A stretch of 64,000 nucleotides of DNA from Arthrobacter pigmenti (lineage in GTDB: Bacteria; Actinomycetota; Actinomycetes; Actinomycetales; Micrococcaceae), in assembly GCF_011927905.1 (NCBI RefSeq), contig NZ_JAATJL010000001.1, forward strand, positions 682,001 to 746,000, in the 5' to 3' direction. Within the stretch, counting starts at the first letter, position 1, and the number at the start of each line of letters is the position of its first letter. The position numbers and the translations under genes are program-made. The notes beneath the pieces were generated by a model. It was given only the letters and a program-made list of their open reading frames with translations, was not told the origin of the DNA and did no database searches. Positions 1 to 64,000 of this stretch are shown piece after piece.

Positions 1-564
1 TGCAAAGCCGCTGGTCCACTGGATCTTCTCGCCGGCGGCGAGGGTCAGCTGGAGGAAGCCGAGCGACTCAAGCTCACGCGCCCGAGCCAGCGAACCGGCG
101 TCGACGGCGTCCACTCCGCCGGCCTTCACAGCCTCGGCGAGGGTGTTCTTGGCGTCGGCGTCGTCACCGGCGATCAGCACGGTGGTCTGGTTGGAGCCGA
201 CCGATTTGGAGCCGAGCGTTGCCGCGAAGGTCGTGTTGAACGCCTTGAGGACCTTTGACGATGGCAGTGCTGCGGCGAGCTCGGCGGCGGCCGAGCTGTC
301 GGCCGGCACCACGAGGGAGTCGAAGGTCTCGAAGTTCAGCGGGTTGGTGATGTCGACGACGATCTTGCCGGCGAGCTGGTCACCGAACTGCGCGGTGATG
401 TCCTTCAGCGCGGGGTAGGGGACGGCGAGGACGACGACGTCGCCATTGACGGTGGCGCCGGTGCTGGAGGTGTCGATGTGCTCGACGGACGCGCCGCCTG
501 CTGCGACAACTCCCTCGATAGCGCTGCCCATGTTGCCCTTGCCGAAGATGGTGAACGTAGTCAT
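1..564 (-). CDS. NADPH-dependent F420 reductase-like NAD(P)-binding protein (3' end cut by window)
   Basis: The 188 visible residues begin with a beta strand and the dinucleotide-binding loop GKGNMG, then alternate beta/alpha as in the F420-dependent NADP reductase / NADP oxidoreductase (ProC-like Rossmann) family. The segments VVVLAVPY, VVDITNPL and VLKAFNTTFA are typical of it. Family members are about 200-220 residues, so only the last few residues lie outside the window. The ATG at 562-564 follows an AGGAG 8 bases upstream. It is divergent from a MarR regulator and its promoter overlaps two putative MarR operators, so it is probably repressed by that regulator. The substrate is unknown; quinone or azo-dye reductase roles are possible. 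Confidence 0.85.
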   Translation of the reverse strand, partial: MTTFTIFGKGNMGSAIEGVVAAGGASVEHIDTSSTGATVNGDVVVLAVPYPALKDITAQFGDQLAGKIVVDITNPLNFETFDSLVVPADSSAAAELAAALPSSKVLKAFNTTFAATLGSKSVGSNQTTVLIAGDDADAKNTLAEAVKAGGVDAVDAGSLARARELESLGFLQLTLAAGEKIQWTSGFA

Positions 565-587
565 GAGAAACTCCTCTGGTCGTTTGC

Positions 588-636
588 TTGCAGGTACAAC
601 AAACACACTAGCAGTGTTTAGTTGTAGGTGCAACTA
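588..636. promoter_or_regulatory. Divergent promoter with two MarR-type operators
   Basis: TTGCAGGTACAA (588-599) and TTGTAGGTGCAA (622-633, extended by TAG/CTA flanks to an 18-bp palindrome at 619-636) are two copies of one inverted repeat, with centres 34 bp apart. For the leftward gene, TTGCAC (633-628) and TAGTGT (610-605) are a -35/-10 pair with a 17-bp spacer, and the -35 lies inside the second palindrome. For the rightward gene, TATGAT (642-647) is a good -10. Binding by the adjacent MarR protein is inferred. Confidence 0.6.
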
Positions 637-653
637 TTGGGTATGATGTGGTT

Positions 654-1154
654 ATGGCGGATACGAAATGGCTGACGGAAGTAGAGCGGACGGCGTGGTT
701 GCGGACGGCGGCTGTTCTCGAGCTGTTGCCGGGGGCGCTCGACGCTCAACTCGCCCGCGACGAAGATCTGACGCACTTCGAATACTTTGTGCTCGCGTCT
801 CTCTCCGAGGCTCCGGGGCGCACGGTGCGCATTACAGCCCTTGCCTCTCTCACGAACGCAACGCTGCCGCGGCTTTCCCGTGTGCTCACCGGCTTGGAGA
901 AGAAGGCGCTCGTGGAGCGCAGCGCGTGCAGCGCGGACCGCCGAGCGAAGAACGTCACGCTGACTGAAACAGGCTGGGCGAAGGTGGTTCAGTCCGCGCC
1001 GGGCCATGTGGAAAACGTCCGCGGCCTGGTGTTCGATCAGCTCACAAGCGAGCAGGTGGAGCAACTATCGGCTATTGCTGCGGACCTTTTGAAGAGGCTC
1101 GACCCTGAGGGACGAATGTTTGCGTCGACGGGGGAGAACGCACAAGGGAGATAG
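654..1154 (+). CDS. MarR family transcriptional regulator
   Basis: This is a 166-residue winged-helix protein with the MarR layout: an N-terminal helix, then an HTH (residues about 55-80, RITALASLTNATLPRLSRVL), a wing with the DRR motif (SADRRAKNVTLTETG), and a C-terminal dimerisation helix. I chose ATG 654 over GTG 648. A -10-like TATGAT at 642-647 would start transcription near 654, and there is no Shine-Dalgarno sequence, so a leaderless mRNA is likely. It probably represses the divergent reductase gene and itself through the two palindromes in the 89-bp gap. The inducer is unknown. Confidence 0.88.
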   Translation: MADTKWLTEVERTAWLRTAAVLELLPGALDAQLARDEDLTHFEYFVLASLSEAPGRTVRITALASLTNATLPRLSRVLTGLEKKALVERSACSADRRAKNVTLTETGWAKVVQSAPGHVENVRGLVFDQLTSEQVEQLSAIAADLLKRLDPEGRMFASTGENAQGR

Positions 1155-1296
1155 CAAGCTGGTCTGCGCACCCGAAACAGGCCAGCGCCTCCGTAATATC
1201 AGGCGTAGGCGATTGCTAGGCTCCTCACGTGAGCAAGAGCGCCGAGAGCGGCTCCCGGAGCGGGGTCAAAACGGATGTGACGTCATCGACGTAAAC

Positions 1297-2262
1297 GTGA
1301 TCATCGCGCTTGTGGGAGCGACCGTGCTGATTGGTATGGGCACCTTCCTTCGACACCGCGTCCTTCTCTCGCCGGAGTTTTGGTCCGGGTTTGAGAAGCT
1401 GGCCTACTTCGTGCTGCTGCCGTCCCTGCTGGTTACCGGCCTTGCCCAGGCCGACTTCGCGTCCATCGAACCGGGTCCGATGGTCCTGGTGCTGACCGCC
1501 TCCGCCACCTTCTCGACGCTGCTCGCCTACCTCGCCCGGCGGCCCGCGGCGGGCAGGAACGGGCCGGCCTTCACTTCGGTGTTCCAGGGAACAGTCCGCT
1601 TCAACACCTACATCGGCGTTACGACGGCGGCGGCGCTCTTCGGCGCGGACGGCATCGCAATAGCCGCGCTGGCCAACGCAGTGCTCATACCGTTTGGCAA
1701 CCTTGCCTCCACTATCGCCCTCGCTCACTACGGGCACCACAACCTGCGCGGAACCGCCGTCGTCCAGGCAGTGTTCCTGAACCCGCTGATCCTGGCCTGC
1801 GCCGTGGGTTTCGCGGCAAACCTTCTCGGTTCGGTGCCGGCGCTCTCCGGGTTCCTCGAAACACCGGTACCTGCCGCCGGCCTGCAACTGGTGGCGACCG
1901 TCCTCGGACTGCTGGGCGGCGCAGCACTGCCGGCCGGACTGTTCTGCGTCGGTGCGGGGATGCGAGGCAGACTCTTCACCCGACAGTCGCTTCGCCCGGT
2001 GGCGACGGCGCTTCTCCTGCGGTTCCTTCCGGTGCCCGGTGCGACACTGTTGCTTTGCGTCCTGCTGGGATTTACGGGACCAGCCGCCGTGGTCTGCGTG
2101 GTCTTCCAGTCGCTACCTACCGCCACTAGCTCCTATGTGTTCGCACGACGCCTGGGCGGAGACGCCGCGCTCATGGCGCAGATCACCGCAGCCCAGACCG
2201 TGCTCTCCGCGGCGGTGCTGCCGGGATGGATCCTCATCGCGCTGACGGTGCTGACACCCTAG
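1297..2262 (+). CDS. AEC family (auxin efflux carrier-like) transporter
   Basis: This is a hydrophobic protein of 321 residues with 8-10 predicted membrane segments. Its overall pattern (start VIIALVGATVLIGMGTFLRH, a middle segment LANAVLIPFGNLAS, the end VCVVFQSLPTATSSYVFARRLGGD) matches AEC/malonate-type transporters, which usually have about 310 residues. The open frame extends back to 1120, but that part is arginine-rich and overlaps the MarR gene, so GTG 1297 directly before the first membrane segment is preferred; no strong Shine-Dalgarno sequence precedes it. The stop is 10 bases before the dehydratase start, so the two are likely co-transcribed. The substrate is unknown, perhaps an amino or organic acid. 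Confidence 0.8.
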   Translation: MIIALVGATVLIGMGTFLRHRVLLSPEFWSGFEKLAYFVLLPSLLVTGLAQADFASIEPGPMVLVLTASATFSTLLAYLARRPAAGRNGPAFTSVFQGTVRFNTYIGVTTAAALFGADGIAIAALANAVLIPFGNLASTIALAHYGHHNLRGTAVVQAVFLNPLILACAVGFAANLLGSVPALSGFLETPVPAAGLQLVATVLGLLGGAALPAGLFCVGAGMRGRLFTRQSLRPVATALLLRFLPVPGATLLLCVLLGFTGPAAVVCVVFQSLPTATSSYVFARRLGGDAALMAQITAAQTVLSAAVLPGWILIALTVLTP

Positions 2263-2272
2263 GATCGAAACC

Positions 2273-3253
2273 ATGGGTACTTCCGAAGGCACCGAGCTGG
2301 TCACACTCGCTGACATCGAGGCGGCGGCTGAGCGAATTAGCGACCTTGTCCTGCGAACGCCGCTCATCCAGCTCCCGCATCCGCAGCACCCGGACGAGGT
2401 ACTGCACTGCAAGGCCGAGTCACTTCAGCCCACCAGCGCCTTCAAGCTGCGCGGCGCGTACAACACCATTGCCCAGGTGCTCGACCAGGCCCGCGAAAAC
2501 GGGATCGTGGCGCAATCCTCAGGCAACCACGCCCGGGCGGTGGCGTGGCTGGCGCACCGGCTTGGGCTGCGCGCCGTCATCGTCATGCCCGACGCCGCAC
2601 CGTTACCCAAGATCGACGCCGTTCGTGCGCTTGGCGCCGACGTCGAAATAGTTCCCTCCGCACTGCGCGACATTCGTGCGCACGAACTCGCCGAGCAGCA
2701 CGGCTACGTCCATGTTCCGCCCTATGATGATCTGCGCATCATCGCCGGGCAGGGAACCGTGGGCCTGGAAATCATGCAGCAGTTGCCGGAGGTGGACACG
2801 GTTCTGGTTCCCGTCTCCGGTGGCGGGCTGATCTCCGGCGTCGCCACAGCGGTGAAGGCCCTGAAGCCCGGAACCCGGGTGATCGCCGTCGAGCCCGAAC
2901 TCGCCGCGGACGCCGCGCAGAGTTTCCGCGAAGGCCGCCGAATCACCTGGGAGCAGGAACTCACGTACCGTACGGTCGCGGACGGGCTGCGCACGCCCGC
3001 CCTCGGCCTGCATCCGTGGGAGCACTTCAAGCGCTACGTCGACGACGTCGTCACCGTCACCGAAGACCAGATTCTCGCCGCGATGCGCCACCTAACCCTC
3101 GCCGGACGGCTTGTGGTCGAACCGTCCGGCGCGGTGGCGACGGCTGCGTGGATGCACAATATCGTGCCCTCGACCGGCACCGTTGCCGCCGTCGTCTCTG
3201 GTGGTTCAGTGGACCCGGCCCTCCTGGCGAGGGTGCTTCGCCAGGAGGTATAG
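2273..3253 (+). CDS. Threonine/serine dehydratase (PLP-dependent ammonia-lyase)
   Basis: This is a fold-type II PLP enzyme of 326 residues. Lys58 in SAFKLRGA is the expected Schiff-base lysine, SSGNHARAVAW is the substrate-binding loop, and VPVSGGGLISG is the glycine-rich phosphate-binding loop. These identify the catabolic threonine/serine ammonia-lyase group, which converts threonine to 2-oxobutyrate and ammonia (or serine to pyruvate). There is no C-terminal ACT regulatory domain, so it is the short, non-IlvA biosynthetic type. It starts 10 bases after the AEC transporter stop and shares its operon. The exact substrate (threonine, serine or a related hydroxy-amino acid) cannot be told from sequence. 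Confidence 0.85.
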   Translation: MGTSEGTELVTLADIEAAAERISDLVLRTPLIQLPHPQHPDEVLHCKAESLQPTSAFKLRGAYNTIAQVLDQARENGIVAQSSGNHARAVAWLAHRLGLRAVIVMPDAAPLPKIDAVRALGADVEIVPSALRDIRAHELAEQHGYVHVPPYDDLRIIAGQGTVGLEIMQQLPEVDTVLVPVSGGGLISGVATAVKALKPGTRVIAVEPELAADAAQSFREGRRITWEQELTYRTVADGLRTPALGLHPWEHFKRYVDDVVTVTEDQILAAMRHLTLAGRLVVEPSGAVATAAWMHNIVPSTGTVAAVVSGGSVDPALLARVLRQEV

Positions 3254-3256
3254 CTC

Positions 3257-3748
3257 CTACGCCGCGACCCGGCCCAGGAACTTGCCGATCCGTGTTTGCA
3301 GACCGGCTATCTGGCGGGTGACGACGACGCCGGGGTCCGGGTTGATCTCATTGGCCGGCGGTTCCCTCCGGACGTTCGCTGAGCAGATGAAGTCCGCGCA
3401 GATGAGCGTTCCGACTGTGTTGCCGTTGCGCCCGGACTTGCCGCCGCGCCGCGCGACCCAGAGCAGCACGTCTTCCTTCGAAAAGACGTCCCGGCACATC
3501 TCGCACAGCACGGTCCGGTTCTTCTTCGCACCACCCTCGGGTGCGCGGAGCAGGAGACCGGTCAGGCCGCGTTCGGTCGGGACGATCACGTACGCGCGCA
3601 GCGGCATCTTCCCATCCCGCCACCCGAGGAAGTCGAGGTTCTTCCAGTCCAGGCTGTCGAAGTTCGGTGGGATATTGAGCTTGGCAACCTCGGAGCGGGT
3701 CGCGTTGATGAACGACGAACGGATTTGGCGGTCACTGATTTTTTCCAT
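3257..3748 (-). CDS. FBP domain protein (EF-G-binding-type treble-clef zinc finger)
   Basis: This is a 163-residue protein. It carries the C-terminal treble-clef zinc finger seen in fusidic-acid-resistance/EF-G binding proteins: Cys82 and Cys85 in LCEMCRDVF, and Cys117 and Cys122 in ICADFICSANVR. The N-terminal half (FINATRSEVAKLNIPP, LDFLGWRDGK) is typical of actinobacterial stand-alone FBP proteins. By family it should bind the ribosomal translocase EF-G, but whether it confers resistance here is unknown. It is convergent with the dehydratase, with only 3 bases between stops, and an imperfect AAAGG lies 11-15 bases before the ATG. Confidence 0.85.
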   Translation of the reverse strand: MEKISDRQIRSSFINATRSEVAKLNIPPNFDSLDWKNLDFLGWRDGKMPLRAYVIVPTERGLTGLLLRAPEGGAKKNRTVLCEMCRDVFSKEDVLLWVARRGGKSGRNGNTVGTLICADFICSANVRREPPANEINPDPGVVVTRQIAGLQTRIGKFLGRVAA

Positions 3749-3817
3749 GGGGGTGGTGCCTTTGCAGGTGGAGGAGTGTCTGGGGCAGCGAAGTGCCGGC
3801 TCAACACGTGCATCAGC

Positions 3818-3889
3818 GTCCGGAACGGGGCGTTCAGGAAGTCTGGAAAGGGTCTGTTTACCAAGTCCGGAACGGAGCGTCCCGGAATA
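3818..3889. repeat. Degenerate 23-25 bp tandem repeat, three units
   Basis: Units begin at 3818, 3841 and 3865. The first 16 bases of units 1 and 3 (GTCCGGAACGGGGCGT and GTCCGGAACGGAGCGT) differ at one position. Unit 2 is more diverged (GTCTGGAAAGGGTCTG). On the minus strand the repeat would read as an eight-residue peptide period. This looks like a decayed repeat rather than a coding sequence. Confidence 0.55.
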
Positions 3890-4022
3890 TGAGGGCAGGG
3901 GAGTGCCCGGTGTGAGAGCCGGCTAAGCGGTTTCCTCACAGCAGGCCACGGCGGCCACCTCGCTCACCATGGCAGCGTTGACCGGTGCGGTCGACAGCAT
4001 GTCCATTCCCCTAGATCAGTAG

Positions 4023-4048
4023 TTCCTGCGTGTGCATCTTCGCAGGAA
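4023..4048 (-). terminator. Hairpin downstream of the toxin-antitoxin operon
   Basis: TTCCTGCG (4023-4030) and CGCAGGAA (4041-4048) form a perfect 8-bp stem with a 10-base loop, 22 bases beyond the toxin stop codon. There is no long U tract, as is common in high-GC genomes. Termination is inferred. Confidence 0.45.
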
Positions 4049-4070
4049 ACTGCGCCGAACAGCAAGGTGC

Positions 4071-4439
4071 TCACATCGGAATGAGGTGCGCCCCTATGAG
4101 CTCGCTGCTCTCGATCAGGCCGATTGATCCGCTTGCGACGCCTACGACGAGGTCGAAAGCAGCATCCGTGGGGAAGTTGTGTCGAAATCCGTTCAGTCCA
4201 AGAAAGACGACCATGAGGGTCCAAGCGGTCCTCTTGTTGCCATCGATCAGTGCATGATTGCGCGCCACGGATTCCAGCAAGGTTGCCGCCTTCAGGGGAA
4301 GCCCCAAATAGGCTTCCTCGCCCGCCACCGTAGTTGCCGGGCGTGCGAGAGCGGATTGGAGCAGACCTACATCCCGCATATGGAAACCGAAATGCTGGAC
4401 GACGTAGAGCGCATCCTCCAGGTCCACATAGGTGCTCAC
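4071..4439 (-). CDS. Doc-like toxin (Fic/Doc family, type II TA system)
   Basis: This is a 122-residue Fic-fold protein, the size of phage P1 Doc (126). The active-site motif NHALIDGNKRTA places His62, Asp66, Asn68, Lys69 and Arg70 as in Doc, whose family phosphorylates and inactivates EF-Tu. There is no long N-terminal Fic regulatory region. The start codon overlaps the antitoxin stop by 4 bases (ATGA), so translation is probably coupled with the antitoxin made first. All motif residues are intact, so the toxin is probably active. Whether the target is EF-Tu here is inferred from the family. Confidence 0.88.
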   Translation of the reverse strand: MSTYVDLEDALYVVQHFGFHMRDVGLLQSALARPATTVAGEEAYLGLPLKAATLLESVARNHALIDGNKRTAWTLMVVFLGLNGFRHNFPTDAAFDLVVGVASGSIGLIESSELIGAHLIPM

Positions 4440-4642
4440 GCGTCTTCTAGGCGTTTCAACAGTTCGGCATCGTGTGTACTTACAAACTGAAGAGCGGCGT
4501 TCACCATATTGCGCCTGGCATGACGCTCAACTATGAGTTGAGCGCCCTGAAGGAGCAACGCACTCTTCGACGTGTGGTTTTCACTGGCAATTTCGTCCAA
4601 TTGCCGATCAAGTTCTTCGGGTATCCGGACATTCATGGCCAT
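4436..4642 (-). CDS. Ribbon-helix-helix antitoxin of the Doc pair
   Basis: This is a small acidic/basic protein of 68 residues. The N-terminal strand MNVRIPEEL followed by two helices (LDRQLDEIASENHTSK, ALLLQGAQLIVERH) fits a ribbon-helix-helix DNA-binding domain. The C-terminal tail (LQFVSTHDAELLKRLEDA) should wrap the Doc toxin. It overlaps the toxin start by 4 bases. Two starts are possible, ATG 4642 or ATG 4636. By analogy with other type II systems it neutralises the toxin and represses its own promoter. The family is RHH rather than the Phd fold usually paired with Doc. Confidence 0.8.
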   Translation of the reverse strand: MAMNVRIPEELDRQLDEIASENHTSKSALLLQGAQLIVERHARRNMVNAALQFVSTHDAELLKRLEDA

Positions 4643-4675
4643 ACCACAATGGTACCAGCGAGAAGGGCGCGCTCA

Positions 4676-4930
4676 CTAGCCGCCCGTCTGCGCCTCATCC
4701 GACCCACCCGAAACCCGGCCGCTCGACTTCTGCAACCGGTCAATGTGCTCCGACGCCTGCGCCTTCGTGATGTCGGCCGGGATCTCTTCGCCGGCTTCGC
4801 GCGCAAGGGTGTCCAGGTAGCTCCGCTGCGCATCGGTCATCGGTTCATCCCCGGTGACCCACTCCTCAGGGTCACGGGTGAAGCCGTCCTGCGGCTCCGG
4901 CGTCGGGCTTCCCAGTGTTTCATCGGACAT
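4676..4930 (-). CDS. DUF3072 domain protein
   Basis: This is an 84-residue acidic protein. The central segment EPMTDAQRSYLDTLAREAGEEIPADITKAQASEHIDRLQ is the DUF3072 signature: a short helical module common in actinobacteria and often stress-related. The flanks are low-complexity. Start ATG 4930 is preceded by GGAG. The stop is 33 bases upstream of the antitoxin gene and the start 26 bases after the next gene's stop, so all may be read from one minus-strand transcript. The molecular function is unknown. Confidence 0.8.
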   Translation of the reverse strand: MSDETLGSPTPEPQDGFTRDPEEWVTGDEPMTDAQRSYLDTLAREAGEEIPADITKAQASEHIDRLQKSSGRVSGGSDEAQTGG

Positions 4931-4956
4931 GATCTGCTCCTTCGATAGTGGGTGTG

Positions 4957-5409
4957 CTAGGTGGCTTCGGGTGGGAGGGCTTCGTGGTGGGCACGGCCAT
5001 GCGTGCGTCGGTCTTCCTTCATTTCGGCTTCGAAGAGGTGGCGTTTACCCTCAACGAGTTGGTCCCGCGCACGCTTTTCGAGGGCCTTGAACTCGTCGTA
5101 ATAGTGGTCGTCGTAATCCTCGACAATCTGGAACGTCCACCGACCCTCGATGACGTTCCGCCCAACGATGTCGCGCTCAACTTCGTCCGCCAGTTCCGCG
5201 TGCCCGGCCTCGCGCAGCAGATCCGCAGCCTCACCGAGGGCGAGGTCCGCCTTGCCGGTCAAACGGTGAAACCCGTACAGGTAACCCCGCGCATGCTCCG
5301 CGACTTCAAGGGCTTCCGAGAGCTTTCCCAGCGCCTCAACCGTCTTGTCCGATGCCGCGGCGGGCCGCTGGTGCGCACTGTCCGGACCGCCCGATTCCGA
5401 GATAGTCAT
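4957..5409 (-). CDS. Conserved hypothetical protein (helical, acidic)
   Basis: This is a 150-residue soluble protein, mostly helical, beginning MTISESGG. It contains a conserved stretch (TVEALGKLSEALEVAEHARGYLYGFHRLTG) followed by EAADLLREAGHAELADEVERDIVGRNVI and a tyrosine/aspartate-rich segment (VEDYDDHYYDEF). I recognise the type as a conserved actinobacterial hypothetical but know no function. The frame is open back to 5511, but that extension is arginine-rich and unlike a protein; ATG 5421 is a possible alternative start. It lies 61 bases downstream of the LigD polymerase gene on the same strand. Confidence 0.7.
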   Translation of the reverse strand: MTISESGGPDSAHQRPAAASDKTVEALGKLSEALEVAEHARGYLYGFHRLTGKADLALGEAADLLREAGHAELADEVERDIVGRNVIEGRWTFQIVEDYDDHYYDEFKALEKRARDQLVEGKRHLFEAEMKEDRRTHGRAHHEALPPEAT

Positions 5410-5470
5410 GCTGCTTACCATATACAGCGCGCATGCATGATGTGGAGTACGACGACGGCGCTTCCGCCAC

Positions 5471-6697
5471 CTAGGCGCGTCGCGTCGCCCACGGGTCGTA
5501 GTCAACCTCAAGCGGTTCCTGCTCGGGCCGCTCAGCCTCAGACACGTGCTGCAGATTTACCCGGACCCGATACCAGAGCGAACTCGACCCACGCATCCCA
5601 TCCACGAGCACGTCCGCCGGAGCCAGCGACCGGACCACCTCCGGATGCCTACCCTTCCACCGCTCAAGTCCCTCCAGTGCTTCGGGCTTTGTCTTTGCCC
5701 GGGCGATCTCAATGAGCGGCATGGTCGACTGCCGTCTGCTTGACCCGTCTCCGGAACGCGGTGGTTTCTCGGCCGGACCCAGCTCCTCGGCGAGTGCGAG
5801 CAGGGCGTCCAGTTGTCCGGCGTCGTCGTCAATCCCGGCGTGTGGGTCGCCCAGGCGGGCGAACCGCTCGAGCACAGTCGGCACAGTGAACTGCTCCGGG
5901 CGTGCTTGGGGAACCTCGTCCCAGTCAAGCGGCGTGGAGACCCGTGCGTCCGCCAGCGGGCGGACCGAGTAGGCCGACGCCACCGTGCGATCCTTCGCGT
6001 TCTGGTTAAAGTCCACGAAGACGCTTTCGCCGCGCTCCTCCTTCCACCAGCGTGCGGTGGCGAGCCCGGGCGCACGGCGTTCCACCTCGCGAGCGAACGT
6101 CTCGGCGGCAAGGCGCACCTGCCGGTAGTCCCAGCGGGGTTCAATGCGCACGAGGATGTGCATGCCGCGCGAACCCGAGGTCTTCGGCCAGCCGGCCAGT
6201 CCGACGTCGTCGAGCACGTCACGCGCGATCATTGCGACGTCCACAATCTGCGCCCAGTCAACACCCGGCATGGGATCGAGGTCGATGCGAAGCTCGTCGG
6301 GATGGTCTAGGTCATCGGCGCGAACCGGGTGCGGGTTGAGGTCGAGGCAGCCGAGATTCACTACCCAGGCCAGGGCTGCGGCGTCATTCACGACCACCTC
6401 CTCCGCCGAGTTGCCCGAGGCGTAGTGCAGCGTTGCGGTCTCGATCCACTCTGGCCGCTTCTCGGGTGCCCGCTTCTGGAAGAACGCCTCCTCCTCGATC
6501 CCCTTCACGAAACGCTTCAGTACCATCGGCCTGTTGGCAACACCGCGCAGCGCACCGTCGGCGACCGCGAGGTAGTAGTGAACCAGGTCCAACTTGGTGA
6601 GGCCGGACTCTGGAAACACGATCTTGCCGGGATTGCTGATGCGCACCTCACGCCCTTCAACCTCGAGGAGTTCGGCGCTGTTCTTCGTGGGAGTCAC
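5471..6697 (-). CDS. ligD: Stand-alone LigD-type polymerase (PrimPol) domain protein
   Basis: This is a 408-residue protein. It matches the polymerase module of bacterial NHEJ ligase D: the metal-binding LRIDLDP (Asp139, Asp141), the nucleotide-binding TSGSRGMHI (Ser176, Arg177, His180) and VFVDFNQNAKDRT with the third acidic residue Asp229. In NHEJ this module fills gaps and adds ribonucleotides at breaks. No ligase or nuclease domain is fused, as in the split arrangement of many actinobacteria. The frame continues upstream to 7231 opposite the MFS gene, so GTG 6697, just before the conserved VEGREVRISNPGK segment, is the likely start; no strong Shine-Dalgarno sequence is visible. No Ku gene is in the window. 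Confidence 0.88.
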   Translation of the reverse strand: MTPTKNSAELLEVEGREVRISNPGKIVFPESGLTKLDLVHYYLAVADGALRGVANRPMVLKRFVKGIEEEAFFQKRAPEKRPEWIETATLHYASGNSAEEVVVNDAAALAWVVNLGCLDLNPHPVRADDLDHPDELRIDLDPMPGVDWAQIVDVAMIARDVLDDVGLAGWPKTSGSRGMHILVRIEPRWDYRQVRLAAETFAREVERRAPGLATARWWKEERGESVFVDFNQNAKDRTVASAYSVRPLADARVSTPLDWDEVPQARPEQFTVPTVLERFARLGDPHAGIDDDAGQLDALLALAEELGPAEKPPRSGDGSSRRQSTMPLIEIARAKTKPEALEGLERWKGRHPEVVRSLAPADVLVDGMRGSSSLWYRVRVNLQHVSEAERPEQEPLEVDYDPWATRRA

Positions 6698-6787
6698 ACC
6701 ATCACCAAAGCACAAGGGCGTGCCGGGCGGAACCCCACCATGGCGCACAACGCTCGGCGCGGGGCCCTCGGTCAGTAAGCTCGACTT

Positions 6788-8047
6788 ATGCGAACCTCCA
6801 GCGGTAGCGGCACCGGCGCTGAAATTACGACGACGCCGGACCTCCGCGCCATTCAGCGCCGGACCGTCCGCGTACTGATTCTCGGGCAGGTGCTTGGTGG
6901 TATCGGCATCGGGTCGACGCTCTCGATCGGCGCTGTGCTGGCTGCAAATATCGCTGGTTCGGAGGCACTTTCCGGTGCTGCCGCGACGCTCAGCACGCTC
7001 GGTGCGGCGGCCAGTGCCATCCCGCTCGCACGGCTGGCGCAGCGGCTGGGTCGTCGTCCGGCGTTGGCTACCGGCGTCGTACTCTCGGCGTCCGGCTCGT
7101 TGGTGACCATCGGCGCGGCCGCCCTGTCCTCGTTCCCGTTGCTGCTGCTCGGATTCGCGCTGCTCGGTGTCGGCACCGCCGTGAACCTGCAGTCGCGGTT
7201 CGCAGCCACCGACATCGCGAGCCCGGAGCACCGTGGACGCGACCTGTCACTCGTTGTCTGGTTCACCACCATTGGGGCGGTGCTGGGTCCGAACCTGTTC
7301 GGCCCGGGCGAGGAGATCGCGGAGGCCTTCAATATGCCGCCGCTGACCGGTTCGTTCGTCATTGCCGTCGGCGCGCAGATCGCTGCCGCGGCGGTGTATC
7401 TGGTGGGGCTGCGGCCGGATCCCTACCTGCTGAGCCGCGATGCGCCGTCGGACGCTCAAGGCGACGCCGCCCCGGGCCGGGTCCGCGGCAGGGGAGCGTT
7501 GATCTTCGCGATCGGTTCTATTGCGGCGAGCCACGCCGTGATGGTGTCGGTCATGGCGATGACGCCGGTCCATCTGGTCAACCACGGCGTCACGCTGACG
7601 ATCGTCGGCCTCACAATTAGTCTTCACATCGCCGGGATGTTCGCGTTGTCACCGCTTTTCGGCTGGTTGAGCGACAGGTTGGGACGCGTAGGCACCATCC
7701 TGATAGGGCAGGCACTCTTCGCTGTTTCGTTGGCCGTTGTGGCCTTCGGCGAAGAGGATCCGGTGCTGGTCACGGTGGGGCTGATTCTCCTCGGGCTCGG
7801 TTGGAGCGCGTCAACGGTATCCGGTTCGGCACTCGTTGCTGATCTGGCCACGGGTGCTGCCCGGGCCCGCATCCAGGGCCGCACCGACCTCATCATGAAC
7901 CTCGCCGGGGCAGTCGGCGGCGCAGCCGCCGGTTTCGTCCTGGCGTGGGTTGGCTACTCGGGCCTGGCGTGGGCGGCCGGTGTGCTGGTGCTCCTCATTG
8001 TGGCGGGCGCGACGACTATGCGCACCGCCCGCCCGCTGCCCGCCTGA
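6788..8047 (+). CDS. MFS transporter
   Basis: This is a 419-residue membrane protein with 12 predicted membrane segments in two halves. The loop 2-3 motif LAQRLGRRPAL and its second-half counterpart GWLSDRLGRVGTI are the classic major facilitator signatures. The N-terminal 30 residues are hydrophilic. It resembles proton-driven multidrug or metabolite exporters of actinobacteria; the substrate is unknown. It is divergent from the LigD gene across a 90-base gap and convergent with the next reductase gene. No strong Shine-Dalgarno sequence precedes ATG 6788. Confidence 0.88.
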   Translation: MRTSSGSGTGAEITTTPDLRAIQRRTVRVLILGQVLGGIGIGSTLSIGAVLAANIAGSEALSGAAATLSTLGAAASAIPLARLAQRLGRRPALATGVVLSASGSLVTIGAAALSSFPLLLLGFALLGVGTAVNLQSRFAATDIASPEHRGRDLSLVVWFTTIGAVLGPNLFGPGEEIAEAFNMPPLTGSFVIAVGAQIAAAAVYLVGLRPDPYLLSRDAPSDAQGDAAPGRVRGRGALIFAIGSIAASHAVMVSVMAMTPVHLVNHGVTLTIVGLTISLHIAGMFALSPLFGWLSDRLGRVGTILIGQALFAVSLAVVAFGEEDPVLVTVGLILLGLGWSASTVSGSALVADLATGAARARIQGRTDLIMNLAGAVGGAAAGFVLAWVGYSGLAWAAGVLVLLIVAGATTMRTARPLPA

Positions 8048-8060
8048 CCCATTCAGCGGG
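8032..8060. terminator. Possible bidirectional terminator hairpin
   Basis: CCCGCTG (8032-8038) pairs with CAGCGGG (8054-8060). The 15-base loop spans the MFS stop codon, between two convergent genes. There is no U tract on either side, so the call is tentative. Confidence 0.35.
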
Positions 8061-8063
8061 AGC

Positions 8064-8723
8064 TCAGCTCATGTCTGCATAGCGCTTGGCCTGGGCGAGT
8101 GCGTCCCGCAACTGGCCGGCGTCGTAATCGGGGCCGTAGCCGGGAGTGTCGCGCTGGAAACGCCAGCCTTCGGCGAGTGGTCCGGCGTCGACAACATCGA
8201 ATCCGAACTCGTCGATCAGCGCCGTGACGAGGCGCTTGGCGTCGTCGTCCCCGGCGATCGGCAGGGCGCGGCGGTTCGGTGTGCCGGCGGGTGTCGGGCG
8301 GCTGGTCAGCTCGCTGGCGTAGATGTTGTTGAACGCCTTGACGATGCGCGCGCCCGGAAGCTGCCGTTGGAGGAGTTCGCTGGTGGTCGTCGATTCGTCG
8401 TCGAGCCCGGCGATCTGCCCGTCACGCTGCGGGTAGTAGTTGTTGGTGTCGATGACGATCTTGCCGTCCAGCGGAGCGGCCGGCACGTCGCCGATGGCGT
8501 GAAGGGGGACAGTCACAACGACGACGTCGCCCGCTTCCGCCGCTTCCGTCACGGTGTCGGCGCGGGCGTGGTCGCCGAGTTCGCTGATCAGCTCCTGCAG
8601 AGTTTCGGGGCCGCGGGAATTGCTCATGACGACGTCGTAGCCGCTGCGGACCGCGAGACGCGCTAACTGGGAGCCGATGTTGCCGCTGCCGATGAAGCCG
8701 ATGGTTTTCACGTTGGTATCCAT
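8064..8723 (-). CDS. NADPH-dependent F420 reductase-like protein
   Basis: This is a 219-residue Rossmann-fold protein. The N-terminal TIGFIGSGNIGSQLARLAVRSG has the GxGxxG dinucleotide loop. VMSNSRGPETL supplies the phosphate-binding Ser/Arg expected for NADP(H). VIDTNNYY and IVKAFNNIYASEL match the F420-dependent NADP reductase-like family, shared with the partial gene at the window start but clearly diverged from it. The natural partner (F420, quinone or another substrate) is not evident. It is convergent with the MFS gene and its ATG is at 8721-8723. Confidence 0.86.
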   Translation of the reverse strand: MDTNVKTIGFIGSGNIGSQLARLAVRSGYDVVMSNSRGPETLQELISELGDHARADTVTEAAEAGDVVVVTVPLHAIGDVPAAPLDGKIVIDTNNYYPQRDGQIAGLDDESTTTSELLQRQLPGARIVKAFNNIYASELTSRPTPAGTPNRRALPIAGDDDAKRLVTALIDEFGFDVVDAGPLAEGWRFQRDTPGYGPDYDAGQLRDALAQAKRYADMS

Positions 8724-8845
8724 GCGCAGTACAACCGGATGACGTCGGAGGTATTCCTCTGGGTTGTTTTGGCTGTGTCACGGAGGTGGATGGGGCGCCG
8801 TACCCTACGCTCTGAGTATTCTGTCTTTACTCACGCTGGAGAATC

Positions 8846-9034
8846 ATGGCGAAGCCAAAGCCGTCCGAGTCGCCGACCGTCATCGGATTAATCCTGCTCA
8901 TTCTCGGAGGAGTCATTACTTTCCTGGCAGCCAAACCAGGTGGATACTGCGGGCTGAGCGAGAATCGGAGGTCAGTCGCGCGGATTAAGCCGCTTTCCGA
9001 TTATCGTTTCGGTAGCTCCGGATCTGGTAGATGA
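8846..9034 (+). CDS. Small hypothetical membrane protein, possibly truncated
   Basis: This is a 62-residue frame with GGAG 7 bases before the ATG. It has a charged N-terminus, a single membrane segment (VIGLILLILGGVITFLAAKPG) and then an uncharacteristic polar tail. The last 50 bases overlap the end of the gene on the other strand. The first half looks like a genuine small membrane protein. The tail may be the product of a deletion or frameshift that removed the original C-terminus, but no relative is available here to prove it. Confidence 0.45.
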   Translation: MAKPKPSESPTVIGLILLILGGVITFLAAKPGGYCGLSENRRSVARIKPLSDYRFGSSGSGR

Positions 9035-9428
9035 GTGCGATCGTTCCGATGATCGGGATCAACGGGAAGATGAACTGGGCGGTCCCGATGATGTACCAGA
9101 GCGTGATGCCCCACAGGACTGTAAGGAAGACCGCGAAGGCAATGATCTGGTTCCTGGTCGGTTTCGGTCGTTTCTGTATAAGGCCGGCGTCCCGGAGCCG
9201 CTGATGTTCCCGCCACGCGGAAATGCTCAGCGGAATGAAGATCGCCAGAAATGTGCCGATCAAGAGCGCCTGTTCTGCCACATCATGAAGCTGCAGTTGA
9301 TGCAGACCAAGGCTTAAAGCGGGATTAAGAACCAATACCCAAATGACAGCCGCAATGATTAGCGAGCTACGTCGGGGACGGCGTGGCTTGTCGAGGGATG
9401 GTATGCCGCCCGTGTTGTTCGTGGCCAT
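8985..9428 (-). CDS. Hypothetical multi-pass membrane protein
   Basis: This is a 147-residue protein with four predicted membrane segments (SLIIAAVIWVLVLNPAL, ALLIGTFLAIFIPLSI, IIAFAVFLTVLWGITLWYII, FPLIPIIGTIALIY). A basic cytoplasmic loop (HQRLRDAGLIQKRPKPTRNQ) separates the halves. I do not recognise a family. ATG 9428 is chosen because the longer start at 9467 would overlap the upstream gene by 32 bases. It follows the small membrane protein gene by 7 bases and is probably translated from the same mRNA. Confidence 0.6.
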   Translation of the reverse strand: MATNNTGGIPSLDKPRRPRRSSLIIAAVIWVLVLNPALSLGLHQLQLHDVAEQALLIGTFLAIFIPLSISAWREHQRLRDAGLIQKRPKPTRNQIIAFAVFLTVLWGITLWYIIGTAQFIFPLIPIIGTIALIYQIRSYRNDNRKAA

Positions 9429-9435
9429 TTGCGCT

Positions 9436-9666
9436 TCAGAACGCTTCAGGGAAGAAGATGGCGCCAACTACCGCGATTGCGCCGATGAACATGAAACCGC
9501 AACCAACCAAAGCTGTCATTCCGGGGGTTGCGCGGGCGCCGGGAGTTCCGTGACGCCCTTGCATACTCGACAATCGCTGGGCAACGCTACGGCGTGCAAG
9601 TACCATGCCGAGCCCGAAGCAGATGCCAAAGATGCCCGTGAGAAGAAGCCCCCAAAATTCCTCCAT
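9436..9666 (-). CDS. Small hypothetical membrane protein
   Basis: This is a 76-residue protein with two predicted membrane segments (FWGLLLTGIFGICFGLGMVL and LVGCGFMFIGAIAVVGAIFF) around a basic loop. I do not recognise its family. It is directly upstream of another membrane protein gene (7-base gap), suggesting a two-gene operon. The ATG is at 9664-9666. A function cannot be assigned. Confidence 0.55.
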   Translation of the reverse strand: MEEFWGLLLTGIFGICFGLGMVLARRSVAQRLSSMQGRHGTPGARATPGMTALVGCGFMFIGAIAVVGAIFFPEAF

Positions 9667-9832
9667 GAGTTGATATTAGGCGGGAATTACGCCTGCCCGC
9701 ATCCGAAGAACGGGGAATTGCAGTCCGGAAGGGATTATCCACAGATTTCCCCGTCGCCATGAAACAAAACGTTTGTTGTGTTATGAACCGCTCCCGTACG
9801 CTTTCGGAACCACCACTCGTACGGGGGCTCAC

Positions 9833-10475
9833 ATGAATCGTCAGTCGCTACCGCCTGCCCAAAAACAGCAATCGACCCGGCCGCCGGGTAAAGCCAAAGC
9901 GTCAACATTGGTCGTTGCCGGGTTCGGTTTGTTCCTCATGGTCATGGGTCTCATCACGGGCGGCGCCGGGGGCGCCATCGTGATGGCCGCCATGCTTGCC
10001 CTGTTCACGGGTCTTTACACCCTCATGACTGGGCGCGCTTCGTGGGCTCGTTTGGCCGGACGTAAGGCGGGATCGATAGTCGCGGCGGCGAGCGTCGTCG
10101 CAGTGATCGTTGGCGGCGCCCTGTTGCCGCCCGCCGATGACACGGTCCCCACCGCGACCGCCGAGCAAACAGAAAAAGCGGAGCCGTCGAGCGCGCCCAG
10201 CGAATCCGCTACAGCCAGCCCCAGCGCGTCCGCGACACCGAAGCCGAAGCCCTCTCCCGACGTCGCACCTCTTGAAGGCGATGAGATCGTCGAGCCCGAC
10301 GGCGACGCGCATGCTCCGCAGGAACAGCCGAAGTACGGCGTAAAGGCGCTCGCCCTGCTCGAAACACTGCCGGTCAAGGGCCGTGCCCCGAAAACGGGAT
10401 ACGACCGGGACCAATGGCCAGCCTGGGTACGCACCGCATCTGGACGGTAACAGCGACGGGGTGGGCTGCGAGTAG
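9833..10475 (+). pseudogene. DUF1524/Excalibur protein with nuclease core deleted
   Basis: ATG 9833 follows GGGGG and opens a frame of 205 residues to 10450: two membrane segments, a Ser/Pro/Thr-rich linker, then LETLPVKGRAPKTGYDRDQ, the start of the secreted DUF1524 (HNH-type) nuclease domain of actinobacteria. The rest of that domain is missing and the frame ends at TAA 10450. In the next frame, 10425-10475 encodes GYAPHLDGNSDGVGCE and a stop, the exact end of an Excalibur calcium-binding domain, which in relatives lies after the nuclease domain. Both ends are thus present but joined out of frame, with several hundred bases lost near 10405-10425. It is either a pseudogene or a truncated membrane protein. 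Confidence 0.75.
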
Positions 10476-10493
10476 CTTTTGCAGCCCACCCCG
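10457..10493 (+). terminator. Strong hairpin at the end of the Excalibur remnant
   Basis: CGGGGTGGGCTGC (10457-10469) pairs perfectly with GCAGCCCACCCCG (10481-10493), giving a 13-bp stem with an 11-base loop. It overlaps the Excalibur stop at 10473-10475, the expected place for the original terminator. There is no U tract after it. Confidence 0.6.
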
Positions 10494-10709
10494 GCTGGGG
10501 GCGATATGTCTTTTCTCGAAGTGCCTTCGCTGCACGCATTGCATGCGTTGAGAGCAGTGCAGTCGTTCCGCGAAAAGGGTACCCGTCCCGAGCGCCCCTC
10601 CCGATCAGCTTCTGCGATCCCAACGAAGGCAGGGGCTCGACCCGAAAACAAGGTGCGCACCAACCAGTGAGACAAACAGTGCAAGTCACGGGATGGCACA
10701 ATCGCACTC

Positions 10710-11957
10710 ATGACTGAATTAGTCCCCGGCCTGCAACTGCACGTGGAACTCGCGGACTCTGAACCGCCTATCGAACGCACCCTCGTTGTCCCCGCGAGCA
10801 TCCCGCTGAGCGACTTGCACCTGTGCCTGCAGGCGGCATTCGGCTGGGAGAACCGGCACCTGTACCAGTTCGTTGTCGGCGACAGTTTTCGTGGCGAGCG
10901 GACATTCAGTGACGTGGAGGCGGCTTTTGAGCTTGAGGTCGAAGACGCATCACGCTTCACGCTCGGTGAGTTAGTCGCCGGGAATGAGGAACGGTTCGTT
11001 TATGAGTACGATTTCGGCGACCAGTGGGACCACCTCATCACCGTCGCGGATAACCAGCCGGTTCCGTACGCGCACCTCGAATGCTCCACCGGCAACAACC
11101 GCGGCCCCGTAGAGGATTCCGGTGGCATCCACGGGTACATGAACCTGTCGGCGGCGCTGCAAAAAACCCACGGTGAAGACGCGTTAGCTGCGTCGGAGTG
11201 GTACGAGGCAGTGACCGGACAGACTGCCGCTACTTTCGATCCGGCCCGCGTTAACCTGCCAGGAATCAATGCCAACCTGGAGCTGCTGTCCCAATTGATC
11301 TGGCGGCGGCCGGTCGCGCCCGGGGTAATCAAAGACGTTGTTCGCCCGGTGCAGTGGCTCCTGCAGCGGGTTGGGGCGGAGGGTATGGAGCTGACGAAGG
11401 ACGGGTATCTCAAGCCAGCCGTCGTGCAGGAGATCATGACCGAGTTGGGCTGGGAAGACCGCTGGTACGGCAAGTTCAACCGGGAGAGCCAGACCCTGCC
11501 CGTCCTGGATCTGCGCGAGCAGGTGCAGGAGTGGAAGCTTTTGCGCAAGTACAAGGGGAAGCTCGTCCGCACGCCGCTTGGCAGGAAACTGGTCGACAAC
11601 GACGCCGCCCTCTGGGACTACCTCGCCACGAGCATCGCGCGTCCCGGGAGGGACGCCGCGGAACTGGTGAACGCCGTCGTCGTACCCTGGCTGGTGGGCC
11701 ATGAGCCTCCGGCGCGCGAACAGCGGGCCGAGATTGTGGCTGAGATCCTGAACGCAAGCGGCTTCAGGGTTGACGGCAGAACTGTTTCGGCAACCGACGG
11801 ACGCATCCTCATTCGCGACACCATACGGACCTTGGAATGCCTAAACGTGTTCAGAAGCGTCGAGGTCATGGAGAGCCCAGACAAATTGTCCGACGGCGGA
11901 CGGCAGTTCCTCTTCGACGTCCAGCGGAAGCAGCACAAGCGCGAACCGCAAAGCTGA
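10710..11957 (+). CDS. IS1096-passenger TnpR / pRiA4b ORF-3-like protein
   Basis: This is a 415-residue protein. The first 190 residues match the plasmid pRiA4b ORF-3-like family (called the IS1096 passenger TnpR domain in databases), with the hallmark FVYEYDFGDQWDHLI, the early ASIPLSDLHLCLQAAFGWENRHLYQF and ECSTGNNRGPVEDSGGIHGY. The C-terminal 200 residues are a helical extension of the DUF-type found in other actinobacterial members. Despite the name, no transposase or inverted ends are nearby, so this is probably a chromosomal gene and not a live element. Its biochemical function is unknown. Confidence 0.82.
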   Translation: MTELVPGLQLHVELADSEPPIERTLVVPASIPLSDLHLCLQAAFGWENRHLYQFVVGDSFRGERTFSDVEAAFELEVEDASRFTLGELVAGNEERFVYEYDFGDQWDHLITVADNQPVPYAHLECSTGNNRGPVEDSGGIHGYMNLSAALQKTHGEDALAASEWYEAVTGQTAATFDPARVNLPGINANLELLSQLIWRRPVAPGVIKDVVRPVQWLLQRVGAEGMELTKDGYLKPAVVQEIMTELGWEDRWYGKFNRESQTLPVLDLREQVQEWKLLRKYKGKLVRTPLGRKLVDNDAALWDYLATSIARPGRDAAELVNAVVVPWLVGHEPPAREQRAEIVAEILNASGFRVDGRTVSATDGRILIRDTIRTLECLNVFRSVEVMESPDKLSDGGRQFLFDVQRKQHKREPQS

Positions 11958-12019
11958 CCTTGCCCCACCGCAGGCGCCCTCGGAATACTGGAGGGACCAC
12001 CAGGGAAGCGCAGGTAGCC

Positions 12020-12646
12020 ATGAATGAGGACAACGAACGCACCCGACGCATGCAGCGGGTGGCCGAATACCGTTCCGCACGACGCTCCGGCAGCGACGCC
12101 GCTGAAGCGCAGGAGCAGGTCGACGACGACGAAGAGGGCAGCGCTCCCATCACCGACTTCGCCGCCAAGGCCGATTTCGAAATCCGGCAAGCCACCGCCC
12201 GCGGCGACTTCGACAACCTCAAGTACGCCGGCAAACCGATACCGGGGCTGGGCGCCACGCTCGATCCGGACTGGTGGGTAAAGGGTCTGATCGAACGGGA
12301 ACAACTCTCCGGCCTCGCACCCGCCCCGTTCAGGCTGCGCAGGGAAGACGGGGAGCTGGATTCGGAGCTCGACCGCCAGTACAGCGAGGCGAAGGTTCGC
12401 GAACTGCTCGAGGACTTTAACCGCCAGGTCATCGAAGCTCGCAGGCAGCTGCTTGGCGGTCCACCCGTGGTCACCAAAACCCGCGACGTCGAAACGGAGA
12501 TCGCACGCTGGCGTGAACGACGCGCCGTCCACGCGGCGCAGGGAGAACATGCGCAGGGGGACCAGGAAGACCAGGGCGGGACCCCGGGGAAACCCCAGAG
12601 GGAGGAGGCGAGGCGCTCACCGTGGTGGCGCCGTCGTCGTACTTAG
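12020..12646 (+). CDS. DUF1992 (DnaJ-C28-type conserved domain) protein
   Basis: This is a 208-residue soluble protein. Residues about 45-115 (ADFEIRQATARGDFDNLKYAGKPIPGL and following DPDWWVKGLIEREQL) are the DUF1992 domain, called DnaJ homologue subfamily C member 28 in eukaryotes, although no J-domain is present. The C-terminus is strongly basic. The open frame starts at 11837 inside the previous gene, but ATG 12020 begins the typical acidic N-terminus. It lies 62 bases after the previous gene on the same strand. The function is unknown; a chaperone-related role is only a family inference. Confidence 0.8.
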   Translation: MNEDNERTRRMQRVAEYRSARRSGSDAAEAQEQVDDDEEGSAPITDFAAKADFEIRQATARGDFDNLKYAGKPIPGLGATLDPDWWVKGLIEREQLSGLAPAPFRLRREDGELDSELDRQYSEAKVRELLEDFNRQVIEARRQLLGGPPVVTKTRDVETEIARWRERRAVHAAQGEHAQGDQEDQGGTPGKPQREEARRSPWWRRRRT

Positions 12647-12678
12647 GGAGCTAGGCAGAGTCCTACCAGAGCATGCGT

Positions 12679-12975
12679 TTAATCCGTCGCGACAAGGTCC
12701 TGGTACTCGGGATGCCGCTCGATGTACGCAGCAATGAACGGACACAGGGGAGCAGCCTGGAGGCCGCGTGAGCGCACGTCGTCCAGTGCATACCGCGCGA
12801 GCGTGCTGCCGGCGCCGCGGCCCTCGAAGGCGGAGTCGACTTCGGTGTGCGTGAAGATGACCCGCGAGTCCTTCAACCGGTACTCCGCGAAACCAGCCGG
12901 CTTGCCGTCGAGGCTGATCTCATACCGCCCGGCGTCGGAGTTATTGGAAACTTGTGCGTCTTCGTTCTTGTCCAC
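12679..12975 (-). CDS. GNAT family N-acetyltransferase (YjdJ/Gtn10 type)
   Basis: This is a 98-residue protein of the short single-domain acetyltransferase group. ISLDGKPAGFAEYRLKDSRVIFTHTEV is followed by the acetyl-CoA loop FEGRGAGSTLARYALDDVRSRG and the family-typical PLCPFIAAYIERHPEYQDLV. The substrate is unknown. It is convergent with the DUF1992 gene. Its start is in the promoter region of the divergent ANTAR gene, so the two share a short regulatory gap (12976-13085). Confidence 0.88.
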   Translation of the reverse strand: MDKNEDAQVSNNSDAGRYEISLDGKPAGFAEYRLKDSRVIFTHTEVDSAFEGRGAGSTLARYALDDVRSRGLQAAPLCPFIAAYIERHPEYQDLVATD

Positions 12976-13085
12976 GGCCCCTCCAGATAGTAAGTAGACT
13001 GTTTACCTCAGGCTACGGGCGTCGGTCCGCGGCTACAACCCCAGCGCTGAAGCGGGGGACGGATACCGAGCAGAGGTGGATCGAC

Positions 13086-13823
13086 GTGGCAGACGCTATT
13101 GATGAGGAGTCGGTCCGGCACGAGCTGCAGGACCTGGTGCTTGAGAGCGCCGGGATCAGGGAGTTCCTCGACGGCATGGTGCAGCTCGCTGCACGCGAGC
13201 TTTCCGCAGCAACCGGCAAGACCATCTACGCCGCCGTCACCCTTCTCAGACCCAAGCACGAAGCAACCGTCGCTAGCAGCAGCGACGAGGCGAAAGCCAT
13301 GGACGAGATCCAGTACGCGTTCGACGACGGCCCGTGTCTCCGCGCCGCACGTGAGCAATACACCGTGGTGGTGGAGGATTTCCGGACTGAGGATCGATTT
13401 GGGGATTATACGGACGCGATAGTCGGGCACGGGCTTCGTTCGGCCCTTGGAGTCCCCGTCATCCTCGAAGGAGCGGCGAACGCCGGACTCGACCTCTACT
13501 GCCGCGAAGCGCGCGTCTTCAATGGTGGCCACATCGAGGCGGCAGAAAAGTTCGCGCACAAGGCATCCCGATCCATGCAGCTCGCGTTGCGCGTAACAAC
13601 CCTGGTGGAGCACACCGACAACCTGACCGCCGCTATGGAGAATCGCACAACCATCGACCTCGCCGTCGGCATCATCATGGGCCAGAACCGGTGCAGCCAA
13701 GGGGAGGCAGCCAGCATCCTCAAGGCCGCATCCAACGCGCGCAACGTCAAGCTGCACACCGTTGCCGCGGCGGTTGTCGCGTCTGTGAACGACGTCGGCC
13801 CCGCCACGCATTTCGACGCCTAA
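13086..13823 (+). CDS. GAF-ANTAR RNA-binding antiterminator protein
   Basis: This is a 245-residue protein. Residues about 20-160 form a GAF sensor domain (DDGPCLRAAREQYTVVVEDFRTEDRFGDY is typical). The C-terminal 60 residues (AMENRTTIDLAVGIIMGQNRCSQGEAASILKAASNARNVKL) are an ANTAR three-helix RNA-binding domain. Such proteins bind paired hexaloop hairpins in leader RNA to prevent termination. GTG 13086 is chosen because GAGGTGG lies 6 bases upstream; the longer frame from 12954 is basic and unlike GAF proteins. Its RNA target cannot be identified here. The stop overlaps the convergent DUF1275 stop by 4 bases. Confidence 0.88.
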   Translation: MADAIDEESVRHELQDLVLESAGIREFLDGMVQLAARELSAATGKTIYAAVTLLRPKHEATVASSSDEAKAMDEIQYAFDDGPCLRAAREQYTVVVEDFRTEDRFGDYTDAIVGHGLRSALGVPVILEGAANAGLDLYCREARVFNGGHIEAAEKFAHKASRSMQLALRVTTLVEHTDNLTAAMENRTTIDLAVGIIMGQNRCSQGEAASILKAASNARNVKLHTVAAAVVASVNDVGPATHFDA

Positions 13824-14536
13824 CGCGCTGCCGCCGCCACATCGCTGTCGGCATGGCGCCGATTATGCCGGTAGCGCAGATGTCCGAGCAGCGTCACCGT
13901 AACGGTCAGCACCGCCGAAATTGCTACGCCCACCCACAGGTCGATCAGCAGCGCGAATCCGCCCGCCACAGCACCGAGACCGATCAGCAGGATAGCCAGC
14001 GCCCGGCGGACCCAATACTTCCCCTTCCCGCCTGCGAGCCGCGAATCCGACGCGAACCCCGTGATGGTCGAGGTCACGACGACGGTGGTAATCTCCGCAA
14101 CCTTCAATCGCTTCGCGGCGGCGGCCTGAATCCCCATCACCGTTGCGAGCCCTGAGGTAACAGTGCTGCCCAGCACCTCGTCAGCACTGACATCCACGAA
14201 CCCGACGACGACGGCAATCGCCGCAGTGCCCAGCGCCACCGCCCCGAACGCCACCGTGGTGCGCGCCGACCATCCTTCGGGCGCCTTCCGCAGCATCCGC
14301 CCGGCGAGCAGCGCGCCCACCATGAAGAAGAGCAGCGCAAGGGCTGGCCGCAGAACGGGGAGGTCGTTTCCGCCGGCCACAGCCATTCCCAACAGCACCA
14401 CGTTGCCGGTCATGTTGCCCGTGAAAACCCGGTCGAGGCCTAAGTACCCGACGGCGTCCACCACTCCCGTTGAGAACGTGAGCACCAGCATCAGTGCCAG
14501 GTGGAGGCGGTCGGTCGGCACTCGCGCGGTTGGCAT
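13820..14536 (-). CDS. DUF1275 (YoaK-type) membrane protein
   Basis: This is a 238-residue membrane protein with six predicted segments. The motifs FSTGVVDAVGYLGLDRVFTGNMTGNVVLLG and VTSGLATVMGIQAAAAKRL, followed by a segment on TTVVVTSTITGFA, are the DUF1275 signature. Family members are inner-membrane proteins of unknown function. ATG 14536 is preceded by AAGGGA at good spacing; the frame continues upstream to 14632 but without family features. It is divergent from the gamma-glutamyltransferase gene across about 150 bases and convergent with the ANTAR gene. Confidence 0.86.
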   Translation of the reverse strand: MPTARVPTDRLHLALMLVLTFSTGVVDAVGYLGLDRVFTGNMTGNVVLLGMAVAGGNDLPVLRPALALLFFMVGALLAGRMLRKAPEGWSARTTVAFGAVALGTAAIAVVVGFVDVSADEVLGSTVTSGLATVMGIQAAAAKRLKVAEITTVVVTSTITGFASDSRLAGGKGKYWVRRALAILLIGLGAVAGGFALLIDLWVGVAISAVLTVTVTLLGHLRYRHNRRHADSDVAAAAR

Positions 14537-14684
14537 TCGGGTTCCCTTCGTGGGCGATACTTGAATCGAACGTATACGAAGCCTAGGCTTCTTCTCATAA
14601 TTGTATTCAATCGAAACTGTGCGTCGGGCCACCCCTCACTCGCCGGTTCGAACCCATTGGCACCCGTCGAAAGTAGCTGCACTG

Positions 14685-16496
14685 ATGACCCCCTTCACTA
14701 CGCCCGACTCCTTCACCACGCGCCCCACCCTGCGCGGTTCCTTCGGGATGAGCGCCTCGACCCACTGGCTGGCAACGGCGTCAGCGCAGGCGGTCCTGGA
14801 GCGCGGCGGCAACGCCTTCGATGCCGCGGTCGCCGGAGCGTTCGTACTTCACATCGTGGAGCCCCACCTCAACGGACCCGGCGGCGACATGACCGGCGTC
14901 TTCGCGACGGCGGAGAACCCGTCCAAGCCCGTTGTTCTGATGGGCCAGGGTCCGGCACCGGCTGCCGCAACCCGCGAACACTACCTCGCCGAGGGCCTGG
15001 AACTGGTGCCCGGCGCCGGTGCGCTCGCCGCCGCCGTTCCCGCCGCCGTCGACGCCTGGCTTCTGCTGCTGCGCGACCACGGGACGTGGGAGCTGGGCGA
15101 TGCTCTCGCTTTCGCGATCGGCTATGCCCGGAACGGACACCCGATCGTTGGCCGCGTAGGTGCAACGATCAACGCCGTGAAAGACCTCTTCAGCGAGCAC
15201 TGGCCAACATCGGCGGCCCTATGGATGCCGGAGGGCAGGATCCCGGCTGACGGGGAGGTCGTTAAGAACGAGGCATACGCCGCCGTCCTCGACCGGTTGG
15301 TCGCGGCGGGATCCCAGTCGGCGCCCCGCGAGGAGCGCATCGATGCCGCCCGCCGCGAGTGGCGGACGGGCTTCGTTGCCCAGGCCGCCGTGGAATTCAT
15401 CAAGACCCCGCACCGGCACTCTTCTGGACAGGATCATGCCGGGGTGATGAGCCTTGAGGACTTCGCCGGTTTCGAGGCCGGTTACGAGGAACCCACCACC
15501 CTCGAGTTCCGCGGGTACACCATTGCCAAGACCGGCCCGTGGGGCCAGGGCCCAGCGCTCCTGCAGACACTCGCCATCCTTGACGGGTTCGACGACGATC
15601 GTTTGGATCCCTCCACCGCGCTCGGCGCGCACACCATCCTCGAAGCGCAGAAGCTCGCGATCGCCGACCGAGAGGCGTACTACGGCGACGCCTCCGTGCC
15701 GATGGACTATCTGCTGTCCGAGGAGTATGCCACCGAACGCCGTGCGCTGATCAGCGATCAGGCATCCACCGATTTCCGGCCCGGCACGGTCCCTGGCCAC
15801 ACGCCGTTCACCCCGCCGCTGCGCACCGAGTACACGCCGCCCGCGCTCGCCGGGAAGGACGGCTTCGCGGGAGTGGGGGAGCCCACAGTTTCCCGCAGCG
15901 GTGAGACCCGCGGCGACACCTGCCACATCGACGTCGTGGACCAGTGGGGGAACATGGTCTCCGCGACGCCTTCGGGCGGTTGGCTGCAGTCTTCGCCGAC
16001 CATCCCCGAACTCGGGTTCTGTCTCGGCTCCCGGCTGCAGATGACGTGGCTCGAGGAGGGGGCGCCGTCGTCGTTGGAACCGGGGAAGCGCCCGCGCACC
16101 ACCCTCACGCCAACCCTGATCCTGAAGGACGGAAAGCCGGTAGTTGCGCTCGGTTCACCTGGCGGCGACCAGCAGGACCAGTGGCAGCTGCTCTACATCC
16201 TGCGCACGATCGTCGGCGGTTACACCCCACAGCAGGCCATCGACGCACCGTCACTGCACACGACGTCGATACCCGGCTCGTTCTTCCCCCGTACCTGGGA
16301 GCCCGGCGGCGCCGTCGTCGAGGACCGCCTGGGAGAGGACGTCCTCGCGGACCTCGAGAAGCGCGGACACATCCTCACGCGGGCAGGGGACTGGGCACTC
16401 GGACGCCTGTCCTGCGTTGTCAGCGACCCATCCACCGGCGTCCTCATGGCCGCCGCGAACCCCCGAGGAGTGCAGGGTTATGCAGCAGGACGCTAG
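14685..16496 (+). CDS. ggt: Gamma-glutamyltransferase
   Basis: This is a 603-residue Ntn-hydrolase precursor. The N-terminal half has ERGGNAFDAAVAGAFVLHIVEPHLNGPGGDM, which is typical of the family. The autoprocessing site is Thr412 in GDTCHIDVVDQWGNMVS: Thr412 would become the N-terminal nucleophile of the small subunit, with Cys-His in place of the usual Thr-His. The later ALGSPGGDQQDQWQL binds the gamma-glutamyl group. It cleaves glutathione or gamma-glutamyl amides. No signal peptide is visible from ATG 14685, suggesting a cytoplasmic form. The GntR gene starts inside its last 17 bases, so the two are coupled. Confidence 0.88.
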   Translation: MTPFTTPDSFTTRPTLRGSFGMSASTHWLATASAQAVLERGGNAFDAAVAGAFVLHIVEPHLNGPGGDMTGVFATAENPSKPVVLMGQGPAPAAATREHYLAEGLELVPGAGALAAAVPAAVDAWLLLLRDHGTWELGDALAFAIGYARNGHPIVGRVGATINAVKDLFSEHWPTSAALWMPEGRIPADGEVVKNEAYAAVLDRLVAAGSQSAPREERIDAARREWRTGFVAQAAVEFIKTPHRHSSGQDHAGVMSLEDFAGFEAGYEEPTTLEFRGYTIAKTGPWGQGPALLQTLAILDGFDDDRLDPSTALGAHTILEAQKLAIADREAYYGDASVPMDYLLSEEYATERRALISDQASTDFRPGTVPGHTPFTPPLRTEYTPPALAGKDGFAGVGEPTVSRSGETRGDTCHIDVVDQWGNMVSATPSGGWLQSSPTIPELGFCLGSRLQMTWLEEGAPSSLEPGKRPRTTLTPTLILKDGKPVVALGSPGGDQQDQWQLLYILRTIVGGYTPQQAIDAPSLHTTSIPGSFFPRTWEPGGAVVEDRLGEDVLADLEKRGHILTRAGDWALGRLSCVVSDPSTGVLMAAANPRGVQGYAAGR

Positions 16497-17175
16497 CGAG
16501 GATGCCCCGCCGAAGCAACGTGTCCAGGATGAGATCCGCAAGGACATCATTCTCGGCGCGCTGCCTCCGGGCACCCGCGTGACCGAGACCGCGCTTGCCT
16601 CCAAGTACGGGATTTCGCGGGTACCGGTCCGGGAGGCGCTGCGGGCGCTGGAGGCTGAGGGTTTCGTGGAGTCCAAGCCCTATGCCGGGTCCACGGTGTC
16701 GAAAATCCCGGTCGACGACGCCGATGACCTCTTCTTCGTGCGTGAGGCCCTGGAATCGGCGACGGCCCGGCGGGCTGCACGACGGGCTGCAGCCCAGTTC
16801 GACTCCGGTGCACCGAGCGTCGAGTGGTGGCAGGCCCGGAAGGTGCTGGCGGGCGTGCTCGATGAGGGGGACGCCGCCGTCGCGCAGAACCGTCTGGACC
16901 TGCTCCCCGAACTCAACATGCGCTTCCACCTGGGTGTGGCGGAACTGAGTGGAAGTTCCTCCCTGACTGCGTTGCTGCGCCAGATCTCGGGGAAGATTGA
17001 ATGGCTCTACGCGACGGACGTGAATACCCGCGGCAAGGAATCCTGGACCGAACACCGGAGCATCATGGCCGCGATCGACGCCGGGAACGCCGCCGAGGCC
17101 GAGAAGCTGATGGCCGGCCATGTGCACCAGTCGCGCCAGGGCTACCTGTCCCGGTTCGCCTCCGACCCTGTCTAG
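16480..17175 (+). CDS. GntR (FadR-type) transcriptional regulator
   Basis: This is a 231-residue protein. Residues about 10-75 (VQDEIRKDIILGALPPGTRVTETALASKYGISRVPVREALRALEAEGFV) are a GntR winged HTH. The rest is an all-helical FCD effector domain with the metal-binding style residues spread through FHLGVAEL and AGHVHQSRQ. ATG 16480 overlaps the gamma-glutamyltransferase end by 17 bases, with GAGGAG 9 bases upstream. This tight coupling suggests the regulator senses a product of that enzyme or controls the operon. The effector is unknown. Confidence 0.87.
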   Translation: MQQDASEDAPPKQRVQDEIRKDIILGALPPGTRVTETALASKYGISRVPVREALRALEAEGFVESKPYAGSTVSKIPVDDADDLFFVREALESATARRAARRAAAQFDSGAPSVEWWQARKVLAGVLDEGDAAVAQNRLDLLPELNMRFHLGVAELSGSSSLTALLRQISGKIEWLYATDVNTRGKESWTEHRSIMAAIDAGNAAEAEKLMAGHVHQSRQGYLSRFASDPV

Positions 17176-18428
17176 AGGAACGGACGCAGGGGTGCGAGGA
17201 TCGCCTCGCTGACCCGCGCGACGATGTGGCGGCCTTCCCACTCCTCGAGGGAGAGCTCGCGGCAGTTGCTGCTGTCGATCTCGTAGATGCGTTCCATGTT
17301 GGCGGCGAGGTCCTCGTCGAACATCTCGATGTTGATCTCGTAGTTCCCGGTCAGGCTGAGCCGGTCGATGTTCGCGGTTCCTACGGTTGACCATTGGCCG
17401 TCAACGGTGGCGGTTTTCGCGTGGATCATAGCGTTCTGGTAGAGCAGGATCTTCACCCCATCGCGCAGGAGCGCGGAGTAGAAGCCGCGGGACAGCCAGT
17501 CGGAGACCACGTGATTGGAATCTTCCGGAAGGATCACCCGGACGTCCACGCCGCGCTTGCTTGCCCGGAGCAGTGCCTCTAGAATCTGCTGGTCCGGAAT
17601 GAAATATGCGGTGGTGATGTAGATATGGCTGTGCGCCCGGTTGATCGCATCGAGGTAGACGCCGCGGATGGGGAACACCAGGTTCGCGGGGATGTTGTTG
17701 ACCGCGCGGAGCCGCGGCTCCCAGAATTCGGCGCTGGTTTCAGGCAGCGGCCGGTGACGCTGGGCGGGAGCCGAGTTCCAGAACGAGGCGAACGCCTGCC
17801 GTAGCTCCCACACGGACTGCCCCTCGATTTTCAGGTGCGTATCCCGCCACTTCGAGGCGTACAGGGAGCCGATGTTGTAGCCGCCGACAAACCCGATCGA
17901 ATCGTCCACCACCATGATCTTGCGGTGATCGAACCCGGTTCCGCGGATGTTCGTGAACAGGATCGACGGACGGATGACCGGGAAGCGGAAGACCTCCACG
18001 TCCGGGTGGAAGCGGTAAAAGGTCGGCGGGACCACCAGGTTCGCGAAGCCGTCGTAAATCACGTAGACCTTCACGCCACGGGCGGCCGCCTCGTTCAGGG
18101 CATCCTTGAACTGCCGGCCGATCGCGTCGCCCTTCCAGATGTACGTCTCCAGCATGACGGTGTGCCGGGCGTTCCGGATGGTGGAGAGCATCTCCTCGTA
18201 GAGATCGTGTCCGTAGGTGTAGACGGTGGTAGCGGATTGGGCCACTGCCGATTCGAAAATCCCCGGGTGCGGGAAGCCCGGACGCTTGCTGCGCAACTTC
18301 TTCTGCACCGAGTCCACCAGCACGATGGCGGCGATCACCAGCGCCTGCACGGCAGCGAACGCCATGACACCCCGCATGACGAGGGACCGGGTCAGGGCGA
18401 AGAGGTGCAGTCGTCGAAGCGTGCGCAT
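17172..18428 (-). CDS. Phospholipase D-type protein (cardiolipin synthase-like)
   Basis: This is a 418-residue protein with an N-terminal membrane segment (residues about 18-40) and two HKD catalytic motifs: His168-Lys170-Asp175 (FDHRKIMVVDD) and His336-Lys338-Asp343 (IHAKTATVDG). Each motif is followed by the expected glycine/asparagine segment (GFVGGYNIG, VGTANIDRLSLTGNYEIN). This is the layout of bacterial cardiolipin synthases, which transfer a phosphatidyl group between phosphatidylglycerol molecules at the membrane. Only one membrane segment is seen, so another PLD activity is possible. It is convergent with the GntR gene, with stops overlapping by 4 bases. Confidence 0.87.
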   Translation of the reverse strand: MRTLRRLHLFALTRSLVMRGVMAFAAVQALVIAAIVLVDSVQKKLRSKRPGFPHPGIFESAVAQSATTVYTYGHDLYEEMLSTIRNARHTVMLETYIWKGDAIGRQFKDALNEAAARGVKVYVIYDGFANLVVPPTFYRFHPDVEVFRFPVIRPSILFTNIRGTGFDHRKIMVVDDSIGFVGGYNIGSLYASKWRDTHLKIEGQSVWELRQAFASFWNSAPAQRHRPLPETSAEFWEPRLRAVNNIPANLVFPIRGVYLDAINRAHSHIYITTAYFIPDQQILEALLRASKRGVDVRVILPEDSNHVVSDWLSRGFYSALLRDGVKILLYQNAMIHAKTATVDGQWSTVGTANIDRLSLTGNYEINIEMFDEDLAANMERIYEIDSSNCRELSLEEWEGRHIVARVSEAILAPLRPFL

Positions 18429-18462
18429 GACAAGAGCGTAGTCGGTACTTCGCCCACCAGCG

Positions 18463-19107
18463 TCAGGGTTGGGACCGCACCTGCGCGGGCGGATTGTGTC
18501 CGGGGCAGATCCAGCGCACTGAGCCGCTGTCTATCCGGCGCTGCAGTTCAGCCGTGGTCCGTGCTGCGACCATATTGTCGCTGTTCAGGGCGCTGAAAAA
18601 GCGTTTGATACCGCCGTCGCGGTCAACCCGGACAGCATCCCCGCTGAACAGGACATCCCCGAACCGATAGGCGACGTGACCCGGTGTATGTCCGGGCGTT
18701 GGGAAGGTGGTGACGCCCTCGAACAGTTCGCGCTCGCCGTCGAGCTCGGTCACCGACCCGGGAAAGCTGGCTGGTATCAGGCGGAACAAGACGCGGCGCA
18801 CCCGGGTGGGCGGTGGAACATCACGTCGCAGGATGGCGGCATCCGCGACGCCGAGCCATACCGTTGCACCCAGCTCGCGCTGAAGGCGGCGGACCGACTG
18901 CGTGTGGTCGCCGTCGTAATGGGTCAACAGGATGTGGGTGACCGGCCCGACAACAGGCGCGGCATCGCGTAACTCGCGCAGCACGGCGTCGTGCCCGTTT
19001 GCAAGGCCCGGATCGACGACGGCGGTGTGCCCCGCGGCGCGGATCAGGTAACCGTTGGCTCCCTTGGAGCGCTGCAGTTGGTAGCAGTTCTCGGTGATCG
19101 TGCGCAT
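18463..19107 (-). CDS. MBL-fold metallohydrolase
   Basis: This is a 214-residue metallo-beta-lactamase-fold enzyme. The metal motif is LLTHYDGDH: His63, Asp67 and His68 are in place, but Asp65 stands where the canonical HxHxDH has its second His. FPTPGHTPGHVAYRF, LFSGDAV and WICPGHNPP supply the remaining ligands. It resembles glyoxalase II-like hydrolases; the substrate is unknown. It is a single-gene unit between the PLD and LysR genes, all on the minus strand, with short gaps on both sides. Confidence 0.85.
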   Translation of the reverse strand: MRTITENCYQLQRSKGANGYLIRAAGHTAVVDPGLANGHDAVLRELRDAAPVVGPVTHILLTHYDGDHTQSVRRLQRELGATVWLGVADAAILRRDVPPPTRVRRVLFRLIPASFPGSVTELDGERELFEGVTTFPTPGHTPGHVAYRFGDVLFSGDAVRVDRDGGIKRFFSALNSDNMVAARTTAELQRRIDSGSVRWICPGHNPPAQVRSQP

Positions 19108-19120
19108 GCCCTAGCGTAGC

Positions 19121-20032
19121 TCAGGCGGGGTTCGGCGAGTTGGGCTGTGCGGCCACAGCCACAAGCTCCGCCGCAGCCCCGGTGAGGCGCCGCGGTCCCT
19201 GCCAGACAGCGGTGAGGGGACGCCGGGCCTGCGGATCCTGCAACGGAACGCTCACCAGTTCGCCGCTCGCGAGCTGGCCGGCGAGGGCAAGCCTGCTGAG
19301 CACAGCAGGCCCCGCCCCGGAAGCCACGGCCACCCTGACCGCAGCGTTGCTGCCCAGCACCTGCAGGGGCTCAACCGGATGCAGGCCGGCAAGGATCTCC
19401 TGCAGGGCCTCACGGGTTCCTGAGCCTTGTTCACGTACCACCAGCGCGGTCTGAGACAGTTCCTCCAGGCTCACGCCGCCGGCGCGGCCGGACCACTCAT
19501 GGCCGGGGGCGACAACCACCACGAGTTCGTCCTGCTGTACCACCATCGAGTTCAGCCGATCCGGCACGTGCGGCGTCTCGACGAACCCCACCTGAAGCGA
19601 ACCGTTGCGGACTTCTTCAAGCACCTGCGCGGAATTGAGGACGCGCAGGTCCACCCGCACGGGACCCACCCGCCGCCGCAGCCCGGTCAGCCAGGCGGGC
19701 AGCAGGTGCTCCGCGATCGTCATGCTGGCACCGATCTTGAGTTCCGGTGCCTCAGTGCTCCCAGCATCCCGCATCCAGTCGTTGAATTGGCGCGCGGAAT
19801 TCAGGACAGCACGCGACTGTTCGGCGAACAGCAGCCCCGTTGCCGTGGGCGTCGAGCCGCGCGGACTCCGGTTGACGAGCGCCGTTCCCGCGGACAGTTC
19901 CAGCTCCGCGACGAGGCGGCTCGCGTTGGGCTGCGCGATACCCACCTTCCGGGCTCCGGCGCCCACGCTTCCCTCGTCGACGACGGCGACGAACAGCTCC
20001 AGCGCTCTGAGGTTCGGCCACCGCTCACTCAT
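19121..20032 (-). CDS. LysR family transcriptional regulator
   Basis: This is a 303-residue protein. An N-terminal winged HTH (LRALELFVAVVDEGSVGAGARKVGIAQPNASRLVAELE) is followed by the periplasmic-binding-like co-inducer domain (LKIGASMTIAEHLLPAWL onward). It is divergent from a UPF0324 membrane protein, the standard arrangement for YeiE/CysB-like regulators and their target. ATG 20032 is used; ATG 20053 is an alternative. A symmetrical CATATG-N5-CATATG element overlaps the start region and could be an autoregulatory site. Confidence 0.87.
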   Translation of the reverse strand: MSERWPNLRALELFVAVVDEGSVGAGARKVGIAQPNASRLVAELELSAGTALVNRSPRGSTPTATGLLFAEQSRAVLNSARQFNDWMRDAGSTEAPELKIGASMTIAEHLLPAWLTGLRRRVGPVRVDLRVLNSAQVLEEVRNGSLQVGFVETPHVPDRLNSMVVQQDELVVVVAPGHEWSGRAGGVSLEELSQTALVVREQGSGTREALQEILAGLHPVEPLQVLGSNAAVRVAVASGAGPAVLSRLALAGQLASGELVSVPLQDPQARRPLTAVWQGPRRLTGAAAELVAVAAQPNSPNPA

Positions 20033-20046
20033 ATGGAAAGCATATG
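20030..20046. promoter_or_regulatory. Palindrome in the LysR/UPF0324 divergent region
   Basis: CATATG-GAAAG-CATATG is an inverted repeat lying at the LysR start codon and 58 bases before the UPF0324 start. It is a candidate LysR binding site. Its position over the LysR start codon is compatible with autorepression. No experiment or second copy supports it. Confidence 0.35.
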
Positions 20047-20103
20047 CCTCCATGCGAAATTGACGGCTACCGGGCCCGCGCAGCCGATGAAAGCATCGAA
20101 GCA

Positions 20104-21120
20104 ATGTATACGTACGCTCAAGCGAGCCGACTCCGCAGCCACGCACCCGGACTGCTGCTCTGCGCAGCGGCAGTGGTGATTGCGCTGAGCGTGCAGCTGC
20201 TACTGCCGGGCGTCAGTCCGTTGATCGTCGCGATCGTACTGGGCATCGTCGTCACCAATACCGTCACGCTTCCGGCGTCGACGGCGCCGGGTCTCGCCGT
20301 CGCTTCCCGGCGGTTGCTACGACTGGGCATCGTGTTCCTGGGCCTGCAGCTTGTGCTGGACGACATCCTCTCACTCGGTGCGCCCATGCTGGCGGTTGTC
20401 GTCTGCGTTGTGTTCGGTGGAATCTTCGGCACACTCCTCATGGGCAGGCTGCTCCGGATGCGTCCCGCGCAGGTCCTGCTGATCGCCTGCGGCTTCTCCA
20501 TCTGCGGCGCCGCTGCCGTGGCGGCTGTTGAAGGTGCCACCGACGCTGAGGAAGAGGACGTTGTCACCGCCGTCGCGCTCGTGGTCATCTTCGGCACGCT
20601 TCTGATTCCGCTGATTCCGCTGGCTGGACAGCTGCTCGACCTGGGACCGGAACTCACCGGGTTGTGGGCTGGCGCGTCCGTCCACGAGGTAGCGCAGGTG
20701 GTCGCAACCGGAGGGTTGATCGGCGGTGGTGCCCTGAGCGCGGCTGTCCTGGTGAAGCTCGCCCGCGTCCTTCTGCTCGCCCCCGTGGTCACAGTCCTGA
20801 GCGTCCGGCAGCGTGTCCGTCAGCGCCGCTCCGGGCCTGCGGATTCACATGCCGCCCGCCCGCCGATTGTCCCGCTGTTCATCCTCGGATTCCTGGTCAT
20901 GGTCGCGGCTCGTTCATTCCTCGACGTGTCGGGCACCGTACTGGCTTTCGGAAACCTGGCTCAGACCGCCCTGCTGTCCGCGGCGATGTTCGCGCTGGGC
21001 TGCGGAGTGCGGCTGGCCAACCTTCGGCGCGTCGGCGTGCGCCCGTTCATCCTCGCTGCTGCCTCAACCCTCCTGGTCGCCGCTATCGCGCTCGCCGGAA
21101 TCGGTCTGGTCCAGAGCTAG
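20104..21120 (+). CDS. UPF0324 (YeiH-type) membrane protein, putative sulfate/sulfite exporter
   Basis: This is a 338-residue protein with about ten membrane segments. IVLGIVVTNTV, LLRLGIVFLGLQLVL, ACGFSICGAAAVAAVEGATDAEEEDV and LWAGASVHEVAQVVATGG are the strongest family motifs of the UPF0324/PSE group. The family is annotated as putative sulfate exporter, but this is weakly supported. ATG 20104 follows GAAGC. It is divergent from the LysR regulator and is its likely target. Its stop overlaps the convergent lipoprotein stop by 4 bases. Confidence 0.86.
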   Translation: MYTYAQASRLRSHAPGLLLCAAAVVIALSVQLLLPGVSPLIVAIVLGIVVTNTVTLPASTAPGLAVASRRLLRLGIVFLGLQLVLDDILSLGAPMLAVVVCVVFGGIFGTLLMGRLLRMRPAQVLLIACGFSICGAAAVAAVEGATDAEEEDVVTAVALVVIFGTLLIPLIPLAGQLLDLGPELTGLWAGASVHEVAQVVATGGLIGGGALSAAVLVKLARVLLLAPVVTVLSVRQRVRQRRSGPADSHAARPPIVPLFILGFLVMVAARSFLDVSGTVLAFGNLAQTALLSAAMFALGCGVRLANLRRVGVRPFILAAASTLLVAAIALAGIGLVQS

Positions 21121-21629
21121 TCGTCCTCGCGCTTCTCGCGTTCCTTTGCCTCATCTTCCGCCTGATCCCGCGCTTCTTCGGCCTCCTCCTCGGAGCGCTC
21201 GCTGTCCTCTTCCTCGCCGTCCGCCCGGTCATCGGGTGTGACCTGCTTCGGGGGTGACACGGGTGGATCGGAGTCTACCGGCGCAGGATCAGGCCCGACC
21301 GACGACGACGGCCCGGGTGCCGGGGGCACAGTCTCCGTTTGTTCCACGGGCGTCAGAGATGCCACAAAGGAGTCGATGCCCGCCTCGATCCTGTCCGCAC
21401 GGCCCGCCGTGACGGTACCGGCTGCAGCTGCCGCCTGCACATCCGCCTTCAGCGCCGCGGCCTCTTCCAGCGCCCGCTCCGTCTGGCCATCCTGCGTGAG
21501 GGTGGCCAGCGTCCGCACCTGTTGCTGGAACGACTCCGCAACGTCCGGCTCCATCGAAGTCGGGCCTCCGCAGGCGCCGAGAGCAGGTAAGGCTATGGCT
21601 AGCAGGAGGACCCACCGTTGTGGTCTCAT
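21117..21629 (-). CDS. Lipoprotein, kinase-linked, with acidic tail
   Basis: This is a 170-residue protein with a lipoprotein signal peptide: a hydrophobic stretch, then the lipobox ALGAC with Cys20. The mature part has one helical segment (VAESFQQQVRTLATLTQDGQTERALEEAAALKADVQAAAAAG), a Pro-rich linker and an extremely charged Glu/Asp/Lys/Arg tail. The ATG overlaps the kinase stop by 4 bases (21626-21629), so the two are translationally coupled. I do not recognise a family. A role as an external partner or sensor for the kinase is inferred from context only. Confidence 0.75.
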   Translation of the reverse strand: MRPQRWVLLLAIALPALGACGGPTSMEPDVAESFQQQVRTLATLTQDGQTERALEEAAALKADVQAAAAAGTVTAGRADRIEAGIDSFVASLTPVEQTETVPPAPGPSSSVGPDPAPVDSDPPVSPPKQVTPDDRADGEEEDSERSEEEAEEARDQAEDEAKEREKREDD

Positions 21630-22927
21630 GGCTGCACACTTTCGTAGAGTTCGGACAGACGCTCGCCGGGCTCTCCCGGCACGGATGGTAACGGCTCGAG
21701 TTGCGAAGCCTGGCCAAGTAGGTTCACCAGAACCACCGCCGCGGCCACCAGGACAAGAACAACGACGACGGCGCCCGCCAGCAGCGCGCGGTGCTGGCGG
21801 CCCGCGCGGGGAGCCTTCGGCGTCGAGGCGCGTCGATCCGGCTTGTCCGTGAGTCCCGGTGCCGCCGCCGGGGCCTGTCGTTTCGGCTGTTTCCTCGGAT
21901 GAGCCGCTGGTTCGGCTGGTGCCGGGTCCAACCGTTCGTCGTCGTCGTTGACACCCAGCACGAAGTTCCGGCGGGTCGGTTCCGGGTCCGGCTGGGCGAT
22001 CACGGTTGCAGGGCGTCCTTCGGAGAGCAGCCGCTCACGCTCGGCCACGATCATGTGGGCGACCTCGGCGGACGTCGGGCGTTCAACCGGATCGCTAGCG
22101 GTCATCCGGGTGATCAGGCGCCGCCAGACGGGGTTGACCGAGGGTGGGATCTCGGGGGAGCGGTGCAGCCGGGCGAGGGCCGTTTCGAGGCCGCGGCCGG
22201 GGAAGGCTGCCTCTCCGGTCAAACACTCCAGGAGCACCAGGCCGAGGGAGTAGACGTCGCTGGCCGGACTCACTGTGTCACCGCGCGCCTGCTCGGGGCT
22301 GAAGTAGGCGGCGGTACCGATGGTTTCCCCGGTGGCCGTCAGCCGGGCGCTGTCCGCCCGGCGCGCGATCCCGAAATCGGTCAGCACGTAGCCGAACTGG
22401 CCGGAATGGGGATCCGCGTCACGGGTAAGAATATTGGAGGGTTTGACGTCCCGGTGGGTGATTCTGCGGCCATGTACGTAGGCCAGCGTGCGGGCGACAT
22501 CGTGCCCTATGGTTCGCGCCTGCCCAAGCGCCAGAGGTCCCGCGTACAACAGGTGGTGCAGGTCCGGCCCGTCAATGAGGTCCATGACCACCCAGCCGAA
22601 CTGTGCGGAACGGCCGACGTCGTGCACCTTTACCAGGCCCGGATGGTCCAGGCTCGCAAGAAGCTGGGCTTCGGTGCGCTCACGGTCCGACAGGCGGCCC
22701 TCGGAATGACTGCGGAAAAGTTTGACGGCGACCTCGCGGCCAAGGAGCTTATCAAGGCAGCGGCGCACCTCGGCCATCCCACCGGTACCGAGGAGGTCGC
22801 CCACCTCGTAACGGCCGTCGCCGAGGATCTGCCCGCGGGCGTCTCCGGGTAAGCCCGGAATGCCGGTGGATCCGGGTTGCAAAGAGTTCGCGACCGGTGC
22901 CCGGCCCGGCGGAGGGGGAAGCTGCAT
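21626..22927 (-). CDS. Membrane Ser/Thr protein kinase (PknB-like, no PASTA)
   Basis: This is a 433-residue Hanks-type kinase. After a Pro-rich leader it has the P-loop LGTGGMAEV, Lys69 (AVKLF), the catalytic HRDVKPSN (Asp160), DFGIA (Asp184) and YSLGLVLLECLTGEAAF. A Pro/basic juxtamembrane linker leads to one membrane segment near residues 385-405 and a short external tail of about 30 residues. There are no PASTA repeats. AGGAGGT precedes ATG 22927. The downstream lipoprotein gene overlaps by 4 bases. Substrates are unknown. Confidence 0.9.
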   Translation of the reverse strand: MQLPPPPGRAPVANSLQPGSTGIPGLPGDARGQILGDGRYEVGDLLGTGGMAEVRRCLDKLLGREVAVKLFRSHSEGRLSDRERTEAQLLASLDHPGLVKVHDVGRSAQFGWVVMDLIDGPDLHHLLYAGPLALGQARTIGHDVARTLAYVHGRRITHRDVKPSNILTRDADPHSGQFGYVLTDFGIARRADSARLTATGETIGTAAYFSPEQARGDTVSPASDVYSLGLVLLECLTGEAAFPGRGLETALARLHRSPEIPPSVNPVWRRLITRMTASDPVERPTSAEVAHMIVAERERLLSEGRPATVIAQPDPEPTRRNFVLGVNDDDERLDPAPAEPAAHPRKQPKRQAPAAAPGLTDKPDRRASTPKAPRAGRQHRALLAGAVVVVLVLVAAAVVLVNLLGQASQLEPLPSVPGEPGERLSELYESVQP

Positions 22928-23052
22928 TGGGCACCTCCTCAAGCGCTCGCCGTCGTCGTACTTCCATGAAAGCTCACGCCGCGCTGCTACTCAAGGCATA
23001 CGCCCGAGTTCTCACGACATTCTCATCCGGCAGCGCATGGAACTTAGACGCA

Positions 23053-23112
23053 ATCGAGGGGCCACATATAACCGCGAGATCGAGGCAGAACGGTTATAAG
23101 TGGCCCCTCGAT
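23053..23112. terminator. 22-bp inverted repeat, likely terminator
   Basis: Bases 23053-23074 pair with 23091-23112 at 21 of 22 positions around a 16-base loop. It begins just past the stop of the 60-residue gene (23123) on the minus strand, as expected for its terminator. The stem is much longer than usual, so a mobile-element remnant or a structured RNA is also possible. Confidence 0.55.
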
Positions 23113-23122
23113 GAGGACTGAA

Positions 23123-23305
23123 TCAGCCCATGAAGCCGCCCAGCTTGCCCATGAGGTCCTGCGGGTTGATCCCGAGCTTGCTCAGCAGGCCGGAATCGCG
23201 GTCGGTGTCCACCTGGTCGGGGAGCTCCTTGTCGGCCTGGTCGGCCTTGTCGTTATCGCCCTGGTTCTTCAGGAGGTCGATGATCTGCTGCTTGTCGATG
23301 TTCAT
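23123..23305 (-). CDS. Small conserved hypothetical protein
   Basis: This is a 60-residue soluble protein. The N-terminus (MNIDKQQIIDLLKNQGDNDKADQADKELPDQVDTDRD) and the glycine-rich end (DLMGKLGGFMG) match a small actinobacterial hypothetical family, to my recognition. An AAGGAG lies 4-5 bases before the ATG. It sits between the kinase operon and the membrane channel-like gene on the minus strand, with a long hairpin after its stop. The function is unknown. Confidence 0.72.
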   Translation of the reverse strand: MNIDKQQIIDLLKNQGDNDKADQADKELPDQVDTDRDSGLLSKLGINPQDLMGKLGGFMG

Positions 23306-23317
23306 GGTTTCTCCTTG

Positions 23318-23354
23318 TTGTGTTGGGTTAGCGGAGTTGTGTTGGGTTAGCGGA
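23318..23354. repeat. Tandem 18-bp direct repeat
   Basis: TTGTGTTGGGTTAGCGGA occurs at 23318-23335 and again at 23337-23354, a 19-base period. It spans the end of the membrane protein gene and the short gap before the 60-residue gene, placing an extra copy of the stop region in the intergenic space. A local duplication is the simplest explanation. Confidence 0.7.
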
Positions 23355-24147
23355 AGCGCGGAGCGTCCGGTTCGTCCGGCCGGTTTACCTGCGTGCTGCC
23401 TGAGGCGTCATGGGTTTGGGTGCGTGCTTTCGCCTCATGAGTGGCGCCCTTGAGCTGTTCAGATGCCGACGGCGATGACTGGGCTTCCGCCTTCATCCTC
23501 GGCGCTTCCGCCTCGGCCCTGTTGAGGTAGTGCTCCCAGCGCTGCGACATCGGCTTGATCAGCCCGCCGCCCACGCCGACGACAATGACGCCGACAATCG
23601 CTGTGAGGACCGCGATGAGGATCGGTGTGGTCACCGTCGTCGCAATTTCCACCTGGTTCAGGGCCGCGATGATGCCGATGCCCAGAATGAAGATGCTCGC
23701 GATGTTCGCCAGGATTTTCCCGTAGGAAAGGCCGCCCAGGGAGCCCTGGATCAGGCTCTTGACTCCTGCGGCGATCGCGGCGCTGATGATCACGATGATG
23801 ATCGCAACGATGATCTTCGGCAGGAAGGCGATGATTCCTTCGAGCAGGTCGCTGACCGGGTTGGGCCCGAACACTCCGAAAGCAAACTGGAGGACGAACA
23901 GGACCAGCGCGTAGTAGACGATTTTGGCGATGATGTCACTGGCATCCAGCGACGACTTGGCGAGGGCCTTCTTTACTCCGCCCCGCTCCACGAGCCGGTC
24001 GAAACCGACGCGCTCAAGCAGCTTGTCCAGCGCCTTGGAGATCGCCTTGGCCACCAGGAGCCCGACGATCAGTATGACGAGGAACAACAGCAGTTTGGGC
24101 ACGAAATCTATGACTGACGCGAGCCCGTTTCTCAGTGTTTCTTCCAT
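23347..24147 (-). CDS. Membrane channel-like protein (MscS-related TM helix family)
   Basis: This is a 266-residue membrane protein with about five predicted segments (LLLFLVILIVGLLVAKAI; IVYYALVLFVLQFAFGVF; FLPKIIVAIIIVIISAAIAAG; ILANIASIFILGIGIIAAL; ILIAVLTAIVGVIVVGVGGG). The repeated helix pattern is the conserved TM-helix domain of small-conductance mechanosensitive-like channels, but no MscS beta domain follows. The C-terminal 60 residues are hydrophilic and Ala/Glu/Ser-rich. GGAGG 5 bases before ATG 24147 decides the start. Its channel activity is not demonstrated for this subgroup. Confidence 0.75.
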   Translation of the reverse strand: MEETLRNGLASVIDFVPKLLLFLVILIVGLLVAKAISKALDKLLERVGFDRLVERGGVKKALAKSSLDASDIIAKIVYYALVLFVLQFAFGVFGPNPVSDLLEGIIAFLPKIIVAIIIVIISAAIAAGVKSLIQGSLGGLSYGKILANIASIFILGIGIIAALNQVEIATTVTTPILIAVLTAIVGVIVVGVGGGLIKPMSQRWEHYLNRAEAEAPRMKAEAQSSPSASEQLKGATHEAKARTQTHDASGSTQVNRPDEPDAPRFR

Positions 24148-24269
24148 CGGAACCTCCATTTGCTTGGCTGCACGAAGTTGTCCGGTCGGCGAAGCGTGTG
24201 GGGCCGCGCCGCACTGCACGGTTCAACAGTAGGCACAAAGGAGGCGGATGGGAAGCATACTTATCTTTT

Positions 24270-25289
24270 TTAGGTGGAGGTCGGTGCACACGTTGTCGCT
24301 CGGACAATCAACTCCGGCTGTACCAGTTCCGGAGCCGAGTCCCGTTCAGGGTCGCTGATCTGGCGCAGCAGGTGCGCAACCGCCCGCCGCCCTGTCTCCT
24401 CGAAGGACTGCCGCACCGTAGTCAACGGGGGGTTGCTGTAGGCAGCGAGCGCGATGTCATCGATGCCCACCACGGAGACGTCCTCCGGCACGCGACGGCC
24501 CAGTTCGGTGAGCGCGCGGATCAAACCGAATGCCATCTCGTCGCTCGCCACGAGGACCGCCGTGACCTCCGGCATCCGCCCGAGGAGCAGGCCGTTCCGG
24601 TAGCCGGCCTCCGGTGTCCAGTCGCCGTGAAGCTCGGGCGGAACGTCGCGGCCGGCGTCCTCAAGGGCCTGCTTCCAGCCGATCACCCGGGTGGCGGAGT
24701 CGGACCACTCCGACGGGCCTGCCAGGTGCCACACCGTCCGGTGCCCGAGGTTCAGGAGGTGTTCCGTTGCCAGGCGTGCGGCGATCGCCTGGTCAACAGC
24801 GACGACGTCGGCGGCGGAGGTCCGCGAACCGTCCACCACCACTGTGGGTACGCGCCGCGTCAGCTGCTCCAGCGGCTCGTCGACGTCGATGAGCGGAACC
24901 GCGATGACGAGTCCGTCCACGCCCTGATCCACCAGGCGCGAGATGGAGGCGCCGATCGCGGGGGAGGCGAGCGACGCCGTCGTCGACGTATTGACGGTGT
25001 AGCCGGATCGCCTGGCCTCGTGCTCAATCCCCAGGGCGAGAGAAGCGCGTGAGTAGAAGCTGGTGGCGAGGGTGACCACGCCGAGGGTGTTGCTTCGCCC
25101 GGTTACGAGTGCCCGCGCGGTGTTGTTCCTCCGGTAACCGAGCTTGTTGGCGGCAGCAAGTACGCGTGCGCGGGTATCCGGCTGCACGTGCGGATGGTCG
25201 CTGAGTACGCGCGAAACCGTCTGCGCCGAGACCTGGGCGGCCTGGGCGACCTCGCGCATTGACGGGGATCGGCGGGTCTCGATGGTCAT
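24270..25289 (-). CDS. LacI family regulator of the galactosidase/GH101 locus
   Basis: This is a 339-residue protein. The N-terminal HTH and hinge (MREVAQAAQVSAQTVSRVLSDHPHVQPDTRARVLAAANKLGY) precede a periplasmic-binding-like sugar sensor domain. GGAGGA lies before ATG 25289. It is divergent from the GH35 gene across 110 bases, where TGTTAY half-sites and a TGTTATCCGTAACA palindrome occur. The same palindrome recurs before the GH101 gene. This supports local repression of both enzymes and autoregulation. The inducer is probably a galactose- or GalNAc-containing sugar. Confidence 0.88.
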   Translation of the reverse strand: MTIETRRSPSMREVAQAAQVSAQTVSRVLSDHPHVQPDTRARVLAAANKLGYRRNNTARALVTGRSNTLGVVTLATSFYSRASLALGIEHEARRSGYTVNTSTTASLASPAIGASISRLVDQGVDGLVIAVPLIDVDEPLEQLTRRVPTVVVDGSRTSAADVVAVDQAIAARLATEHLLNLGHRTVWHLAGPSEWSDSATRVIGWKQALEDAGRDVPPELHGDWTPEAGYRNGLLLGRMPEVTAVLVASDEMAFGLIRALTELGRRVPEDVSVVGIDDIALAAYSNPPLTTVRQSFEETGRRAVAHLLRQISDPERDSAPELVQPELIVRATTCAPTST

Positions 25290-25307
25290 GTACTTCCTCC
25301 GGGCGAA

Positions 25308-25330
25308 TGTTACGTATGGTGTCTGTAACA
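25308..25330. promoter_or_regulatory. TGTTAC-N11-GTAACA inverted repeat at the LacI promoter
   Basis: TGTTAC (25308-25313) and GTAACA (25325-25330) are a perfect 6-bp inverted repeat, followed by one more GTAAC at 25333-25337. The half-sites resemble those of the palindrome at 25379. They sit 19-41 bases before the LacI start codon, suggesting autoregulation. Confidence 0.45.
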
Positions 25331-25364
25331 TCGTAACTTCCCCCGGACGCGTGCGATGCCCCCA

Positions 25365-25393
25365 TTGAGGTCATCAGGTGTTATCCGTAACAT
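25365..25393 (+). promoter_or_regulatory. GH35 promoter with overlapping LacI operator
   Basis: TTGAGG (25365-25370) and TAACAT (25388-25393) are separated by 17 bases. The palindrome TGTTATCCGTAACA (25379-25392) overlaps the -10. The predicted start point is at about 25400, the GTG start codon itself, which would explain the missing Shine-Dalgarno sequence (leaderless mRNA). Bound repressor would block the promoter. Confidence 0.55.
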
Positions 25394-25399
25394 AGAGGA

Positions 25400-27232
25400 G
25401 TGACCCTGCTTCAGAATGATTTTCGCCCCGGAACTGAACCCGCGGGTGCCGCGCTGACGTTCGCCGACTCCCAACTGGCCCGACACGGACAGCCGCACCG
25501 CATCCTTTCCGGCTCCGTTCACTACTTCCGCGTCCATCCGTACCAATGGCGCGACCGCCTGGAGAAAATCAAGGCACTCGGGCTCAACACGGTGGACACC
25601 TACGTTGCGTGGAACTTCCATCAGCGCAAGCCCGGGCCTCCGGACTTCACGGGCTGGCGGGACCTCGGGGCGTTCATCGACCTTGCGGCGGAGCTCGGGC
25701 TGGACGCAATTGTGCGTCCCGGCCCGTACATCTGCGCCGAGTGGGATAACGGCGGATTCCCAGCATGGCTCACCGGCGTTCCCGGGATCTCGCTGCGATC
25801 GAGTGACAGGCGCTACCTTGAGCCCCTAGCCGAGTGGTTCGATGAGCTGATGCCCATCATTGAACGACGGCAGGCTGTTCACGGGGGTCCCGTGGTGGCG
25901 GTGCAGCTCGAGAACGAGTACGGCAGCTATGGCGATGACACCGCGTACCTCGCCTGGCTGCGCGATGCGCTGACGTCCCGCGGGATCGTTGAGCTCATCT
26001 ACACCGCGGACGGTCCAACCGAACTCATGCTCGACGGCGGAACCCTCGAGGGCACCATGGCGGCCGCGACCTTCGGCAGCGGTGCGCATGACGCCGCCGA
26101 ACTCCTCCGTACCCGCCGCAACTCAGAACCGTTCCTGTGCGCCGAATTCTGGAACGGCTGGTTTGACCACTGGGGCGAAAAACACCACACACGCACGCCC
26201 GAAAGCGCGGCGTCCGGGGTCGCGGAAATCCTCGCCGAGAACGGCTCCGTCAGCCTCTACATGGCTCACGGCGGCAGCAACTTCGGCCTCTGGGCCGGAG
26301 CAAACCATGCCGACGGGGTTCTTCAGCCCACGGTGCAGAGCTACGACTCCGACGCGCCTATCGCCGAAGACGGCGCACTCACTGAGAAGTTCCACACGAT
26401 CCGCGCGGCACTGCACAGTCACGAGAACGACGACGACGGCGCGCTGCCCGTTGCTGCACTGCCCGCTGCAGCGCGCCGGTTGGCTCCCGCACGGCTGGCG
26501 ATGAACCACCGGGCAGGCCTGCTTGAGACCTTGCGAGAACTCGCGGCGCCCGTCCGCTCGGCATCGCCGCTCACTTTCGAGGAATTGGGCCTTGATGCCG
26601 GCCTGGTTCTCTACCGGTCCACGCCAATGCTTCCGCGCGGCGAATCGCGTATCAGCGTATTGGGCTTGCACGACAGGGCCCAGGTCTTCCTCGACGGGGA
26701 GCCACTGGGAGTGCTGGACCGCGGGACCGGGGAAGGCGGCCTCGCCGTCGTCGGGCAGGGAAAGCGCGTGACGCTCGAAATCCTGGTCGAGAATCAGGGC
26801 CGCATCAACTACGGGCCGTACCTTGGCGAGCATAAAGGCATCTTGCAGGGGGTGACCGTTGGGCGGCGGCTGATTCATGGCTGGGAGCAGATTGCGGTTG
26901 ACCTTGAGGGATTCGACCCGGCAAGCCTGGCTGACGGTCCCGTTGACGGCAGCGCCAGCGGTTTCTTCGAGACCTCCTTTGAATGCACGGATCCCGCGGA
27001 CACCTTCCTCGCGCTTCCGGGGTTCGTGAAGGGGTTCGTCTGGATCAACGGATTCCTGCTCGGACGCTACTGGGAGGTTGGGCCGCAAGCAACGTACTAC
27101 GTCCCAGGCCCGCTGCTGCAGGCCGGACTCAACCGCATAGTAGTCCTGGAGCTTCAGCAATGTGGAACGCACGCTGAGCTGCGGGAAGAACCGGACCTGG
27201 GATCGAGCGAACAGTACATCGAGTCGTTCTGA
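25400..27232 (+). CDS. Beta-galactosidase, glycoside hydrolase family 35
   Basis: This is a 610-residue intracellular enzyme (no signal peptide). The N-terminal TIM barrel begins LSGSVHYFRVHPYQWRDRLEKIKALGLNTVDTYVAWNFHQ and RPGPYICAEWDNGGFPAWL, the GH35 signatures. Glu173 in LENEYGSYG is the acid/base and Glu249 in CAEFWNGWFDHWG the nucleophile. C-terminal beta domains contain LVENQGRINYGP and GFVKGFVWINGFLLGRYW, the usual galactose-binding-like modules. It removes terminal beta-linked galactose, consistent with the neighbouring O-glycan enzyme. GTG 25400 appears to coincide with the transcript start. Its exact linkage preference is unknown. Confidence 0.92.
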   Translation: MTLLQNDFRPGTEPAGAALTFADSQLARHGQPHRILSGSVHYFRVHPYQWRDRLEKIKALGLNTVDTYVAWNFHQRKPGPPDFTGWRDLGAFIDLAAELGLDAIVRPGPYICAEWDNGGFPAWLTGVPGISLRSSDRRYLEPLAEWFDELMPIIERRQAVHGGPVVAVQLENEYGSYGDDTAYLAWLRDALTSRGIVELIYTADGPTELMLDGGTLEGTMAAATFGSGAHDAAELLRTRRNSEPFLCAEFWNGWFDHWGEKHHTRTPESAASGVAEILAENGSVSLYMAHGGSNFGLWAGANHADGVLQPTVQSYDSDAPIAEDGALTEKFHTIRAALHSHENDDDGALPVAALPAAARRLAPARLAMNHRAGLLETLRELAAPVRSASPLTFEELGLDAGLVLYRSTPMLPRGESRISVLGLHDRAQVFLDGEPLGVLDRGTGEGGLAVVGQGKRVTLEILVENQGRINYGPYLGEHKGILQGVTVGRRLIHGWEQIAVDLEGFDPASLADGPVDGSASGFFETSFECTDPADTFLALPGFVKGFVWINGFLLGRYWEVGPQATYYVPGPLLQAGLNRIVVLELQQCGTHAELREEPDLGSSEQYIESF

Positions 27233-27292
27233 CTGTCGCCAATCCCGCTGCATCCTCTTGTGTGACGTGTCCAACAGTGGAATAGTGATTCA

Positions 27293-27306
27293 TGTTATCC
27301 ATAACA
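27293..27306. promoter_or_regulatory. LacI-type operator before the GH101 gene
   Basis: TGTTATCCATAACA is a palindrome that differs from the GH35 operator (25379-25392) at one base. It lies 64 bases before the GH101 start codon (27371). Two near-identical sites in one locus indicate that the same repressor controls both genes. Confidence 0.65.
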
Positions 27307-27370
27307 CTGCCGCTCTGGGAGCCCGAAGATGGGCGTGGCAGGAATTCAGCGGACCAGCAAGAGGAGAAAG

Positions 27371-30300
27371 ATGAGCAGCTCATCACAGCGCCTGCGGCGT
27401 GCGGGCAGCCTGTCAGTGATAGGGGTGGTGGCGGCGTCAGCCCTCACCCCGCTGGCAGCACTTCCCGCCGTCGCACAGGAGGCGGGGAACACACAGATCA
27501 TTACGTCGCAGGAACTGGCAGTAACCGTTTCTTCGGAATTTCCGCAGGTGGTCTCTTACGAGCATCTGGCGACTGACGCAGTCCTGGGTGGCAATGCCGA
27601 CACCCTGGAAGCCGTGACCATTAACGGGGAAGCCCAGCCGGCCGACGTCGTCGTGCAGGAAGACGGCGACGCCGCCGTCAACTACACCCTGACTTTCCCC
27701 GGCATCGAGGGCGCTGAACTCGACGCGCGAATCAGCGTGGAGCAGAGCGTTGTGACGTTTGAGGTCACCGGAATCACCGACGGCACTGATACCCAGATCC
27801 GCACCATCCAGATCCCCGGCCACGAGCTGGTGAGTGTTTCCTCTGCGCAGAGCGGCGCACAGGTTTCCACGGCCAACATTTCGGTGGACCGGGGTGTCAG
27901 CGGTGACACCTTTACGCCGATCACTGACGCAACCCCGATCGACGCGCAGCCCAAGGGATCCGCCTTCGCTATCGCCAACACATCGGAGCTTGCAGCAGCG
28001 TTGGAATCCAACTCGCTGTATGACACATCCTCCGGTCCGGGCTTCCGCGACCAGGGCCGCTTCTGGCGGCAGGCGGAACAGGACGGGGAGAACGTCCGCA
28101 TGGGCATCTCCAGCGGGCAGTGGCTGTACCGCGCCAATGAGTCCACCGAAACCGAAGAGCTTCCCTGGACCAGGATCGCGATCACCCCGGACGCGAACGA
28201 CGACGGCGCGGTTGACTGGCAGGACGGCGCCATCGCCCTGCGGAACAACATCGCAGTGATGCCCTACAAGGGTGAGCAGGTTCCCGACAAGGTGGTCCAC
28301 CGCATCCCCTTCAACTTTGCATCGCAGGCCACGCACCCGTTCCTGCGCACCCTGGATGACACGAAGCGTATTGCGCTTGCCACCGACGGCCTGGGTCAGA
28401 GCGCACTGCTGAAGGGCTTCGGCAGTGAGGGCCACGACTCCGCGAACACCGACTTCGCCGACAACTACAACACCCGTGCAGGCGGGCTCGAGGACCTGAA
28501 CAAGCTCCTTGAGGAGGGCGAGAAGTGGAACGCCTCCTTCGGTATCCACATCAACCAGACCGAGGCCTACCCGGAATCCCTGTTCTTTGACACCGAGATG
28601 ATCGATCCGAATGCCAAGGGATGGAACTGGCTGGACCAGTCCTACTACATCGACCAGCGCCAGGACATCCTCTCGGGCTACCTTGCAGAGCGGATCGGGA
28701 AATTCCGCGACCAGACACACGAGAACCTCGACTGGGTCTACGTGGACGTCTTCTACCAGTTCGGCTGGCTCGCCGACCGGATGCAGGACGAACTGATCAA
28801 GAACGGCTTCCGGGTCTCCTCCGAGTGGTCCGACAAACTCTTCCGCAACAACACCTGGGCGCACTGGGCTACCGACGAGAACTACGGCGGTTCCACCAAC
28901 AAGGGCGTGAACTCGAACATCATCCGGTTCGTGCAGAACTCGCACAAGGACACCTGGAACCCGCACCCGCTGCTCGGCAACGCGAACATCGTGGAATGGG
29001 AAGGCTGGACCGGAGAGAACAATTACGAGGCGTTCTACGAGAACATCTGGGTGAAGAACCTGCCGGCCAAGTTCCTGCAGCAGGAGGAAATCCTGAAGTG
29101 GGAGCAGAACCGGATTGACCTCACCGGCGACCTCTCGGTGACCGGCACCTCAGCCGAGGACCGGGTCATCACCGTGGGCGGCGCTGAAGTGCTCCGCGGA
29201 GATACCTACCTCCTCCCGTGGGCCAGCGACGGGGACGAATCGAAGCAGCAGAAGCTTTACCACTACAACCCGGCCGGCGGCACCACCACGTGGCAGCTTC
29301 CGGACACCTTCCGCCAGAGTGGTGCCTACAAACTGTTCAAGCTCACTGACAATGGCCGCGTTGAGGTTGCGGCTCCGAAGGTGACCAAGGGTGAAGTGAC
29401 CATCGAGGCCGAAGCTGGACAGCCTTACGTGCTGGTGCACGACAAGCGCCCCGTGCTGCCGCGCAATGCTGAATTCGGTGAGGGTACGCCGGTCCAGGAT
29501 CCAGGGTTCAACGCCGCAAACCTGGACGCCTGGAGCCCGCAGGGTTCGGTGGAAATCGAACGCAACGATCTCGGCCACCGCTACGCCGTGCTCGGCGCGG
29601 GTGCTTCCTCGATCAGCCAGAAGCTTGGCAAGCTCGACGCCGGTACTTACTCCGTGAGTGCGTGGGTGGAGATTGAGCCGGGCCAGGAGCGGGAGGCAAC
29701 GCTATCGGTCGACGGCGGTGTGGAACCGGCAACGAATACGGTGACCAGCTCCGGAGCGGAAAACTTCATTGCCGCGGACGAGAAGCATGGCACCCACTTC
29801 CAGCGCATGCGGGTTCTGATCGATGTTCCCGAGCGCGGTGCAGCTCCCAAGCTCACTATTCAAGCTGCCGACGGCGAAGCGCCCGTGCGCGTGGATGACA
29901 TCCGCGTGAACAAGACTGAGCGGGTGCCCACCGAAGGCGTTCTGTCCGAGGACTTCGAGAACGTTGACCAGGGCTGGGGACCCTTCGTGAAGGGCAACGC
30001 CGGGGGATCGAATGATCCGAGGACGCACCTGTCCGAACTGAACGCTCCGTACACCCAGAAGGGCTGGAACGGTAAGGCAGTTGACGATGTGATCGAGGGC
30101 AAGTGGTCGCTGAAGGCACACGAAGAGAACCGCGGTCCCGGCGGCGGTCCCGGGCTTGTGTACCGTACGTCGAACTACACGGTGCCGATGACTCCGGGCC
30201 ATGAGTACCGGGTGTCCTTCGACTATCAGAACGCCTTGGCTGACCAGTACAACTGGGTCGGCGGGTACGACGGGACGAACGGCGTGGTACAGACCCAGTC

Positions 30301-31735
30301 GCAGGCGCTTCCACAGGCGCTTGAGACCACGCGGTTCGAGCAGACCATCATTGCCGGCGGCTGCGGTGAGGCGTGGGTTGGCCTGGAACGATCCGGCGGT
30401 TCAGCGGGCGCGGACTTCATCCTGGACAACCTGCTCGTCGAGGATCTCGGTCCGGCCGAGTCTATCCCCGCCTGCGCTCAACTTTCCGTTGACATGGTCC
30501 CGGATGTGGTGACGCAGAACGCCGAGAACGAATTCACCACGACCTTCACGTCGGACGAACCGGCAGTCATCAACGACGTGGCCGTGAACCTCGACCTTCC
30601 CGAGGGCTGGACCGCCGAGGCGGAGACGCCGAATACCGCCGCCACTCTGGCACCGGGCGCTTCGCTGACCACGAAGTGGCAGGTCACCGCACCGGCGAGT
30701 GCCGACGGAAACTACACCATCGGTTCCGACGCAACCTACACCACAACCAGCGAACCCGTCGGGGAACGCACGGCACGCGGTGAAGTGAGCGTGTACACGC
30801 TGCCGCAGCCGCCGTCGTCAACCGTTTTTGCCAGCGACCACCAGTGGGTCAGCGCATCCAACGGGTGGGGACCGGTTGAGCGGGACCTTTCCAACGGCCC
30901 GCAGGGCGAGGGTGACGGTACGCCGCTGACCCTCAACGGAACGGTCTACGAGAAGGGGCTCGGAGCGCATGCCGCGAGCGACATCGAGTACTTCGTTGGT
31001 GGCCAGTGCACCCGGTTCACCGCCGACGTAGGCGTCGATGATGCCCAGCCGACACGCGGAACCATCCAGTTCGAGGTATGGGCGGACGGGCGGCGCCTCG
31101 CGCAGACTCCGGTGATGCGTCCGGACAGCCAGACTGTTGAGCTCGACGTCGACCTGACCGGTGCCCGCTACGTCAACCTCATCGTCACTACCGCTGGTGA
31201 CGGCAACGGTAATGATCACGGTGACTGGGCAGACGCGCAGTTCCACTGCGGTGACGAGCCCATCGATCCGAATGAGCCTGAAGTGCCCACGGGTGATGCG
31301 TTCGCCAGCGATCTGGACTTCCTGAGCGAAAGCAACGGCTGGGGACCCATTGAGCGGGATCAGTCCAACGGGGAGCAGGGCCGGAACGACGGCTCCCCGC
31401 TGACGGTCCGAGGCGAGGTCTTCGAGAAGGGGCTCGGTATGCACGCTGACGCCGCGGCGAAGTTCTTCCTCGGGGGCAACTGCAGCACCTTCACCGCGAA
31501 TGTCGGCATCGACGATTCGCGGATTCCCAAGGAGAACGGCTCGGTCATCTTCAAGGTGCTGGGTGACGGTGAAGTGCTGGCCGAGACAGAAGTACTGACG
31601 TGGGAGTCACCGATCGAGGCACTGAACGTGGACGTGACCGACGTCCAGGAAGTGACGCTTGTGGCTGACCGCAACGCGGACGACGCCGGCGACGATCACG
31701 CGGACTGGGGCAACGCGCAGTTCAGCTGTGCCTGA
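27371..31735 (+). CDS. Secreted endo-alpha-N-acetylgalactosaminidase (GH101) with NPCBM domains
   Basis: This is a protein of 1454 residues. A Sec signal peptide ends near ALPAVAQEA. A beta domain follows, then the GH101 catalytic region: LDWVYVDVFYQFGW (Asp454/Asp459, candidate nucleophile) and VSSEWSD (Glu485, candidate acid/base), with NIIRFVQNSHKDTWNPHPLLG. Further beta-sandwich modules, a NEW3-like domain (about residues 1035-1140) and two C-terminal NPCBM sugar-binding domains (each starting FASD and reading SNGWGPVERD or SNGWGPIERD) complete it. GH101 releases Gal-beta-1,3-GalNAc from mucin-type O-glycans. No LPXTG anchor is seen, so it is probably free or loosely bound. AGAGGAG precedes ATG 27371; ATG 27329 is less likely. 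Confidence 0.9.
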   Translation: MSSSSQRLRRAGSLSVIGVVAASALTPLAALPAVAQEAGNTQIITSQELAVTVSSEFPQVVSYEHLATDAVLGGNADTLEAVTINGEAQPADVVVQEDGDAAVNYTLTFPGIEGAELDARISVEQSVVTFEVTGITDGTDTQIRTIQIPGHELVSVSSAQSGAQVSTANISVDRGVSGDTFTPITDATPIDAQPKGSAFAIANTSELAAALESNSLYDTSSGPGFRDQGRFWRQAEQDGENVRMGISSGQWLYRANESTETEELPWTRIAITPDANDDGAVDWQDGAIALRNNIAVMPYKGEQVPDKVVHRIPFNFASQATHPFLRTLDDTKRIALATDGLGQSALLKGFGSEGHDSANTDFADNYNTRAGGLEDLNKLLEEGEKWNASFGIHINQTEAYPESLFFDTEMIDPNAKGWNWLDQSYYIDQRQDILSGYLAERIGKFRDQTHENLDWVYVDVFYQFGWLADRMQDELIKNGFRVSSEWSDKLFRNNTWAHWATDENYGGSTNKGVNSNIIRFVQNSHKDTWNPHPLLGNANIVEWEGWTGENNYEAFYENIWVKNLPAKFLQQEEILKWEQNRIDLTGDLSVTGTSAEDRVITVGGAEVLRGDTYLLPWASDGDESKQQKLYHYNPAGGTTTWQLPDTFRQSGAYKLFKLTDNGRVEVAAPKVTKGEVTIEAEAGQPYVLVHDKRPVLPRNAEFGEGTPVQDPGFNAANLDAWSPQGSVEIERNDLGHRYAVLGAGASSISQKLGKLDAGTYSVSAWVEIEPGQEREATLSVDGGVEPATNTVTSSGAENFIAADEKHGTHFQRMRVLIDVPERGAAPKLTIQAADGEAPVRVDDIRVNKTERVPTEGVLSEDFENVDQGWGPFVKGNAGGSNDPRTHLSELNAPYTQKGWNGKAVDDVIEGKWSLKAHEENRGPGGGPGLVYRTSNYTVPMTPGHEYRVSFDYQNALADQYNWVGGYDGTNGVVQTQSQALPQALETTRFEQTIIAGGCGEAWVGLERSGGSAGADFILDNLLVEDLGPAESIPACAQLSVDMVPDVVTQNAENEFTTTFTSDEPAVINDVAVNLDLPEGWTAEAETPNTAATLAPGASLTTKWQVTAPASADGNYTIGSDATYTTTSEPVGERTARGEVSVYTLPQPPSSTVFASDHQWVSASNGWGPVERDLSNGPQGEGDGTPLTLNGTVYEKGLGAHAASDIEYFVGGQCTRFTADVGVDDAQPTRGTIQFEVWADGRRLAQTPVMRPDSQTVELDVDLTGARYVNLIVTTAGDGNGNDHGDWADAQFHCGDEPIDPNEPEVPTGDAFASDLDFLSESNGWGPIERDQSNGEQGRNDGSPLTVRGEVFEKGLGMHADAAAKFFLGGNCSTFTANVGIDDSRIPKENGSVIFKVLGDGEVLAETEVLTWESPIEALNVDVTDVQEVTLVADRNADDAGDDHADWGNAQFSCA

Positions 31736-31752
31736 CGCGGATCTATGATGCT

Positions 31753-31784
31753 GAGCCCCCGGTTGATTATTTAGCCGGGGGCTC
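31753..31784 (+). terminator. Terminator after the GH101 gene
   Basis: GAGCCCCCGG (31753-31762) and CCGGGGGCTC (31775-31784) form a perfect 10-bp GC-rich stem with a 12-base loop, 17 bases past the stop. The following bases are TGTCAT, with no U tract. Since the next gene is convergent, it may act in both directions. Confidence 0.7.
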
Positions 31785-31911
31785 TGTCATCACTGCTGCA
31801 CCCAACCCGCGGATCCGTTTCCTCTGCGCGTTCGCCGCTGTTTCCGCACACCTTCGTATGCGGAGAGTCAACGGTGCCGTTGGAAAGGTGCAACGTGTGG
31901 GCCTGCTCGGG

Positions 31912-32748
31912 TTATGGGTGCCGCGTCCCGACACCGCTCAGCACAGCCCGGTAGCCCTCGCGGTACGTCGGGTAGGTGAATTCGAAGCCGCTCCGGTGCA
32001 GCAGCGAACTGTCGCACCGCTTGCCGGTCGCGGGCTGCGGGGCTGCGCCGTCGTGCCCGAAAGGTAGCCTGAGCTCGTCCGCAAGGAAGCTGTGAACGTC
32101 GGTAAGGACCGCGGGTTCGCAGTCGCTTCCCAGATACGCGGGCGCCGGAAGCTCAAGGCCGGCGAGGTGCACGATGGCGGCTGCGGCGTCGTCGCGGTGA
32201 ATCCGGTTGGTCCAGTGCGGCGCGGACTTCGGAGCGGCGCCGGAACGTACCTGGTCGATCAGCCGCGTGCGGCCCGGCCCGTAGATCCCGGAGAGGCGCA
32301 GCAGGACCGTCTGCGGAGCCTGGTCGATGAGCATCGTCTCGGTCTCACGGAGGATCTTGCCGGTGGGGGTCGCAGGCGAGGGGAGGGTCGATTCATCGAT
32401 CCGCGCGCCGTCGTCATTCCCGTAGACAGCGGTGGAGGACACGAAGATGATCCGCCGCGGCTTCACGCCGTCACGCTCGAAGGCGTTCAGCAGGTTGACC
32501 GTGCCGTCGTAGTACGTCGAGCGGTAGGCAGCCTCGGTGCGCCCGCCGGCGGTCAGGGCGATAACGACGACGTCGGTCGCCTCCGGGAGCGCGGGCAGGG
32601 GACGCGTCAGGTCCACCGCGGCGCCCTCGATCCCAAGGGGAAGCTTCTCCGGGGAGCGCCGCCACCCGACCACGCGGTGCCCCGAGGCGGCGAAGGTGAG
32701 CCCGGCCTGCGTGCCGAGATCTCCGCAGCCGGCAATCAGAATGGTCAT
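31912..32748 (-). CDS. NAD-dependent epimerase/SDR family protein (YeeZ-like)
   Basis: This is a 278-residue Rossmann protein of the extended/atypical SDR group. The N-terminus ILIAGCGDLGTQAGLTFAASGHRVVGWRRS has the glycine motif and NADP-type arginine. FVSSTAVYGNDDGARIDEST is the catalytic Ser/Tyr region (the usual YxxxK is degenerate here) and RLSGIYGPGRTRLI is the substrate loop. The substrate is unknown, and family members include putative epimerases and dehydratases. ATG 32748 starts directly at the Rossmann strand; 32763 and 32775 are alternatives. Confidence 0.82.
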   Translation of the reverse strand: MTILIAGCGDLGTQAGLTFAASGHRVVGWRRSPEKLPLGIEGAAVDLTRPLPALPEATDVVVIALTAGGRTEAAYRSTYYDGTVNLLNAFERDGVKPRRIIFVSSTAVYGNDDGARIDESTLPSPATPTGKILRETETMLIDQAPQTVLLRLSGIYGPGRTRLIDQVRSGAAPKSAPHWTNRIHRDDAAAAIVHLAGLELPAPAYLGSDCEPAVLTDVHSFLADELRLPFGHDGAAPQPATGKRCDSSLLHRSGFEFTYPTYREGYRAVLSGVGTRHP

Positions 32749-32995
32749 CCCCGAGTTTCCCATAGGCAGGATCAACCGGGGTTGGATTTCCGACGGCCGA
32801 TCGCGACGACGATTGCTACGAACGCCACCAGGGCTAGCTCAAAGTGAGTGAAGGGTGAGCAAAAGGGACGCCGGATGGAGCAAAGCGGAAAAAGGTGAGG
32901 GGAATTTCGCTCACCTTTGTCTGGACTGCTCCCGCCCCGGCCCCGGTCCGGACTGCGCCCGGTTCCGAGGAGTCCGGGCATGCCAGACTTGCCCC

Positions 32996-33502
32996 ATGGC
33001 CTCTAGAATGCTCATCATCGCGGACACCCACCTGCCCAAGCGCGCCCGCCGGCTGCCTCCGGAGGTCTGGGCGAAAGCGGAGGTGGCCGACGTCGTCATC
33101 CATGCCGGCGACTGGGTGAGCACCGAACTCCTCGAGGAACTTGAGCGGCGGACGCGGAAGGTCATCGGCGTCTACGGAAATAACGACGGCGCGGAGCTGC
33201 GGGCCCGCCTTCCCGAGATCGCGCGGGCAGAGCTGGACGGCGTACGGTTCGCCGTCATTCACGAAACGGGCTCCGCCACAGGTCGGGAGAAGCGCATGGA
33301 TGACTTGTTCGACGACGTCGACGTCCTGGTCTTCGGGCACAGCCACATCCCGTGGGACACCCTCACGCCGGGCGGCATGCGGCTGCTCAACCCGGGCTCG
33401 CCCACCGACCGGCGCAGGCAACCGCACTGCACCTACCTGACGGCCGTTGCGCGGGACGGCGTGCTTGGGGAAGTGCAGCTGAAGAACGTCACAGCCCGAT
33501 AA
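32996..33502 (+). CDS. YfcE-type metallophosphoesterase
   Basis: This is a 168-residue calcineurin-like phosphoesterase of the YfcE/MJ0936 group. LIIADTHLP, VIHAGDW, GVYGNNDG, FAVIHET and VFGHSHIPW give the five metal-binding motifs (D-x-H, GD, GNxD, GH and GHSH). This family hydrolyses phosphodiesters with manganese, but the physiological substrate is unknown. ATG 32996 or ATG 33008 could start it; no strong Shine-Dalgarno sequence precedes either, and the frame extends back to 32855 without family features. A 84-base gap precedes the protease gene on the same strand. Confidence 0.87.
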   Translation: MASRMLIIADTHLPKRARRLPPEVWAKAEVADVVIHAGDWVSTELLEELERRTRKVIGVYGNNDGAELRARLPEIARAELDGVRFAVIHETGSATGREKRMDDLFDDVDVLVFGHSHIPWDTLTPGGMRLLNPGSPTDRRRQPHCTYLTAVARDGVLGEVQLKNVTAR

Positions 33503-33586
33503 CTCCTTGGGCTGCTCCTTTTGGTCAGCCTGCTTAGTTGGTAGGAATGAAGGAAGAACCTTCCCGAATTTCCGAAGGAGAACCAC

Positions 33587-34669
33587 GTGGAAACCCCTCA
33601 TGCACCCCGGTCCACGGCGGCCCGCCTCGCGGCAGTCGCCGTCGTCGCGTCCCTCGCCCTTACCGGTTGCACAGCGACCGATGAGCCTGCCGAAGAATCC
33701 AGTTCTCCAGCGGCGGAGACGGGCCAGACGGGCGGCGACGCCGTCGATACCCCGGCCGCGACGGTCGCCGACATCCCCGGAATCATCGACGACGTCCAGC
33801 CCTCAGTGGTGACGATCTTCCTGGAGAGCGGCGGCCTCGGCAGCGGCGTCATCTATACCGAGAACGGGCTCATCCTCACCAACGAGCATGTGGTGCGCGG
33901 GGCCGAGGAGGTGCAGGTGGCTTTCGCCGACGGCCAGCGCGTGACCGGCAGGGTGGTGGCGACCGACGTCGTTACCGACCTCGCGCTCGTACAGGCGGAT
34001 CGCACGGGGCTGCCAGCCGCGGAGTTCCAGACCGAACTGCCCGAGGTGGGGGAGCTGGCGATCGTGATCGGCAGCCCGCTCGGCTTCGAGAACACCGCAA
34101 CAGCAGGCATCATTTCCGGCCTGCACCGGGAGATCCCGGGATCCGCGACCAACAGTCAGTCCCTGGTGGATCTCGTCCAGACCGACGCCGCGATCAGCCC
34201 CGGCAATTCCGGCGGCGCAGTGGTGAACGGGGAGGGGCAGGTTGTCGGCATCAGCGAGGCGTATATCCCGCCACAGGCAGGCGCCGTGTCCCTCGGTTTC
34301 GCGATCCCGGCGGGTACCGCCGTCGAAGTCGCGGAGGAACTGCTGGAGGACGGTACCGCCGAGCACGCGTTCCTCGGCCTGGCCCCGCGCACTGTGACGC
34401 CGCAGATCGCCCAACAGTTGGGGCTCGACGTCGAACAGGGCGTGGCAGTGCTCGCGGTGGAGGAGGGTAGCCCCGCAGCGGAAGCCGGCATTGAGACCGG
34501 GGACATCATGGTCTCCCTGGACGGCGAGCCGCTGGCCAGCTCAGAGCAATTGCTGGCGGCGCTCCGCGGGTTCAACCCGGGCGAAACCGTAACAGCGGAA
34601 GTGCTGCGTGAGGGTGAGACGGTGGAAGTCGAAATTACCCTCGGCGAACGTCCCGTAGAGGAGGGCTGA
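33587..34669 (+). CDS. HtrA/DegP-like serine protease lipoprotein with PDZ domain
   Basis: This is a 360-residue lipoprotein. The signal peptide ends in LTGC (Cys28). A Thr/Ser-rich linker precedes a chymotrypsin-like domain with the triad His101 (LTNEHVV), Asp131 (TDLAL) and Ser208 (SPGNSGGAV). A C-terminal PDZ domain follows (about residues 260-350: AVLAVEEGSPAAEAGIETGDIMVSLDGEPL). HtrA proteases degrade or chaperone misfolded extracytoplasmic proteins. Here a lipid anchor replaces the usual membrane segment. AAGGAG lies before GTG 33587. It is convergent with the next membrane protein gene, with a shared hairpin over the stops. Confidence 0.9.
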   Translation: METPHAPRSTAARLAAVAVVASLALTGCTATDEPAEESSSPAAETGQTGGDAVDTPAATVADIPGIIDDVQPSVVTIFLESGGLGSGVIYTENGLILTNEHVVRGAEEVQVAFADGQRVTGRVVATDVVTDLALVQADRTGLPAAEFQTELPEVGELAIVIGSPLGFENTATAGIISGLHREIPGSATNSQSLVDLVQTDAAISPGNSGGAVVNGEGQVVGISEAYIPPQAGAVSLGFAIPAGTAVEVAEELLEDGTAEHAFLGLAPRTVTPQIAQQLGLDVEQGVAVLAVEEGSPAAEAGIETGDIMVSLDGEPLASSEQLLAALRGFNPGETVTAEVLREGETVEVEITLGERPVEEG

Positions 34670-34689
34670 TCCTCATTGACCAGCCCTCC
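34660..34689. terminator. Bidirectional terminator between convergent genes
   Basis: GGAGGGCTG (34660-34668) pairs with CAGCCCTCC (34681-34689), a 9-bp perfect stem with a 12-base loop. It covers the stop codons of the protease and the membrane protein. The symmetrical placement suggests it serves both. Confidence 0.55.
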
Positions 34690-35254
34690 GGCGTGAGGTG
34701 CTGCGGTTCAGCATGAAGGAAAGGACGAACGCGAGGATGGCGGCGGCGAAGAGCACGAACTTCGCCGTCGTCAGGAAGCTGGCAAGCGAAACTTCTGAAG
34801 CGGTCATTTCAACTGAGGCGAACATTGCCTCGATTGCGAAGTTCTCAGCGATATCCGTCGCGGCATAGAGGACAGCCACCGCGTAGAAGATCCACCGTAG
34901 CCCGCTGCCCCCGCTGAAACGCTGGACGAGCAGAATGATCAGGGCGGCGAAGGCAAGAGGGAACAGGAGATCCCATAGGTAGTGCACGCTCTGGTAGCGC
35001 TCAATGATGGGGGCACTCAACAGATCACGGACCGCCTGGGCGTAGTCGGCGTCGTACCCTCCGACCAGGGTGTCCGGAACCTGGACTCCGATGGCGCGCT
35101 CCACGGACTGCAACTGCAACCAGCCCAGTGCCAGTGTTGCTGCCGCGAGCACCCCTGCCGCGATGATGCCCAGCGTACGACGACGGTGGACCTTCCGTCC
35201 CCGCTGTGCATCGTCAGCGCTGAACCTTCGCTTGTCAGCTCTCATTTCGCTCAT
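34673..35254 (-). CDS. Hypothetical membrane protein
   Basis: This is a 193-residue protein with four predicted membrane segments (TLGIIAAGVLAAATLALGWLQL; YLWDLLFPLAFAALIILLV; WIFYAVAVLYAATDIAENF; ALFTTAKFVLF-type segment near 160-185). A polar external loop (SVERAIGVQVPDTLVGGYDADYAQAVRDLLSAP) separates the first two. I do not recognise a family. Starts at 35263, 35254 and 35245 are all possible; 35254 has GGGAG just upstream. It follows another membrane protein gene on the same strand by 37 bases. Confidence 0.62.
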   Translation of the reverse strand: MSEMRADKRRFSADDAQRGRKVHRRRTLGIIAAGVLAAATLALGWLQLQSVERAIGVQVPDTLVGGYDADYAQAVRDLLSAPIIERYQSVHYLWDLLFPLAFAALIILLVQRFSGGSGLRWIFYAVAVLYAATDIAENFAIEAMFASVEMTASEVSLASFLTTAKFVLFAAAILAFVLSFMLNRSTSRRRAGQ

Positions 35255-35291
35255 ATCTCCCATTCTTAACTGATAAGCCTGCTGACTGATC

Positions 35292-35894
35292 TCACGATTC
35301 GGTTACATTCGTCCGCTGCGCCCGCCGGGACGCCCACAGGATCACGCATACGCCGGCGAGCATTGAACCGACCCCGCCGGCAGCCATATCGCCGATCGTG
35401 TCCACATAACCAACGTGGATGGACGAGGAAATGAAGGCGTTGCCGAACCACTCCAGGAACTCCCACAGCACCGCAATGGTGAAGCCGAACGCCAGCGTCA
35501 GCGTGATGAGGCGCCAACCGTTCCGCAGGCCGCTGCCGTCGGTCATGGGATGAACAGTGTCGGCCCGGTCAAGCAGGAAGCATGCCATCGCCGCGCACGC
35601 TCCCGTAGTCAGCAGGTGCACGGGAATGTCCCACCAGGCGATCTGCGCGTACCAGCCCGCGACGCCGCTCCACGCAGCTACGAGGACAGTGGCGCTGAAG
35701 GCGAGGTCGAAGCCACCGGGCACCCGGGCAATGCGCGGCACCAGCAGCAGGACAAGCACCACCACGAACCGGATGATCTCGGTGATGTCCCACCAGATGG
35801 CTGAGGCGAAACAGCTCAGCAGGGCCGCCGCCCGGACAGCATCTGCCAGGCGGCGGCCTTTGCTGCTTACGGAATTCTCAGTCTCAGCGCTCAC
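35292..35894 (-). CDS. DUF2238/YjdF-like membrane protein
   Basis: This is a 200-residue membrane protein with five or six segments. The C-terminal segment VLWEFLEWFGNAFISSSIHVGYVDTIGDMAAGGVGSMLAG carries the family features (W-E-x-x-E-W and GYVDTIGDM) of DUF2238/YjdF proteins. Their function is unknown; some are linked to vancomycin or manganese stress in other bacteria, which I cannot confirm here. GTG 35894 is chosen over TTG 35906 because GGGGGA lies 6 bases before it. Confidence 0.72.
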   Translation of the reverse strand: MSAETENSVSSKGRRLADAVRAAALLSCFASAIWWDITEIIRFVVVLVLLLVPRIARVPGGFDLAFSATVLVAAWSGVAGWYAQIAWWDIPVHLLTTGACAAMACFLLDRADTVHPMTDGSGLRNGWRLITLTLAFGFTIAVLWEFLEWFGNAFISSSIHVGYVDTIGDMAAGGVGSMLAGVCVILWASRRAQRTNVTES

Positions 35895-35939
35895 AACATC
35901 CCCCAAACTCGCTTCGCTCGGCCTCAGGACCCCGCGTTG

Positions 35940-36449
35940 TCAGCTGTCTGCATCAACGGAGGTGTCCACTTCACTGGCGACGATGTAGTTCTCGCCGTCA
36001 TAGTCGGCGTACGCGTCGTCCTCCAGATCCAGTCCGGTTTCTTCCTCGACCGTCGGAAGATCGAATGACTCCATCACGGTGCCCGTAACGGACACCGTCA
36101 GGCCCGGCTCCACTTCGGTCATCTCGCCCTCGGTGACCACCAGGAGCGCCTCGACCGTGGTGTCATCGGTGCCGGCAATCGTGAAGGAGGTGTCCGAGAC
36201 GATCTCGTTGACGTCAGCCGATACGGTCACTTCCTCACCGATGTAGCTGGAGTAGGCGTCGTAGAACTCGGAATCAAGCGCACCGTTATAGGGTGCAACC
36301 TCCTCGTCCTCGTCCACCACGTCCTCTACGTCAGCGCCTTCCTCAGTGCCGGAGGTACTGTTGCAACCTACGAGGCTCAGCGTGGCCAATGGGATGATGC
36401 CCGCCAATGCCAGAGTTCGGGTCCGTGACATGTGCTTGCGCGTGTTCAT
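35940..36449 (-). CDS. Hypothetical acidic lipoprotein
   Basis: This is a 169-residue lipoprotein. The signal peptide has a twin-basic start and lipobox LVGC (Cys29). The mature part is very acidic; residues about 70-140 (YIGEEVTVSADVNEIVSDTSFTIAGTD, VEPGLTVSVTGTVMESFDL) form a beta-rich segment resembling an OB-type fold with an exposed strand pattern. I do not recognise a specific family. GAGGAG before ATG 36449 decides the start. It is a single gene between two others on the same strand. Confidence 0.72.
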   Translation of the reverse strand: MNTRKHMSRTRTLALAGIIPLATLSLVGCNSTSGTEEGADVEDVVDEDEEVAPYNGALDSEFYDAYSSYIGEEVTVSADVNEIVSDTSFTIAGTDDTTVEALLVVTEGEMTEVEPGLTVSVTGTVMESFDLPTVEEETGLDLEDDAYADYDGENYIVASEVDTSVDADS

Positions 36450-36560
36450 ACCGGTCTCCTCTTCGGTTGACTCCTTGCTCGGTGCGCAGCGTTCCTGCTG
36501 TGTGCTTTCCGCCGCGCACTATTGACGCTAAGCATGCTTGGCATCCGCTTCAACCCGGCG

Positions 36561-36586
36561 TGATCGACCTGTGATCGAGTGATCGA
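36561..36586. repeat. Three TGATCGA repeats in an intergenic region
   Basis: TGATCGA occurs at 36561-36567, 36572-36578 and 36580-36586 in the 288-base gap between the lipoprotein and the coiled-coil gene. The rest of the gap has no credible gene; a 67-residue frame on the minus strand there has no protein-like composition. The repeat may be a cluster of regulator sites, but nothing in the window matches it. Confidence 0.4.
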
Positions 36587-36737
36587 TGGAGAAACGCCGG
36601 GGTGCTATTCCGGGGAAACTGCGGATCCACATCATTCCGGGGAACCACGACGACGGCGGGTCGCGGCGCTGTGATGCGCGCCACAGAAGGATTGTTATTT
36701 CCGCGTTACCGCCATACGGCTGACGGAACACGTCCTG

Positions 36738-37610
36738 TCAACTGTTGCGCGTGAGTTTCCCGACCAGCTTGCGGACACGGTCAACCTCGCGCGCTGCTTC
36801 CTTCGCGGCCCGTTCAGCTTCCGTACGCTCGCGGGAAGCGTCGTCGGCGTCATCGTCGATCGCGTCAATGTCTTGTTCCAGCGCACGGATCCGCTTGCGG
36901 AGATCCTTGACGCGGTTCGCCAGGTCCTCCCGGTCACGCCCAAGCTGCTCAACGCGCCCCTGTGCGCGAACGAGTGCCTGATCGGTTTCTTCCGCGCGGT
37001 CTTCGGCGTCTTCCAACTCTGCGCGGGCTTCCGCTGAAGTGTCGTCCGCTTCCTCATCCGCGTCGGTGCCGTCCTTGGCGCGACCGTCCGCGTTGGCAGG
37101 ATGACCGGCGTCGAACGGTCCGCCCACGGCACCGGCAAGGTCCACGGCCTCCCAGCCCGACGCCTCGAGCGGTCGGATCAGGCGGGCCGTCCCGACGGCG
37201 GCGGCAGCACCGGCGTCGGCCATTGCTGCGCGCAGCGTCTGCTCGACCTCCGTGGCCACGGCAGCACTCGCCGGGTGTCCCAGCTCCGTGGCCAGCGCCG
37301 TTCCGTCCTTCACCAGCGCTGCGATCAGCTGCTGGCGCTGCGTCCCAAGCTTCTTCAGCTCACTGCGGTCCAGCTCGTTCTGCGCCTGGCGCATCGCGGT
37401 GCCCAATTGCAGCGCTTCAGCCAATTGGGACCCGCGGTGCAGGCTCATCATGTTGAGTAGCCAGGCCGACGCCGAGGGTTTGCGCAGTGCCTTGACCTCC
37501 TTGGCGAGGTCCTTGTCCGCAAGCGACTTTGCCCGCTCATTGCGGGAAGCTGTGAAGTCATCCAGCGGCTTCGAGTACAGGTCGGCTGCGATCTCGGCGA
37601 GGTCAGTCAC
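36738..37610 (-). CDS. Conserved hypothetical coiled-coil protein
   Basis: This is a 290-residue protein. The first 150 residues are helical with a conserved-looking start (LAEIAADLYSKPLDDFTASRNERAKSLADKDLAKEVKALRKPSASAWLLN). The last 110 are a strongly charged coiled coil (SAEARAELEDAEDRAEETDQALVRAQGRVEQLGRDREDL and onward). To my recognition this architecture belongs to a conserved actinobacterial hypothetical family of unknown function. It begins at GTG 37610 with a weak ribosome site. It could be structural or nucleoid-related, but nothing here proves it. Confidence 0.72.
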   Translation of the reverse strand: MTDLAEIAADLYSKPLDDFTASRNERAKSLADKDLAKEVKALRKPSASAWLLNMMSLHRGSQLAEALQLGTAMRQAQNELDRSELKKLGTQRQQLIAALVKDGTALATELGHPASAAVATEVEQTLRAAMADAGAAAAVGTARLIRPLEASGWEAVDLAGAVGGPFDAGHPANADGRAKDGTDADEEADDTSAEARAELEDAEDRAEETDQALVRAQGRVEQLGRDREDLANRVKDLRKRIRALEQDIDAIDDDADDASRERTEAERAAKEAAREVDRVRKLVGKLTRNS

Positions 37611-37651
37611 TTCGGCGTTGGACTCCAGGGCGTCTATGTCGGGAGGGAATG

Positions 37652-37864
37652 TCAGTGCAGGGGAGGAATGGACGGACCCGGCTCCGGGAACGGTCTGTCC
37701 GGTGAGGGGCCAGGATCCGGCTCGGGCGGAATATTGGGTGAGTCCGGGCCGGGACCGGGCAGCGGGTACGGGGCTGGCGAGGGCTGCGGCTCGGGGGCGG
37801 GCTCACCGGGCGGCCGAGGTTGGGAGGGATCCGGGTGGGGCTCATTTGGCGGCGGGGTGGTCAT
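37652..37864 (-). CDS. Proline-rich small protein
   Basis: This is a 70-residue frame made almost entirely of Pro, Glu, Asp, Ser and Gly in PxP repeats, starting MTTPPPNEPH. AGAGGG 8-9 bases before ATG 37864 supports translation. I see no signal peptide or membrane segment. The composition may be that of a natural unfolded protein, yet such frames can arise by chance in high-GC DNA. It is 41 bases upstream of the coiled-coil gene on the same strand. Confidence 0.5.
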   Translation of the reverse strand: MTTPPPNEPHPDPSQPRPPGEPAPEPQPSPAPYPLPGPGPDSPNIPPEPDPGPSPDRPFPEPGPSIPPLH

Positions 37865-38036
37865 GGCGTGTACCCTCTTTCGTGCGTTGACGGGTGGTTG
37901 GGCAGGCAGCACAGTCGCTTAGCAGCAACAGTACGCCCGCGGACCGGTGCCGGGAATAAGTTCCGGAACATCTGGCTTGGAACCACTGTGCGGTTCTCGC
38001 CCCACACCAACCAGCAACTTTCCCAGGGGGATTTCC

Positions 38037-39569
38037 GTGTCGCAAAGTACGGACCAGTTCACCGCACCCGCCGGTGAGATTTCGGCACGCGACAGGCTGG
38101 TTATCTCCTTGCTCCTCGTCTCGGCGTTTGTCGTCATTCTGAACGAGACGATCATGGGGGTTGCGCTCCCGCGCCTGATGGAGGATCTGCAGATCACGGC
38201 CACCGCCGGCCAATGGCTGACGACGGCGTTCATGCTCACCATGGCGGTTGTCATTCCGATCACGGGCTTTTTGATCCAGCGTTTCAACACAAGGCCCGTG
38301 TTCCTTGCAGCGATGAGCCTGTTCAGCCTGGGGACCCTGGTTTCTGCGATGGCTCCGGGCTTCGAGATGCTGCTGGTTGGCCGCGTGATCCAGGCGAGCG
38401 GTACGGCCATCATGATGCCGCTGCTCATGACTACTGTCATGACCCTCGTGCCGCCGTCGTCGCGCGGAAAGACGATGGGCAATATTTCGATCGTCATCTC
38501 GGTTGCTCCGGCGATCGGCCCCACCATCTCGGGAATCATCCTCAGCGTGCTGGACTGGCGATGGATGTTCTGGCTCGTGTTGCCGATCGCTGTGGCTTCC
38601 CTGGTCCTCGGCGGAAGCCGGATCCAGAACGTGACAACGCCGCACCGCGCACCCATCGATGTGCTCTCCGTGATCCTGTCGGCCTTCGCGTTCGGCGGGA
38701 TCATCTACGGCCTCAGCCAGTTCGGTGAGGCGGCCGGCGGCTCCGCCGTTCCAGGCTGGGCGCCGCTCGCTGTCGGGCTGGTTGGGTTGGCCGGCTTCGT
38801 GAGCCGTCAACTGGTGCTTCAGCGCCGCGACCGGGCGCTGCTCGATCTGCGGACCTTCCGTTCACGCACGTTCACCGTATCCATTCTTGTGTTGTCGATC
38901 AGCATGATGGCCCTCTTCGGAACCATCATCCTGCTACCGATCTACCTGCAGGACGTCCTCGGCCTTGAGCCCGCTCAGGCAGGACTGATGCTGCTGCCGG
39001 GCGGTCTCGCGATGGGACTGCTGGGACCTGTGGTTGGCCGGATTTTTGACCGGCATGGTCCGCGCGTACTTGTTGTTCCCGGAGCGGTGATCGTCGCAGC
39101 GGTGTTCTGGTCACTGACCCTGGTGAGTGAATCTACGCCGGTTCCGTTGGTGCTGGCTCTTCATGTGCTGTTGAGTGTGGGCCTCGCCGGAATGTTCACG
39201 CCGCTGTTCACCTCCGCGCTCGGGTCGGTGCAGCCCAAGCTCTACTCGCACGCGAGCGCCGTGGTCGGGACCGTCCAGCAGTTGGCCGGTGCCGCTGGTA
39301 TTGCCCTGTTTGTTTCGGTGATGGCCATTCAGAGCGGCGCACTGGCAGCCGGCGGCGCCTCCGAAATACCGGCCCTCGCCGGCGGAATCCGGATGGCATT
39401 CCTGTGCGGAGCGGTGATCTTCCTCTTCGCTGTGGTTGCGGCGCTCTTCGTGCGGAAGCCGGCAGCTCCTGCTGAAACCGGTTCTCCGGCCGTGCCGGCT
39501 GCGTCTCCCGAACCCGCTGCGTCGCCAGCCCACGACGACGACGCGCCGTCGTTCACTTCCGCCCACTGA
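38037..39569 (+). CDS. DHA2-type MFS drug exporter (EmrB/QacA)
   Basis: This is a 510-residue protein with 14 predicted membrane segments. The motifs VVILNETIMGVALPRLMEDLQITATAGQWLTTAFMLTMAVVIP and the central VGRVIQASGTAIMMPLLMTTVMTLVPPSSRGKTMG are DHA2 signatures. Family members export cationic drugs or dyes by proton antiport. The C-terminus is Ala/Pro-rich. GGGGG 6-7 bases before GTG 38037 decides the start; the longer frame from 37947 has no signal. No regulator is adjacent, and the next gene on the strand begins 175 bases downstream. Confidence 0.9.
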   Translation: MSQSTDQFTAPAGEISARDRLVISLLLVSAFVVILNETIMGVALPRLMEDLQITATAGQWLTTAFMLTMAVVIPITGFLIQRFNTRPVFLAAMSLFSLGTLVSAMAPGFEMLLVGRVIQASGTAIMMPLLMTTVMTLVPPSSRGKTMGNISIVISVAPAIGPTISGIILSVLDWRWMFWLVLPIAVASLVLGGSRIQNVTTPHRAPIDVLSVILSAFAFGGIIYGLSQFGEAAGGSAVPGWAPLAVGLVGLAGFVSRQLVLQRRDRALLDLRTFRSRTFTVSILVLSISMMALFGTIILLPIYLQDVLGLEPAQAGLMLLPGGLAMGLLGPVVGRIFDRHGPRVLVVPGAVIVAAVFWSLTLVSESTPVPLVLALHVLLSVGLAGMFTPLFTSALGSVQPKLYSHASAVVGTVQQLAGAAGIALFVSVMAIQSGALAAGGASEIPALAGGIRMAFLCGAVIFLFAVVAALFVRKPAAPAETGSPAVPAASPEPAASPAHDDDAPSFTSAH

Positions 39570-39597
39570 CCTTCCGTATCCTTCTACCTGTGTAGAT

Positions 39598-39626
39598 ATG
39601 TTCATTTGGTGTTCAAGTGAGCAAAA
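39598..39626 (+). promoter_or_regulatory. DeoR-type operator before beta-propeller gene 1
   Basis: ATGTTCA (39598-39604), a 5-base spacer and TGTTCA (39610-39615) are followed by AGTGAGCAAAA (39616-39626). The same arrangement, with few changes, occurs before beta-propeller gene 2 at 49647-49676 on the minus strand. The site lies about 120 bases before the start codon at 39745. Confidence 0.6.
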
Positions 39627-39744
39627 TCGCTGGACAGCGTGCGAACGCTTGCCAGAGCATGGTGGGACGCATCACAGCCGATGACGATTATGAGAACAGC
39701 ATCCTCGCCCTGTCTCATCGGCTCCGTCCGAGAGAAGGAAGAAC

Positions 39745-41772
39745 ATGCACAACCATGAAATGACGCGCCGCGCAGCGATCCAGGTTGGCGGCGTAGCCGG
39801 ATTGGCTGCTGCCCTGGGTCTTGCAGCGGCAGCTCCAGCAACAGCAACTGGGGCCAGCGCCTTCCGCAGACCAGCCAAGGGCACTGAGATCCTTGACCTT
39901 GGCCCCGCCGTCGTTCAGTTCTCGCTGATGGCAGCTGTGCGCATTGGCGACACCCTCTACGTCGGCTCCCGTAACCTGAACCCGGTTCGCATCGTTGCGT
40001 TCCACATTCCCACCCAGACGGTTGTTGCCACTACTGAGCTTGGAACCGGGCACACCATCCAGGCACTGGCCGCTGACCCGAGCGGACGCTATCTCTATGC
40101 GGGTGTCCTTCAGGACGCAGGCGGCCCCCAGGCGAACCTCTACCGCTGGGACGTGTTTTCCCTCGGCACCCCGATTGCGGCGATCGGCCGAATCGGAGAC
40201 CGCGACGTGCGTGACCTCAGCGTCGCACCGAATGGGCTGGTCTACGCGGTCGGTGGAGGCAGTGGAACAGCACCGGCCCTGTGGGAGTACTCACCGGTCA
40301 CTGGGCAGGTGGTGAATCTTGGCGTCCCCGACCCGGGCGCAACCCTTGCCCGAGGTGTCGCCGCATCCGACACCACAGTGTTCTTCGGCGCGGGAAGCAC
40401 CATCGCGGGCGGCGGCAAGACGAGCCGGGCCTGCCTGTATGCGTACGACCGGTCGGCCAGGAAATTCACCAACATCACGCCTACCGAAATGCTGCCGGAT
40501 CCGAGCATCCGCGACCTGGCCATCTTCAACGACAAGCTCGTTGTCGGTACGGCGTCATCATTGGAACCGTCCAAGGTTGCTGCAATCGACCTTGCAAACC
40601 TTGGCTCCTACACAATCGCGACCTCTATCGGCAAGACAGCGAAGAACTTCGCCATCATCGATGACAACGTCTACTTCGCCAACGAGTTCGGTGTGATGGT
40701 CTACTCCCTGACCACCAACGCGATCGCGCAGCTCGAGTTCGAGGGACCATCCTTGGGTGAAATCTGGGGCGTCGACAGCAGGAACGGCAAGCTCCTCGTC
40801 ACCTCCGGCTATGGGTTCATTGCCGAAATCGATCCGGTTGCGAAAACATCAGTGGCGTGGGATCTGGGCGAAGCAGGTGCCCCAGCTGATCCGCAGACGG
40901 TCATGGGCATCGCCGCGGGCGCCGGGTACGCCTATGTGGGCGGCAATGGCGTCATTGCCCGGCACACACTGGGCACCGACGAGGTCCTCAATATGCAGGC
41001 GCCCGGCGAAGCGAAAGACGCCATCGTAGTCGGCGGCACTCTCTACACCGGCCAGTACAGCTCGCAGGGAATCTGGAAGTACGATCCGGGCAGCGGCAAG
41101 CCGATCCATCAGGTGGCCACGTTCCCTGCAGCGCAGAACAGGCCGCTGGACGTGGTGTGGGACGACGTGAACCAGTTGGTTCTGGTTGTGGCGCAGGCAG
41201 ATACCGAGGGCGGCGGCTCACTCTGGACCTACGATCCCGCCACCGGAGAATCCCGTTCCTTCATTAATCCGATCGATAATGTTCAGCTGGTCCGTGCGGT
41301 TGCCACCAGGGAAGGGATTGCCTACCTGGGTGGGAGTCTGCCGGGCACCGGAGGACCGGGGACGATCGTTGCCTTCGACCCTGTTGCAGGCAAGGAGTTG
41401 TGGAGGATCGATCCGCAGCTTGGAGCCGGCACCTCAGCGCTCGCGGTCCAGGGGCGCTACCTGTACGGCCTGTCGCGCAAGGGGCACGCATACGTCATCG
41501 ATCTGCCCAAGCGCACGATCGTCCACACAGCGGACGTCCGCTCCGTCAGCAACGGGTTCGCCGCAATGGTCTCGAACCGCGGTGTGGTTTACGGAGTCTC
41601 GGACACGACTGTCTTCCGCTTCGACCCCAAGACCTTCGCGGTCAGCACAGTGCTGGCTGACACTAAGGGCGGATGGTACAGCGGCTCACACATCACAAAC
41701 GACGAGAACGGTTACCTGTACACGATGCGCGGCCGAAACCTGGTCAGGATCGACGACCACCCGCGTCGCTGA
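39745..41772 (+). CDS. Tat-exported beta-propeller protein 1
   Basis: This is a 675-residue protein. The N-terminus MTRRAAIQVGGVAGLAAALGLAAAAPATA is a twin-arginine signal (Arg8-Arg9) with an Ala-x-Ala cleavage site near residue 35. The mature part is a series of WD/YVTN/PQQ-like beta-blade repeats (LYVGSRNLNPVRIVAFH, RYLYAGVL, LVYAVGGGSGTAPALWEYSP, AYLGGSLPG, LWRIDPQ), probably seven or more blades. There are no catalytic residues I can identify. It is a clear paralogue of the gene at 47544-49562 and shares its operator. GAAGGAAG precedes ATG 39745. Its role in binding or processing an extracellular substrate is inferred from context. Confidence 0.83.
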   Translation: MHNHEMTRRAAIQVGGVAGLAAALGLAAAAPATATGASAFRRPAKGTEILDLGPAVVQFSLMAAVRIGDTLYVGSRNLNPVRIVAFHIPTQTVVATTELGTGHTIQALAADPSGRYLYAGVLQDAGGPQANLYRWDVFSLGTPIAAIGRIGDRDVRDLSVAPNGLVYAVGGGSGTAPALWEYSPVTGQVVNLGVPDPGATLARGVAASDTTVFFGAGSTIAGGGKTSRACLYAYDRSARKFTNITPTEMLPDPSIRDLAIFNDKLVVGTASSLEPSKVAAIDLANLGSYTIATSIGKTAKNFAIIDDNVYFANEFGVMVYSLTTNAIAQLEFEGPSLGEIWGVDSRNGKLLVTSGYGFIAEIDPVAKTSVAWDLGEAGAPADPQTVMGIAAGAGYAYVGGNGVIARHTLGTDEVLNMQAPGEAKDAIVVGGTLYTGQYSSQGIWKYDPGSGKPIHQVATFPAAQNRPLDVVWDDVNQLVLVVAQADTEGGGSLWTYDPATGESRSFINPIDNVQLVRAVATREGIAYLGGSLPGTGGPGTIVAFDPVAGKELWRIDPQLGAGTSALAVQGRYLYGLSRKGHAYVIDLPKRTIVHTADVRSVSNGFAAMVSNRGVVYGVSDTTVFRFDPKTFAVSTVLADTKGGWYSGSHITNDENGYLYTMRGRNLVRIDDHPRR

Positions 41773-41795
41773 TCAGGTTTCAGGGTTTGCCTTCA

Positions 41796-41836
41796 AAGCC
41801 CGCCCGTCCCGAAGAGGTTTCGGTACGGGCGGGTTT
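41796..41836 (+). terminator. Rho-independent terminator after propeller gene 1
   Basis: AAGCCCGCCCGTCCCGAA (41796-41813) pairs with TTCGGTACGGGCGGGTTT (41819-41836) with two mismatches, and the right arm ends in TTTT. It lies 24 bases past the stop and separates this gene from the regulator gene. Confidence 0.78.
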
Positions 41837-41862
41837 TGGCTGTTTCAGTAACAGGTACTTCT

Positions 41863-41907
41863 ATGTTCAGTTCTGGGGCGATATGCTCATCTGGACATTA
41901 GTGAACA
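41863..41907. promoter_or_regulatory. Operator half-sites before the regulator gene
   Basis: ATGTTCA (41863-41869) and TGAACA (41902-41907) are inverted half-sites about 30 bases apart in the regulator's upstream region. They match the half-site at 39598, 43058 and 49676. Autoregulation is inferred. Confidence 0.5.
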
Positions 41908-41934
41908 CAGCAGCAGGTCGATAGAGGGGTAGTT

Positions 41935-43044
41935 GTGCTCGGAGAAGAACGCCACGAAAAGATCCTCCGGGAACTGGAGCTCCGGGGGACGCTGAAGGTC
42001 AATGACTTTGCAGCACGAACCGGCTTGTCGGGGATGACCATCCGACGGGACCTTGCGCACCTCGCTGACCAGGGCTTGCTGAAGCGCGTCCATGGGGGAG
42101 CGGTGCCGGCCGGTATTGAACGCGCAGGCGCGGCCGCCGGACGGCGCGCACGGCCGGTGGCTACGCTCGGGCTCATCGTGCCGACGTCGGGCTATTACTT
42201 TCCCGCCGTGATCCGCGGCGCAGAGGCGGCAGCACGAGTCCACAACGCCAGGCTCGTGCTCGGGGTCAGCAACTACTCAGTTGAGGAGGAGAGCCGCCAA
42301 CTGGAGCGGCTCGTCGCCAACGGTGTGGACGGGATACTCCTGGCTAGTTCCGGCTCAACCGATGATGGTTCGCCCACACTGGAACTGCTCTCCAGGTTGG
42401 GAGTGCCGGTGGTGCTCGTGGAACGCTCCGGTCGCGCTGAGCTTGCCGGGGCAAGCCTCGAATCGGTGATGTCCGACCACAGCTACGGGGCGGAACTTGC
42501 CGTGCGTCATCTGGCCTCCCTTGGTCACAACAGGATAGGTCTGGCCGTAGCCACCAGTCCCACGGCACCATGGCTGAGAGAGGGCCATGGAAGGGCTGTG
42601 CAGCGCCTTGGGCTCGAACCGGACGCGCCGGTCATCGAGTTCACCCGAGCAGGTCCGGGCATTGGGAACAACCGGGACGTCCTTCGAGCGTTTCTCGACG
42701 ACTGCGTGGCCAGCGACACCCGCGCCGTGCTGGTGCTCCCCGATGAAGAGGCAATCGCGCTGGTGGGCATCGCCCAGGAGTCAGGGCTCGAGGTTCCGGG
42801 GGACCTCTCGATTGTGGCCTACGACGACGAGGTGGCTGAACTGGCCGGCGTGCCTCTTACCGCCGTGGCACCGCCGAAGCGCGACGTCGGATATTCGGCT
42901 GTGACCATGTGCATGGAGCGGCTGTCGCACCGCGGGAGCGGCGCGGCCTCGCATGTATTGCGCAGCGTCAATCTTGCGCCAAGTCTCATCGTCCGCGAGT
43001 CCACTGGGGCTGCCCACACAAGCGCCGTGACCATAGACGGCTAG
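41935..43044 (+). CDS. Hybrid regulator: DeoR-type HTH with LacI-type sensor domain
   Basis: This is a 369-residue protein. Residues 1-60 (MLGEERHEKILRELELRGTLKVNDFAARTGLSGMTIRRDLAHLADQGLLKRVHGGAV) are a DeoR-type winged HTH. Residues about 75-350 (TLGLIVPTSGYYFPAVIRGAEAAARVHNARLVLGVSNYSVEEESRQLERLV and following VDGILLASSG) are a LacI-type periplasmic-binding-protein sensor, not the usual DeoR sugar-phosphate domain. GAGGGG precedes GTG 41935. It stands between propeller gene 1 and the ABC importer, and its probable half-site ATGTTCA recurs before all four transcription units of this region. The effector is likely a sugar or oligosaccharide. Confidence 0.87.
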   Translation: MLGEERHEKILRELELRGTLKVNDFAARTGLSGMTIRRDLAHLADQGLLKRVHGGAVPAGIERAGAAAGRRARPVATLGLIVPTSGYYFPAVIRGAEAAARVHNARLVLGVSNYSVEEESRQLERLVANGVDGILLASSGSTDDGSPTLELLSRLGVPVVLVERSGRAELAGASLESVMSDHSYGAELAVRHLASLGHNRIGLAVATSPTAPWLREGHGRAVQRLGLEPDAPVIEFTRAGPGIGNNRDVLRAFLDDCVASDTRAVLVLPDEEAIALVGIAQESGLEVPGDLSIVAYDDEVAELAGVPLTAVAPPKRDVGYSAVTMCMERLSHRGSGAASHVLRSVNLAPSLIVRESTGAAHTSAVTIDG

Positions 43045-43057
43045 TACCGAAACCTTT

Positions 43058-43120
43058 ATGTTCAATATTGTTCAACTCAACACAATGTGATTGACCTGAT
43101 CAGTTCTGAACACATTCAAT
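43058..43120 (+). promoter_or_regulatory. Operator and promoter of the ABC importer operon
   Basis: TGTTCA occurs at 43059-43064 and 43069-43074 and the inverted TGAACA at 43107-43112. A -35-like TTGACC (43091-43096) and -10-like TTCAAT (43115-43120) with an 18-base spacer lie among them, so the regulator could block this promoter directly. The first half-site is preceded by A, giving ATGTTCA as at the propeller genes. Confidence 0.55.
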
Positions 43121-43156
43121 GGTGGGACTAGAAGCTTTGTTGTGAGGAGAAACACA

Positions 43157-44458
43157 ATGCGCAAGTCCCGTTCAACAACCCTCGGCGTCGGCCTTCTCGT
43201 CGGCGCCCTTTTCCTCTCTGCATGTGGCGGCGATGCCGGCGCCCCTGGGGAAGACGCATCACCTGCAGGCAATGCGAGCGGAGAAATCCGATTCTCGTCC
43301 GCACTCGCCGGCATGGACAAGGTGGCAGAAGCGTTCAATGAAAGCCAGGACAGCATCACCGTCACTTTCGAAGAGGCAGCCAACACGGCCAACGGCGGCA
43401 ACGCGCTGCTGACAACCGCCATCGAGGCCGGCAACGCCCCCGACGTCGCAATGGTCGAGTACGCATCCCTGCCCCAGTTCGTAACGTCCGGCAACGTCAT
43501 TCCGCTGGATGAGGTGCTGCCCGCCGAAATGGTTGACGGAATTGAGCCTTCGATCAAGGACCTGGTCACCCTCGGTGACCAGACCTGGGCTGCACCGTAT
43601 GACACCCCGCCCATGGTTGCTTGGTATCGGGCAGACATGCTGGAGGCAGCCGGCGTGGAGGTGCCCACCAGTTGGGAGGAATTCGAAGCAGCCGGGCTCG
43701 CTGTGCAGGAGAAGTTCCCCGGAGTGGCGCTGGCTTCCTTCAACCCCAACGAAGCACCCATGCTCGCGGGCCAGGCCTGGGCCAACGGAGCGCAGTGGTT
43801 CGCCGCTGAGGAGGACACCTGGAAGGTCGGCGTTACTGACGCCGCCTCCCTCGAGGTCGCTGACCGCTACCAGGGCCTGATCGACCAGGGAATCCTGAAG
43901 GTCGTCAACGCATTCAGCGACGAATGGACCGCCGACATCACAAACTCGAAGGTCGCAGGTTTGTTCGGCGGAAGCTGGAGTGCAACCGGTATCCGTGCAC
44001 GCGCTGAGGGCCAGGAAGGCAACTGGGTTGCTGCACAGCTGCCAAGCGAAGGCGGGTCCCTCCTCGGTGGATCGAGCTTCGTGATTCCGAAGTCCTCCAA
44101 GAACGCTGCTGCCGCCGCCAAGTTCATTGAGTATGCGGCCACGAATCCGGCGGCTGTAGGAGCCCGGGGCGACACCGGCTCTGCCTACTTCGCCGACCCG
44201 GACCTGACCGCGGCAGCCAAGGAAGCCTATGACGCGACCTTCTTTGGCAACGACATCTATGAAGTGTTCGACGCCGCAGCAGCAACGATCAACTCCGGCT
44301 GGCAGTGGGGACCGAACTACGAGATCACCAACACCGCCCTGAAGGATGCCTTCAGCAAGGTTGCGCCGGACGGCCCGTCAGTGGCTGACGCTTTCGAAAC
44401 CGCCCAAGCGGCAACCGTGGAAGGTCTCGAGCAGTCCGGCCTTTCCGTCACCGAATAG
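43157..44458 (+). CDS. CUT1 ABC importer, sugar-binding lipoprotein
   Basis: This is a 433-residue lipoprotein: signal peptide and lipobox LSACGG (Cys23). The mature part is an extracellular solute-binding protein of the group that serves carbohydrate (CUT1) importers, with FNESQDSITVTFEEAANTANGGNALLTTAIEAGNAPDVAMVEYASLP and WYRADMLEAAGVEVPTSWEEF. AGGAG lies 7 bases before ATG 43157; the earlier GTG 43142 overlaps that ribosome site. The next gene is a permease. The bound sugar is unknown. A hairpin after the stop may uncouple its level from the permeases. Confidence 0.92.
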   Translation: MRKSRSTTLGVGLLVGALFLSACGGDAGAPGEDASPAGNASGEIRFSSALAGMDKVAEAFNESQDSITVTFEEAANTANGGNALLTTAIEAGNAPDVAMVEYASLPQFVTSGNVIPLDEVLPAEMVDGIEPSIKDLVTLGDQTWAAPYDTPPMVAWYRADMLEAAGVEVPTSWEEFEAAGLAVQEKFPGVALASFNPNEAPMLAGQAWANGAQWFAAEEDTWKVGVTDAASLEVADRYQGLIDQGILKVVNAFSDEWTADITNSKVAGLFGGSWSATGIRARAEGQEGNWVAAQLPSEGGSLLGGSSFVIPKSSKNAAAAAKFIEYAATNPAAVGARGDTGSAYFADPDLTAAAKEAYDATFFGNDIYEVFDAAAATINSGWQWGPNYEITNTALKDAFSKVAPDGPSVADAFETAQAATVEGLEQSGLSVTE

Positions 44459-44471
44459 TACACATCCCACA

Positions 44472-44509
44472 TGCGTCCCGGACCCGCTTCGAGCTGGGCC
44501 CGGGACGCA
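44472..44509 (+). terminator. Intercistronic hairpin after the binding-protein gene
   Basis: Bases 44472-44485 pair with 44496-44509 at 13 of 14 positions around a 10-base loop. No U tract follows. Such hairpins between binding-protein and permease genes often keep the first at higher level by partial termination or RNA stabilisation. Confidence 0.55.
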
Positions 44510-44537
44510 AGGGACAACCTTTACAAGGAGATCTGGG

Positions 44538-45500
44538 ATGTCCAGTCCGGATACTGCGGTCGTGGTGAGCGCAGCGAAAGCGAAGCCGCTGACGCGGAAG
44601 CCGCGCAAGAACGTCGATAAGGGAGGCGGAGGCCGCACAGCTTCCATATTCCTCATACCCTTCTTCGCCCTGTTCATCCTTACGATGATCGCTCCGGTGA
44701 TCTACTCGCTGGGGCTCAGCTTCTTCTCCGAAAGAAGTAGCGGCTTGGGATTCGGCGGCGCGGAAACACTGTTCGTCGGCCTCGAGAACTACCAGCATGT
44801 GCTCGGTTCGGAAACCTTTGTCAGCGGCTTCGTCCGTCTGGGCCTGTACTGCCTGATGTACATCCCATTGATGCTGGGCGGAGCCATTTTCCTGGCACTC
44901 CTGCTGGACTCGGTGGTGGCACGGGCAAAGAAAACCTTCCAGGTACTCCTGTTCCTGCCGCACGCCGTCCCCGGAGCAATCGCCGCACTGATCTGGACCT
45001 ACCTCTACAGCCCGGGCGTCAGTCCTATTGTCTCGACTCTCGCCAACGGTGGTATCACCATCGACTTCTTCTCCGCCGAGCTGGTGTTGCGGGCCATGGT
45101 GAACATTGGAGTCTGGGAGTGGACGGGTTATAACGTCATCATTCTCTTCACCGCCCTGCAGGCTGTTCCGCGCGACGTACTGGAGGCCGCCGTCGTCGAC
45201 GGTGCTTCCCAACTGCGCACTGCGATCAGCATCAAATTGCCGCTGATTGCCCCCGCGCTCGGTGTGATCATGTTGTTCACCACGATCGCGACCCTGCAAC
45301 TCTTCACCGAGCCGCAGATTCTCACCAAAGCCACGCCGGCGGTGACCGGCACCTTCGTTCCAAATATGTGGGCGTACGACGCCGCATTCAACAGGCAGGA
45401 CCTGAACCTCGCCGCTGCAGCCTCCATCATCATCGCCCTGCTGGCCGCTGTACTTTCATTCGTCGTCACTCGATTCAGTTCCAGGAGCAGCAAGGGATGA
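44538..45500 (+). CDS. CUT1 ABC importer, permease 1
   Basis: This is a 320-residue membrane protein with six segments. The EAA loop LEAAVVDGASQLRTAISIKLPLIAP contacts the ATPase. An N-terminal cytoplasmic tail of about 35 residues precedes the first segment. AAGGAG before ATG 44538 decides the start. The stop overlaps the second permease start (ATGA). This is the MalF/UgpA-like member of the pair. Confidence 0.92.
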   Translation: MSSPDTAVVVSAAKAKPLTRKPRKNVDKGGGGRTASIFLIPFFALFILTMIAPVIYSLGLSFFSERSSGLGFGGAETLFVGLENYQHVLGSETFVSGFVRLGLYCLMYIPLMLGGAIFLALLLDSVVARAKKTFQVLLFLPHAVPGAIAALIWTYLYSPGVSPIVSTLANGGITIDFFSAELVLRAMVNIGVWEWTGYNVIILFTALQAVPRDVLEAAVVDGASQLRTAISIKLPLIAPALGVIMLFTTIATLQLFTEPQILTKATPAVTGTFVPNMWAYDAAFNRQDLNLAAAASIIIALLAAVLSFVVTRFSSRSSKG

Positions 45501-46411
45501 GCACGCTAACCAGACCTCCGCAGACTTCAGCCACTCGCAAGAGCCGTCCTGAGCCGGAGCGTGTTGAAACCACCACCCGGCAGCCCATGGGCAGCAAGGT
45601 CACCGTCAACACCCTGCTGATCCTTGGGTCCGCCTACATGATCCTGCCCATTACCTGGCTGCTGTTCGCGTCCACCAAGAGCGTGGACGAACTGTACGGT
45701 CTGAACGCGCTCAGCTTCGGCGGCGCACTCATCGACAACGTGGTTGCCGTGTCCACCCAGGACAACGGCCTGTTTTACCGCTGGATCCTGAACAGTTTCC
45801 TGTACGCCGGAGTAGGCGCAGTATTCGGCGGGCTCATCTCCGTGATGGCCGGTTACGCGTTTGATAAGTTCCGGTTCCGTTTCAAGAACCAGCTCTTTGC
45901 CTTCGTCCTGGTCGGGGTGCTGATTCCGAACACCGCAACTGTTCTTCCCCTCTACCTGCTGGCTTCCACGGTGAATGCCACCAACACTATTTGGGCGATG
46001 ATCCTGCCTGCACTCTGCAATCCGTTCAGCGTTTATCTGGCCCGCGTGTTCTCAGCGTCCTACATTCCGGACGAAACTCTCGAAGCCGCCCGCGTTGACG
46101 GTGCGGGTTCCATCCGGTCATTCATCTCAATCTCATTGCCGATGATCATGCCGGGTTTCATCACTATTGCGTTGTTCCAGTTCGTGAACGTCTGGAATAA
46201 CTACATGCTTCCCCTGGTAATGCTGTCCAGCCAGGAGCTTTTCCCCGTAAGTTTGGGTATGGCTACCTGGCAGGGCTATACAACGCTTCTACCTGATTAC
46301 GTACCCATGGTGATTACGGGCTCGCTGCTCTCGATCATCCCGCTGATCGCTGCTTTCATCATGTTGCAGCGGTTCTGGAAAGCCGGTCTTTCGGCAGGGA
46401 GCATCAAATGA
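45497..46411 (+). CDS. CUT1 ABC importer, permease 2
   Basis: This is a 304-residue membrane protein with six segments and EAA loop LEAARVDGAGSIRSFISISLPMIMP. It is the MalG/UgpE-like member. Its ATG overlaps the stop of permease 1 and its stop overlaps the hydroxyacid dehydrogenase start (both 4 bases), so three genes are coupled. No ATP-binding gene is present; a shared MsiK-like ATPase encoded elsewhere is expected, as in other actinobacteria. Confidence 0.92.
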   Translation: MSTLTRPPQTSATRKSRPEPERVETTTRQPMGSKVTVNTLLILGSAYMILPITWLLFASTKSVDELYGLNALSFGGALIDNVVAVSTQDNGLFYRWILNSFLYAGVGAVFGGLISVMAGYAFDKFRFRFKNQLFAFVLVGVLIPNTATVLPLYLLASTVNATNTIWAMILPALCNPFSVYLARVFSASYIPDETLEAARVDGAGSIRSFISISLPMIMPGFITIALFQFVNVWNNYMLPLVMLSSQELFPVSLGMATWQGYTTLLPDYVPMVITGSLLSIIPLIAAFIMLQRFWKAGLSAGSIK

Positions 46412-47412
46412 GTCTCAACGTCGCGTTCAGCATGGGCGAGGATGTTTTCGCCCGGATCTTTCCTCCGCAGAGGCGGGCACATCTCGGCTCCAGCCTCCCG
46501 GTGCTCGCTGATGAACCCCTCACTACCTTCCGCTCGCCCCTGGCGGACGCTGTGCTGCCCGGGGTGGGGGTCCTGATCACGGGTTGGGGTGCTCCCATGG
46601 TGGATGAAGCCGTGCTGGACCGGGCACCGAAGCTGCGGTACGTCATCCATGCCGGTGGTTCAGTGAAGCACCATCTGGATGCCGCCTGCTGGGCCCGGGG
46701 TATCGAAGTGAGCACGGCTGCTACCGCCAACGCCGTACCCGTGGCCGAGTACACCGTCGCGGCCATCCTCATGGCGAACAAGAAGGTGCTGCAGCTCAAC
46801 GCCGCCCTGAAGTCGACAAGGGGTCATATCAATCCGGATGCCATGTTCCCGGAGATGGGCAACTTCGAGAAGCGCGTGGGTCTGGTTGGCGCATCTCGCA
46901 TCGGCCGGCACGTGATCGAGCTCCTGAAACCCTACGCGCTTGAGGTGGTGGTAGCCGATCCTTACCTTGATGCTGCTGTTGCGCGGGATTTGGGGGTCAC
47001 CCTCGTGGAGTTGGACGAACTGGCTTCCACGAGTGATGTCATCTCCCTCCATGCCCCGTCCCTGGCCTCAACGCACAACCTGATCAGCGAGCGGGTCATC
47101 GGGTTGATGAAGCCCGGCGCTACGTTCATCAACACGGCGCGGGGCGAGCTGGTTGACCAGGATGCCCTCATCCGGCGTCTGTGCAAGCAAGACCTGTACG
47201 CCATCCTCGATGTCACCACGCCGTGGGATCTGCCGGCCGACAATCAGCTGTATGACCTTCCGAATGTACTGCTGACACCGCACGCCGCGGGTTCGCTGGG
47301 TACGGAACTGCAGCGCCTGGCGGTCACCGCAATCGAGGAAGCGAATCGCGTGGCCGAGGGAGGCGAACTGGTCCACCGTGTTGCCGTGGAGGACCTGTTG
47401 CTCATGGCCTAG
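46408..47412 (+). CDS. D-isomer-specific 2-hydroxyacid dehydrogenase
   Basis: This is a 334-residue enzyme. The NAD-binding loop is GLVGASRIGRHVIELL, a variant of the usual GxGxxG. FINTARGELVDQDAL contains the substrate arginine and LLTPHAAGS the catalytic histidine. The stretch DVTTPWDLPADN stands where the catalytic glutamate of related enzymes is expected, so that residue may be replaced by aspartate. The start is coupled to permease 2. A role in catabolism of the imported substrate (for example a sugar acid or keto-acid) is inferred; the substrate is unknown. Confidence 0.86.
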   Translation: MSLNVAFSMGEDVFARIFPPQRRAHLGSSLPVLADEPLTTFRSPLADAVLPGVGVLITGWGAPMVDEAVLDRAPKLRYVIHAGGSVKHHLDAACWARGIEVSTAATANAVPVAEYTVAAILMANKKVLQLNAALKSTRGHINPDAMFPEMGNFEKRVGLVGASRIGRHVIELLKPYALEVVVADPYLDAAVARDLGVTLVELDELASTSDVISLHAPSLASTHNLISERVIGLMKPGATFINTARGELVDQDALIRRLCKQDLYAILDVTTPWDLPADNQLYDLPNVLLTPHAAGSLGTELQRLAVTAIEEANRVAEGGELVHRVAVEDLLLMA

Positions 47413-47425
47413 ATGAAACCACGAA

Positions 47426-47472
47426 CAAACGACGACGTCGGCACCCAGGTCAGGTGCCGACGTCGTCGTTTG
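47426..47472. terminator. Bidirectional terminator between convergent genes
   Basis: Bases 47426-47445 and 47453-47472 form a perfect 20-bp stem with a 7-base loop, just past the dehydrogenase stop. The flanks are AAAC on the left and GTTTGCTTT on the right. It separates the operon from the convergent propeller gene 2. Confidence 0.75.
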
Positions 47473-47543
47473 CTTTGGTAGCGAGGCGACACTTGCCGTC
47501 GCTCTACCGGGTCAATTTTCGGCAGTTGCTCGCAGCGTGTGGG

Positions 47544-49562
47544 TCATGCTCGGGGAGTCACCGCGATCCGCACCAGGTTGCGGCCCTTGATTGCGTAGAA
47601 CTGTCCACGCTCGTCAACAGCCGCCCGCGGGATTCCGTACCACTCGCCGTCGAGGTCGGGGACCAGATCGGTCCGGGCAAAGGACTTGGGATCGAAGCGG
47701 AAGAACGCCTTGCTCGAGGCCCCGTAGACCTGACCGCGACTGACCAGGAGCGTGCCGTAATTTGGCACCATTGGCCCGTGGTTGCCTTGATGGACGACTT
47801 CGCGCGTGGCAAGGTCAACCACGAAGAAGTCCCCGCGGAAGCACATCACATAGAGGTGGCGACCTCGAACCGCCAGCCCGGTGACGCCCGTGGGCGCGGT
47901 CTGCGGCGTCATCCGCCACAGCTCGCGCTGCGCAACCGGGTCCCAGGCCACTACGGTCCCGCCACGGTTGTCCGTGGTCTGACCGCCCAAATAGGCGATG
48001 CCCTCGTGGCAGACGACGGCTCGGACCATCTGCTTGGCGTCGATCGGATTGACCGCGTTGGTAGTTGCGTTCGTCGCCGGATCAAACGTCATTACCGATC
48101 CGCCGTCCAGCGTGTCGGAACGGAATCCCACCACAGCAATCTGATTTACATCGTCCCAGACGATCTGATGCGGACGGTTCTGGGCCGGGTAGGAACTGGC
48201 AACCTTGCGTGCCGTCCCGTCGTCGACCGCGGGGTTGAAGGTCAGGATGCCACCAGAGTTGTACTGGGCGAAGAACGCAACCCCGTTGTAAATCAGCGTG
48301 TCCTTCGCCTCGCCCGGGGCAAGGATGCGGGACTGCTCGCCGGTGATGAGGTCGTGCCGACCTACAGCATTGGTGCCGCCGACGTAGACCGACTTTGCGC
48401 CGGCTGCGACCGACATCGCCAGCTGCGGACCGACCGGCGCGCCACCAGCAACCAGGTCATAGATCTTGCCCTCGGTGGTCGCCGGGTCTATCTCGATTAC
48501 AAGCCCGAAAGCTGAGACCACCACCACCTTGTCGCCACGGATCCAGAGTCCCCAGAGCTCACCCATATCCAGCCCAGCGGGGGTGATCAGCCGGCTCGCG
48601 CCTGTGGTCAGCGAGTACTCCCGAACGCCACCCGAGCCGGACCAGTAGATCTTGTCGCCGAGCCTCTTCGGCATCCGGCCGCCAGTTCCCTCGATAACCC
48701 GCTGTTGGGTCGGGTCAGCCAGGTTGATGAAGGCGAGCGCGGCGTAGCCCCCGCCCCGGCAGTGGACGCACAGTTCGCCACCCATAATCTCCAGTTCACG
48801 GATTTCGATCTTGTTCGCGAACTGCGGCGGAAGGATGGAGCGTACTTCTCCGGTGGCGCGGTTCAGGGTGAAAAGACCGGCCTTTGTGCTGGTCGGGGTG
48901 ACCCCCTGCACCGCACCGGTGCCGATGTAGACAGTAGTCTCCGTGGATGCAAGGCTGCGGATCATTGGCACGTTCGGGTCCGGAGTGGCCACTACGGTGA
49001 GCTGTCCCGTCTTGGGATCGTACTGCCGCAGCTTGGGGCCTTTTTCCTGGCCACCGAAGAAGACCACCCCATCGGGCGACATTGTGACCGCATACGGGTC
49101 CAGCCCGGGAATAGCGGCGAGATCCTCCTTGGGGGCCCCTGCCTTCGACAGATCCAGTCGGATAAATCCGGGACCGGGTGCGGAGTCGTACTCGCGGATG
49201 GCGGAGTAGAGGTAGCGGCCCTCCGGATCTGCCGCCAACAGTTGGGTGCTGATCCCGGGGCACGGCGTGATGCTGGTGACCTTCTCGGTGGTGAGGTCAA
49301 AACCGACAATCCGCATCGGTTCGATGTTGCGGGAGGCGACATAGACCTTGTCGTTGCCGACCGGGATGCCGGCCGCCAACGAGAAGTTCAGCACCGCGGG
49401 GCCCAGATCGGTGACGGTCACCCCGCCGGCGGTCCTGCCCGGCGAGGCGAAGGCTATGCCGGGCGAAACGCCTGCGGCGAGCGACAACCCGCCCAGGCCG
49501 CCGATGGCGCCGAGTTCGAGCAGACGGCGACGGGAAAAAGATGGGGATGCGGTTTGGTTCAT
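47544..49562 (-). CDS. Tat-exported beta-propeller protein 2
   Basis: This is a 672-residue protein with a twin-arginine signal (SRRRLLELGAIGG). The mature beta-blade repeats are plainly related to propeller protein 1: both contain PGEAKD, AQNRPxxxVWDDVNQ, NPID, VRAV, EGIAYLGG and the C-terminal GRNLVRI. AAGGAG before ATG 49562 decides the start; the longer frame from 49676 covers the operator. The paralogues bracket the importer and share its probable operator. Structure and function are unknown beyond the propeller fold; no catalytic motif is recognised. Confidence 0.83.
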   Translation of the reverse strand: MNQTASPSFSRRRLLELGAIGGLGGLSLAAGVSPGIAFASPGRTAGGVTVTDLGPAVLNFSLAAGIPVGNDKVYVASRNIEPMRIVGFDLTTEKVTSITPCPGISTQLLAADPEGRYLYSAIREYDSAPGPGFIRLDLSKAGAPKEDLAAIPGLDPYAVTMSPDGVVFFGGQEKGPKLRQYDPKTGQLTVVATPDPNVPMIRSLASTETTVYIGTGAVQGVTPTSTKAGLFTLNRATGEVRSILPPQFANKIEIRELEIMGGELCVHCRGGGYAALAFINLADPTQQRVIEGTGGRMPKRLGDKIYWSGSGGVREYSLTTGASRLITPAGLDMGELWGLWIRGDKVVVVSAFGLVIEIDPATTEGKIYDLVAGGAPVGPQLAMSVAAGAKSVYVGGTNAVGRHDLITGEQSRILAPGEAKDTLIYNGVAFFAQYNSGGILTFNPAVDDGTARKVASSYPAQNRPHQIVWDDVNQIAVVGFRSDTLDGGSVMTFDPATNATTNAVNPIDAKQMVRAVVCHEGIAYLGGQTTDNRGGTVVAWDPVAQRELWRMTPQTAPTGVTGLAVRGRHLYVMCFRGDFFVVDLATREVVHQGNHGPMVPNYGTLLVSRGQVYGASSKAFFRFDPKSFARTDLVPDLDGEWYGIPRAAVDERGQFYAIKGRNLVRIAVTPRA

Positions 49563-49630
49563 GTCGAACTCCTTTGTCTGACGCGGCGACTTCGTTGAAC
49601 GGCCGTGTGAAAAGGTATAGCAACTGCACT

Positions 49631-49676
49631 TGAACAAGATCCACAGTTTTCGCTCACTCAAACAGAAAGTGAACAT
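49631..49676 (-). promoter_or_regulatory. DeoR-type operator before beta-propeller gene 2
   Basis: Read on the minus strand, ATGTTCA (49676-49670), a 5-base spacer and TGTTTG (49664-49659) are followed by AGTGAGCGAAAA (49658-49647), closely matching the site at 39598-39626. A further TGTTCAAGTG lies at 49636-49627. The site is 85-115 bases before the start codon at 49562. Confidence 0.62.
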
Positions 49677-49756
49677 CGGCGGGGTTCGAGCCGGGGGACC
49701 GTGCCTTTCCAGCGCGGAAAACCCTGTATAGGGAACAGGGTGTAGCCTCAGGCACC

Positions 49757-50199
49757 ATGAGTTGCTTCACTCCGCCCGCGACGCTCACCACTGCGCGCCT
49801 GCGCCTGGAGCCGCTCGGCCCGGAGCACTCCGAAGGATCCTGGGCGGCGCTACAGGACGCAGAAACGATGCGGCTCACCGGTACCCATCAGCAGTTCACC
49901 AAGCCGCAGGTCGAAGCGTAATTGGTTTTCGGATTGCCCTCAATGGAGAGAGCCTGCTGGGTAGGGGCTACGGCACAGAGGCGACCCGCGCCGTCGTCAT
50001 GCACGCGTTCGATGTGGTTGGTGTACACCGCATCGGTCTTGAGGTTTACGCCTTCAATCCACGTGCGCAGCGTGTTTATGAGAAGTGCGGCTTCCGGATG
50101 GAGGGCCGCCGGCGGGACGCGCTCTACTGGGACGGCGAGTGGATCGATGCCATCATGATGGGTCTGCTCGCCGCAGACCCGCGTTCTACGATGACTTAG
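49757..50199 (+). pseudogene. GNAT acetyltransferase with internal deletion
   Basis: ATG 49757 opens 54 residues typical of a RimJ/RimL-type GNAT start (LTTARLRLEPLGPEHSEGSW, ending KPQVEA and TAA 49919-49921). A second frame, shifted by one, continues from 49921 with IGFRIALNGESLLGRGYGTEATRAVVMHAFDVVGVHRIGLEVYAFNPRAQRVYEKCGFRMEG, the acetyl-CoA-binding core and the end of the same family. The central strand and loop that should join them (about 40-50 residues) are missing. An internal deletion with a frame change has therefore broken the gene. The start and end parts are otherwise well preserved, suggesting a recent event. Confidence 0.75.
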
Positions 50200-52010
50200 T
50201 CCCGGATCCGTATCGCGGTCTCCCGAAGGTATAGGTCAACCCGGGTGTAGGCGTCCCGCGTGAGGGCCTTCCATAGTTCGAGTGCAAGCCGCTGGTCCTC
50301 CGACTCCAAGCGCGATATCGCCTCCGCTGTGAGCACCATTACTTCGACATTGCCGGCGGCCTTCACCGTGGTTTCCTGACGGTCATCGCTGCCGAGGGCC
50401 AGTTCGCCGAAGGTCATGCCTGCGCTGAGGGTAGTGAGTTTGACGCGGTGGCCCGTTGGACCTGCCACGGAGGTGGTGATTTTTCCGGCCAGGATGAAGA
50501 ACACGCCACCGAACCGCTGCCCAATGCGGCGGACCACCTCGCCGTCCTGGTACTCGCGCGGTTCCATCCGCTCGGCCAGTTTCCTCACGTCGTCGGTGCT
50601 CAGCGGGTTCAGCGCCGGGCATTCGGCGATGTCCACGCGGCTCGGCAGGCTCAGTTCGTCGCCATATCTGGTGATCAGCTGATTCTCACACCACTCGACG
50701 GCGGCGGTTCGGGTGTCGAAGGTCGGTACGTCGCGGTCGACGTCCTCAAAGGTTTCGGCAAGGGTGCCTTCACTGTCAATCAGGACGAGTTCCCGTCCGT
50801 CCTCAACCAGATTCTCCCGGGCTTCTGCAAGCAGGCGCAGCGACACATCTGCAACTTCATCCACCCGGCGGAGGTCCAGAATCACCAGCTCGACGTTTTC
50901 TTCCAGCGCGCTCAACTCGCGGACCATCGACTCCGTTCCGGCGAAGAGGAGGTCACCGTTCAACTCGATGACCCTGGCACGGTGGCCATGGTTGCGAAGA
51001 ATCTCCATGGCCTCGTCATTGCGGCGGATACCCGACGGCGACGCGGTGATGTCATAAGTGGAACGGATCGCCGATTTACCGGTGCGGGCAGCACGCACAA
51101 AGTGCAGTTCCATGTCGCGGGAGAGCCGCTGGCTGGTCGCCATGCCGCGCACGCTGCTGCCATGTTCGTCCAGCGGCGGTGAATAGACGGCGAGCCCCAC
51201 CTGACCAGGGAGCACCGCGATCGTACCGCCACCCACGCCGCTCTTGGCAGGCATGCCAACCGTGCTGATCCAGGCTCCGGCGTCGTCGTACATTCCACAG
51301 GTGGTCATCACGGAAAGCACGCGCTCAATAGGCACTATTTCCATCACCTGTTTGTCCGTCATCGGGTTCCGGCCGCTGTTCGCCAGTGTTGCGGCCATGA
51401 TCGACAGGTCCAGACAGTTAACCAAAACCGAGCATTGGCGGAAGTAATCCTCGAGAACCGGAGTGGGGTCATCCTCAATGATGTTGAAGGACCTCAACAG
51501 ATGGGCAAGGGCCCGGTTGCGGTGCCCATGCTCCAACTCCGATTCGAAGATCTCGTTGTTCACGGTCAGCTGACGCCCGGCAAAAGCCGAATACGTGTTG
51601 AGGACGCGTTTGAAGCGTGCGTTACCGCCGGACCCTTTGATGAGCGAGGTGGCGGTCAGTGCCCCCGCATTGATCATCGCGTTGGAGGGGCGTCCGGTAC
51701 CCTCGGCCAGCGACATCTCGTTGAACGAGTCCCCGGACGGCTCTACGTCAACCTTCTCGTCCACCGCCTCAAGACCGAGGTCCGCCAGTGCAAGCCCGTA
51801 GGTGAACGGCTTAGAGATGGACTGGATGCTGAACTCTTCCCGAGTGTCTCCCACCTCGTAGATGTATCCATCCACCGTAGTAAGGCAGATGCCGAAGTTG
51901 TCGGGATTGACGTTGGCCATCGCCGGAATGGTGCTGTAAGGCTTTCCGTCCTTGAGGCTTGAAATCTCCTGATGGATCCTCTGCAGGTAACGTTCGATCG
52001 GCGATTCCAT
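50196..52010 (-). CDS. glsA: Glutaminase A fused to STAS and cyclic-nucleotide-binding domains
   Basis: This is a 604-residue protein. Residues 1-305 are glutaminase of the serine beta-lactamase-like fold, with Ser64-Ile-Ser-Lys67 as the catalytic S-x-x-K, GRPSNAMINAGAL and NSGRNPMTDKQV. This enzyme converts glutamine to glutamate and ammonia. A STAS-like domain follows (about 340-440: RVIELNGDLLFAGTESMVRELSALEENVELVILDLRRVDEVADVSLRLL) and then a cNMP-binding domain (about 480-595: REYQDGEVVRRIGQRFGGVFFILAGKITTSVAGPTGHRVKLTTLSAGMTFGELALGS). The triple fusion suggests allosteric control by a nucleotide. It is convergent with the GNAT pseudogene. Confidence 0.9.
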   Translation of the reverse strand: MESPIERYLQRIHQEISSLKDGKPYSTIPAMANVNPDNFGICLTTVDGYIYEVGDTREEFSIQSISKPFTYGLALADLGLEAVDEKVDVEPSGDSFNEMSLAEGTGRPSNAMINAGALTATSLIKGSGGNARFKRVLNTYSAFAGRQLTVNNEIFESELEHGHRNRALAHLLRSFNIIEDDPTPVLEDYFRQCSVLVNCLDLSIMAATLANSGRNPMTDKQVMEIVPIERVLSVMTTCGMYDDAGAWISTVGMPAKSGVGGGTIAVLPGQVGLAVYSPPLDEHGSSVRGMATSQRLSRDMELHFVRAARTGKSAIRSTYDITASPSGIRRNDEAMEILRNHGHRARVIELNGDLLFAGTESMVRELSALEENVELVILDLRRVDEVADVSLRLLAEARENLVEDGRELVLIDSEGTLAETFEDVDRDVPTFDTRTAAVEWCENQLITRYGDELSLPSRVDIAECPALNPLSTDDVRKLAERMEPREYQDGEVVRRIGQRFGGVFFILAGKITTSVAGPTGHRVKLTTLSAGMTFGELALGSDDRQETTVKAAGNVEVMVLTAEAISRLESEDQRLALELWKALTRDAYTRVDLYLRETAIRIRD

Positions 52011-52116
52011 AATTGCAACACTATTGTGGTCCGCGCCGCGGTGACGACCGTCGTCCGTACCTACGAGCGCGGGGTATTACGCTTACTTCCTCACACGCAA
52101 CGGATGGGAAAACTTG

Positions 52117-53151
52117 ATGTCACTGCTGCCCACTGCCGAATTGCACCTGCATATTGAAGGAACGCTGGAGCCTGAGCTGATCCTTGCGCTTGCAGAACGC
52201 AACGGTATCGAACTGCCATACGCCAACCTTGAGGATTTGCGCGCACAGTACCAATTCACGGACCTGCAGTCCTTCTTGAACCTCTACTACGAGAACATGG
52301 CTGTGCTGCAGACAGAGCAGGATTTCGCGGACATGACGCGCGCCTACCTCAGGCGGGCAGCCGCGGCCGGAGTGCGGCATGCAGAGGTCATGATGGATCC
52401 GCAGGCGCATCTATCCCGTGGAATAACCCTCGAGACCTGCGTCAATGGTGTTGCTTCGGCGCTGGCGACAAGCGAGGAGCAGTTCGGCGTCAGTACTGAG
52501 TTGATAGCAGCGTTTCTGCGGGATGAGCCGGCCGAGGAGGCGTTGGCTGTGCTTGAGAACCTGCTGGCGATGGATGCGCCAATCATCGGCATCGGTCTGG
52601 ATTCAGCCGAAGTGGGCAACCCGCCGCGGGACTTTGTTGCGCTCTACGAGCGGGCACATGCGGCCGGCCTCAAATGCATTGCCCATGCGGGAGAGGAGGG
52701 CCCGCCGGAATATATCCGCGAAGCACTCGACCTATTGAAAGTTGCTCGCATAGACCACGGCATCCGCTGTTTGGAGGACGAAAACCTGGTGGAGCGACTG
52801 GTTGAGGATCAGACCCCGCTGACCGTCTGTCCTTTATCCAACGTGCGGCTTCGGACGGTCGATACGCTGACCGATCACCCTTTGCCCCAAATGCTGGAAC
52901 GCGGCTTGAACGTGTCGGTGAATTCCGACGATCCTGCGTACTTCGGGGGATATATGGACGAGAATTTCAACCAGCTTCAGGGCACCTTCGCATTCGATGC
53001 CAACCAGTTGGCGCAGCTTGCCAGGAACTCTGTGCGCTCAGCCTTCATCACTGACGCGCGCCGACGCGAACTGCTCGCCGAAATTGGGGCTTGGCAGATA
53101 GAGTCTCGCGGTCGGTTGGAGGTTCCTACTTCCGCCGACCACCGTCGATGA
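52117..53151 (+). CDS. Adenine deaminase (adenosine/adenine deaminase family)
   Basis: This is a 344-residue amidohydrolase-fold enzyme. HLHIEGTLEP carries His10 and His12 for zinc, HAGEEGPPEYI and DHGIRCLED supply further ligands, and VNSDDPAYFGGY has the catalytic aspartates. LNLYYENMAVLQTEQDFADMTRAYLRRAA and MMDPQAHLSRGI are features of the adenine (rather than adenosine) aminohydrolase branch, so adenine to hypoxanthine is the likely reaction, but adenosine use cannot be excluded. It is divergent from the glutaminase gene. Its last 26 bases overlap the DoxX-like gene on the other strand. Confidence 0.87.
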   Translation: MSLLPTAELHLHIEGTLEPELILALAERNGIELPYANLEDLRAQYQFTDLQSFLNLYYENMAVLQTEQDFADMTRAYLRRAAAAGVRHAEVMMDPQAHLSRGITLETCVNGVASALATSEEQFGVSTELIAAFLRDEPAEEALAVLENLLAMDAPIIGIGLDSAEVGNPPRDFVALYERAHAAGLKCIAHAGEEGPPEYIREALDLLKVARIDHGIRCLEDENLVERLVEDQTPLTVCPLSNVRLRTVDTLTDHPLPQMLERGLNVSVNSDDPAYFGGYMDENFNQLQGTFAFDANQLAQLARNSVRSAFITDARRRELLAEIGAWQIESRGRLEVPTSADHRR

Positions 53152-53533
53152 TCAGCGCCAGCGCGATGCCGAACATCCAGACGTCCTTCGCGACGGGTGT
53201 GCCCTGCTGACTCGGGCGTACGTCGTCGTCCTCGGTCATTTCGGGTGTGCGGAAGTACATCGCGAGCAGCCCGCCGGAGAAAGCGGCGAGCCCCAGTCCC
53301 ACGAGCCGGCTCGGAACAAACGGGAGCAGGAGAGCCGCACCCAATCCTGTCTCGACTGCTGAGAGGACTTTGCCGAACTTCTCCGGGTCCAGCTGTTTCA
53401 CCTGTGGAAAGGCGTTGGCCGCCATACCCTGCAGATAGCCCGCGCTGTCACGGTCGATGTTCCGTTTGGTCAAACCGGAATTGAGGATGAACGCGCCTGT
53501 ACTGAAGCGGAGCGGAATGTGGCTCGCGATCAC
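53126..53533 (-). CDS. DoxX-like membrane protein
   Basis: This is a 135-residue membrane protein with about four segments (IPLRFSTGAFILNSGLTK; VLSAVETGLGAALLLPFV; LVGLGLAAFSGGLLAMYF; VWMFGIALALIIDGG). The layout fits the DoxX/DoxD-like family, whose members include oxidoreductase-associated proteins of unclear role. AGGAGG 5 bases before GTG 53533 decides the start over TTG 53548. It overlaps the convergent adenine deaminase gene end. Confidence 0.76.
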   Translation of the reverse strand: MIASHIPLRFSTGAFILNSGLTKRNIDRDSAGYLQGMAANAFPQVKQLDPEKFGKVLSAVETGLGAALLLPFVPSRLVGLGLAAFSGGLLAMYFRTPEMTEDDDVRPSQQGTPVAKDVWMFGIALALIIDGGRRK

Positions 53534-53748
53534 TGAAACCTCCTGCAAAGTTGTGGCCTGGACTTCGAGCCTATGTCCGTCCCGCTGTCGAACGCCAGTG
53601 TTTGACGATTCAAATAGTGACCGCTCCGTGATCCTTGCGTGATGGAACCTTTACCTCCGTGTGCTTATGGTGGTCGCTGGCTTCGTTCGGGAAATCCGCC
53701 TGCGGCCACGGCTCAGCGATACGTAACCACTGTGAAGAAGGTCTTGAT

Positions 53749-54390
53749 GTGCTGGAATTTGTAGGAGACAGGTTCAACCAGATCCTGTTCTCGAGTTGGC
53801 AACACATGAGCCTGGTGGTGCAGTGCCTCATCCTTGCCACGGTCCTCTCCGTGGCAATTGCAGCGCTGGTGTATCGCAGCGGCGCTTTGACGTCACTGGC
53901 CAACAGTGTGTCTGCCGTCGGGCTAACCATTCCGTCCTTCGCGCTGATTGGTCTGCTCATCGCACCCTTCGGTTTCGGTGTGACACCGGCGGTGATCGTT
54001 GTGACCTTCTTCGCCACACTGCCGATCCTGCGTAACGCCGTCGTCGGCCTCACCGGGATCGACAAGGGCGTCGTTGAATCCGCGCGCGGTATCGGCATGA
54101 GCAGGGTCCGCACGCTGGTCCAGGTGGAGCTTCCCATGGCCTGGCCCGTGATCCTGGCAGGAATCCGGGTTTCCGCGCAGATGGTCATGGGCATCGCAGC
54201 CATCACCGCCTACTCGCTGGGCCCGGGACTCGGCGGCTTCATCTTCTCTGGCCTGTCCCGGCTTGGCGGCGCGAACGCCGTCGAATCCGTGGTCACCGGC
54301 GTCGTCGCCGTGATCATTCTTGCCCTCATCCTTGACCTTCTACTCGTCGGCCTCGGCCGCATCACAACCCCGCGAGGTATCCGTGTCTGA
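53749..54390 (+). CDS. Osmoprotectant (OpuC/ProU-type) ABC permease A
   Basis: This is a 213-residue permease with five or six membrane segments. The EAA loop VESARGIGMSRVRTLVQVELPMAWPVILAGIRVS is typical of the glycine betaine/choline/carnitine type. GAAGAAGG lies 6 bases before GTG 53749; the open frame back to 53635 has no family features. It is the first of four tightly linked genes; the ATPase GTG overlaps its end by 8 bases. Osmoprotectant uptake under high salt is the expected role. Confidence 0.9.
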   Translation: MLEFVGDRFNQILFSSWQHMSLVVQCLILATVLSVAIAALVYRSGALTSLANSVSAVGLTIPSFALIGLLIAPFGFGVTPAVIVVTFFATLPILRNAVVGLTGIDKGVVESARGIGMSRVRTLVQVELPMAWPVILAGIRVSAQMVMGIAAITAYSLGPGLGGFIFSGLSRLGGANAVESVVTGVVAVIILALILDLLLVGLGRITTPRGIRV

Positions 54391-55663
54391 GACCATCCAG
54401 AAGCCCGACAACACAGGTCCCGCAAGTACGGGAAATGCCGTCACCGGCGCAAGCATCCTGCTCGACAAGGTGACCAAACGCTACCCCGGCCAGGAAAAGC
54501 CCGCCGTAGACGGCCTCACCATGGAGATCCCGGCGGGCAAGATCGTAATGCTGGTCGGTCCGTCCGGTTGCGGCAAGACGACCACGCTGAAGATGATCAA
54601 CCGGCTGATCGAGCCGACCGAGGGCCGCATAGTCCTTGACGAGGATGACGTCACCGACATCGACGGCGACGCGCTCCGCCGGCGCATCGGTTACGTCATC
54701 CAGGCCGGCGGTTTGTTCCCGCACATGACGGTGGCCACGAACATCGGGATTGTCCCCAAGATGCTGGGCTGGAGCAAGGAGAAGATCGCGGCTCGCGTCG
54801 ACGAACTCCTCGAACTGGTCTCCCTTGACCCCGCCACCTACCGCGACCGCTTCCCGAAAGAACTCTCGGGAGGTCAGCAGCAGCGCATTGGCGTAGCCCG
54901 CGCGCTAGCAGCGGACCCTCCGGTCCTGCTGATGGACGAACCTTTTGGGGCGGTTGACCCGATCACCCGGCAGCGGCTGCAGGATGAGCTCCTCAACATC
55001 CAGGAAGAGCTGCAGAAGACAATTGTCTGCGTCACCCACGACTTCGATGAGGCCGTAAAGCTCGGCGACTGGATCGCCATCTTCACCGAGGGCGCGCAGC
55101 TGGTCCAGTACGACACGCCGGAGCGGATCCTCGCGGATCCCGCCAACGAGTTCGTCGAGAACTTCATCGGTTCCGGCGCTGGCCTGAAGCAGCTCACCCT
55201 CACACGGGTCAACGAGGTTGAGTTGGCCGACGCGGTCGTCGCCAATATCGGCGACCTCGGGAGCGATGTGCTCTCCCGCCTCGATGAGGCAGGCCACGAC
55301 CACGCCGTCGTCGTCGATTCGCGACGCCGGCCCATCCAGTGGCTCACCCGTCGGCAGCTCTCGCGCCTTGAGCGGGTGAACGACGACGTCGACGCCAAGC
55401 TTCCTGTGGTCGGTGACCGCGCCACCCTGAACGATGCGCTGGACACCATGCTGGTTTCGAGCGCGGGTGCCGCGCTCGTGACCGGCCGACGCGATGCGTT
55501 TCTTGGCGTGATCGACGTCGAAACGGTCATGGACGCCATCACCCGGGCGCACAAGCAGGCCATGACGGCGCACTCCGACGGGCGTCCGGTGGGCATCAAC
55601 ACCGGCACGCTCGACGCCGTTCAAGCGCAGTCTGCTTCAGTGGGGGAGCGCCCGGGTGAGTGA
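54383..55663 (+). CDS. Osmoprotectant ABC ATPase with C-terminal CBS domains
   Basis: This is a 426-residue ATPase. Walker A is GPSGCGKTT (residues about 59-67), the signature LSGGQQQR and Walker B VLLMDEPFGAVD. The last 130 residues have the CBS pattern (DHAVVVDSRRRPIQWLTRRQL and a later AGAALVTGRRDAFLGVIDVETVMDAI), which in OpuA senses ionic strength. GAGG precedes GTG 54383, which overlaps the permease stop. The next permease start overlaps its stop by 8 bases. Confidence 0.92.
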   Translation: MSETIQKPDNTGPASTGNAVTGASILLDKVTKRYPGQEKPAVDGLTMEIPAGKIVMLVGPSGCGKTTTLKMINRLIEPTEGRIVLDEDDVTDIDGDALRRRIGYVIQAGGLFPHMTVATNIGIVPKMLGWSKEKIAARVDELLELVSLDPATYRDRFPKELSGGQQQRIGVARALAADPPVLLMDEPFGAVDPITRQRLQDELLNIQEELQKTIVCVTHDFDEAVKLGDWIAIFTEGAQLVQYDTPERILADPANEFVENFIGSGAGLKQLTLTRVNEVELADAVVANIGDLGSDVLSRLDEAGHDHAVVVDSRRRPIQWLTRRQLSRLERVNDDVDAKLPVVGDRATLNDALDTMLVSSAGAALVTGRRDAFLGVIDVETVMDAITRAHKQAMTAHSDGRPVGINTGTLDAVQAQSASVGERPGE

Positions 55664-56456
55664 CACAACAACCACGCAGCTATCACCGCCGCAGGCACCG
55701 GAGGAGACCGCCAAGGTCCATTCCGAGGTAAAGCGCCCCTCCTGGCGTCCGCTCATCTCCCAGTTGCTGGGCATCCTCGCGGTGTTTGCAGCGGTGGTGG
55801 TCTGGCTCCTGACAGCCGATCTGTCGGACACCGAATTGATCACCCTTGCACCGGACAGCCTGCTCGGAAATGCGCTGGATCACCTGGTTCTGACCGCTGT
55901 ATCCGCCCTCATCACGCTTTTGATCGCGATTCCGCTCGGGATCCTGCTCACGCGCACGGCCTTTCGACGCTTCACAGGCCCCGTGCTCGCGGTGGCGAAT
56001 ATCGGCCAGGCGGCACCGGCTATCGGCCTCGTTGTGCTGCTGGCCATGGCTATTGGATTCGGTTTCACCGCCGCGATGATTGCACTGGTCCTCTATGCGA
56101 TCCTGCCCGTCCTGCGGAACACCATGGTTGGCATTACGCAGGTCGACCAGCGTCTGGTTGAGGCAGGTCGCGGGATGGGGATGAGCGCCGCCGCCGTGCT
56201 GTTCAAGGTGGAGCTGCCCCTGGCCGTACCGGTGATGCTTGCGGGCATCCGGACCGCCCTGGTGCTGCTGGTGGGTAGCGCCTCGCTGGCGGCCTTCATC
56301 AATGGCGGCGGCATGGGGATTCTCATCATCACGGGTGTGAACCTCAGCCTCACCACCGTCCTGATCGCCGGGTCCATTCTGGTGGCCCTGCTTGCACTGT
56401 TTGTCGACTGGATCGGGCGCGTGGTCGAACACGTCGCCCGGCCGAAGGGACTCTAG
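55656..56456 (+). CDS. Osmoprotectant ABC permease B
   Basis: This is a 266-residue permease. It has a longer N-terminal tail, then six segments and EAA loop VEAGRGMGMSAAAVLFKVELPLAVPVMLAGIRT. It pairs with permease A to form the channel. Its GTG overlaps the ATPase stop by 8 bases, and the binding-protein gene starts immediately at 56457, so the operon is very compact. Confidence 0.9.
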   Translation: MSDTTTTQLSPPQAPEETAKVHSEVKRPSWRPLISQLLGILAVFAAVVVWLLTADLSDTELITLAPDSLLGNALDHLVLTAVSALITLLIAIPLGILLTRTAFRRFTGPVLAVANIGQAAPAIGLVVLLAMAIGFGFTAAMIALVLYAILPVLRNTMVGITQVDQRLVEAGRGMGMSAAAVLFKVELPLAVPVMLAGIRTALVLLVGSASLAAFINGGGMGILIITGVNLSLTTVLIAGSILVALLALFVDWIGRVVEHVARPKGL

Positions 56457-57479
56457 ATGCTTTTCTCCGCACTTCCCGGCGCCGTCCGCCGAGGCGCGGC
56501 AACCGCCGTCGTTCTCTCTGCCGGTCTCCTGGCAACGGGCTGTGGGCTGCAATCGGCCACCTCCTATGTGCCTGCTGCCGGGCCAGGCAGCATCACCGAG
56601 GTGGTGGACGGTGCGCCTCTGACCGTCACCTCGAAGAACTTCACGGAGCAGCTCATTCTCGGGAAGATCTCGGTTCTCGCAGCACAGGCGGCTGGCTTCG
56701 ACGTCACCGACCTCACCAACGTGCCGGGCAGCCAGCCCGTGCGCGAATTGATGCTATCCGGCCAGGCGGATGTCACTTGGGAGTACACCGGTACCGCCTG
56801 GCTCACCTACCTCGGTAAGAAGGAAGGCATCCCTGACCAGGAGGAGCAGTGGCAGGCGGTATACGAGGCGGACCTCGCCAACGGGCTGACCTGGGGCGAA
56901 CCCGCTCCGCTGAACAACACGTACGCGCTGGCGGTGCGCAGTGAGGCCGTTGAGGAGCTCGGCGGTATCAGCACCATTTCGGAGATCGCCGAGCTGCCGG
57001 TGGAAGAGCGGACGTTCTGCGTGGAGGCTGAATTCAACTCACGGCCTGACGGTCTGACGCCGATGCTCGCGCATTACGGCATGGAACGCGGTACGCCCAC
57101 GGGTGTCCCGGAGGACAACATCGGCATCTACGACACCGGTGCTGTGTACTCCGCCACGGACAACGGCGACTGCAACTTCGGCGAGGTGTTCTCAACAGAC
57201 GGCCGGATTGACGCCCTCGACCTGACCATTCTTGAGGACGATCGCAGCTTCTTCCCTGCCTACAACGCCGCGCCGGTGTACTACACGGAAACGCTCGAGG
57301 AATACCCCCAGCTGGCCGAGGTGTTCGGCCAGATTGCGCCGACGCTCACCGACGAGGCGCTCCGGGAAATGAACCTCCGGGTGGATGTAGAGGGCGAGGA
57401 GCCTGCTGACGTGGCGTTCGACTTCATGGTTGAGCAGGGATTCATCACTGAGCCGGAGGGGCCGCTCGGCGAGGAGTAG
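56457..57479 (+). CDS. Osmoprotectant-binding lipoprotein (OpuCC/ProX-like)
   Basis: This is a 340-residue lipoprotein with lipobox ATGC (Cys29). The mature domain has LTVTSKNFTEQLILGKISVLAAQAAGFDV and GQADVTWEYTGTAWLTYL, the typical glycine betaine/choline-binding OpuAC fold, plus the aromatic residues expected to cage a quaternary amine (for example in WEYTGT and YYTETL). It begins right after permease B without a gap. It delivers the compatible solute to the permeases; the exact ligand is unknown. Confidence 0.92.
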   Translation: MLFSALPGAVRRGAATAVVLSAGLLATGCGLQSATSYVPAAGPGSITEVVDGAPLTVTSKNFTEQLILGKISVLAAQAAGFDVTDLTNVPGSQPVRELMLSGQADVTWEYTGTAWLTYLGKKEGIPDQEEQWQAVYEADLANGLTWGEPAPLNNTYALAVRSEAVEELGGISTISEIAELPVEERTFCVEAEFNSRPDGLTPMLAHYGMERGTPTGVPEDNIGIYDTGAVYSATDNGDCNFGEVFSTDGRIDALDLTILEDDRSFFPAYNAAPVYYTETLEEYPQLAEVFGQIAPTLTDEALREMNLRVDVEGEEPADVAFDFMVEQGFITEPEGPLGEE

Positions 57480-57487
57480 ATCTCAAC

Positions 57488-58228
57488 TTACGGCCACAGA
57501 CCGAGCCCTGCGGCTACCGAGTTCCACGCCCACGCGAGGGACCCCGCAATCACGACGGCGAAGAGCACCAGCCAGGCAGCAGCCGGGATACCAGTGGCGC
57601 GGTACAAGAGGTGGGCGTCTGATTGTCCGCGGTCCCGCCGTCGTCGTGCGTGGACTGCGGCGACCTTGCCGAGGTCGCGCACCGAGCCGACCAGCAGCGC
57701 AATCCCAAGGGCCACGACAACGTGGCCGGTGAATTCCGGAGGCACTGCCAGCACGAGGACCGTGGATACCGCCACCGCGCCCAGCAGGATCAGCACTCCG
57801 CCCGCGTTTCGGATGAAGAGCAGCGACACGAGCAGCACGAGCGCTCCCACCGATAACGTGGCCGGCGCCCAGCCCGCAAATCCTGCCCAGATAAGAACGG
57901 CGCCGACGACGGCGGGCGCCGGGTAGCCCCAGAAGCTCGCCCAGGCGGTCCGCCAGCCGGGGCGGCCGAACGACGTCGTGAGCCCGGAGTGGTCGAAGTT
58001 CAGCCGGATTCCTGTCACCCGGCGGCCGGTCATCAGCGCAGCGAAGGCATGGCCAAGTTCGTGCACAACGGTGCTGAAGAGGCCGAAATAGCGCCACGTA
58101 GCCCGCGGAATCGACAGCGCCGCCGCGATGAGCAGGATGATTCCCACCTCGGTCAGGCTCAACTCGGGCGGCTGGCTCCGGGCGAAGCCCGCCAGAATCC
58201 GGTCCCACCACTGCGCTGTCAGTTCCAC
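57488..58228 (-). CDS. M50 family metallopeptidase
   Basis: This is a 246-residue membrane protein with about six segments. VVHELGHAFAALMTGRRVTGI contains HELGH, the zinc motif of site-2-type M50 proteases. The partner aspartate motif is not obvious in the C-terminal half. Members of this group in actinobacteria are of unknown function. GTG 58228 is chosen over the longer frame to 58354, which runs into the repeat element; the ribosome site is weak. It is convergent with the osmoprotectant operon. Confidence 0.78.
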   Translation of the reverse strand: MELTAQWWDRILAGFARSQPPELSLTEVGIILLIAAALSIPRATWRYFGLFSTVVHELGHAFAALMTGRRVTGIRLNFDHSGLTTSFGRPGWRTAWASFWGYPAPAVVGAVLIWAGFAGWAPATLSVGALVLLVSLLFIRNAGGVLILLGAVAVSTVLVLAVPPEFTGHVVVALGIALLVGSVRDLGKVAAVHARRRRDRGQSDAHLLYRATGIPAAAWLVLFAVVIAGSLAWAWNSVAAGLGLWP

Positions 58229-58264
58229 CTGACGGATGGTACGCGACGCTGCTGGGTGCTCTCC

Positions 58265-58368
58265 GCGATCATTCCGTGCAGGTCTGGCGGACTGCACCGG
58301 CGTGTTGCTCACGACACGCCGCTGTTTGCCGGGTCTTGGGCGGCAGACCTGCACGGAATCGCGCGGGA
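58265..58368. repeat. 104-bp repeat, copy A (with nested inverted repeats)
   Basis: This 104-base element matches 63856-63959 with 7 substitutions and no gaps (93% identity). ATTCCGTGCAGGTCTG near the left end is inverted near the right end (CAGACCTGCACGGAAT), and an inner CGGCGTGT / ACACGCCG pair forms a second hairpin. It carries no credible gene. It lies between the M50 gene and the LacI gene; copy B follows the GH130 gene. It resembles a small non-autonomous mobile or structural repeat. Confidence 0.75.
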
Positions 58369-58399
58369 GGCGTGCGAGATGCCTCTTGACAGCGCGGAA

Positions 58400-58436
58400 C
58401 TGAACCGGTTTAGTAGTATTTGCTGAACCGGTTCAG
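58400..58436. promoter_or_regulatory. Two LacI-type operators at the GH130 operon promoter
   Basis: CTGAACCGGTTTAG (58400-58413) and CTGAACCGGTTCAG (58423-58436, perfect palindrome) are 23 bases apart. A TTGACA (58386-58391) lies just upstream, with weak -10 candidates between and over the operators. The adjacent LacI protein is the likely ligand-responsive repressor. Confidence 0.68.
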
Positions 58437-58462
58437 TGAGCTGTATCACCAGGAGGACACCA

Positions 58463-59479
58463 ATGGCGGTAACCATCAGTGACGTTGCCCGTGCCGCAGG
58501 CGTCAGCAAGGGCGCCGTATCCTACGCCCTCAACGGTCAAGCCGGAGTAAGCGAGGAAACGCGTCGGCGGATCCTTACCGCCGCAAAGGATCTGGGCTGG
58601 AGCCCGAGCCTCCGCGCGAAGTCTCTCTCCTCATCCAAGGCTTACGCGCTTGGACTTGTAGTTGCACGCAATCCGCGCCTGCTCGGTACGGATCCGTTCT
58701 TCCCCTCTTTCATTGCGGGAATCGAGACCACGCTGGCTGACCGCGGCTACTCCCTGGTCCTCACGGTCGCTGCGAAGCAGGGCGCGGAGGAAGCAAGCTA
58801 CCGGCGCCTGGTCCACGAGGGCCGGGTCGACGGCGTGATCCTCAGCGACATGCGGACCGATGATGCCCGCATCGCCCTCCTGCTGGAACTGGGACTACCG
58901 GCCGTGACACTCAACCGGCCCACGCTGGCCTCTCCGTTTCCCGCGGTCTGCATGGACGACACCGAGGGAATCAGCAGCGCCGTGCAGCACCTGGTTGACC
59001 TGGGGCATACCCGGATCGCCCACGTCGGCGGCTCCCAGCACTATATTCACGGCCTGAGCCGTCGGCTTGCCTGGGAAGCGACGCTTGAACGCAATGGACT
59101 GCCGACGGACATGTTCGTTGAAGCGGACTTCGGCGCTCAGCAGGGCACGGCAGCAACCGCCCAGCTTCTGGAGCGGGATCAAAGGCCCACGGCCATCGTC
59201 TACGCCAACGACATCATGGCCACAGCCGGCCAGTCCTACCTCCAGCAGCAGGGTCTCCGCATCCCTACGGACATATCGATCACCGGCTACGACAACACCG
59301 AATTCGCGCAGTACCTCAACCCGGCGCTCACCAGCATCGGTAGCGATCCGCTCCTGTGGGGCAGCACAGCGGCGCAGGTCCTGCTCAACCAGCTGGAGGG
59401 AAAGCACGACGGCGAGGACGTCATCCTTCCGGCACCCCAGCTCATCGTCCGCGGCTCAACAGCTGAGCCTTCCGCATAA
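58463..59479 (+). CDS. LacI family regulator of the GH130 operon
   Basis: This is a 338-residue LacI regulator. The HTH/hinge MAVTISDVARAAGVSKGAVSYALNGQAGVSEETRRRILTAAKDLGWSPSLRAKSL precedes the sensor domain (LGLVVARNPRLLGTDPFFPSFIAGIETTLADRGYSLVLTVA). AGGAGG before ATG 58463 decides the start. Two CTGAACCGGTTCAG-type operators lie at its promoter, so it probably represses itself and the downstream binding-protein, permease and GH130 genes, which follow within about 30 bases. The inducer is likely a mannoside. Confidence 0.9.
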   Translation: MAVTISDVARAAGVSKGAVSYALNGQAGVSEETRRRILTAAKDLGWSPSLRAKSLSSSKAYALGLVVARNPRLLGTDPFFPSFIAGIETTLADRGYSLVLTVAAKQGAEEASYRRLVHEGRVDGVILSDMRTDDARIALLLELGLPAVTLNRPTLASPFPAVCMDDTEGISSAVQHLVDLGHTRIAHVGGSQHYIHGLSRRLAWEATLERNGLPTDMFVEADFGAQQGTAATAQLLERDQRPTAIVYANDIMATAGQSYLQQQGLRIPTDISITGYDNTEFAQYLNPALTSIGSDPLLWGSTAAQVLLNQLEGKHDGEDVILPAPQLIVRGSTAEPSA

Positions 59480-59510
59480 AACACCCGAAGTATCACAAGA
59501 GGAGAACGCA

Positions 59511-60806
59511 ATGAGGCGCATAACCACAAAACGCACCCTGGCTCTCACAGTCACCGCGCTGACGGGGCTTGGCCTGGCAGCCTGCGGAGGGGGAGGCGAC
59601 GCCGGAACCACCGACGCCGGCGAACTCACCAGCGGGCCAATCACCATCTGGTATTCCAACAACCAGCAGGAGGTCGCCTGGGGCGAGGACATGGTCGCAG
59701 CCTGGAATGAAGCCAACCCGGACCAGGAGATCACCGCGCAGGAGATCCCCGCCGGCACCAGTTCCGAGGAGGTGATTGCCGCAGCCATCACCGCCGGCAA
59801 CGCTCCGTGCATCGTGATGAACACAGCGCCGGTCGCCGTACCCCAGTTCCAGCAGATGGGCGGGCTGGTTCCGCTGGATACCTTCGAGGACGGCGTCGAA
59901 TACATCGAATCCCGCAGCGGCGAGGTAGCGGAGCAGTACAAGTCAGCGGACGGCCAGTACTACCAGTTGCCGTGGAAATCCAACCCCGTAGTCCTCTACT
60001 ACAACAAGGACATGTTCACCGAAGCGGGCCTGGATCCGGAGAACCCGCCGCTCGGAACCCAGGATGAGCTGCTGGAAACTTCCCGCACGCTGGTGGAGTC
60101 CGGTGCTGCGGAGTACGCGATGTGGCCCTCGCCTGCCGGTGAGTTCTTCCAGTCCTGGTTCGACTTCTACCCGTTCTATGCAGCAGCTACCGGCGGCACC
60201 CAGCTTGTCGAAGACGGCGAAGCGACGTTCACCTCCGAAGAGGGCCTGGCCGTCGCCGAGATGTGGCGCACCATGTATGAGGAAGGTCTGTCTTCGCAGG
60301 AGGCGTACACGGGGGACTCCTTCGTGGACAAGAAGGCTGCGATCGCCATCTCCGGTCCCTGGGCCATCCCGGTCTACGGCGACCAGGTCAACTGGGGCAC
60401 AGCTCCGGTCCCCGGCCTCGAAGAGGGAGCGGAAACGTCGACCTTCTCGGACGCGAAGAACATGGCCATCTACTCGGCCTGCGACAACAAGCAGACCGCG
60501 TGGGAAGTCATGAAGTTCGCCACCAGCGAGGAGCAGGACCGCGCCCTGCTGGAAGCAACCGGCCAGATGCCCATCAGGCAGGACCTGACCGGAACCTATC
60601 CGGACTACTTCGAGGCCAACCCTGCGTACGTTGAGTTCGCGGACCAGGCAAGCCGCGCCGTCGAGGTACCCAACGTCCCCAACTCGGTTGAGGTCTGGCA
60701 GACCTTCCGCGATGCGTGGGGCTCATCGGTGATCTTCGGCAACGAGTCCATCGAGGACGCCTTCAGCGGCGCAGCCGAAGAGATCAACACCCTGGTCTCC
60801 GAGTAA
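59511..60806 (+). CDS. CUT1 ABC importer, sugar-binding lipoprotein (GH130 operon)
   Basis: This is a 431-residue lipoprotein with lipobox LAACGG (Cys25). The mature domain (ITIWYSNNQQEVAWGEDMVAAWNEANPDQEITAQEIPAG and following PWKSNPVVLYYNKDMFTEAGLDPENPPL) is a family 1 solute-binding protein. AGGAG precedes ATG 59511. It is the first transporter gene after the LacI gene (31-base gap). The ligand is probably an oligosaccharide containing mannose, judged from the GH130 enzyme. Confidence 0.92.
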   Translation: MRRITTKRTLALTVTALTGLGLAACGGGGDAGTTDAGELTSGPITIWYSNNQQEVAWGEDMVAAWNEANPDQEITAQEIPAGTSSEEVIAAAITAGNAPCIVMNTAPVAVPQFQQMGGLVPLDTFEDGVEYIESRSGEVAEQYKSADGQYYQLPWKSNPVVLYYNKDMFTEAGLDPENPPLGTQDELLETSRTLVESGAAEYAMWPSPAGEFFQSWFDFYPFYAAATGGTQLVEDGEATFTSEEGLAVAEMWRTMYEEGLSSQEAYTGDSFVDKKAAIAISGPWAIPVYGDQVNWGTAPVPGLEEGAETSTFSDAKNMAIYSACDNKQTAWEVMKFATSEEQDRALLEATGQMPIRQDLTGTYPDYFEANPAYVEFADQASRAVEVPNVPNSVEVWQTFRDAWGSSVIFGNESIEDAFSGAAEEINTLVSE

Positions 60807-60819
60807 GTAGGTGTAGACG

Positions 60820-61770
60820 GTGACCACCGATTCCGCCGTCGGCAAGCTGCGGGATCCGGGCCCCACCCCGGATCCCGCTCCCCGGCGGCGCAAGAGATTC
60901 CTGGGACGGCAGCCGTTTGGCCTGGCGTTCAGCGCACCGTACGTGATCTTCATCCTCGCGGTGCTCGCGTATCCACTGGGCTACGCCGTCTACATTTCAT
61001 TCCACGATTTCTTCTTCACAGCACCGGGAGTGGCGGTTGAGCGCCCGTTCGTCGGCTTGCAGAACTACATCCAGGTGCTCAGCGATCCCGACGTTGCCCG
61101 GTCCTTCCTCAACATCGGCGTCTTCCTGATCATCAACGTTCCGCTCACCGTGGCGCTGTCCCTGATCCTGGCCAATGCGCTGAACCGGGTGAAACGGCTG
61201 CGGACCTTCTTCCGCGTCAGCTACTACGTGCCGTACGTGACGGCGAGTGTCGCCGTCGTCGGCGTCTGGCTTTTCCTGTTCTCGCAGAACGGGCTGGTCA
61301 ACGCGCTTTTGGGGCCGCTGGCGCCGGATCCATCGTGGCTGGTCAATTCCACGCTCGCCATGCCCACCGTCGCGCTCTATGTGACGTGGAAGCAGTTGGG
61401 ATTCTTCATCCTGCTCTACCTAGCGGCGCTGCAGAACATCCCCGAGGAGCTCTACGAGTCCGCGTCGGTGGACGGCGCAGGAAAAGTGCGCCAGTTCTTC
61501 AGCATCACCGTCCCCGGCGTGCGGTCGGCGAGTGTCCTGGTGACGTTGCTGGCCACTATCACCGGCGCGAATCTGTTCACGGAGCCGTACCTGCTCACCG
61601 GCGGCGGCGGACCGGACGGCGCATCAACCTCGCCCGTTTTCCTCATGTACCAGGAGGGAATCCTGCAGGGGAACCCGGATACGGCGGCCGCTCTCGGGGT
61701 CGTGCTGGTACTTGGTGTGCTTGTCATTGCGCTCATCCAGCGACGCCTCGTCGGCGGGAAGGAAGACTGA
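60820..61770 (+). CDS. CUT1 ABC importer, permease 1 (GH130 operon)
   Basis: This is a 316-residue membrane protein with six segments. EAA loop: YESASVDGAGKVRQFFSITVPGVRSASVLVTL. An N-terminal cytoplasmic tail of about 35 Pro/Arg-rich residues precedes the first segment. The GTG at 60820 follows a weak ribosome site, 13 bases after the binding-protein stop. It is the MalF-like member of the pair. Confidence 0.92.
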   Translation: MTTDSAVGKLRDPGPTPDPAPRRRKRFLGRQPFGLAFSAPYVIFILAVLAYPLGYAVYISFHDFFFTAPGVAVERPFVGLQNYIQVLSDPDVARSFLNIGVFLIINVPLTVALSLILANALNRVKRLRTFFRVSYYVPYVTASVAVVGVWLFLFSQNGLVNALLGPLAPDPSWLVNSTLAMPTVALYVTWKQLGFFILLYLAALQNIPEELYESASVDGAGKVRQFFSITVPGVRSASVLVTLLATITGANLFTEPYLLTGGGGPDGASTSPVFLMYQEGILQGNPDTAAALGVVLVLGVLVIALIQRRLVGGKED

Positions 61771-61771
61771 C

Positions 61772-62701
61772 ATGGCCAAGGATTTCCAGCCAACAATGAC
61801 CAAAACGACGACGACGACGCCACCCGGCTCGCCCGCGCCGCCCCCACGAACCTCGGGGCGGAAGAAGAGCAAGAACGGCCTCAAGCCGCTGAGCTTTCTG
61901 CTCCTGGCACTGGGCGCGTTCGTTTTCCTGTTCCCGTTCTACTACATGCTGATCGGCTCGCTGCAGACAGAGCCGGATACCTCGATTGCCGGAGCCTTCC
62001 CGAACTTCGGCAACATTACCGGGCAGAACTATGTGCTCATCAACGAATCGATCAACCTGTTCCGCGGGCTGATCAATTCGGGGATCTTCACGGGCGGGGT
62101 GATTCTGTGCACGGTGATCTTCGGGATTCCCGTTGGCTACGCGTTGGCGCAGATGCACTTCCGCGGCCGGGGCGTGGTCTTCGCGCTGATGCTCCTGGTC
62201 CAGATGGTGCCGTTCCAGCTGCTGCTCATTCCGCTCTACGTGCTGATCGTGCGGGATTACGGACTGGCCGACACGTACCTCGGCATGATCCTGCCGTTCG
62301 CGATCAACTCCACAGCCGTTTTCGTGTTCCGGCAGTACTTCCTGCAGCTGCCCGCATCCCTGTTCGAGGCAGCACGCATCGACGGGGCCAGCGAGATGCG
62401 GATCCTCACGCGGATCGCCGTCCCGCTGGTGCGGCCCGCGATCGTCACCGCAATCCTGCTGACCTTCATCGGGCCCTGGAACGAATTCCTCTGGCCCTTC
62501 CTCGTCACCAAGGACGCGGCCTACCAGCCGCTCGCGGTGTCGCTGGCCAACTACATTTCCAACGTTGCGGCAACCGCCGCCAACCCGTTCGGGGCAATCC
62601 TTGCCGGTGCCTGCGTACTCGCAGCTCCCGCCGTCGGACTGTTCATAATCTTCCAACGCCAATTCATCTCGACCAATATCGGATCCAGCGCAAAGGGCTA
62701 A
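61772..62701 (+). CDS. CUT1 ABC importer, permease 2 (GH130 operon)
   Basis: This is a 309-residue membrane protein with six segments and EAA loop FEAARIDGASEMRILTRIAVPLVRPAIVTA. A Thr/Pro-rich cytoplasmic start of about 35 residues precedes the first segment. It begins one base after the permease 1 stop; GGAAGG lies before ATG 61772. No ATPase gene follows, so a shared MsiK-type ATPase is expected elsewhere. The GH130 enzyme starts 6 bases after its stop. Confidence 0.92.
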   Translation: MAKDFQPTMTKTTTTTPPGSPAPPPRTSGRKKSKNGLKPLSFLLLALGAFVFLFPFYYMLIGSLQTEPDTSIAGAFPNFGNITGQNYVLINESINLFRGLINSGIFTGGVILCTVIFGIPVGYALAQMHFRGRGVVFALMLLVQMVPFQLLLIPLYVLIVRDYGLADTYLGMILPFAINSTAVFVFRQYFLQLPASLFEAARIDGASEMRILTRIAVPLVRPAIVTAILLTFIGPWNEFLWPFLVTKDAAYQPLAVSLANYISNVAATAANPFGAILAGACVLAAPAVGLFIIFQRQFISTNIGSSAKG

Positions 62702-62707
62702 TCTCCT

Positions 62708-63787
62708 ATGACTTCCCAGAAAACTCTCCTGCCGACCGTGCCGTACACGCTCACCCGGGCCGGCGTAATCATGACACCGGAGGACGGCAATGACTTCGAA
62801 GCCGAAGGCGTGCTCAACCCGGCCAGCGGCCGGGGTCCCGACGGCGAGCTGTACCTACTTCCACGCCTGGTGGCCAAGGGCAACGTATCCCGCGTGGGGC
62901 TCGCGAAGGTGATCATCGAGAACGGGGTGCCCACCGGCGTCGAGCGCCTCGGCGTTGTGCTCGGGCCGGACGAGGGCTGGGAACGAGGCATGAACAACGC
63001 CGGCACCGAGGATCCGCGCACCACGTGGGTGCCCTCGCTCGGCAAGCACCTCATGACCTACGTGGCCTATGGCCCGCTGGGTCCGCGCCTGGCGTTCGCC
63101 CATTCTGCGGACCTGCGGACCTGGGACCGTCTGGGACCCTGCTTCTTCGAGTACGAGCCCTCCCTCTCGATGGACCTCAACCTGTTCCCGAACAAGGACG
63201 CCGTGTTCTTCCCCGAACCGGTGAATGATCCCGACGGCGTCCCCTCCTACGCCATGCTTCACCGCCCCATGTGGGACCTCGGCTGGATCCGTGAGGGTGA
63301 GGGTGAGCACCTGCCGGCCGGCGTCACCGACAACCGCCCGGGTATCTGGATCTCCTACGTCCCGGTCGAGGAAGTTCAGCGGGACCTCCGCAACCTCGTG
63401 CACATGGGCAAGCACCGCCTCGTTGCCTTGAGCGAGTTTGATTTCGAGGAGCTGAAGATCGGCGGCGGCCCTGCACCGATCCGGGTTGACGAGGGATGGC
63501 TGATCATTCATCACGGGGTAGCGGGTGCGCTGGAGAAGTCGGCGTTCGACCACCAACAGAAGGTCCACTACACGGCCGCCGCGATGATCCTCGACGCCGA
63601 TGATCCGTCGAAGGTCATCGCCCGCAGCAGCGAACCGCTCCTGGCACCGGAGACGGACGACGAGAAATCGGGCATCGTGCCCAACGTCGTCTTCCCGACG
63701 GCGATCGAGGAGATCGACGGGCAACTGTTCGTGTTCTACGGGATGGCGGACTCGAAAATCGGTGTCGCACGCCTCGATCGGAGATGA
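62708..63787 (+). CDS. GH130 phosphorylase (mannoside phosphorylase)
   Basis: This is a 359-residue five-bladed propeller enzyme. GTEDPRTTW gives the conserved GH130 Asp102 that acts as catalytic acid; FDHQQKVHYTAAAMILDADDPSKVIARSSEPLLAPE is the family C-terminal signature. There is no signal peptide. GH130 enzymes phosphorolyse beta-mannosides such as mannosyl-glucose, mannobiose or mannosyl-chitobiose, releasing mannose 1-phosphate. It ends the operon and would process the imported oligosaccharide. Its subfamily and exact substrate cannot be assigned from sequence alone. Confidence 0.88.
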   Translation: MTSQKTLLPTVPYTLTRAGVIMTPEDGNDFEAEGVLNPASGRGPDGELYLLPRLVAKGNVSRVGLAKVIIENGVPTGVERLGVVLGPDEGWERGMNNAGTEDPRTTWVPSLGKHLMTYVAYGPLGPRLAFAHSADLRTWDRLGPCFFEYEPSLSMDLNLFPNKDAVFFPEPVNDPDGVPSYAMLHRPMWDLGWIREGEGEHLPAGVTDNRPGIWISYVPVEEVQRDLRNLVHMGKHRLVALSEFDFEELKIGGGPAPIRVDEGWLIIHHGVAGALEKSAFDHQQKVHYTAAAMILDADDPSKVIARSSEPLLAPETDDEKSGIVPNVVFPTAIEEIDGQLFVFYGMADSKIGVARLDRR

Positions 63788-63855
63788 TTCCCGCATCGTC
63801 CTTCCCTCGCCGTTGATGACTCACAAGCAGGACACGCCGTTATTGAATGCTCAGG

Positions 63856-63959
63856 GCGATGATTCCGTGCAGGTATGACGGGCTGAACCGGCGTGTTACT
63901 CACGACACGCCGCTGTTCGCCGGGTCTTGGGCGGCAGACCTGCACGGAATCGCGCGGGA
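63856..63959. repeat. 104-bp repeat, copy B (with nested inverted repeats)
   Basis: This is the second copy of the element at 58265-58368, in the same orientation. It starts 69 bases after the GH130 stop. The outer arms are slightly less perfect than in copy A. The following bases (about 63968-63980) repeat CGGCGTGTT, so the structure may continue past the window edge. It might also act as a terminator of the GH130 operon. Confidence 0.72.
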
Positions 63960-64000
63960 AGGTGTGAAGCGGCGTGTTCTGCCTGGCCGATGTCAGTGGT

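Follow-up and report, generated by a model that had tools for sequence, protein, structure and literature searches.

A STAS- and cyclic-nucleotide-binding-domain glutaminase of Arthrobacter pigmenti with a transporter-like tail and a replaced phosphate-binding arginine

The salt-tolerant glutaminase Mglu of Micrococcus luteus K-3 (PDB 3agd, 3ih8, and others) is the best match, by both sequence and fold, to the protein described here. The C-terminal region of Mglu aligns with the STAS part of our structural model as far as residue 419, but its solved chain of 456 residues is without the linker and cyclic-nucleotide-binding (CNB) part that the window protein carries. Identity in the structural alignment is 42% and the root mean square deviation (rmsd) over both domains is 11.8 Å, and the domain arrangement thus differs, is flexible, or is poorly predicted. 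Escherichia coli YbaS, Bacillus subtilis YbgJ, and the human GLS core have the catalytic domain in common with these enzymes but no STAS or CNB tail, and the active-site positions of bacterial single-domain glutaminases are as in the window protein. The CNB domains of Crp/GlxR and PKG share the predicted fold and the FGE-x-AL half of the phosphate-binding cassette; however, they keep the phosphate-binding arginine and an acidic loop residue, both of which are replaced here. In SulP-type transporters (Sulfate_transp plus STAS plus cNMP_binding), the tail, including the linker, aligns with that of the glutaminase as one unit, although the N-terminal half is a membrane transporter in those proteins and an enzyme in this one.

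The window, by which we mean the whole 64,000-nucleotide stretch of Arthrobacter pigmenti DNA that was analyzed, codes on its minus strand for a protein with glutaminase, STAS, and CNB domains (Table 1). The original prediction of such a fusion is borne out, with all three Pfam matches above their gathering cut-offs. The minus-strand frame is open over its 604 codons, and the plus strand read from the same start is interrupted by stops. We reject a chance or spurious frame because the gene is present at full length in at least 34 of the 38 genomes of the genus (its own included) and dN/dS is well below 1. The TIGR03814 profile matches at 332.3 bits (cut-off, 255.4), and the NCBIfam glutaminase model NF002134 stays below its cut-off, with 479.2 bits against 557 over residues 1 to 435; by our own reading, the 429 positions of NF002134 correspond to the length of a two-domain enzyme. 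After removal of eight identical sequences, we assembled a non-redundant set of 48 three-domain proteins, the window's included, of which 48 match Glutaminase, 47 match cNMP_binding, and 39 match STAS (PF01740) at an E value of 0.001. No promoter of the types covered by the scan was found in the gene region, and there are three terminator-like sites against 1.3 expected, all within the glutaminase gene.

Table 1. Coordinates of the three-domain glutaminase gene and its features (positions within the window).
Feature	Position	Strand	Remarks
Glutaminase-STAS-CNB gene, 604 aa	50196..52010	-	ATG start; stop at 50196-50198
Glutaminase domain, residues 22-303	51102..51947	-	Pfam PF04960, 372 bits (gathering cut-off 27)
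SxxK pair S64/K67, glutaminase active site	51810..51821	-	S and K in 138/138 aligned rows
STAS domain, residues 344-433	50712..50981	-	Pfam PF01740, 30.5 bits (cut-off 22.6)
Linker, residues 434-465, AVEWCENQ motif	50616..50711	-	E442 invariant, 48/48
cNMP_binding domain, residues 485-568	50307..50558	-	Pfam PF00027, 51.1 bits (cut-off 27.5); predicted fold
β2-β3 loop, residues 497-502 (GQRFGG; F500, G501)	50505..50522	-	
Phosphate-binding cassette, residues 534-551, FGELALGSDDRQETTVKA	50358..50411	-	E536 kept; Arg position is Q545
Long C-terminal helix, residues 573-603	50202..50294	-	Secondary structure of model

The catalytic domain is predicted to be a soluble Ser-Lys glutaminase that would convert glutamine to glutamate and ammonia. 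We aligned 138 three-, two-, and single-domain glutaminases (137 fetched rows, 130 of them distinct), and no row differs at S64, K67, N114, Y189, Y241, and S257, which correspond to the SxxK and Asn/Tyr/Ser active-site positions of the family. In STAS domains of the SpoIIAA type, the phosphorylated serine lies in a DSSG motif; the corresponding position, located by eye in the alignment with the SulP tails, is V389 here and is a serine in 5 of the 48 three-domain proteins. A SpoIIAA-type phospho-switch is unlikely in this STAS domain because of the valine at the phosphorylated position.

The three-domain architecture is not rare and is ordinary in this group. Matches reaching the CNB domain are present in at least 76 of 197 genomes of the family (counted by hand), 15 of 198 of the order, 16 of 296 of the class, and 7 of 296 of the phylum, with its own genome included at each level; these numbers, like that for the genus, are floors, as diverged tails are missed. 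The conjecture that related fusions might occur in other actinobacteria is thus confirmed by genome searches from genus to phylum, and some proteobacteria have them too. Named three-domain relatives at 14 of 21 loci comprise nine Arthrobacter records and five proteobacterial ones, the latter from Thiocapsa (three), an unclassified gammaproteobacterium (one), and a Rhodocyclaceae genome (one). Twelve family matches with long open frames and ending before the CNB domain were picked and fetched, 11 of which were readable; all 11 carry a C-terminal stretch matching the profile, 10 of them with glutamine at the arginine position, and the twelfth, from the same genus, has a run of N at the C-terminal stretch. 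We note that in one family relative (L166; G446:C1:2034800-2037500), the CNB region is strongly diverged and without a recognizable cassette. The A. pigmenti genome also codes for a two-domain glutaminase paralogue with a STAS match and no CNB domain (L002:1501-2784; G000:C1:3766354 onward). Plasmid records gave 209 partial matches, none covering 80% of the query. In Acinetobacter baumannii plasmid records (H2 to H7), a glutaminase matches query residues 1 to 431, into the STAS domain, at 39.9% identity.

The STAS-linker-CNB order also occurs at five of the six loci L047 to L052 and at eight further loci, and a Sulfate_transp domain precedes the tail in all 10 such proteins scanned. A profile of the glutaminase tail matches all 13 of these SulP-type proteins over nearly the whole length, with E values of 3e-40 to 5e-55 from small target sets; no shuffled version of the first five scores above 1.8 bits. 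L051 is below the threshold that we set. When the tail is taken in pieces, the CNB part matches the SulP-type proteins strongly and the STAS domain and linker moderately, and the stretch before the STAS domain (residues 312 to 343) has no match to them. The linker peptide AVEWCENQ was among those that led to loci L047 to L052, which are biased for linker conservation and therefore cannot demonstrate it alone. The eight further transporters were chosen from the phylum listing without use of this peptide; an EWCE-like pattern is present in two of the eight, and the profile match still spans the linker.

The CNB domain departs from the canonical form at its phosphate site. According to Kannan et al. 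(2007, PMC2246266), the canonical cassette reads FGE-x-AL...R, with the arginine coordinating the phosphate of cAMP, and arginine-to-lysine replacement in PKA lowers affinity nearly 10-fold; families with non-canonical cassettes are described there as having other ligands or none known, and the cassette arginine as co-evolving with a glycine of the β2-β3 loop that is adjacent to an aspartate. In the window protein, this arginine is replaced by glutamine (Q545), in a register that we verified with the genome's own canonical Crp (cassette PRTAT). Across the 48 three-domain proteins, the position is glutamine in 26, arginine in 16, and another residue in 6. The acidic loop residue, equivalent to PKA Asp170 in a register aligned by eye, is G501. 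Aspartate or glutamate occupies position 501 in all 19 distinct Arg-type sequences versus 3 of 59 other distinct sequences, and the Arg-type loop at 500-501 is mostly alanine followed by Asp or Glu. This association of arginine and acid is strong in numbers but comprises only two independent contrasts on the tree, both in the same direction (sign test, p 0.5), and its Fisher p-value ignores relatedness and is not counted as evidence. The loop-glycine position (F500 here) is alanine in 12 of 16 Arg-type and phenylalanine in all 26 Gln-type proteins; the glycine is missing in the Arg-type too, and therefore only the neighboring acid separates the Arg-type from the others.

Forty-five of the 48 three-domain proteins retain the cassette's ribose-side glutamate, E536, and A538, at the position of PKA A202, is alanine in 25 of the 26 Gln-type ones. 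R544, which adjoins Q545 and might stand in for the missing phosphate-binding residue, is an arginine in 20 of the 26 Gln-type proteins and in 8 of the 16 that are Arg-type. The position of E546 varies, and 10 further family members read RQ, then I/L/V, then S/T, then T. The A. pigmenti genome has an adenylate/guanylate cyclase match (PF00211; 41.1 bits against a cut-off of 21.9; L147, G000:C1:961561-962007) and a canonical Crp gene, and for this reason cAMP is probably present in the cell. A third CNB-domain protein in the same genome (L146; G000:C1:3284577-3284813) appears to combine the domain with a region that is putatively histidine-kinase-like.

AlphaFold models the whole protein with a mean pLDDT of 86.7 and a pTM of 0.81, and the CNB part alone (residues 452 to 604) with 89.0 and 0.84, respectively. 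The fold search with the whole model was filled by glutaminase chains and did not probe the tail; the CNB part was folded and searched by itself. Its best matches among those listed come from the CNB domains of proteins such as Crp, GlxR, and PKG, with Z scores of about 16 to 18 for Crp-type regulators and about 15 to 16 for PKG domains; GlxR aligns with the predicted fold over 144 residues at 2.7 Å (Z score, 17.9). The cassette region is modeled less surely, with 10-residue pLDDT means of 77 to 80 across residues 511 to 550 of the whole-protein model. The C-terminal helix occupies the place of the CRP C-helix, with the Crp/GlxR structural alignment running into it, and presumably has a role in an oligomer (dimer).

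Selection was assessed in 44 three-domain genes of exactly 604 codons, using pairs with dS of 0.1 to 1.0. Over 477 pairs, dN/dS has a median of 0.16 in the catalytic domain, 0.24 in the CNB part, and 0.26 in the STAS domain; in the linker (470 pairs) it is 0.34. Purifying selection acts on the CNB part, which is evidently retained for some purpose in which the arginine plays no part; its dN/dS makes drift unlikely in this lineage.

When a tree is built from the catalytic domain alone, the three-domain proteins that have no arginine are joined by 29 of the 32 two-domain glutaminases, and Arg-type three-domain proteins turn up on several branches. Sixty rows (31 three-domain without the arginine and 29 without the CNB domain) lie on one side of a branch with an ultrafast bootstrap of 100 and an SH-aLRT of 99; this group was defined after a quick tree and leaves out the two-domain L014, L016, and L017 and the Asp-type L134, and L046 and L031 were omitted from the careful tree. 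The tree program does not infer root placement, and we therefore infer the direction of evolution ourselves. With the root outside the 60-row group, the arginine would have been lost at the base of the group and once more in L134 (two changes), and the CNB domain would have been dropped later, more than once, giving rise to the Mglu type. The opposite direction, with gain of the CNB domain, could also apply. We regard as doubtful a broader scenario, in which a regulatory STAS-CNB cassette shared with SulP proteins joined a soluble glutaminase and in one actinobacterial lineage swapped the cyclic nucleotide for another signal, coupling glutamine breakdown to a different ligand, with most two-domain glutaminases (Mglu) descending by loss of the sensor.

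We favor, at slightly better than even confidence, an explanation in which the tail is functional, either assembling or regulating the glutaminase, and is not a cyclic-nucleotide sensor in this lineage. The STAS-linker-CNB tail of the ancestor probably read a cyclic nucleotide, as the Arg-bearing relatives may still do; cyclic-nucleotide control is plausible in the 16 of 48 proteins that keep the arginine. In the lineage of the window protein, the phosphate-binding arginine would have changed to glutamine and the loop acid to glycine, with the ribose-side glutamate, the predicted fold, and purifying selection remaining. Given the replacement of both residues, any response of the tail to cAMP or cGMP has most likely disappeared, and the CNB domain of the window protein would, judging by these positions, have lost cAMP binding. 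The tail may hold an oligomer together via the STAS domain and the long C-terminal helix, or it may inform the catalytic domain of another signal, be it a different ligand or a partner protein. An influence of the tail on glutaminase activity is presumed in both cases. Counting against this explanation are the likely presence of cAMP in the cell, R544, the retention of E536, the absence of the loop glycine from Arg-type relatives as well, the two contrasts behind the association of arginine and acid, and the less sure model of the cassette.

It is unlikely that cAMP or cGMP binds the CNB domain and directly controls the glutaminase, with R544 or a rearranged cassette replacing the missing arginine, and the original prediction of control by cAMP or a similar nucleotide is not supported in this protein, in which Q545 and G501 stand in the place of the arginine and the loop acid. 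Such control would agree with a CNB match well above the Pfam cut-off, with the binding of cAMP or cGMP by many of the closest solved relatives, with the cyclase and Crp genes of the genome, with the retention of E536, with the presence of R544 in 20 of 26 Gln-type proteins, and with the existence of Arg-bearing relatives. Against it, the arginine position is glutamine in 26 of the 48 three-domain proteins, 10 of the 11 additional family members that were readable have glutamine there too, and the acid of the loop is lost. The combination of a kept cassette glutamate, a lost phosphate-binding arginine, and a conserved new motif would also suit a pocket that binds a ribose-bearing molecule without a cyclic phosphate, such as a purine nucleoside, and sets glutaminase activity accordingly. 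There is precedent for this in trypanosomatid PKA, for which a 2024 report (eLife, PMC10959531) describes pockets that have polar residues in place of the arginine, bind purine nucleosides, and also have a glutamate at the position of PKA A202. This second hallmark is absent from the window protein, however, in which the residue is A538, and the adenosine deaminase gene adjacent to the glutaminase gene is a neighbor at only 1 of 85 three-domain loci, the window's own (the flanks covered were mostly 1.5 kb, reached as much as 5 kb at 14 loci, and were shorter at contig ends), and we consider a ligand switch of this kind quite improbable. We give the lowest credence, and think it very unlikely, that the CNB domain is a vestige that, with the arginine gone, is drifting toward the loss seen in the two-domain Mglu type. 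The grouping of two-domain rows with three-domain ones that have no arginine (29 of 32) is as expected for a vestige, as is the relative without a recognizable cassette, but CNB dN/dS is similar to that of the STAS domain and far below 1, and an RQ-T-T pattern recurs in distant Gln-type members (the glutamine itself being present in 26 of 26 by definition).

The three-domain architecture combines familiar domains and many genomes have it; what we have not seen described are the loss of the canonical nucleotide site and a tail that transporters also carry. Full-text literature searches, in which subscription journals are thinly covered and which are thus weak evidence, found no characterized three-domain (STAS/CNB) glutaminase among the papers listed. 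The earlier remark that no characterized example was known agrees with this for the three-domain enzyme; there is a relative with solved structures, Mglu, which is without the CNB domain. Two candidate papers describe no such protein: PMC2837644 tabulates the domains that occur together with eukaryotic FYVE/PX domains, and PMC4533780 concerns asparaginase. If the tail is indeed functional and no cyclic-nucleotide sensor, then it would be a mistake to read the three-domain class as cAMP-controlled in the bacterial family where we encountered it most often, and the series from Arg-type to Gln-type to loss of the sensor would be a natural one for asking how the allosteric domain of a metabolic enzyme can switch ligands or stop binding one. 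The STAS-CNB tail of SulP proteins would likewise gain a test bed in a soluble and easily assayed protein. There is an applied side as well, bearing on food-processing glutaminases, for which the model enzyme Mglu is a tail-less relative.

The adenosine deaminase gene (PF00962; 52114-53151, plus strand) is divergent from the glutaminase gene, with 103 bases between the listed starts, and was rejected as a functional partner on the neighbor count given above. In the near relatives L032 to L034 and L059, a small frame homologous to window positions 53126-53548 is in the deaminase's place and adjoins the glutaminase gene, so that here the deaminase gene sits between the two. On the other side, a GNAT acetyltransferase-like frame (49762-50199, plus strand) shares four bases with the end of the glutaminase gene.

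Follow-up and report, generated by a model that had tools for sequence, protein, structure and literature searches.

Does a pair of folded direct repeats on either side of a GH130 operon mark a cassette that recombination has gained or lost, or do the repeats belong to something else? The locus lies in the window, the 64,000-nt stretch of Arthrobacter pigmenti DNA analysed here (NZ_JAATJL010000001.1, 682,001-746,000, forward strand). As the first-pass annotation described, two repeat copies (58265-58368 and 63856-63959) share one orientation and are 93% identical over 104 bp; their similarity runs raggedly beyond the core, to about 112-128 bp. Each holds a 91-bp nested palindrome on the + strand, which we call element E. 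The left E (58270..58360, short-spacer-left orientation) is made up of an outer 5' arm ATTCCGTGCAGGTCTG (58271..58286), an inner hairpin CGGCGTGTT-GCTCA-CGACACGCCG (58298..58321) with the genus-wide conserved core GCGTGTC...GACACGCCG, and an outer 3' arm CAGACCTGCACGGAAT (58344..58359). The right E (63861..63951) matches the left at 93% identity; its 5' arm reads ATTCCGTGCAGGTATG, and its inner hairpin (63889..63912) is CGGCGTGTT-ACTCA-CGACACGCCG. The arms and inner hairpin (CGGCGTGT) reported earlier were borne out, and the repeat folds far beyond chance (DNA z = -6.2, RNA z = -5.3; 0/200 shuffles).

The operon as a probable bystander at the locus

Between the repeats, all on the + strand, are the genes already assigned to the operon: a LacI-family regulator (58463..59479), an ABC sugar substrate-binding protein (SBP_bac_1; 59511..60806), two ABC permeases (BPD_transp_1; 60820..61770 and 61772..62701) and a GH130 mannooligosaccharide phosphorylase (Glyco_hydro_130; 62708..63787). 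To the left, an M50B-like peptidase gene (57488..58228, - strand) belongs to a flank that is conserved in relatives.

According to the first-pass annotation, the two direct repeats could delimit a recombination cassette through which the operon came or went. The operon is indeed present in some members of the genus and absent from others at the same locus, and at the FadR...USP site two genomes hold different genes between direct E pairs. However, six relatives (G034, G024, G028, G057, G008 and G010) keep the operon at this locus with the right repeat missing, and in them the operon runs on into a gene of 614-711 aa. None of the relatives compared has the right-hand E, which in the window's genome lies at a breakpoint that they do not share, and four relatives that have no operon (G018, G002, G022 and G004) show no palindrome where the flanks join. 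Six relatives thus have the operon in place but not the right repeat, and the repeat pair defines no mobile operon; on synteny we reject operon-mobilising direct repeats, and the proposed role of the pair in gain or loss of the operon is not supported. The cassette reading is already largely refuted, and we regard it as extremely unlikely. The earlier note had itself named an operon present in relatives without the repeats as evidence against its reading; this is largely what we find for the pair, but not for the element itself. At the position of the left E, G034 and G024 carry an element with different arms that is 55% identical, and G028 carries a palindrome with arms of its own. The operon would then be a bystander, with the left E at an old E site and the right E recently copied from it, or the left from the right.

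A dispersed family of nested palindromes

Element E, a nested palindrome of fixed length, is present in about 21 copies (19-21) in this Arthrobacter genome, all of them intergenic; beyond the operon pair, there are about 19 further, diverged copies. From one outer arm, GATTCCGTGCAGGTYTG, the element runs through 11 nt to the inner hairpin, GCGTGTC-N-GACACGC(CG), and through a further 23 nt or so to the second outer arm; in this genome the arm-to-arm spacing is fixed at 74 bp while the spacer sequences vary. Across the genus, where we counted 1-19 copies per genome, the inner hairpin is nearly invariant; the outer arms vary between clades (for example, GATTCCGTGCAGG vs GCGGCTTCGTGCACG) yet remain complementary. 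Of the outer-arm pairs, 22 of 22 carry compensatory changes on both sides, and the covariation score is 0.517, against at most 0.14 in slid controls. Copies also form local tandem arrays and near-identical local pairs, and between near-identical neighbours the similarity reaches past the arms. The alternative suggestion of the first-pass annotation, that the repeats are copies of a small mobile element, therefore holds in outline as a dispersed palindrome family of fixed geometry with a linked nuclease gene; its movement we infer.

The strand of E is biased along the chromosome, with + copies prevailing in 0-0.75 Mb and - copies in 2.6-3.7 Mb (17/21, binomial p about 0.004). As the first 4 kb showed no recognisable dnaA, we give this bias no replication reading. 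A known structured RNA was ruled out, since five E-bearing loci gave no Rfam match at the gathering threshold.

A nuclease gene bracketed by E

The gene bracketed by E encodes a 274-aa protein that joins an AbiEi-type DNA-binding module (residues 1-170) to an EDxHD/Vsr-type endonuclease domain (173-273), matching Pfam AbiEi_4 and MTES_1575/DUF559. Its AlphaFold model (pLDDT 91) gave VIA Z values of 12.2 to the homing endonuclease I-Bth0305I (3r3p), 12.9 to NGO0050, 10.1 to Vsr (1cw0) and 8.9 to an AbiEi antitoxin; PADLOC also returned AbiEi matches. The candidate nuclease residues E215, D217, H222 and D231 are invariant across 42 diverse homologues. Of 149 genomes sampled across the order, 69 encode homologues of this AbiEi/DUF559-MTES_1575 type, often in multiple copies. 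Carriage by plasmids or phages was set aside, as only distant homologues (at most 33% identity) were found there, in 4 plasmids and 2 phage records.

In 27 of the 30 DUF559 loci of the genus, E stands on both sides of the gene, and all 59 cis copies examined are antisense to it. The resulting unit consists of E, about 100 bp, the nuclease gene, about 4-15 bp and a second E in the same orientation as the first, with a median length of 1139 bp (about 1.14 kb), and such units occupy several chromosomal sites. In the window's genome, the unit with matching arms lies outside the window, at chromosome position 63.3-64.4 kb. Named Arthrobacter loci confirm the linkage, with the hairpin at just 2 of 310 control flanks. 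Beyond the genus, direct repeats with different arms flank DUF559 homologues in other families of the order. The genes next to the DUF559 gene vary by site, with no recurrent partner among the called neighbours of the 30 loci.

This geometry could also be read as that of a domesticated regulon. The DUF559 protein would then act as a regulator that binds DNA, with the E copies serving as operators or terminators that evolve together with it, as transcription-factor sites do: at many loci the gene would regulate itself through the E about 100 bp upstream as an operator, and the E 4-15 bp past its stop would act as a terminator. AbiEi antitoxins autoregulate via inverted repeats (PMC7319586), and co-evolution of arms and protein is expected equally in this case. 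However, convergent genes flank 9 of the 21 E copies in the window's genome and divergent genes only 3, a placement that does not resemble that of operators; no T-run of the kind seen in intrinsic terminators appears in the aligned elements; the candidate nuclease residues are invariant; and tandem arrays, near-identical local pairs and differing site occupancy point to spreading. We therefore consider a regulon unlikely.

Co-occurrence, arm matching and site occupancy

E is scarce where the gene is absent. It was found in all 30 genomes with a close gene, vs 3 of 8 without one (Fisher p about 1e-4), the three being G027, which has a gene fragment, G020 and G005. The arms of solo copies resemble the cis arms of their own genome (0.80 vs 0.48, permutation p about 1e-4), an agreement in trans that is partly confounded by phylogeny, as sister genomes share arm families. 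The similarity of arms tracks protein identity (Spearman 0.72). In cis, arms agree because the gene and its flanking E are linked and so inherited together. At the grcC-HIT site, empty, solo-E and E-gene-E states occur in different species; no target-site duplication was recognisable in these empty and solo junctions, which were compared across diverged species.

Could E instead be the MITE of some other, extinct transposon, with the DUF559 gene a passenger captured early between two copies and local homologous recombination explaining the rest? Near-identical neighbours that are alike past their arms fit recombination or duplication, and no target-site duplication points to an enzyme. Against it, 27 loci spread over several chromosomal sites show one fixed unit geometry with E antisense to the gene, direct repeats with different arms also flank homologues from further Arthrobacter clades and from other families of the order, and trans arms follow the resident gene. 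This reading appears very unlikely to us.

Proposed mechanism and significance

Taking these results together, we propose that the two repeats at the GH130 locus are probably non-autonomous copies of a REPIN-like palindromic element whose cognate enzyme is the DUF559 two-domain nuclease. The autonomous unit would be E-nuclease gene-E. Since AbiEi antitoxins bind inverted repeats (PMC7319586), the AbiEi module may bind the inverted arms of E, and the nuclease may then nick or cut E as a duplex, a cruciform or a single-stranded hairpin. Repair from other copies would spread E and homogenise the arms within a genome, and might occasionally copy or delete the whole unit; both the movement of E and catalysis by the DUF559 protein are thus presumed steps. 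Several observations sit against this model: a classical homing endonuclease gene interrupts its recognition site, whereas the elements flanking this gene are intact; 1-19 copies is low for a REP family; three genomes carry E without an intact close gene; and a recognisable target-site duplication is lacking.

The finding is thus less about the operon than about what looks like a previously undescribed, selfish-looking nuclease-plus-repeat pair. It may represent a class of its own among the mobile palindrome systems of prokaryotes, common across Actinomycetales, whose nested palindromes are recognised and propagated not by an HUH transposase but by a Vsr/EDxHD-type nuclease carrying an AbiEi DNA-binding module; we hold this claim to be evenly balanced. 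Among the open-access papers searched we found none linking DUF559, MTES_1575 or AbiEi proteins to palindromic repeats; an earlier description may exist elsewhere. Current annotations describe members of the AbiEi/DUF559-MTES_1575 family as no more than antitoxin-like or as proteins whose function is unknown. Should they prove to serve REPIN-like systems as their enzymes, this abundant family would acquire a function that can be tested, unrelated enzymes would have given rise to palindromic element systems more than once, and studies of DNA recognition could draw on a natural set of enzyme-site pairs whose specificity switches.

Comparison with known systems

The E unit recalls IS200/IS605 ends in that imperfect palindromes of one orientation border an enzyme gene on either end. 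However, a search for Y1_Tnp (PF01797) in the complete own genome gave no match, while the positive controls were detected, and solo E is full-length with fixed geometry; RAYT/IS200 membership was ruled out, the linked gene being DUF559/MTES_1575. Like integron attC arrays and MITE-flanked composite transposons, E forms directly repeated folded sites around unrelated genes, but no integrase or transposase gene recurs beside it at the loci read, and the cassette borders at the GH130 locus are not conserved. By eye, no integron core GTTRRRY/RYYYAAC was seen in conserved positions of the E alignments.

With the EDxHD homing endonuclease I-Bth0305I, the DUF559 protein shares the nuclease fold (Z 12.2), a helix-turn-helix DNA-binding part and a long, here putative, target. 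Unlike homing endonuclease genes, its gene lies outside any intron or intein and the putative target is dispersed; if E is the site, the gene does not interrupt its own recognition site, as intact E stands on both sides at 27 of 30 loci. The AbiEi fold of the AbiE type IV toxin-antitoxin system (Z 8.9) corresponds to the N-terminal part of the protein, which differs from AbiE in its added C-terminal nuclease and in having no recurrent called neighbour.

The REPIN-RAYT system differs in its enzyme, a Y1 HUH transposase there and an AbiEi-EDxHD/Vsr-type nuclease here, and E differs from REPINs in being a nested palindrome of 91-105 bp with a nearly invariant inner hairpin and 1-19 copies per genome. 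In other respects the two are alike (compare PMC8049555): both have dispersed intergenic hairpins that vary in their spacers, form tandem arrays locally and carry arms specific to the resident enzyme, and both have a low-copy enzyme gene linked to palindromes that are commoner where the enzyme is present. E thus shares with REPIN-RAYT the trait that its dispersed intergenic copies match the resident enzyme in sequence.

Element E and its copies in the window's genome

The two repeats at 58265-58368 (left) and 63856-63959 (right) of the window are as the first-pass annotation had described them: They are 93% identical, lie in the same orientation, fold strongly and enclose a LacI-ABC transporter-GH130 operon. 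Across the complete genome, a single contig of 3.79 Mb in which the window spans C1:682001-746000, there are many diverged relatives of the repeat with 70-78% identity. When lined up, these copies define an element, here called E, that measures 74 bp arm to arm in nearly all copies and 91 bp in total, with spacers that vary in sequence. E consists of an outer arm GATTCCGTGCAGGTYTG, 11 nt, an inner hairpin CGGCGTGTC-N-GACACGCCG, ~23 nt and an outer arm CARACCTGCACGGAATC; because the 11/23 spacers are asymmetric, it has an orientation. A covariance model (R1) found 19 clear copies and two of a longer variant in this genome; all 21 are intergenic, 9 between convergent and 3 between divergent genes. 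In five E-bearing loci, Rfam gave no family match at its gathering threshold, and the genome contains no Y1 transposase. Two 109-bp variants (G000:C1:96536-96644 and 115230-115338; G000 is the window's genome) keep the E arms, lack the GTGTC/GACAC hairpin and have AGGTCTGTG and GGTACAAA..GGGTACAC stretches in common; they are possibly a second sub-type. Of separate note, the 1.6-Mb stretch G000:C1:745000-2365000 holds no clear copy (p ~3e-4 if uniform), and orientation is mostly uniform on either side of it.

A DUF559 gene is flanked by E

One gene is bracketed or adjoined by E copies ~1 kb apart in G000, G034 and G024 (G numbers denote genomes of our 38-genome Arthrobacter set) and by one copy in G028. 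Its 274-aa product has AbiEi_4, MTES_1575 and DUF559 domains, and homologues occur in 34 of the 38 genomes, which named records place in the Arthrobacter agilis/echini/subterraneus group. At 30 gene loci, an initial scan found palindromes on both sides with an identical inner hairpin and different arms; at named agilis-group loci, nearly every gene had the inner hairpin on both flanks, compared with 2 of 310 control flanks. With a model built from 28 diverse elements (R2), E stood on both sides at 27/30 gene loci, always antisense to the gene (59/59) and a median of 101 bp away upstream and 13.5 bp away downstream; the E-gene-E unit had a median length of 1139 bp. Besides the grcC-HIT site, the gene lies at pyrE, glmU and other sites (names from reading translated sequence), and some diverged paralogues are surrounded by palindromes with other arms. 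A second DUF559 gene of the window's genome (G000:C1:31492-32678, locus L094), 64% identical and next to a pyrE-like gene, is followed on the 3' side by an E and preceded by a palindrome that matches weakly.

The GH130 operon is a bystander

The idea that the repeats cause gain or loss of the operon is not supported: The operon occupies the same locus in six relatives (G034, G024, G028, G057, G008 and G010), and the right E lies at a replaced segment. In those six, the operon continues into a gene of 614-711 aa; in the window's genome, the right E and amidohydrolase, permease and TetR-like genes (window 63960 onward, G000:C1:745996-749802) stand there instead. Since none of the other 37 genus genomes has a close match to the amidohydrolase, this segment looks horizontally gained. 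In G018, G002, G022 and G004, the genes flanking the locus are directly joined and the operon is absent. At the left position, G034 and G024 hold an element that has other arms and is 55% identical, and G028 a palindrome of its own kind; taken with the 93% identity of the window pair, this indicates that the left site is old and its sequence was replaced in one lineage, the right copy being recent or the left overwritten from the right.

Site occupancy changes between species

Between grcC and a HIT-family gene, we found three states: a short E-free spacer of 23-75 bp (G059, G001, G011, G058, G000, G017, G025), a solo E (intact in G023, G002 and G028, degenerate copies in G029 and G021) and the E-gene-E unit (G006, G009, G012). 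Nearly identical copies often lie next to each other in cis, as in the window pair and the pair around the G024 gene, and their similarity extends slightly beyond the arms. E also forms tandem arrays in G006 (L338:477-1071, period ~124 bp, mixing arms of two families), G019 (L135:2432-2767, ~119 bp) and G004 (L343:601-919, ~218 bp). These neighbours and arrays show that local recombination or conversion plays a part. Elsewhere, FadR-type regulator and universal stress protein genes enclose a direct E pair in G000 (L034:5673-11023) and G034 (L099:5105-6816), with methyltransferase, kinase and sensor-pair genes between the copies in the former versus glutaredoxin in the latter, where an apparent duplicate of the glutaredoxin 3' end follows the second E.

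Gene and element go together

With R2, E was found in 33/38 genomes at 1-19 copies each, and none of the five E-free genomes has a close homologue of the gene. E is present in 30/30 genomes with a close homologue versus 3/8 without (Fisher p ~1e-4), a partly trivial count in that it includes the gene's own flanking E, although most genomes have more than two copies. In the 13 genomes whose trans copies were read, solo E carry the arms of their own genome's gene-flanking pair (mean similarity 0.80, versus 0.48 to others' pairs; permutation p ~1e-4); R2 was trained partly on such cis elements, but on all arm families together. The G006 array also contains arms of another family. Between genomes, arm similarity tracks protein identity (Spearman 0.72), to which phylogeny contributes, since close relatives have both arm family and protein in common.

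In a MAFFT alignment of 28 elements, both sides of the outer stem changed at 22/22 pairs, with a covariation score of 0.517 (slid partners scored 0.06-0.14), whereas the 7 bp of the inner hairpin hardly vary; with ~7 arm families, independent events are fewer than alignment cells. Still, arms were clearly replaced with complementarity and geometry kept. The retained palindrome fits a palindromic protein site and a single-stranded or cruciform hairpin alike.

Proposed mechanism and comparison with known systems

In the AlphaFold model of the protein (mean pLDDT 91.4), residues 1-170 match AbiEi antitoxin 6y8q (Z 8.9), and residues 173-273 match NGO0050 (Z 12.9), the catalytic domain of the homing endonuclease I-Bth0305I (Z 12.2) and Vsr (Z 10.1). 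E215, D217, H222 and D231, the candidate catalytic residues, do not vary across 42 diverse homologues. AbiEi antitoxins bind inverted repeats (PMC7319586), and I-Bth0305I forms dimers on a target almost 60 bp long (PMC3943268). We propose that the AbiEi-like module reads the E arms and that E is the substrate of the nuclease; repair with other copies as templates would then spread and homogenise E and may sometimes copy or delete the E-gene-E unit. The principal alternative is that the protein is a domesticated regulator and E its palindromic regulon; the convergent placement of E, the conserved nuclease residues and the changing occupancy of sites between species make this less probable.

The nuclease scheme may extend beyond the genus. 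Of 149 genomes sampled from the order, 69 have homologues. Some homologues in other Arthrobacter clades have flanking palindromes with different arms and the CGGCGTGTC motif. Flanking direct repeats exceeded the 99th percentile of mispaired flanks at 48% of loci in the agilis group and at 22% each of other Arthrobacter-type loci and of those in other genera; several are long palindromes (e.g. L248, 86 bp on both sides; L235; L245). These observations, read at gene loci rather than by survey, are suggestive.

In the open-access literature, we found no paper linking DUF559/MTES_1575/AbiEi proteins to palindromic repeats. E and its gene would work like REPIN-RAYT (PMC8049555), but the defining Y1 enzyme of that system is absent from the window's genome, so E is not a member. 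Unlike the sites of EDxHD homing endonucleases, the putative site E is not interrupted by the gene; the catalytic fold is common to these enzymes and the DUF559 protein.
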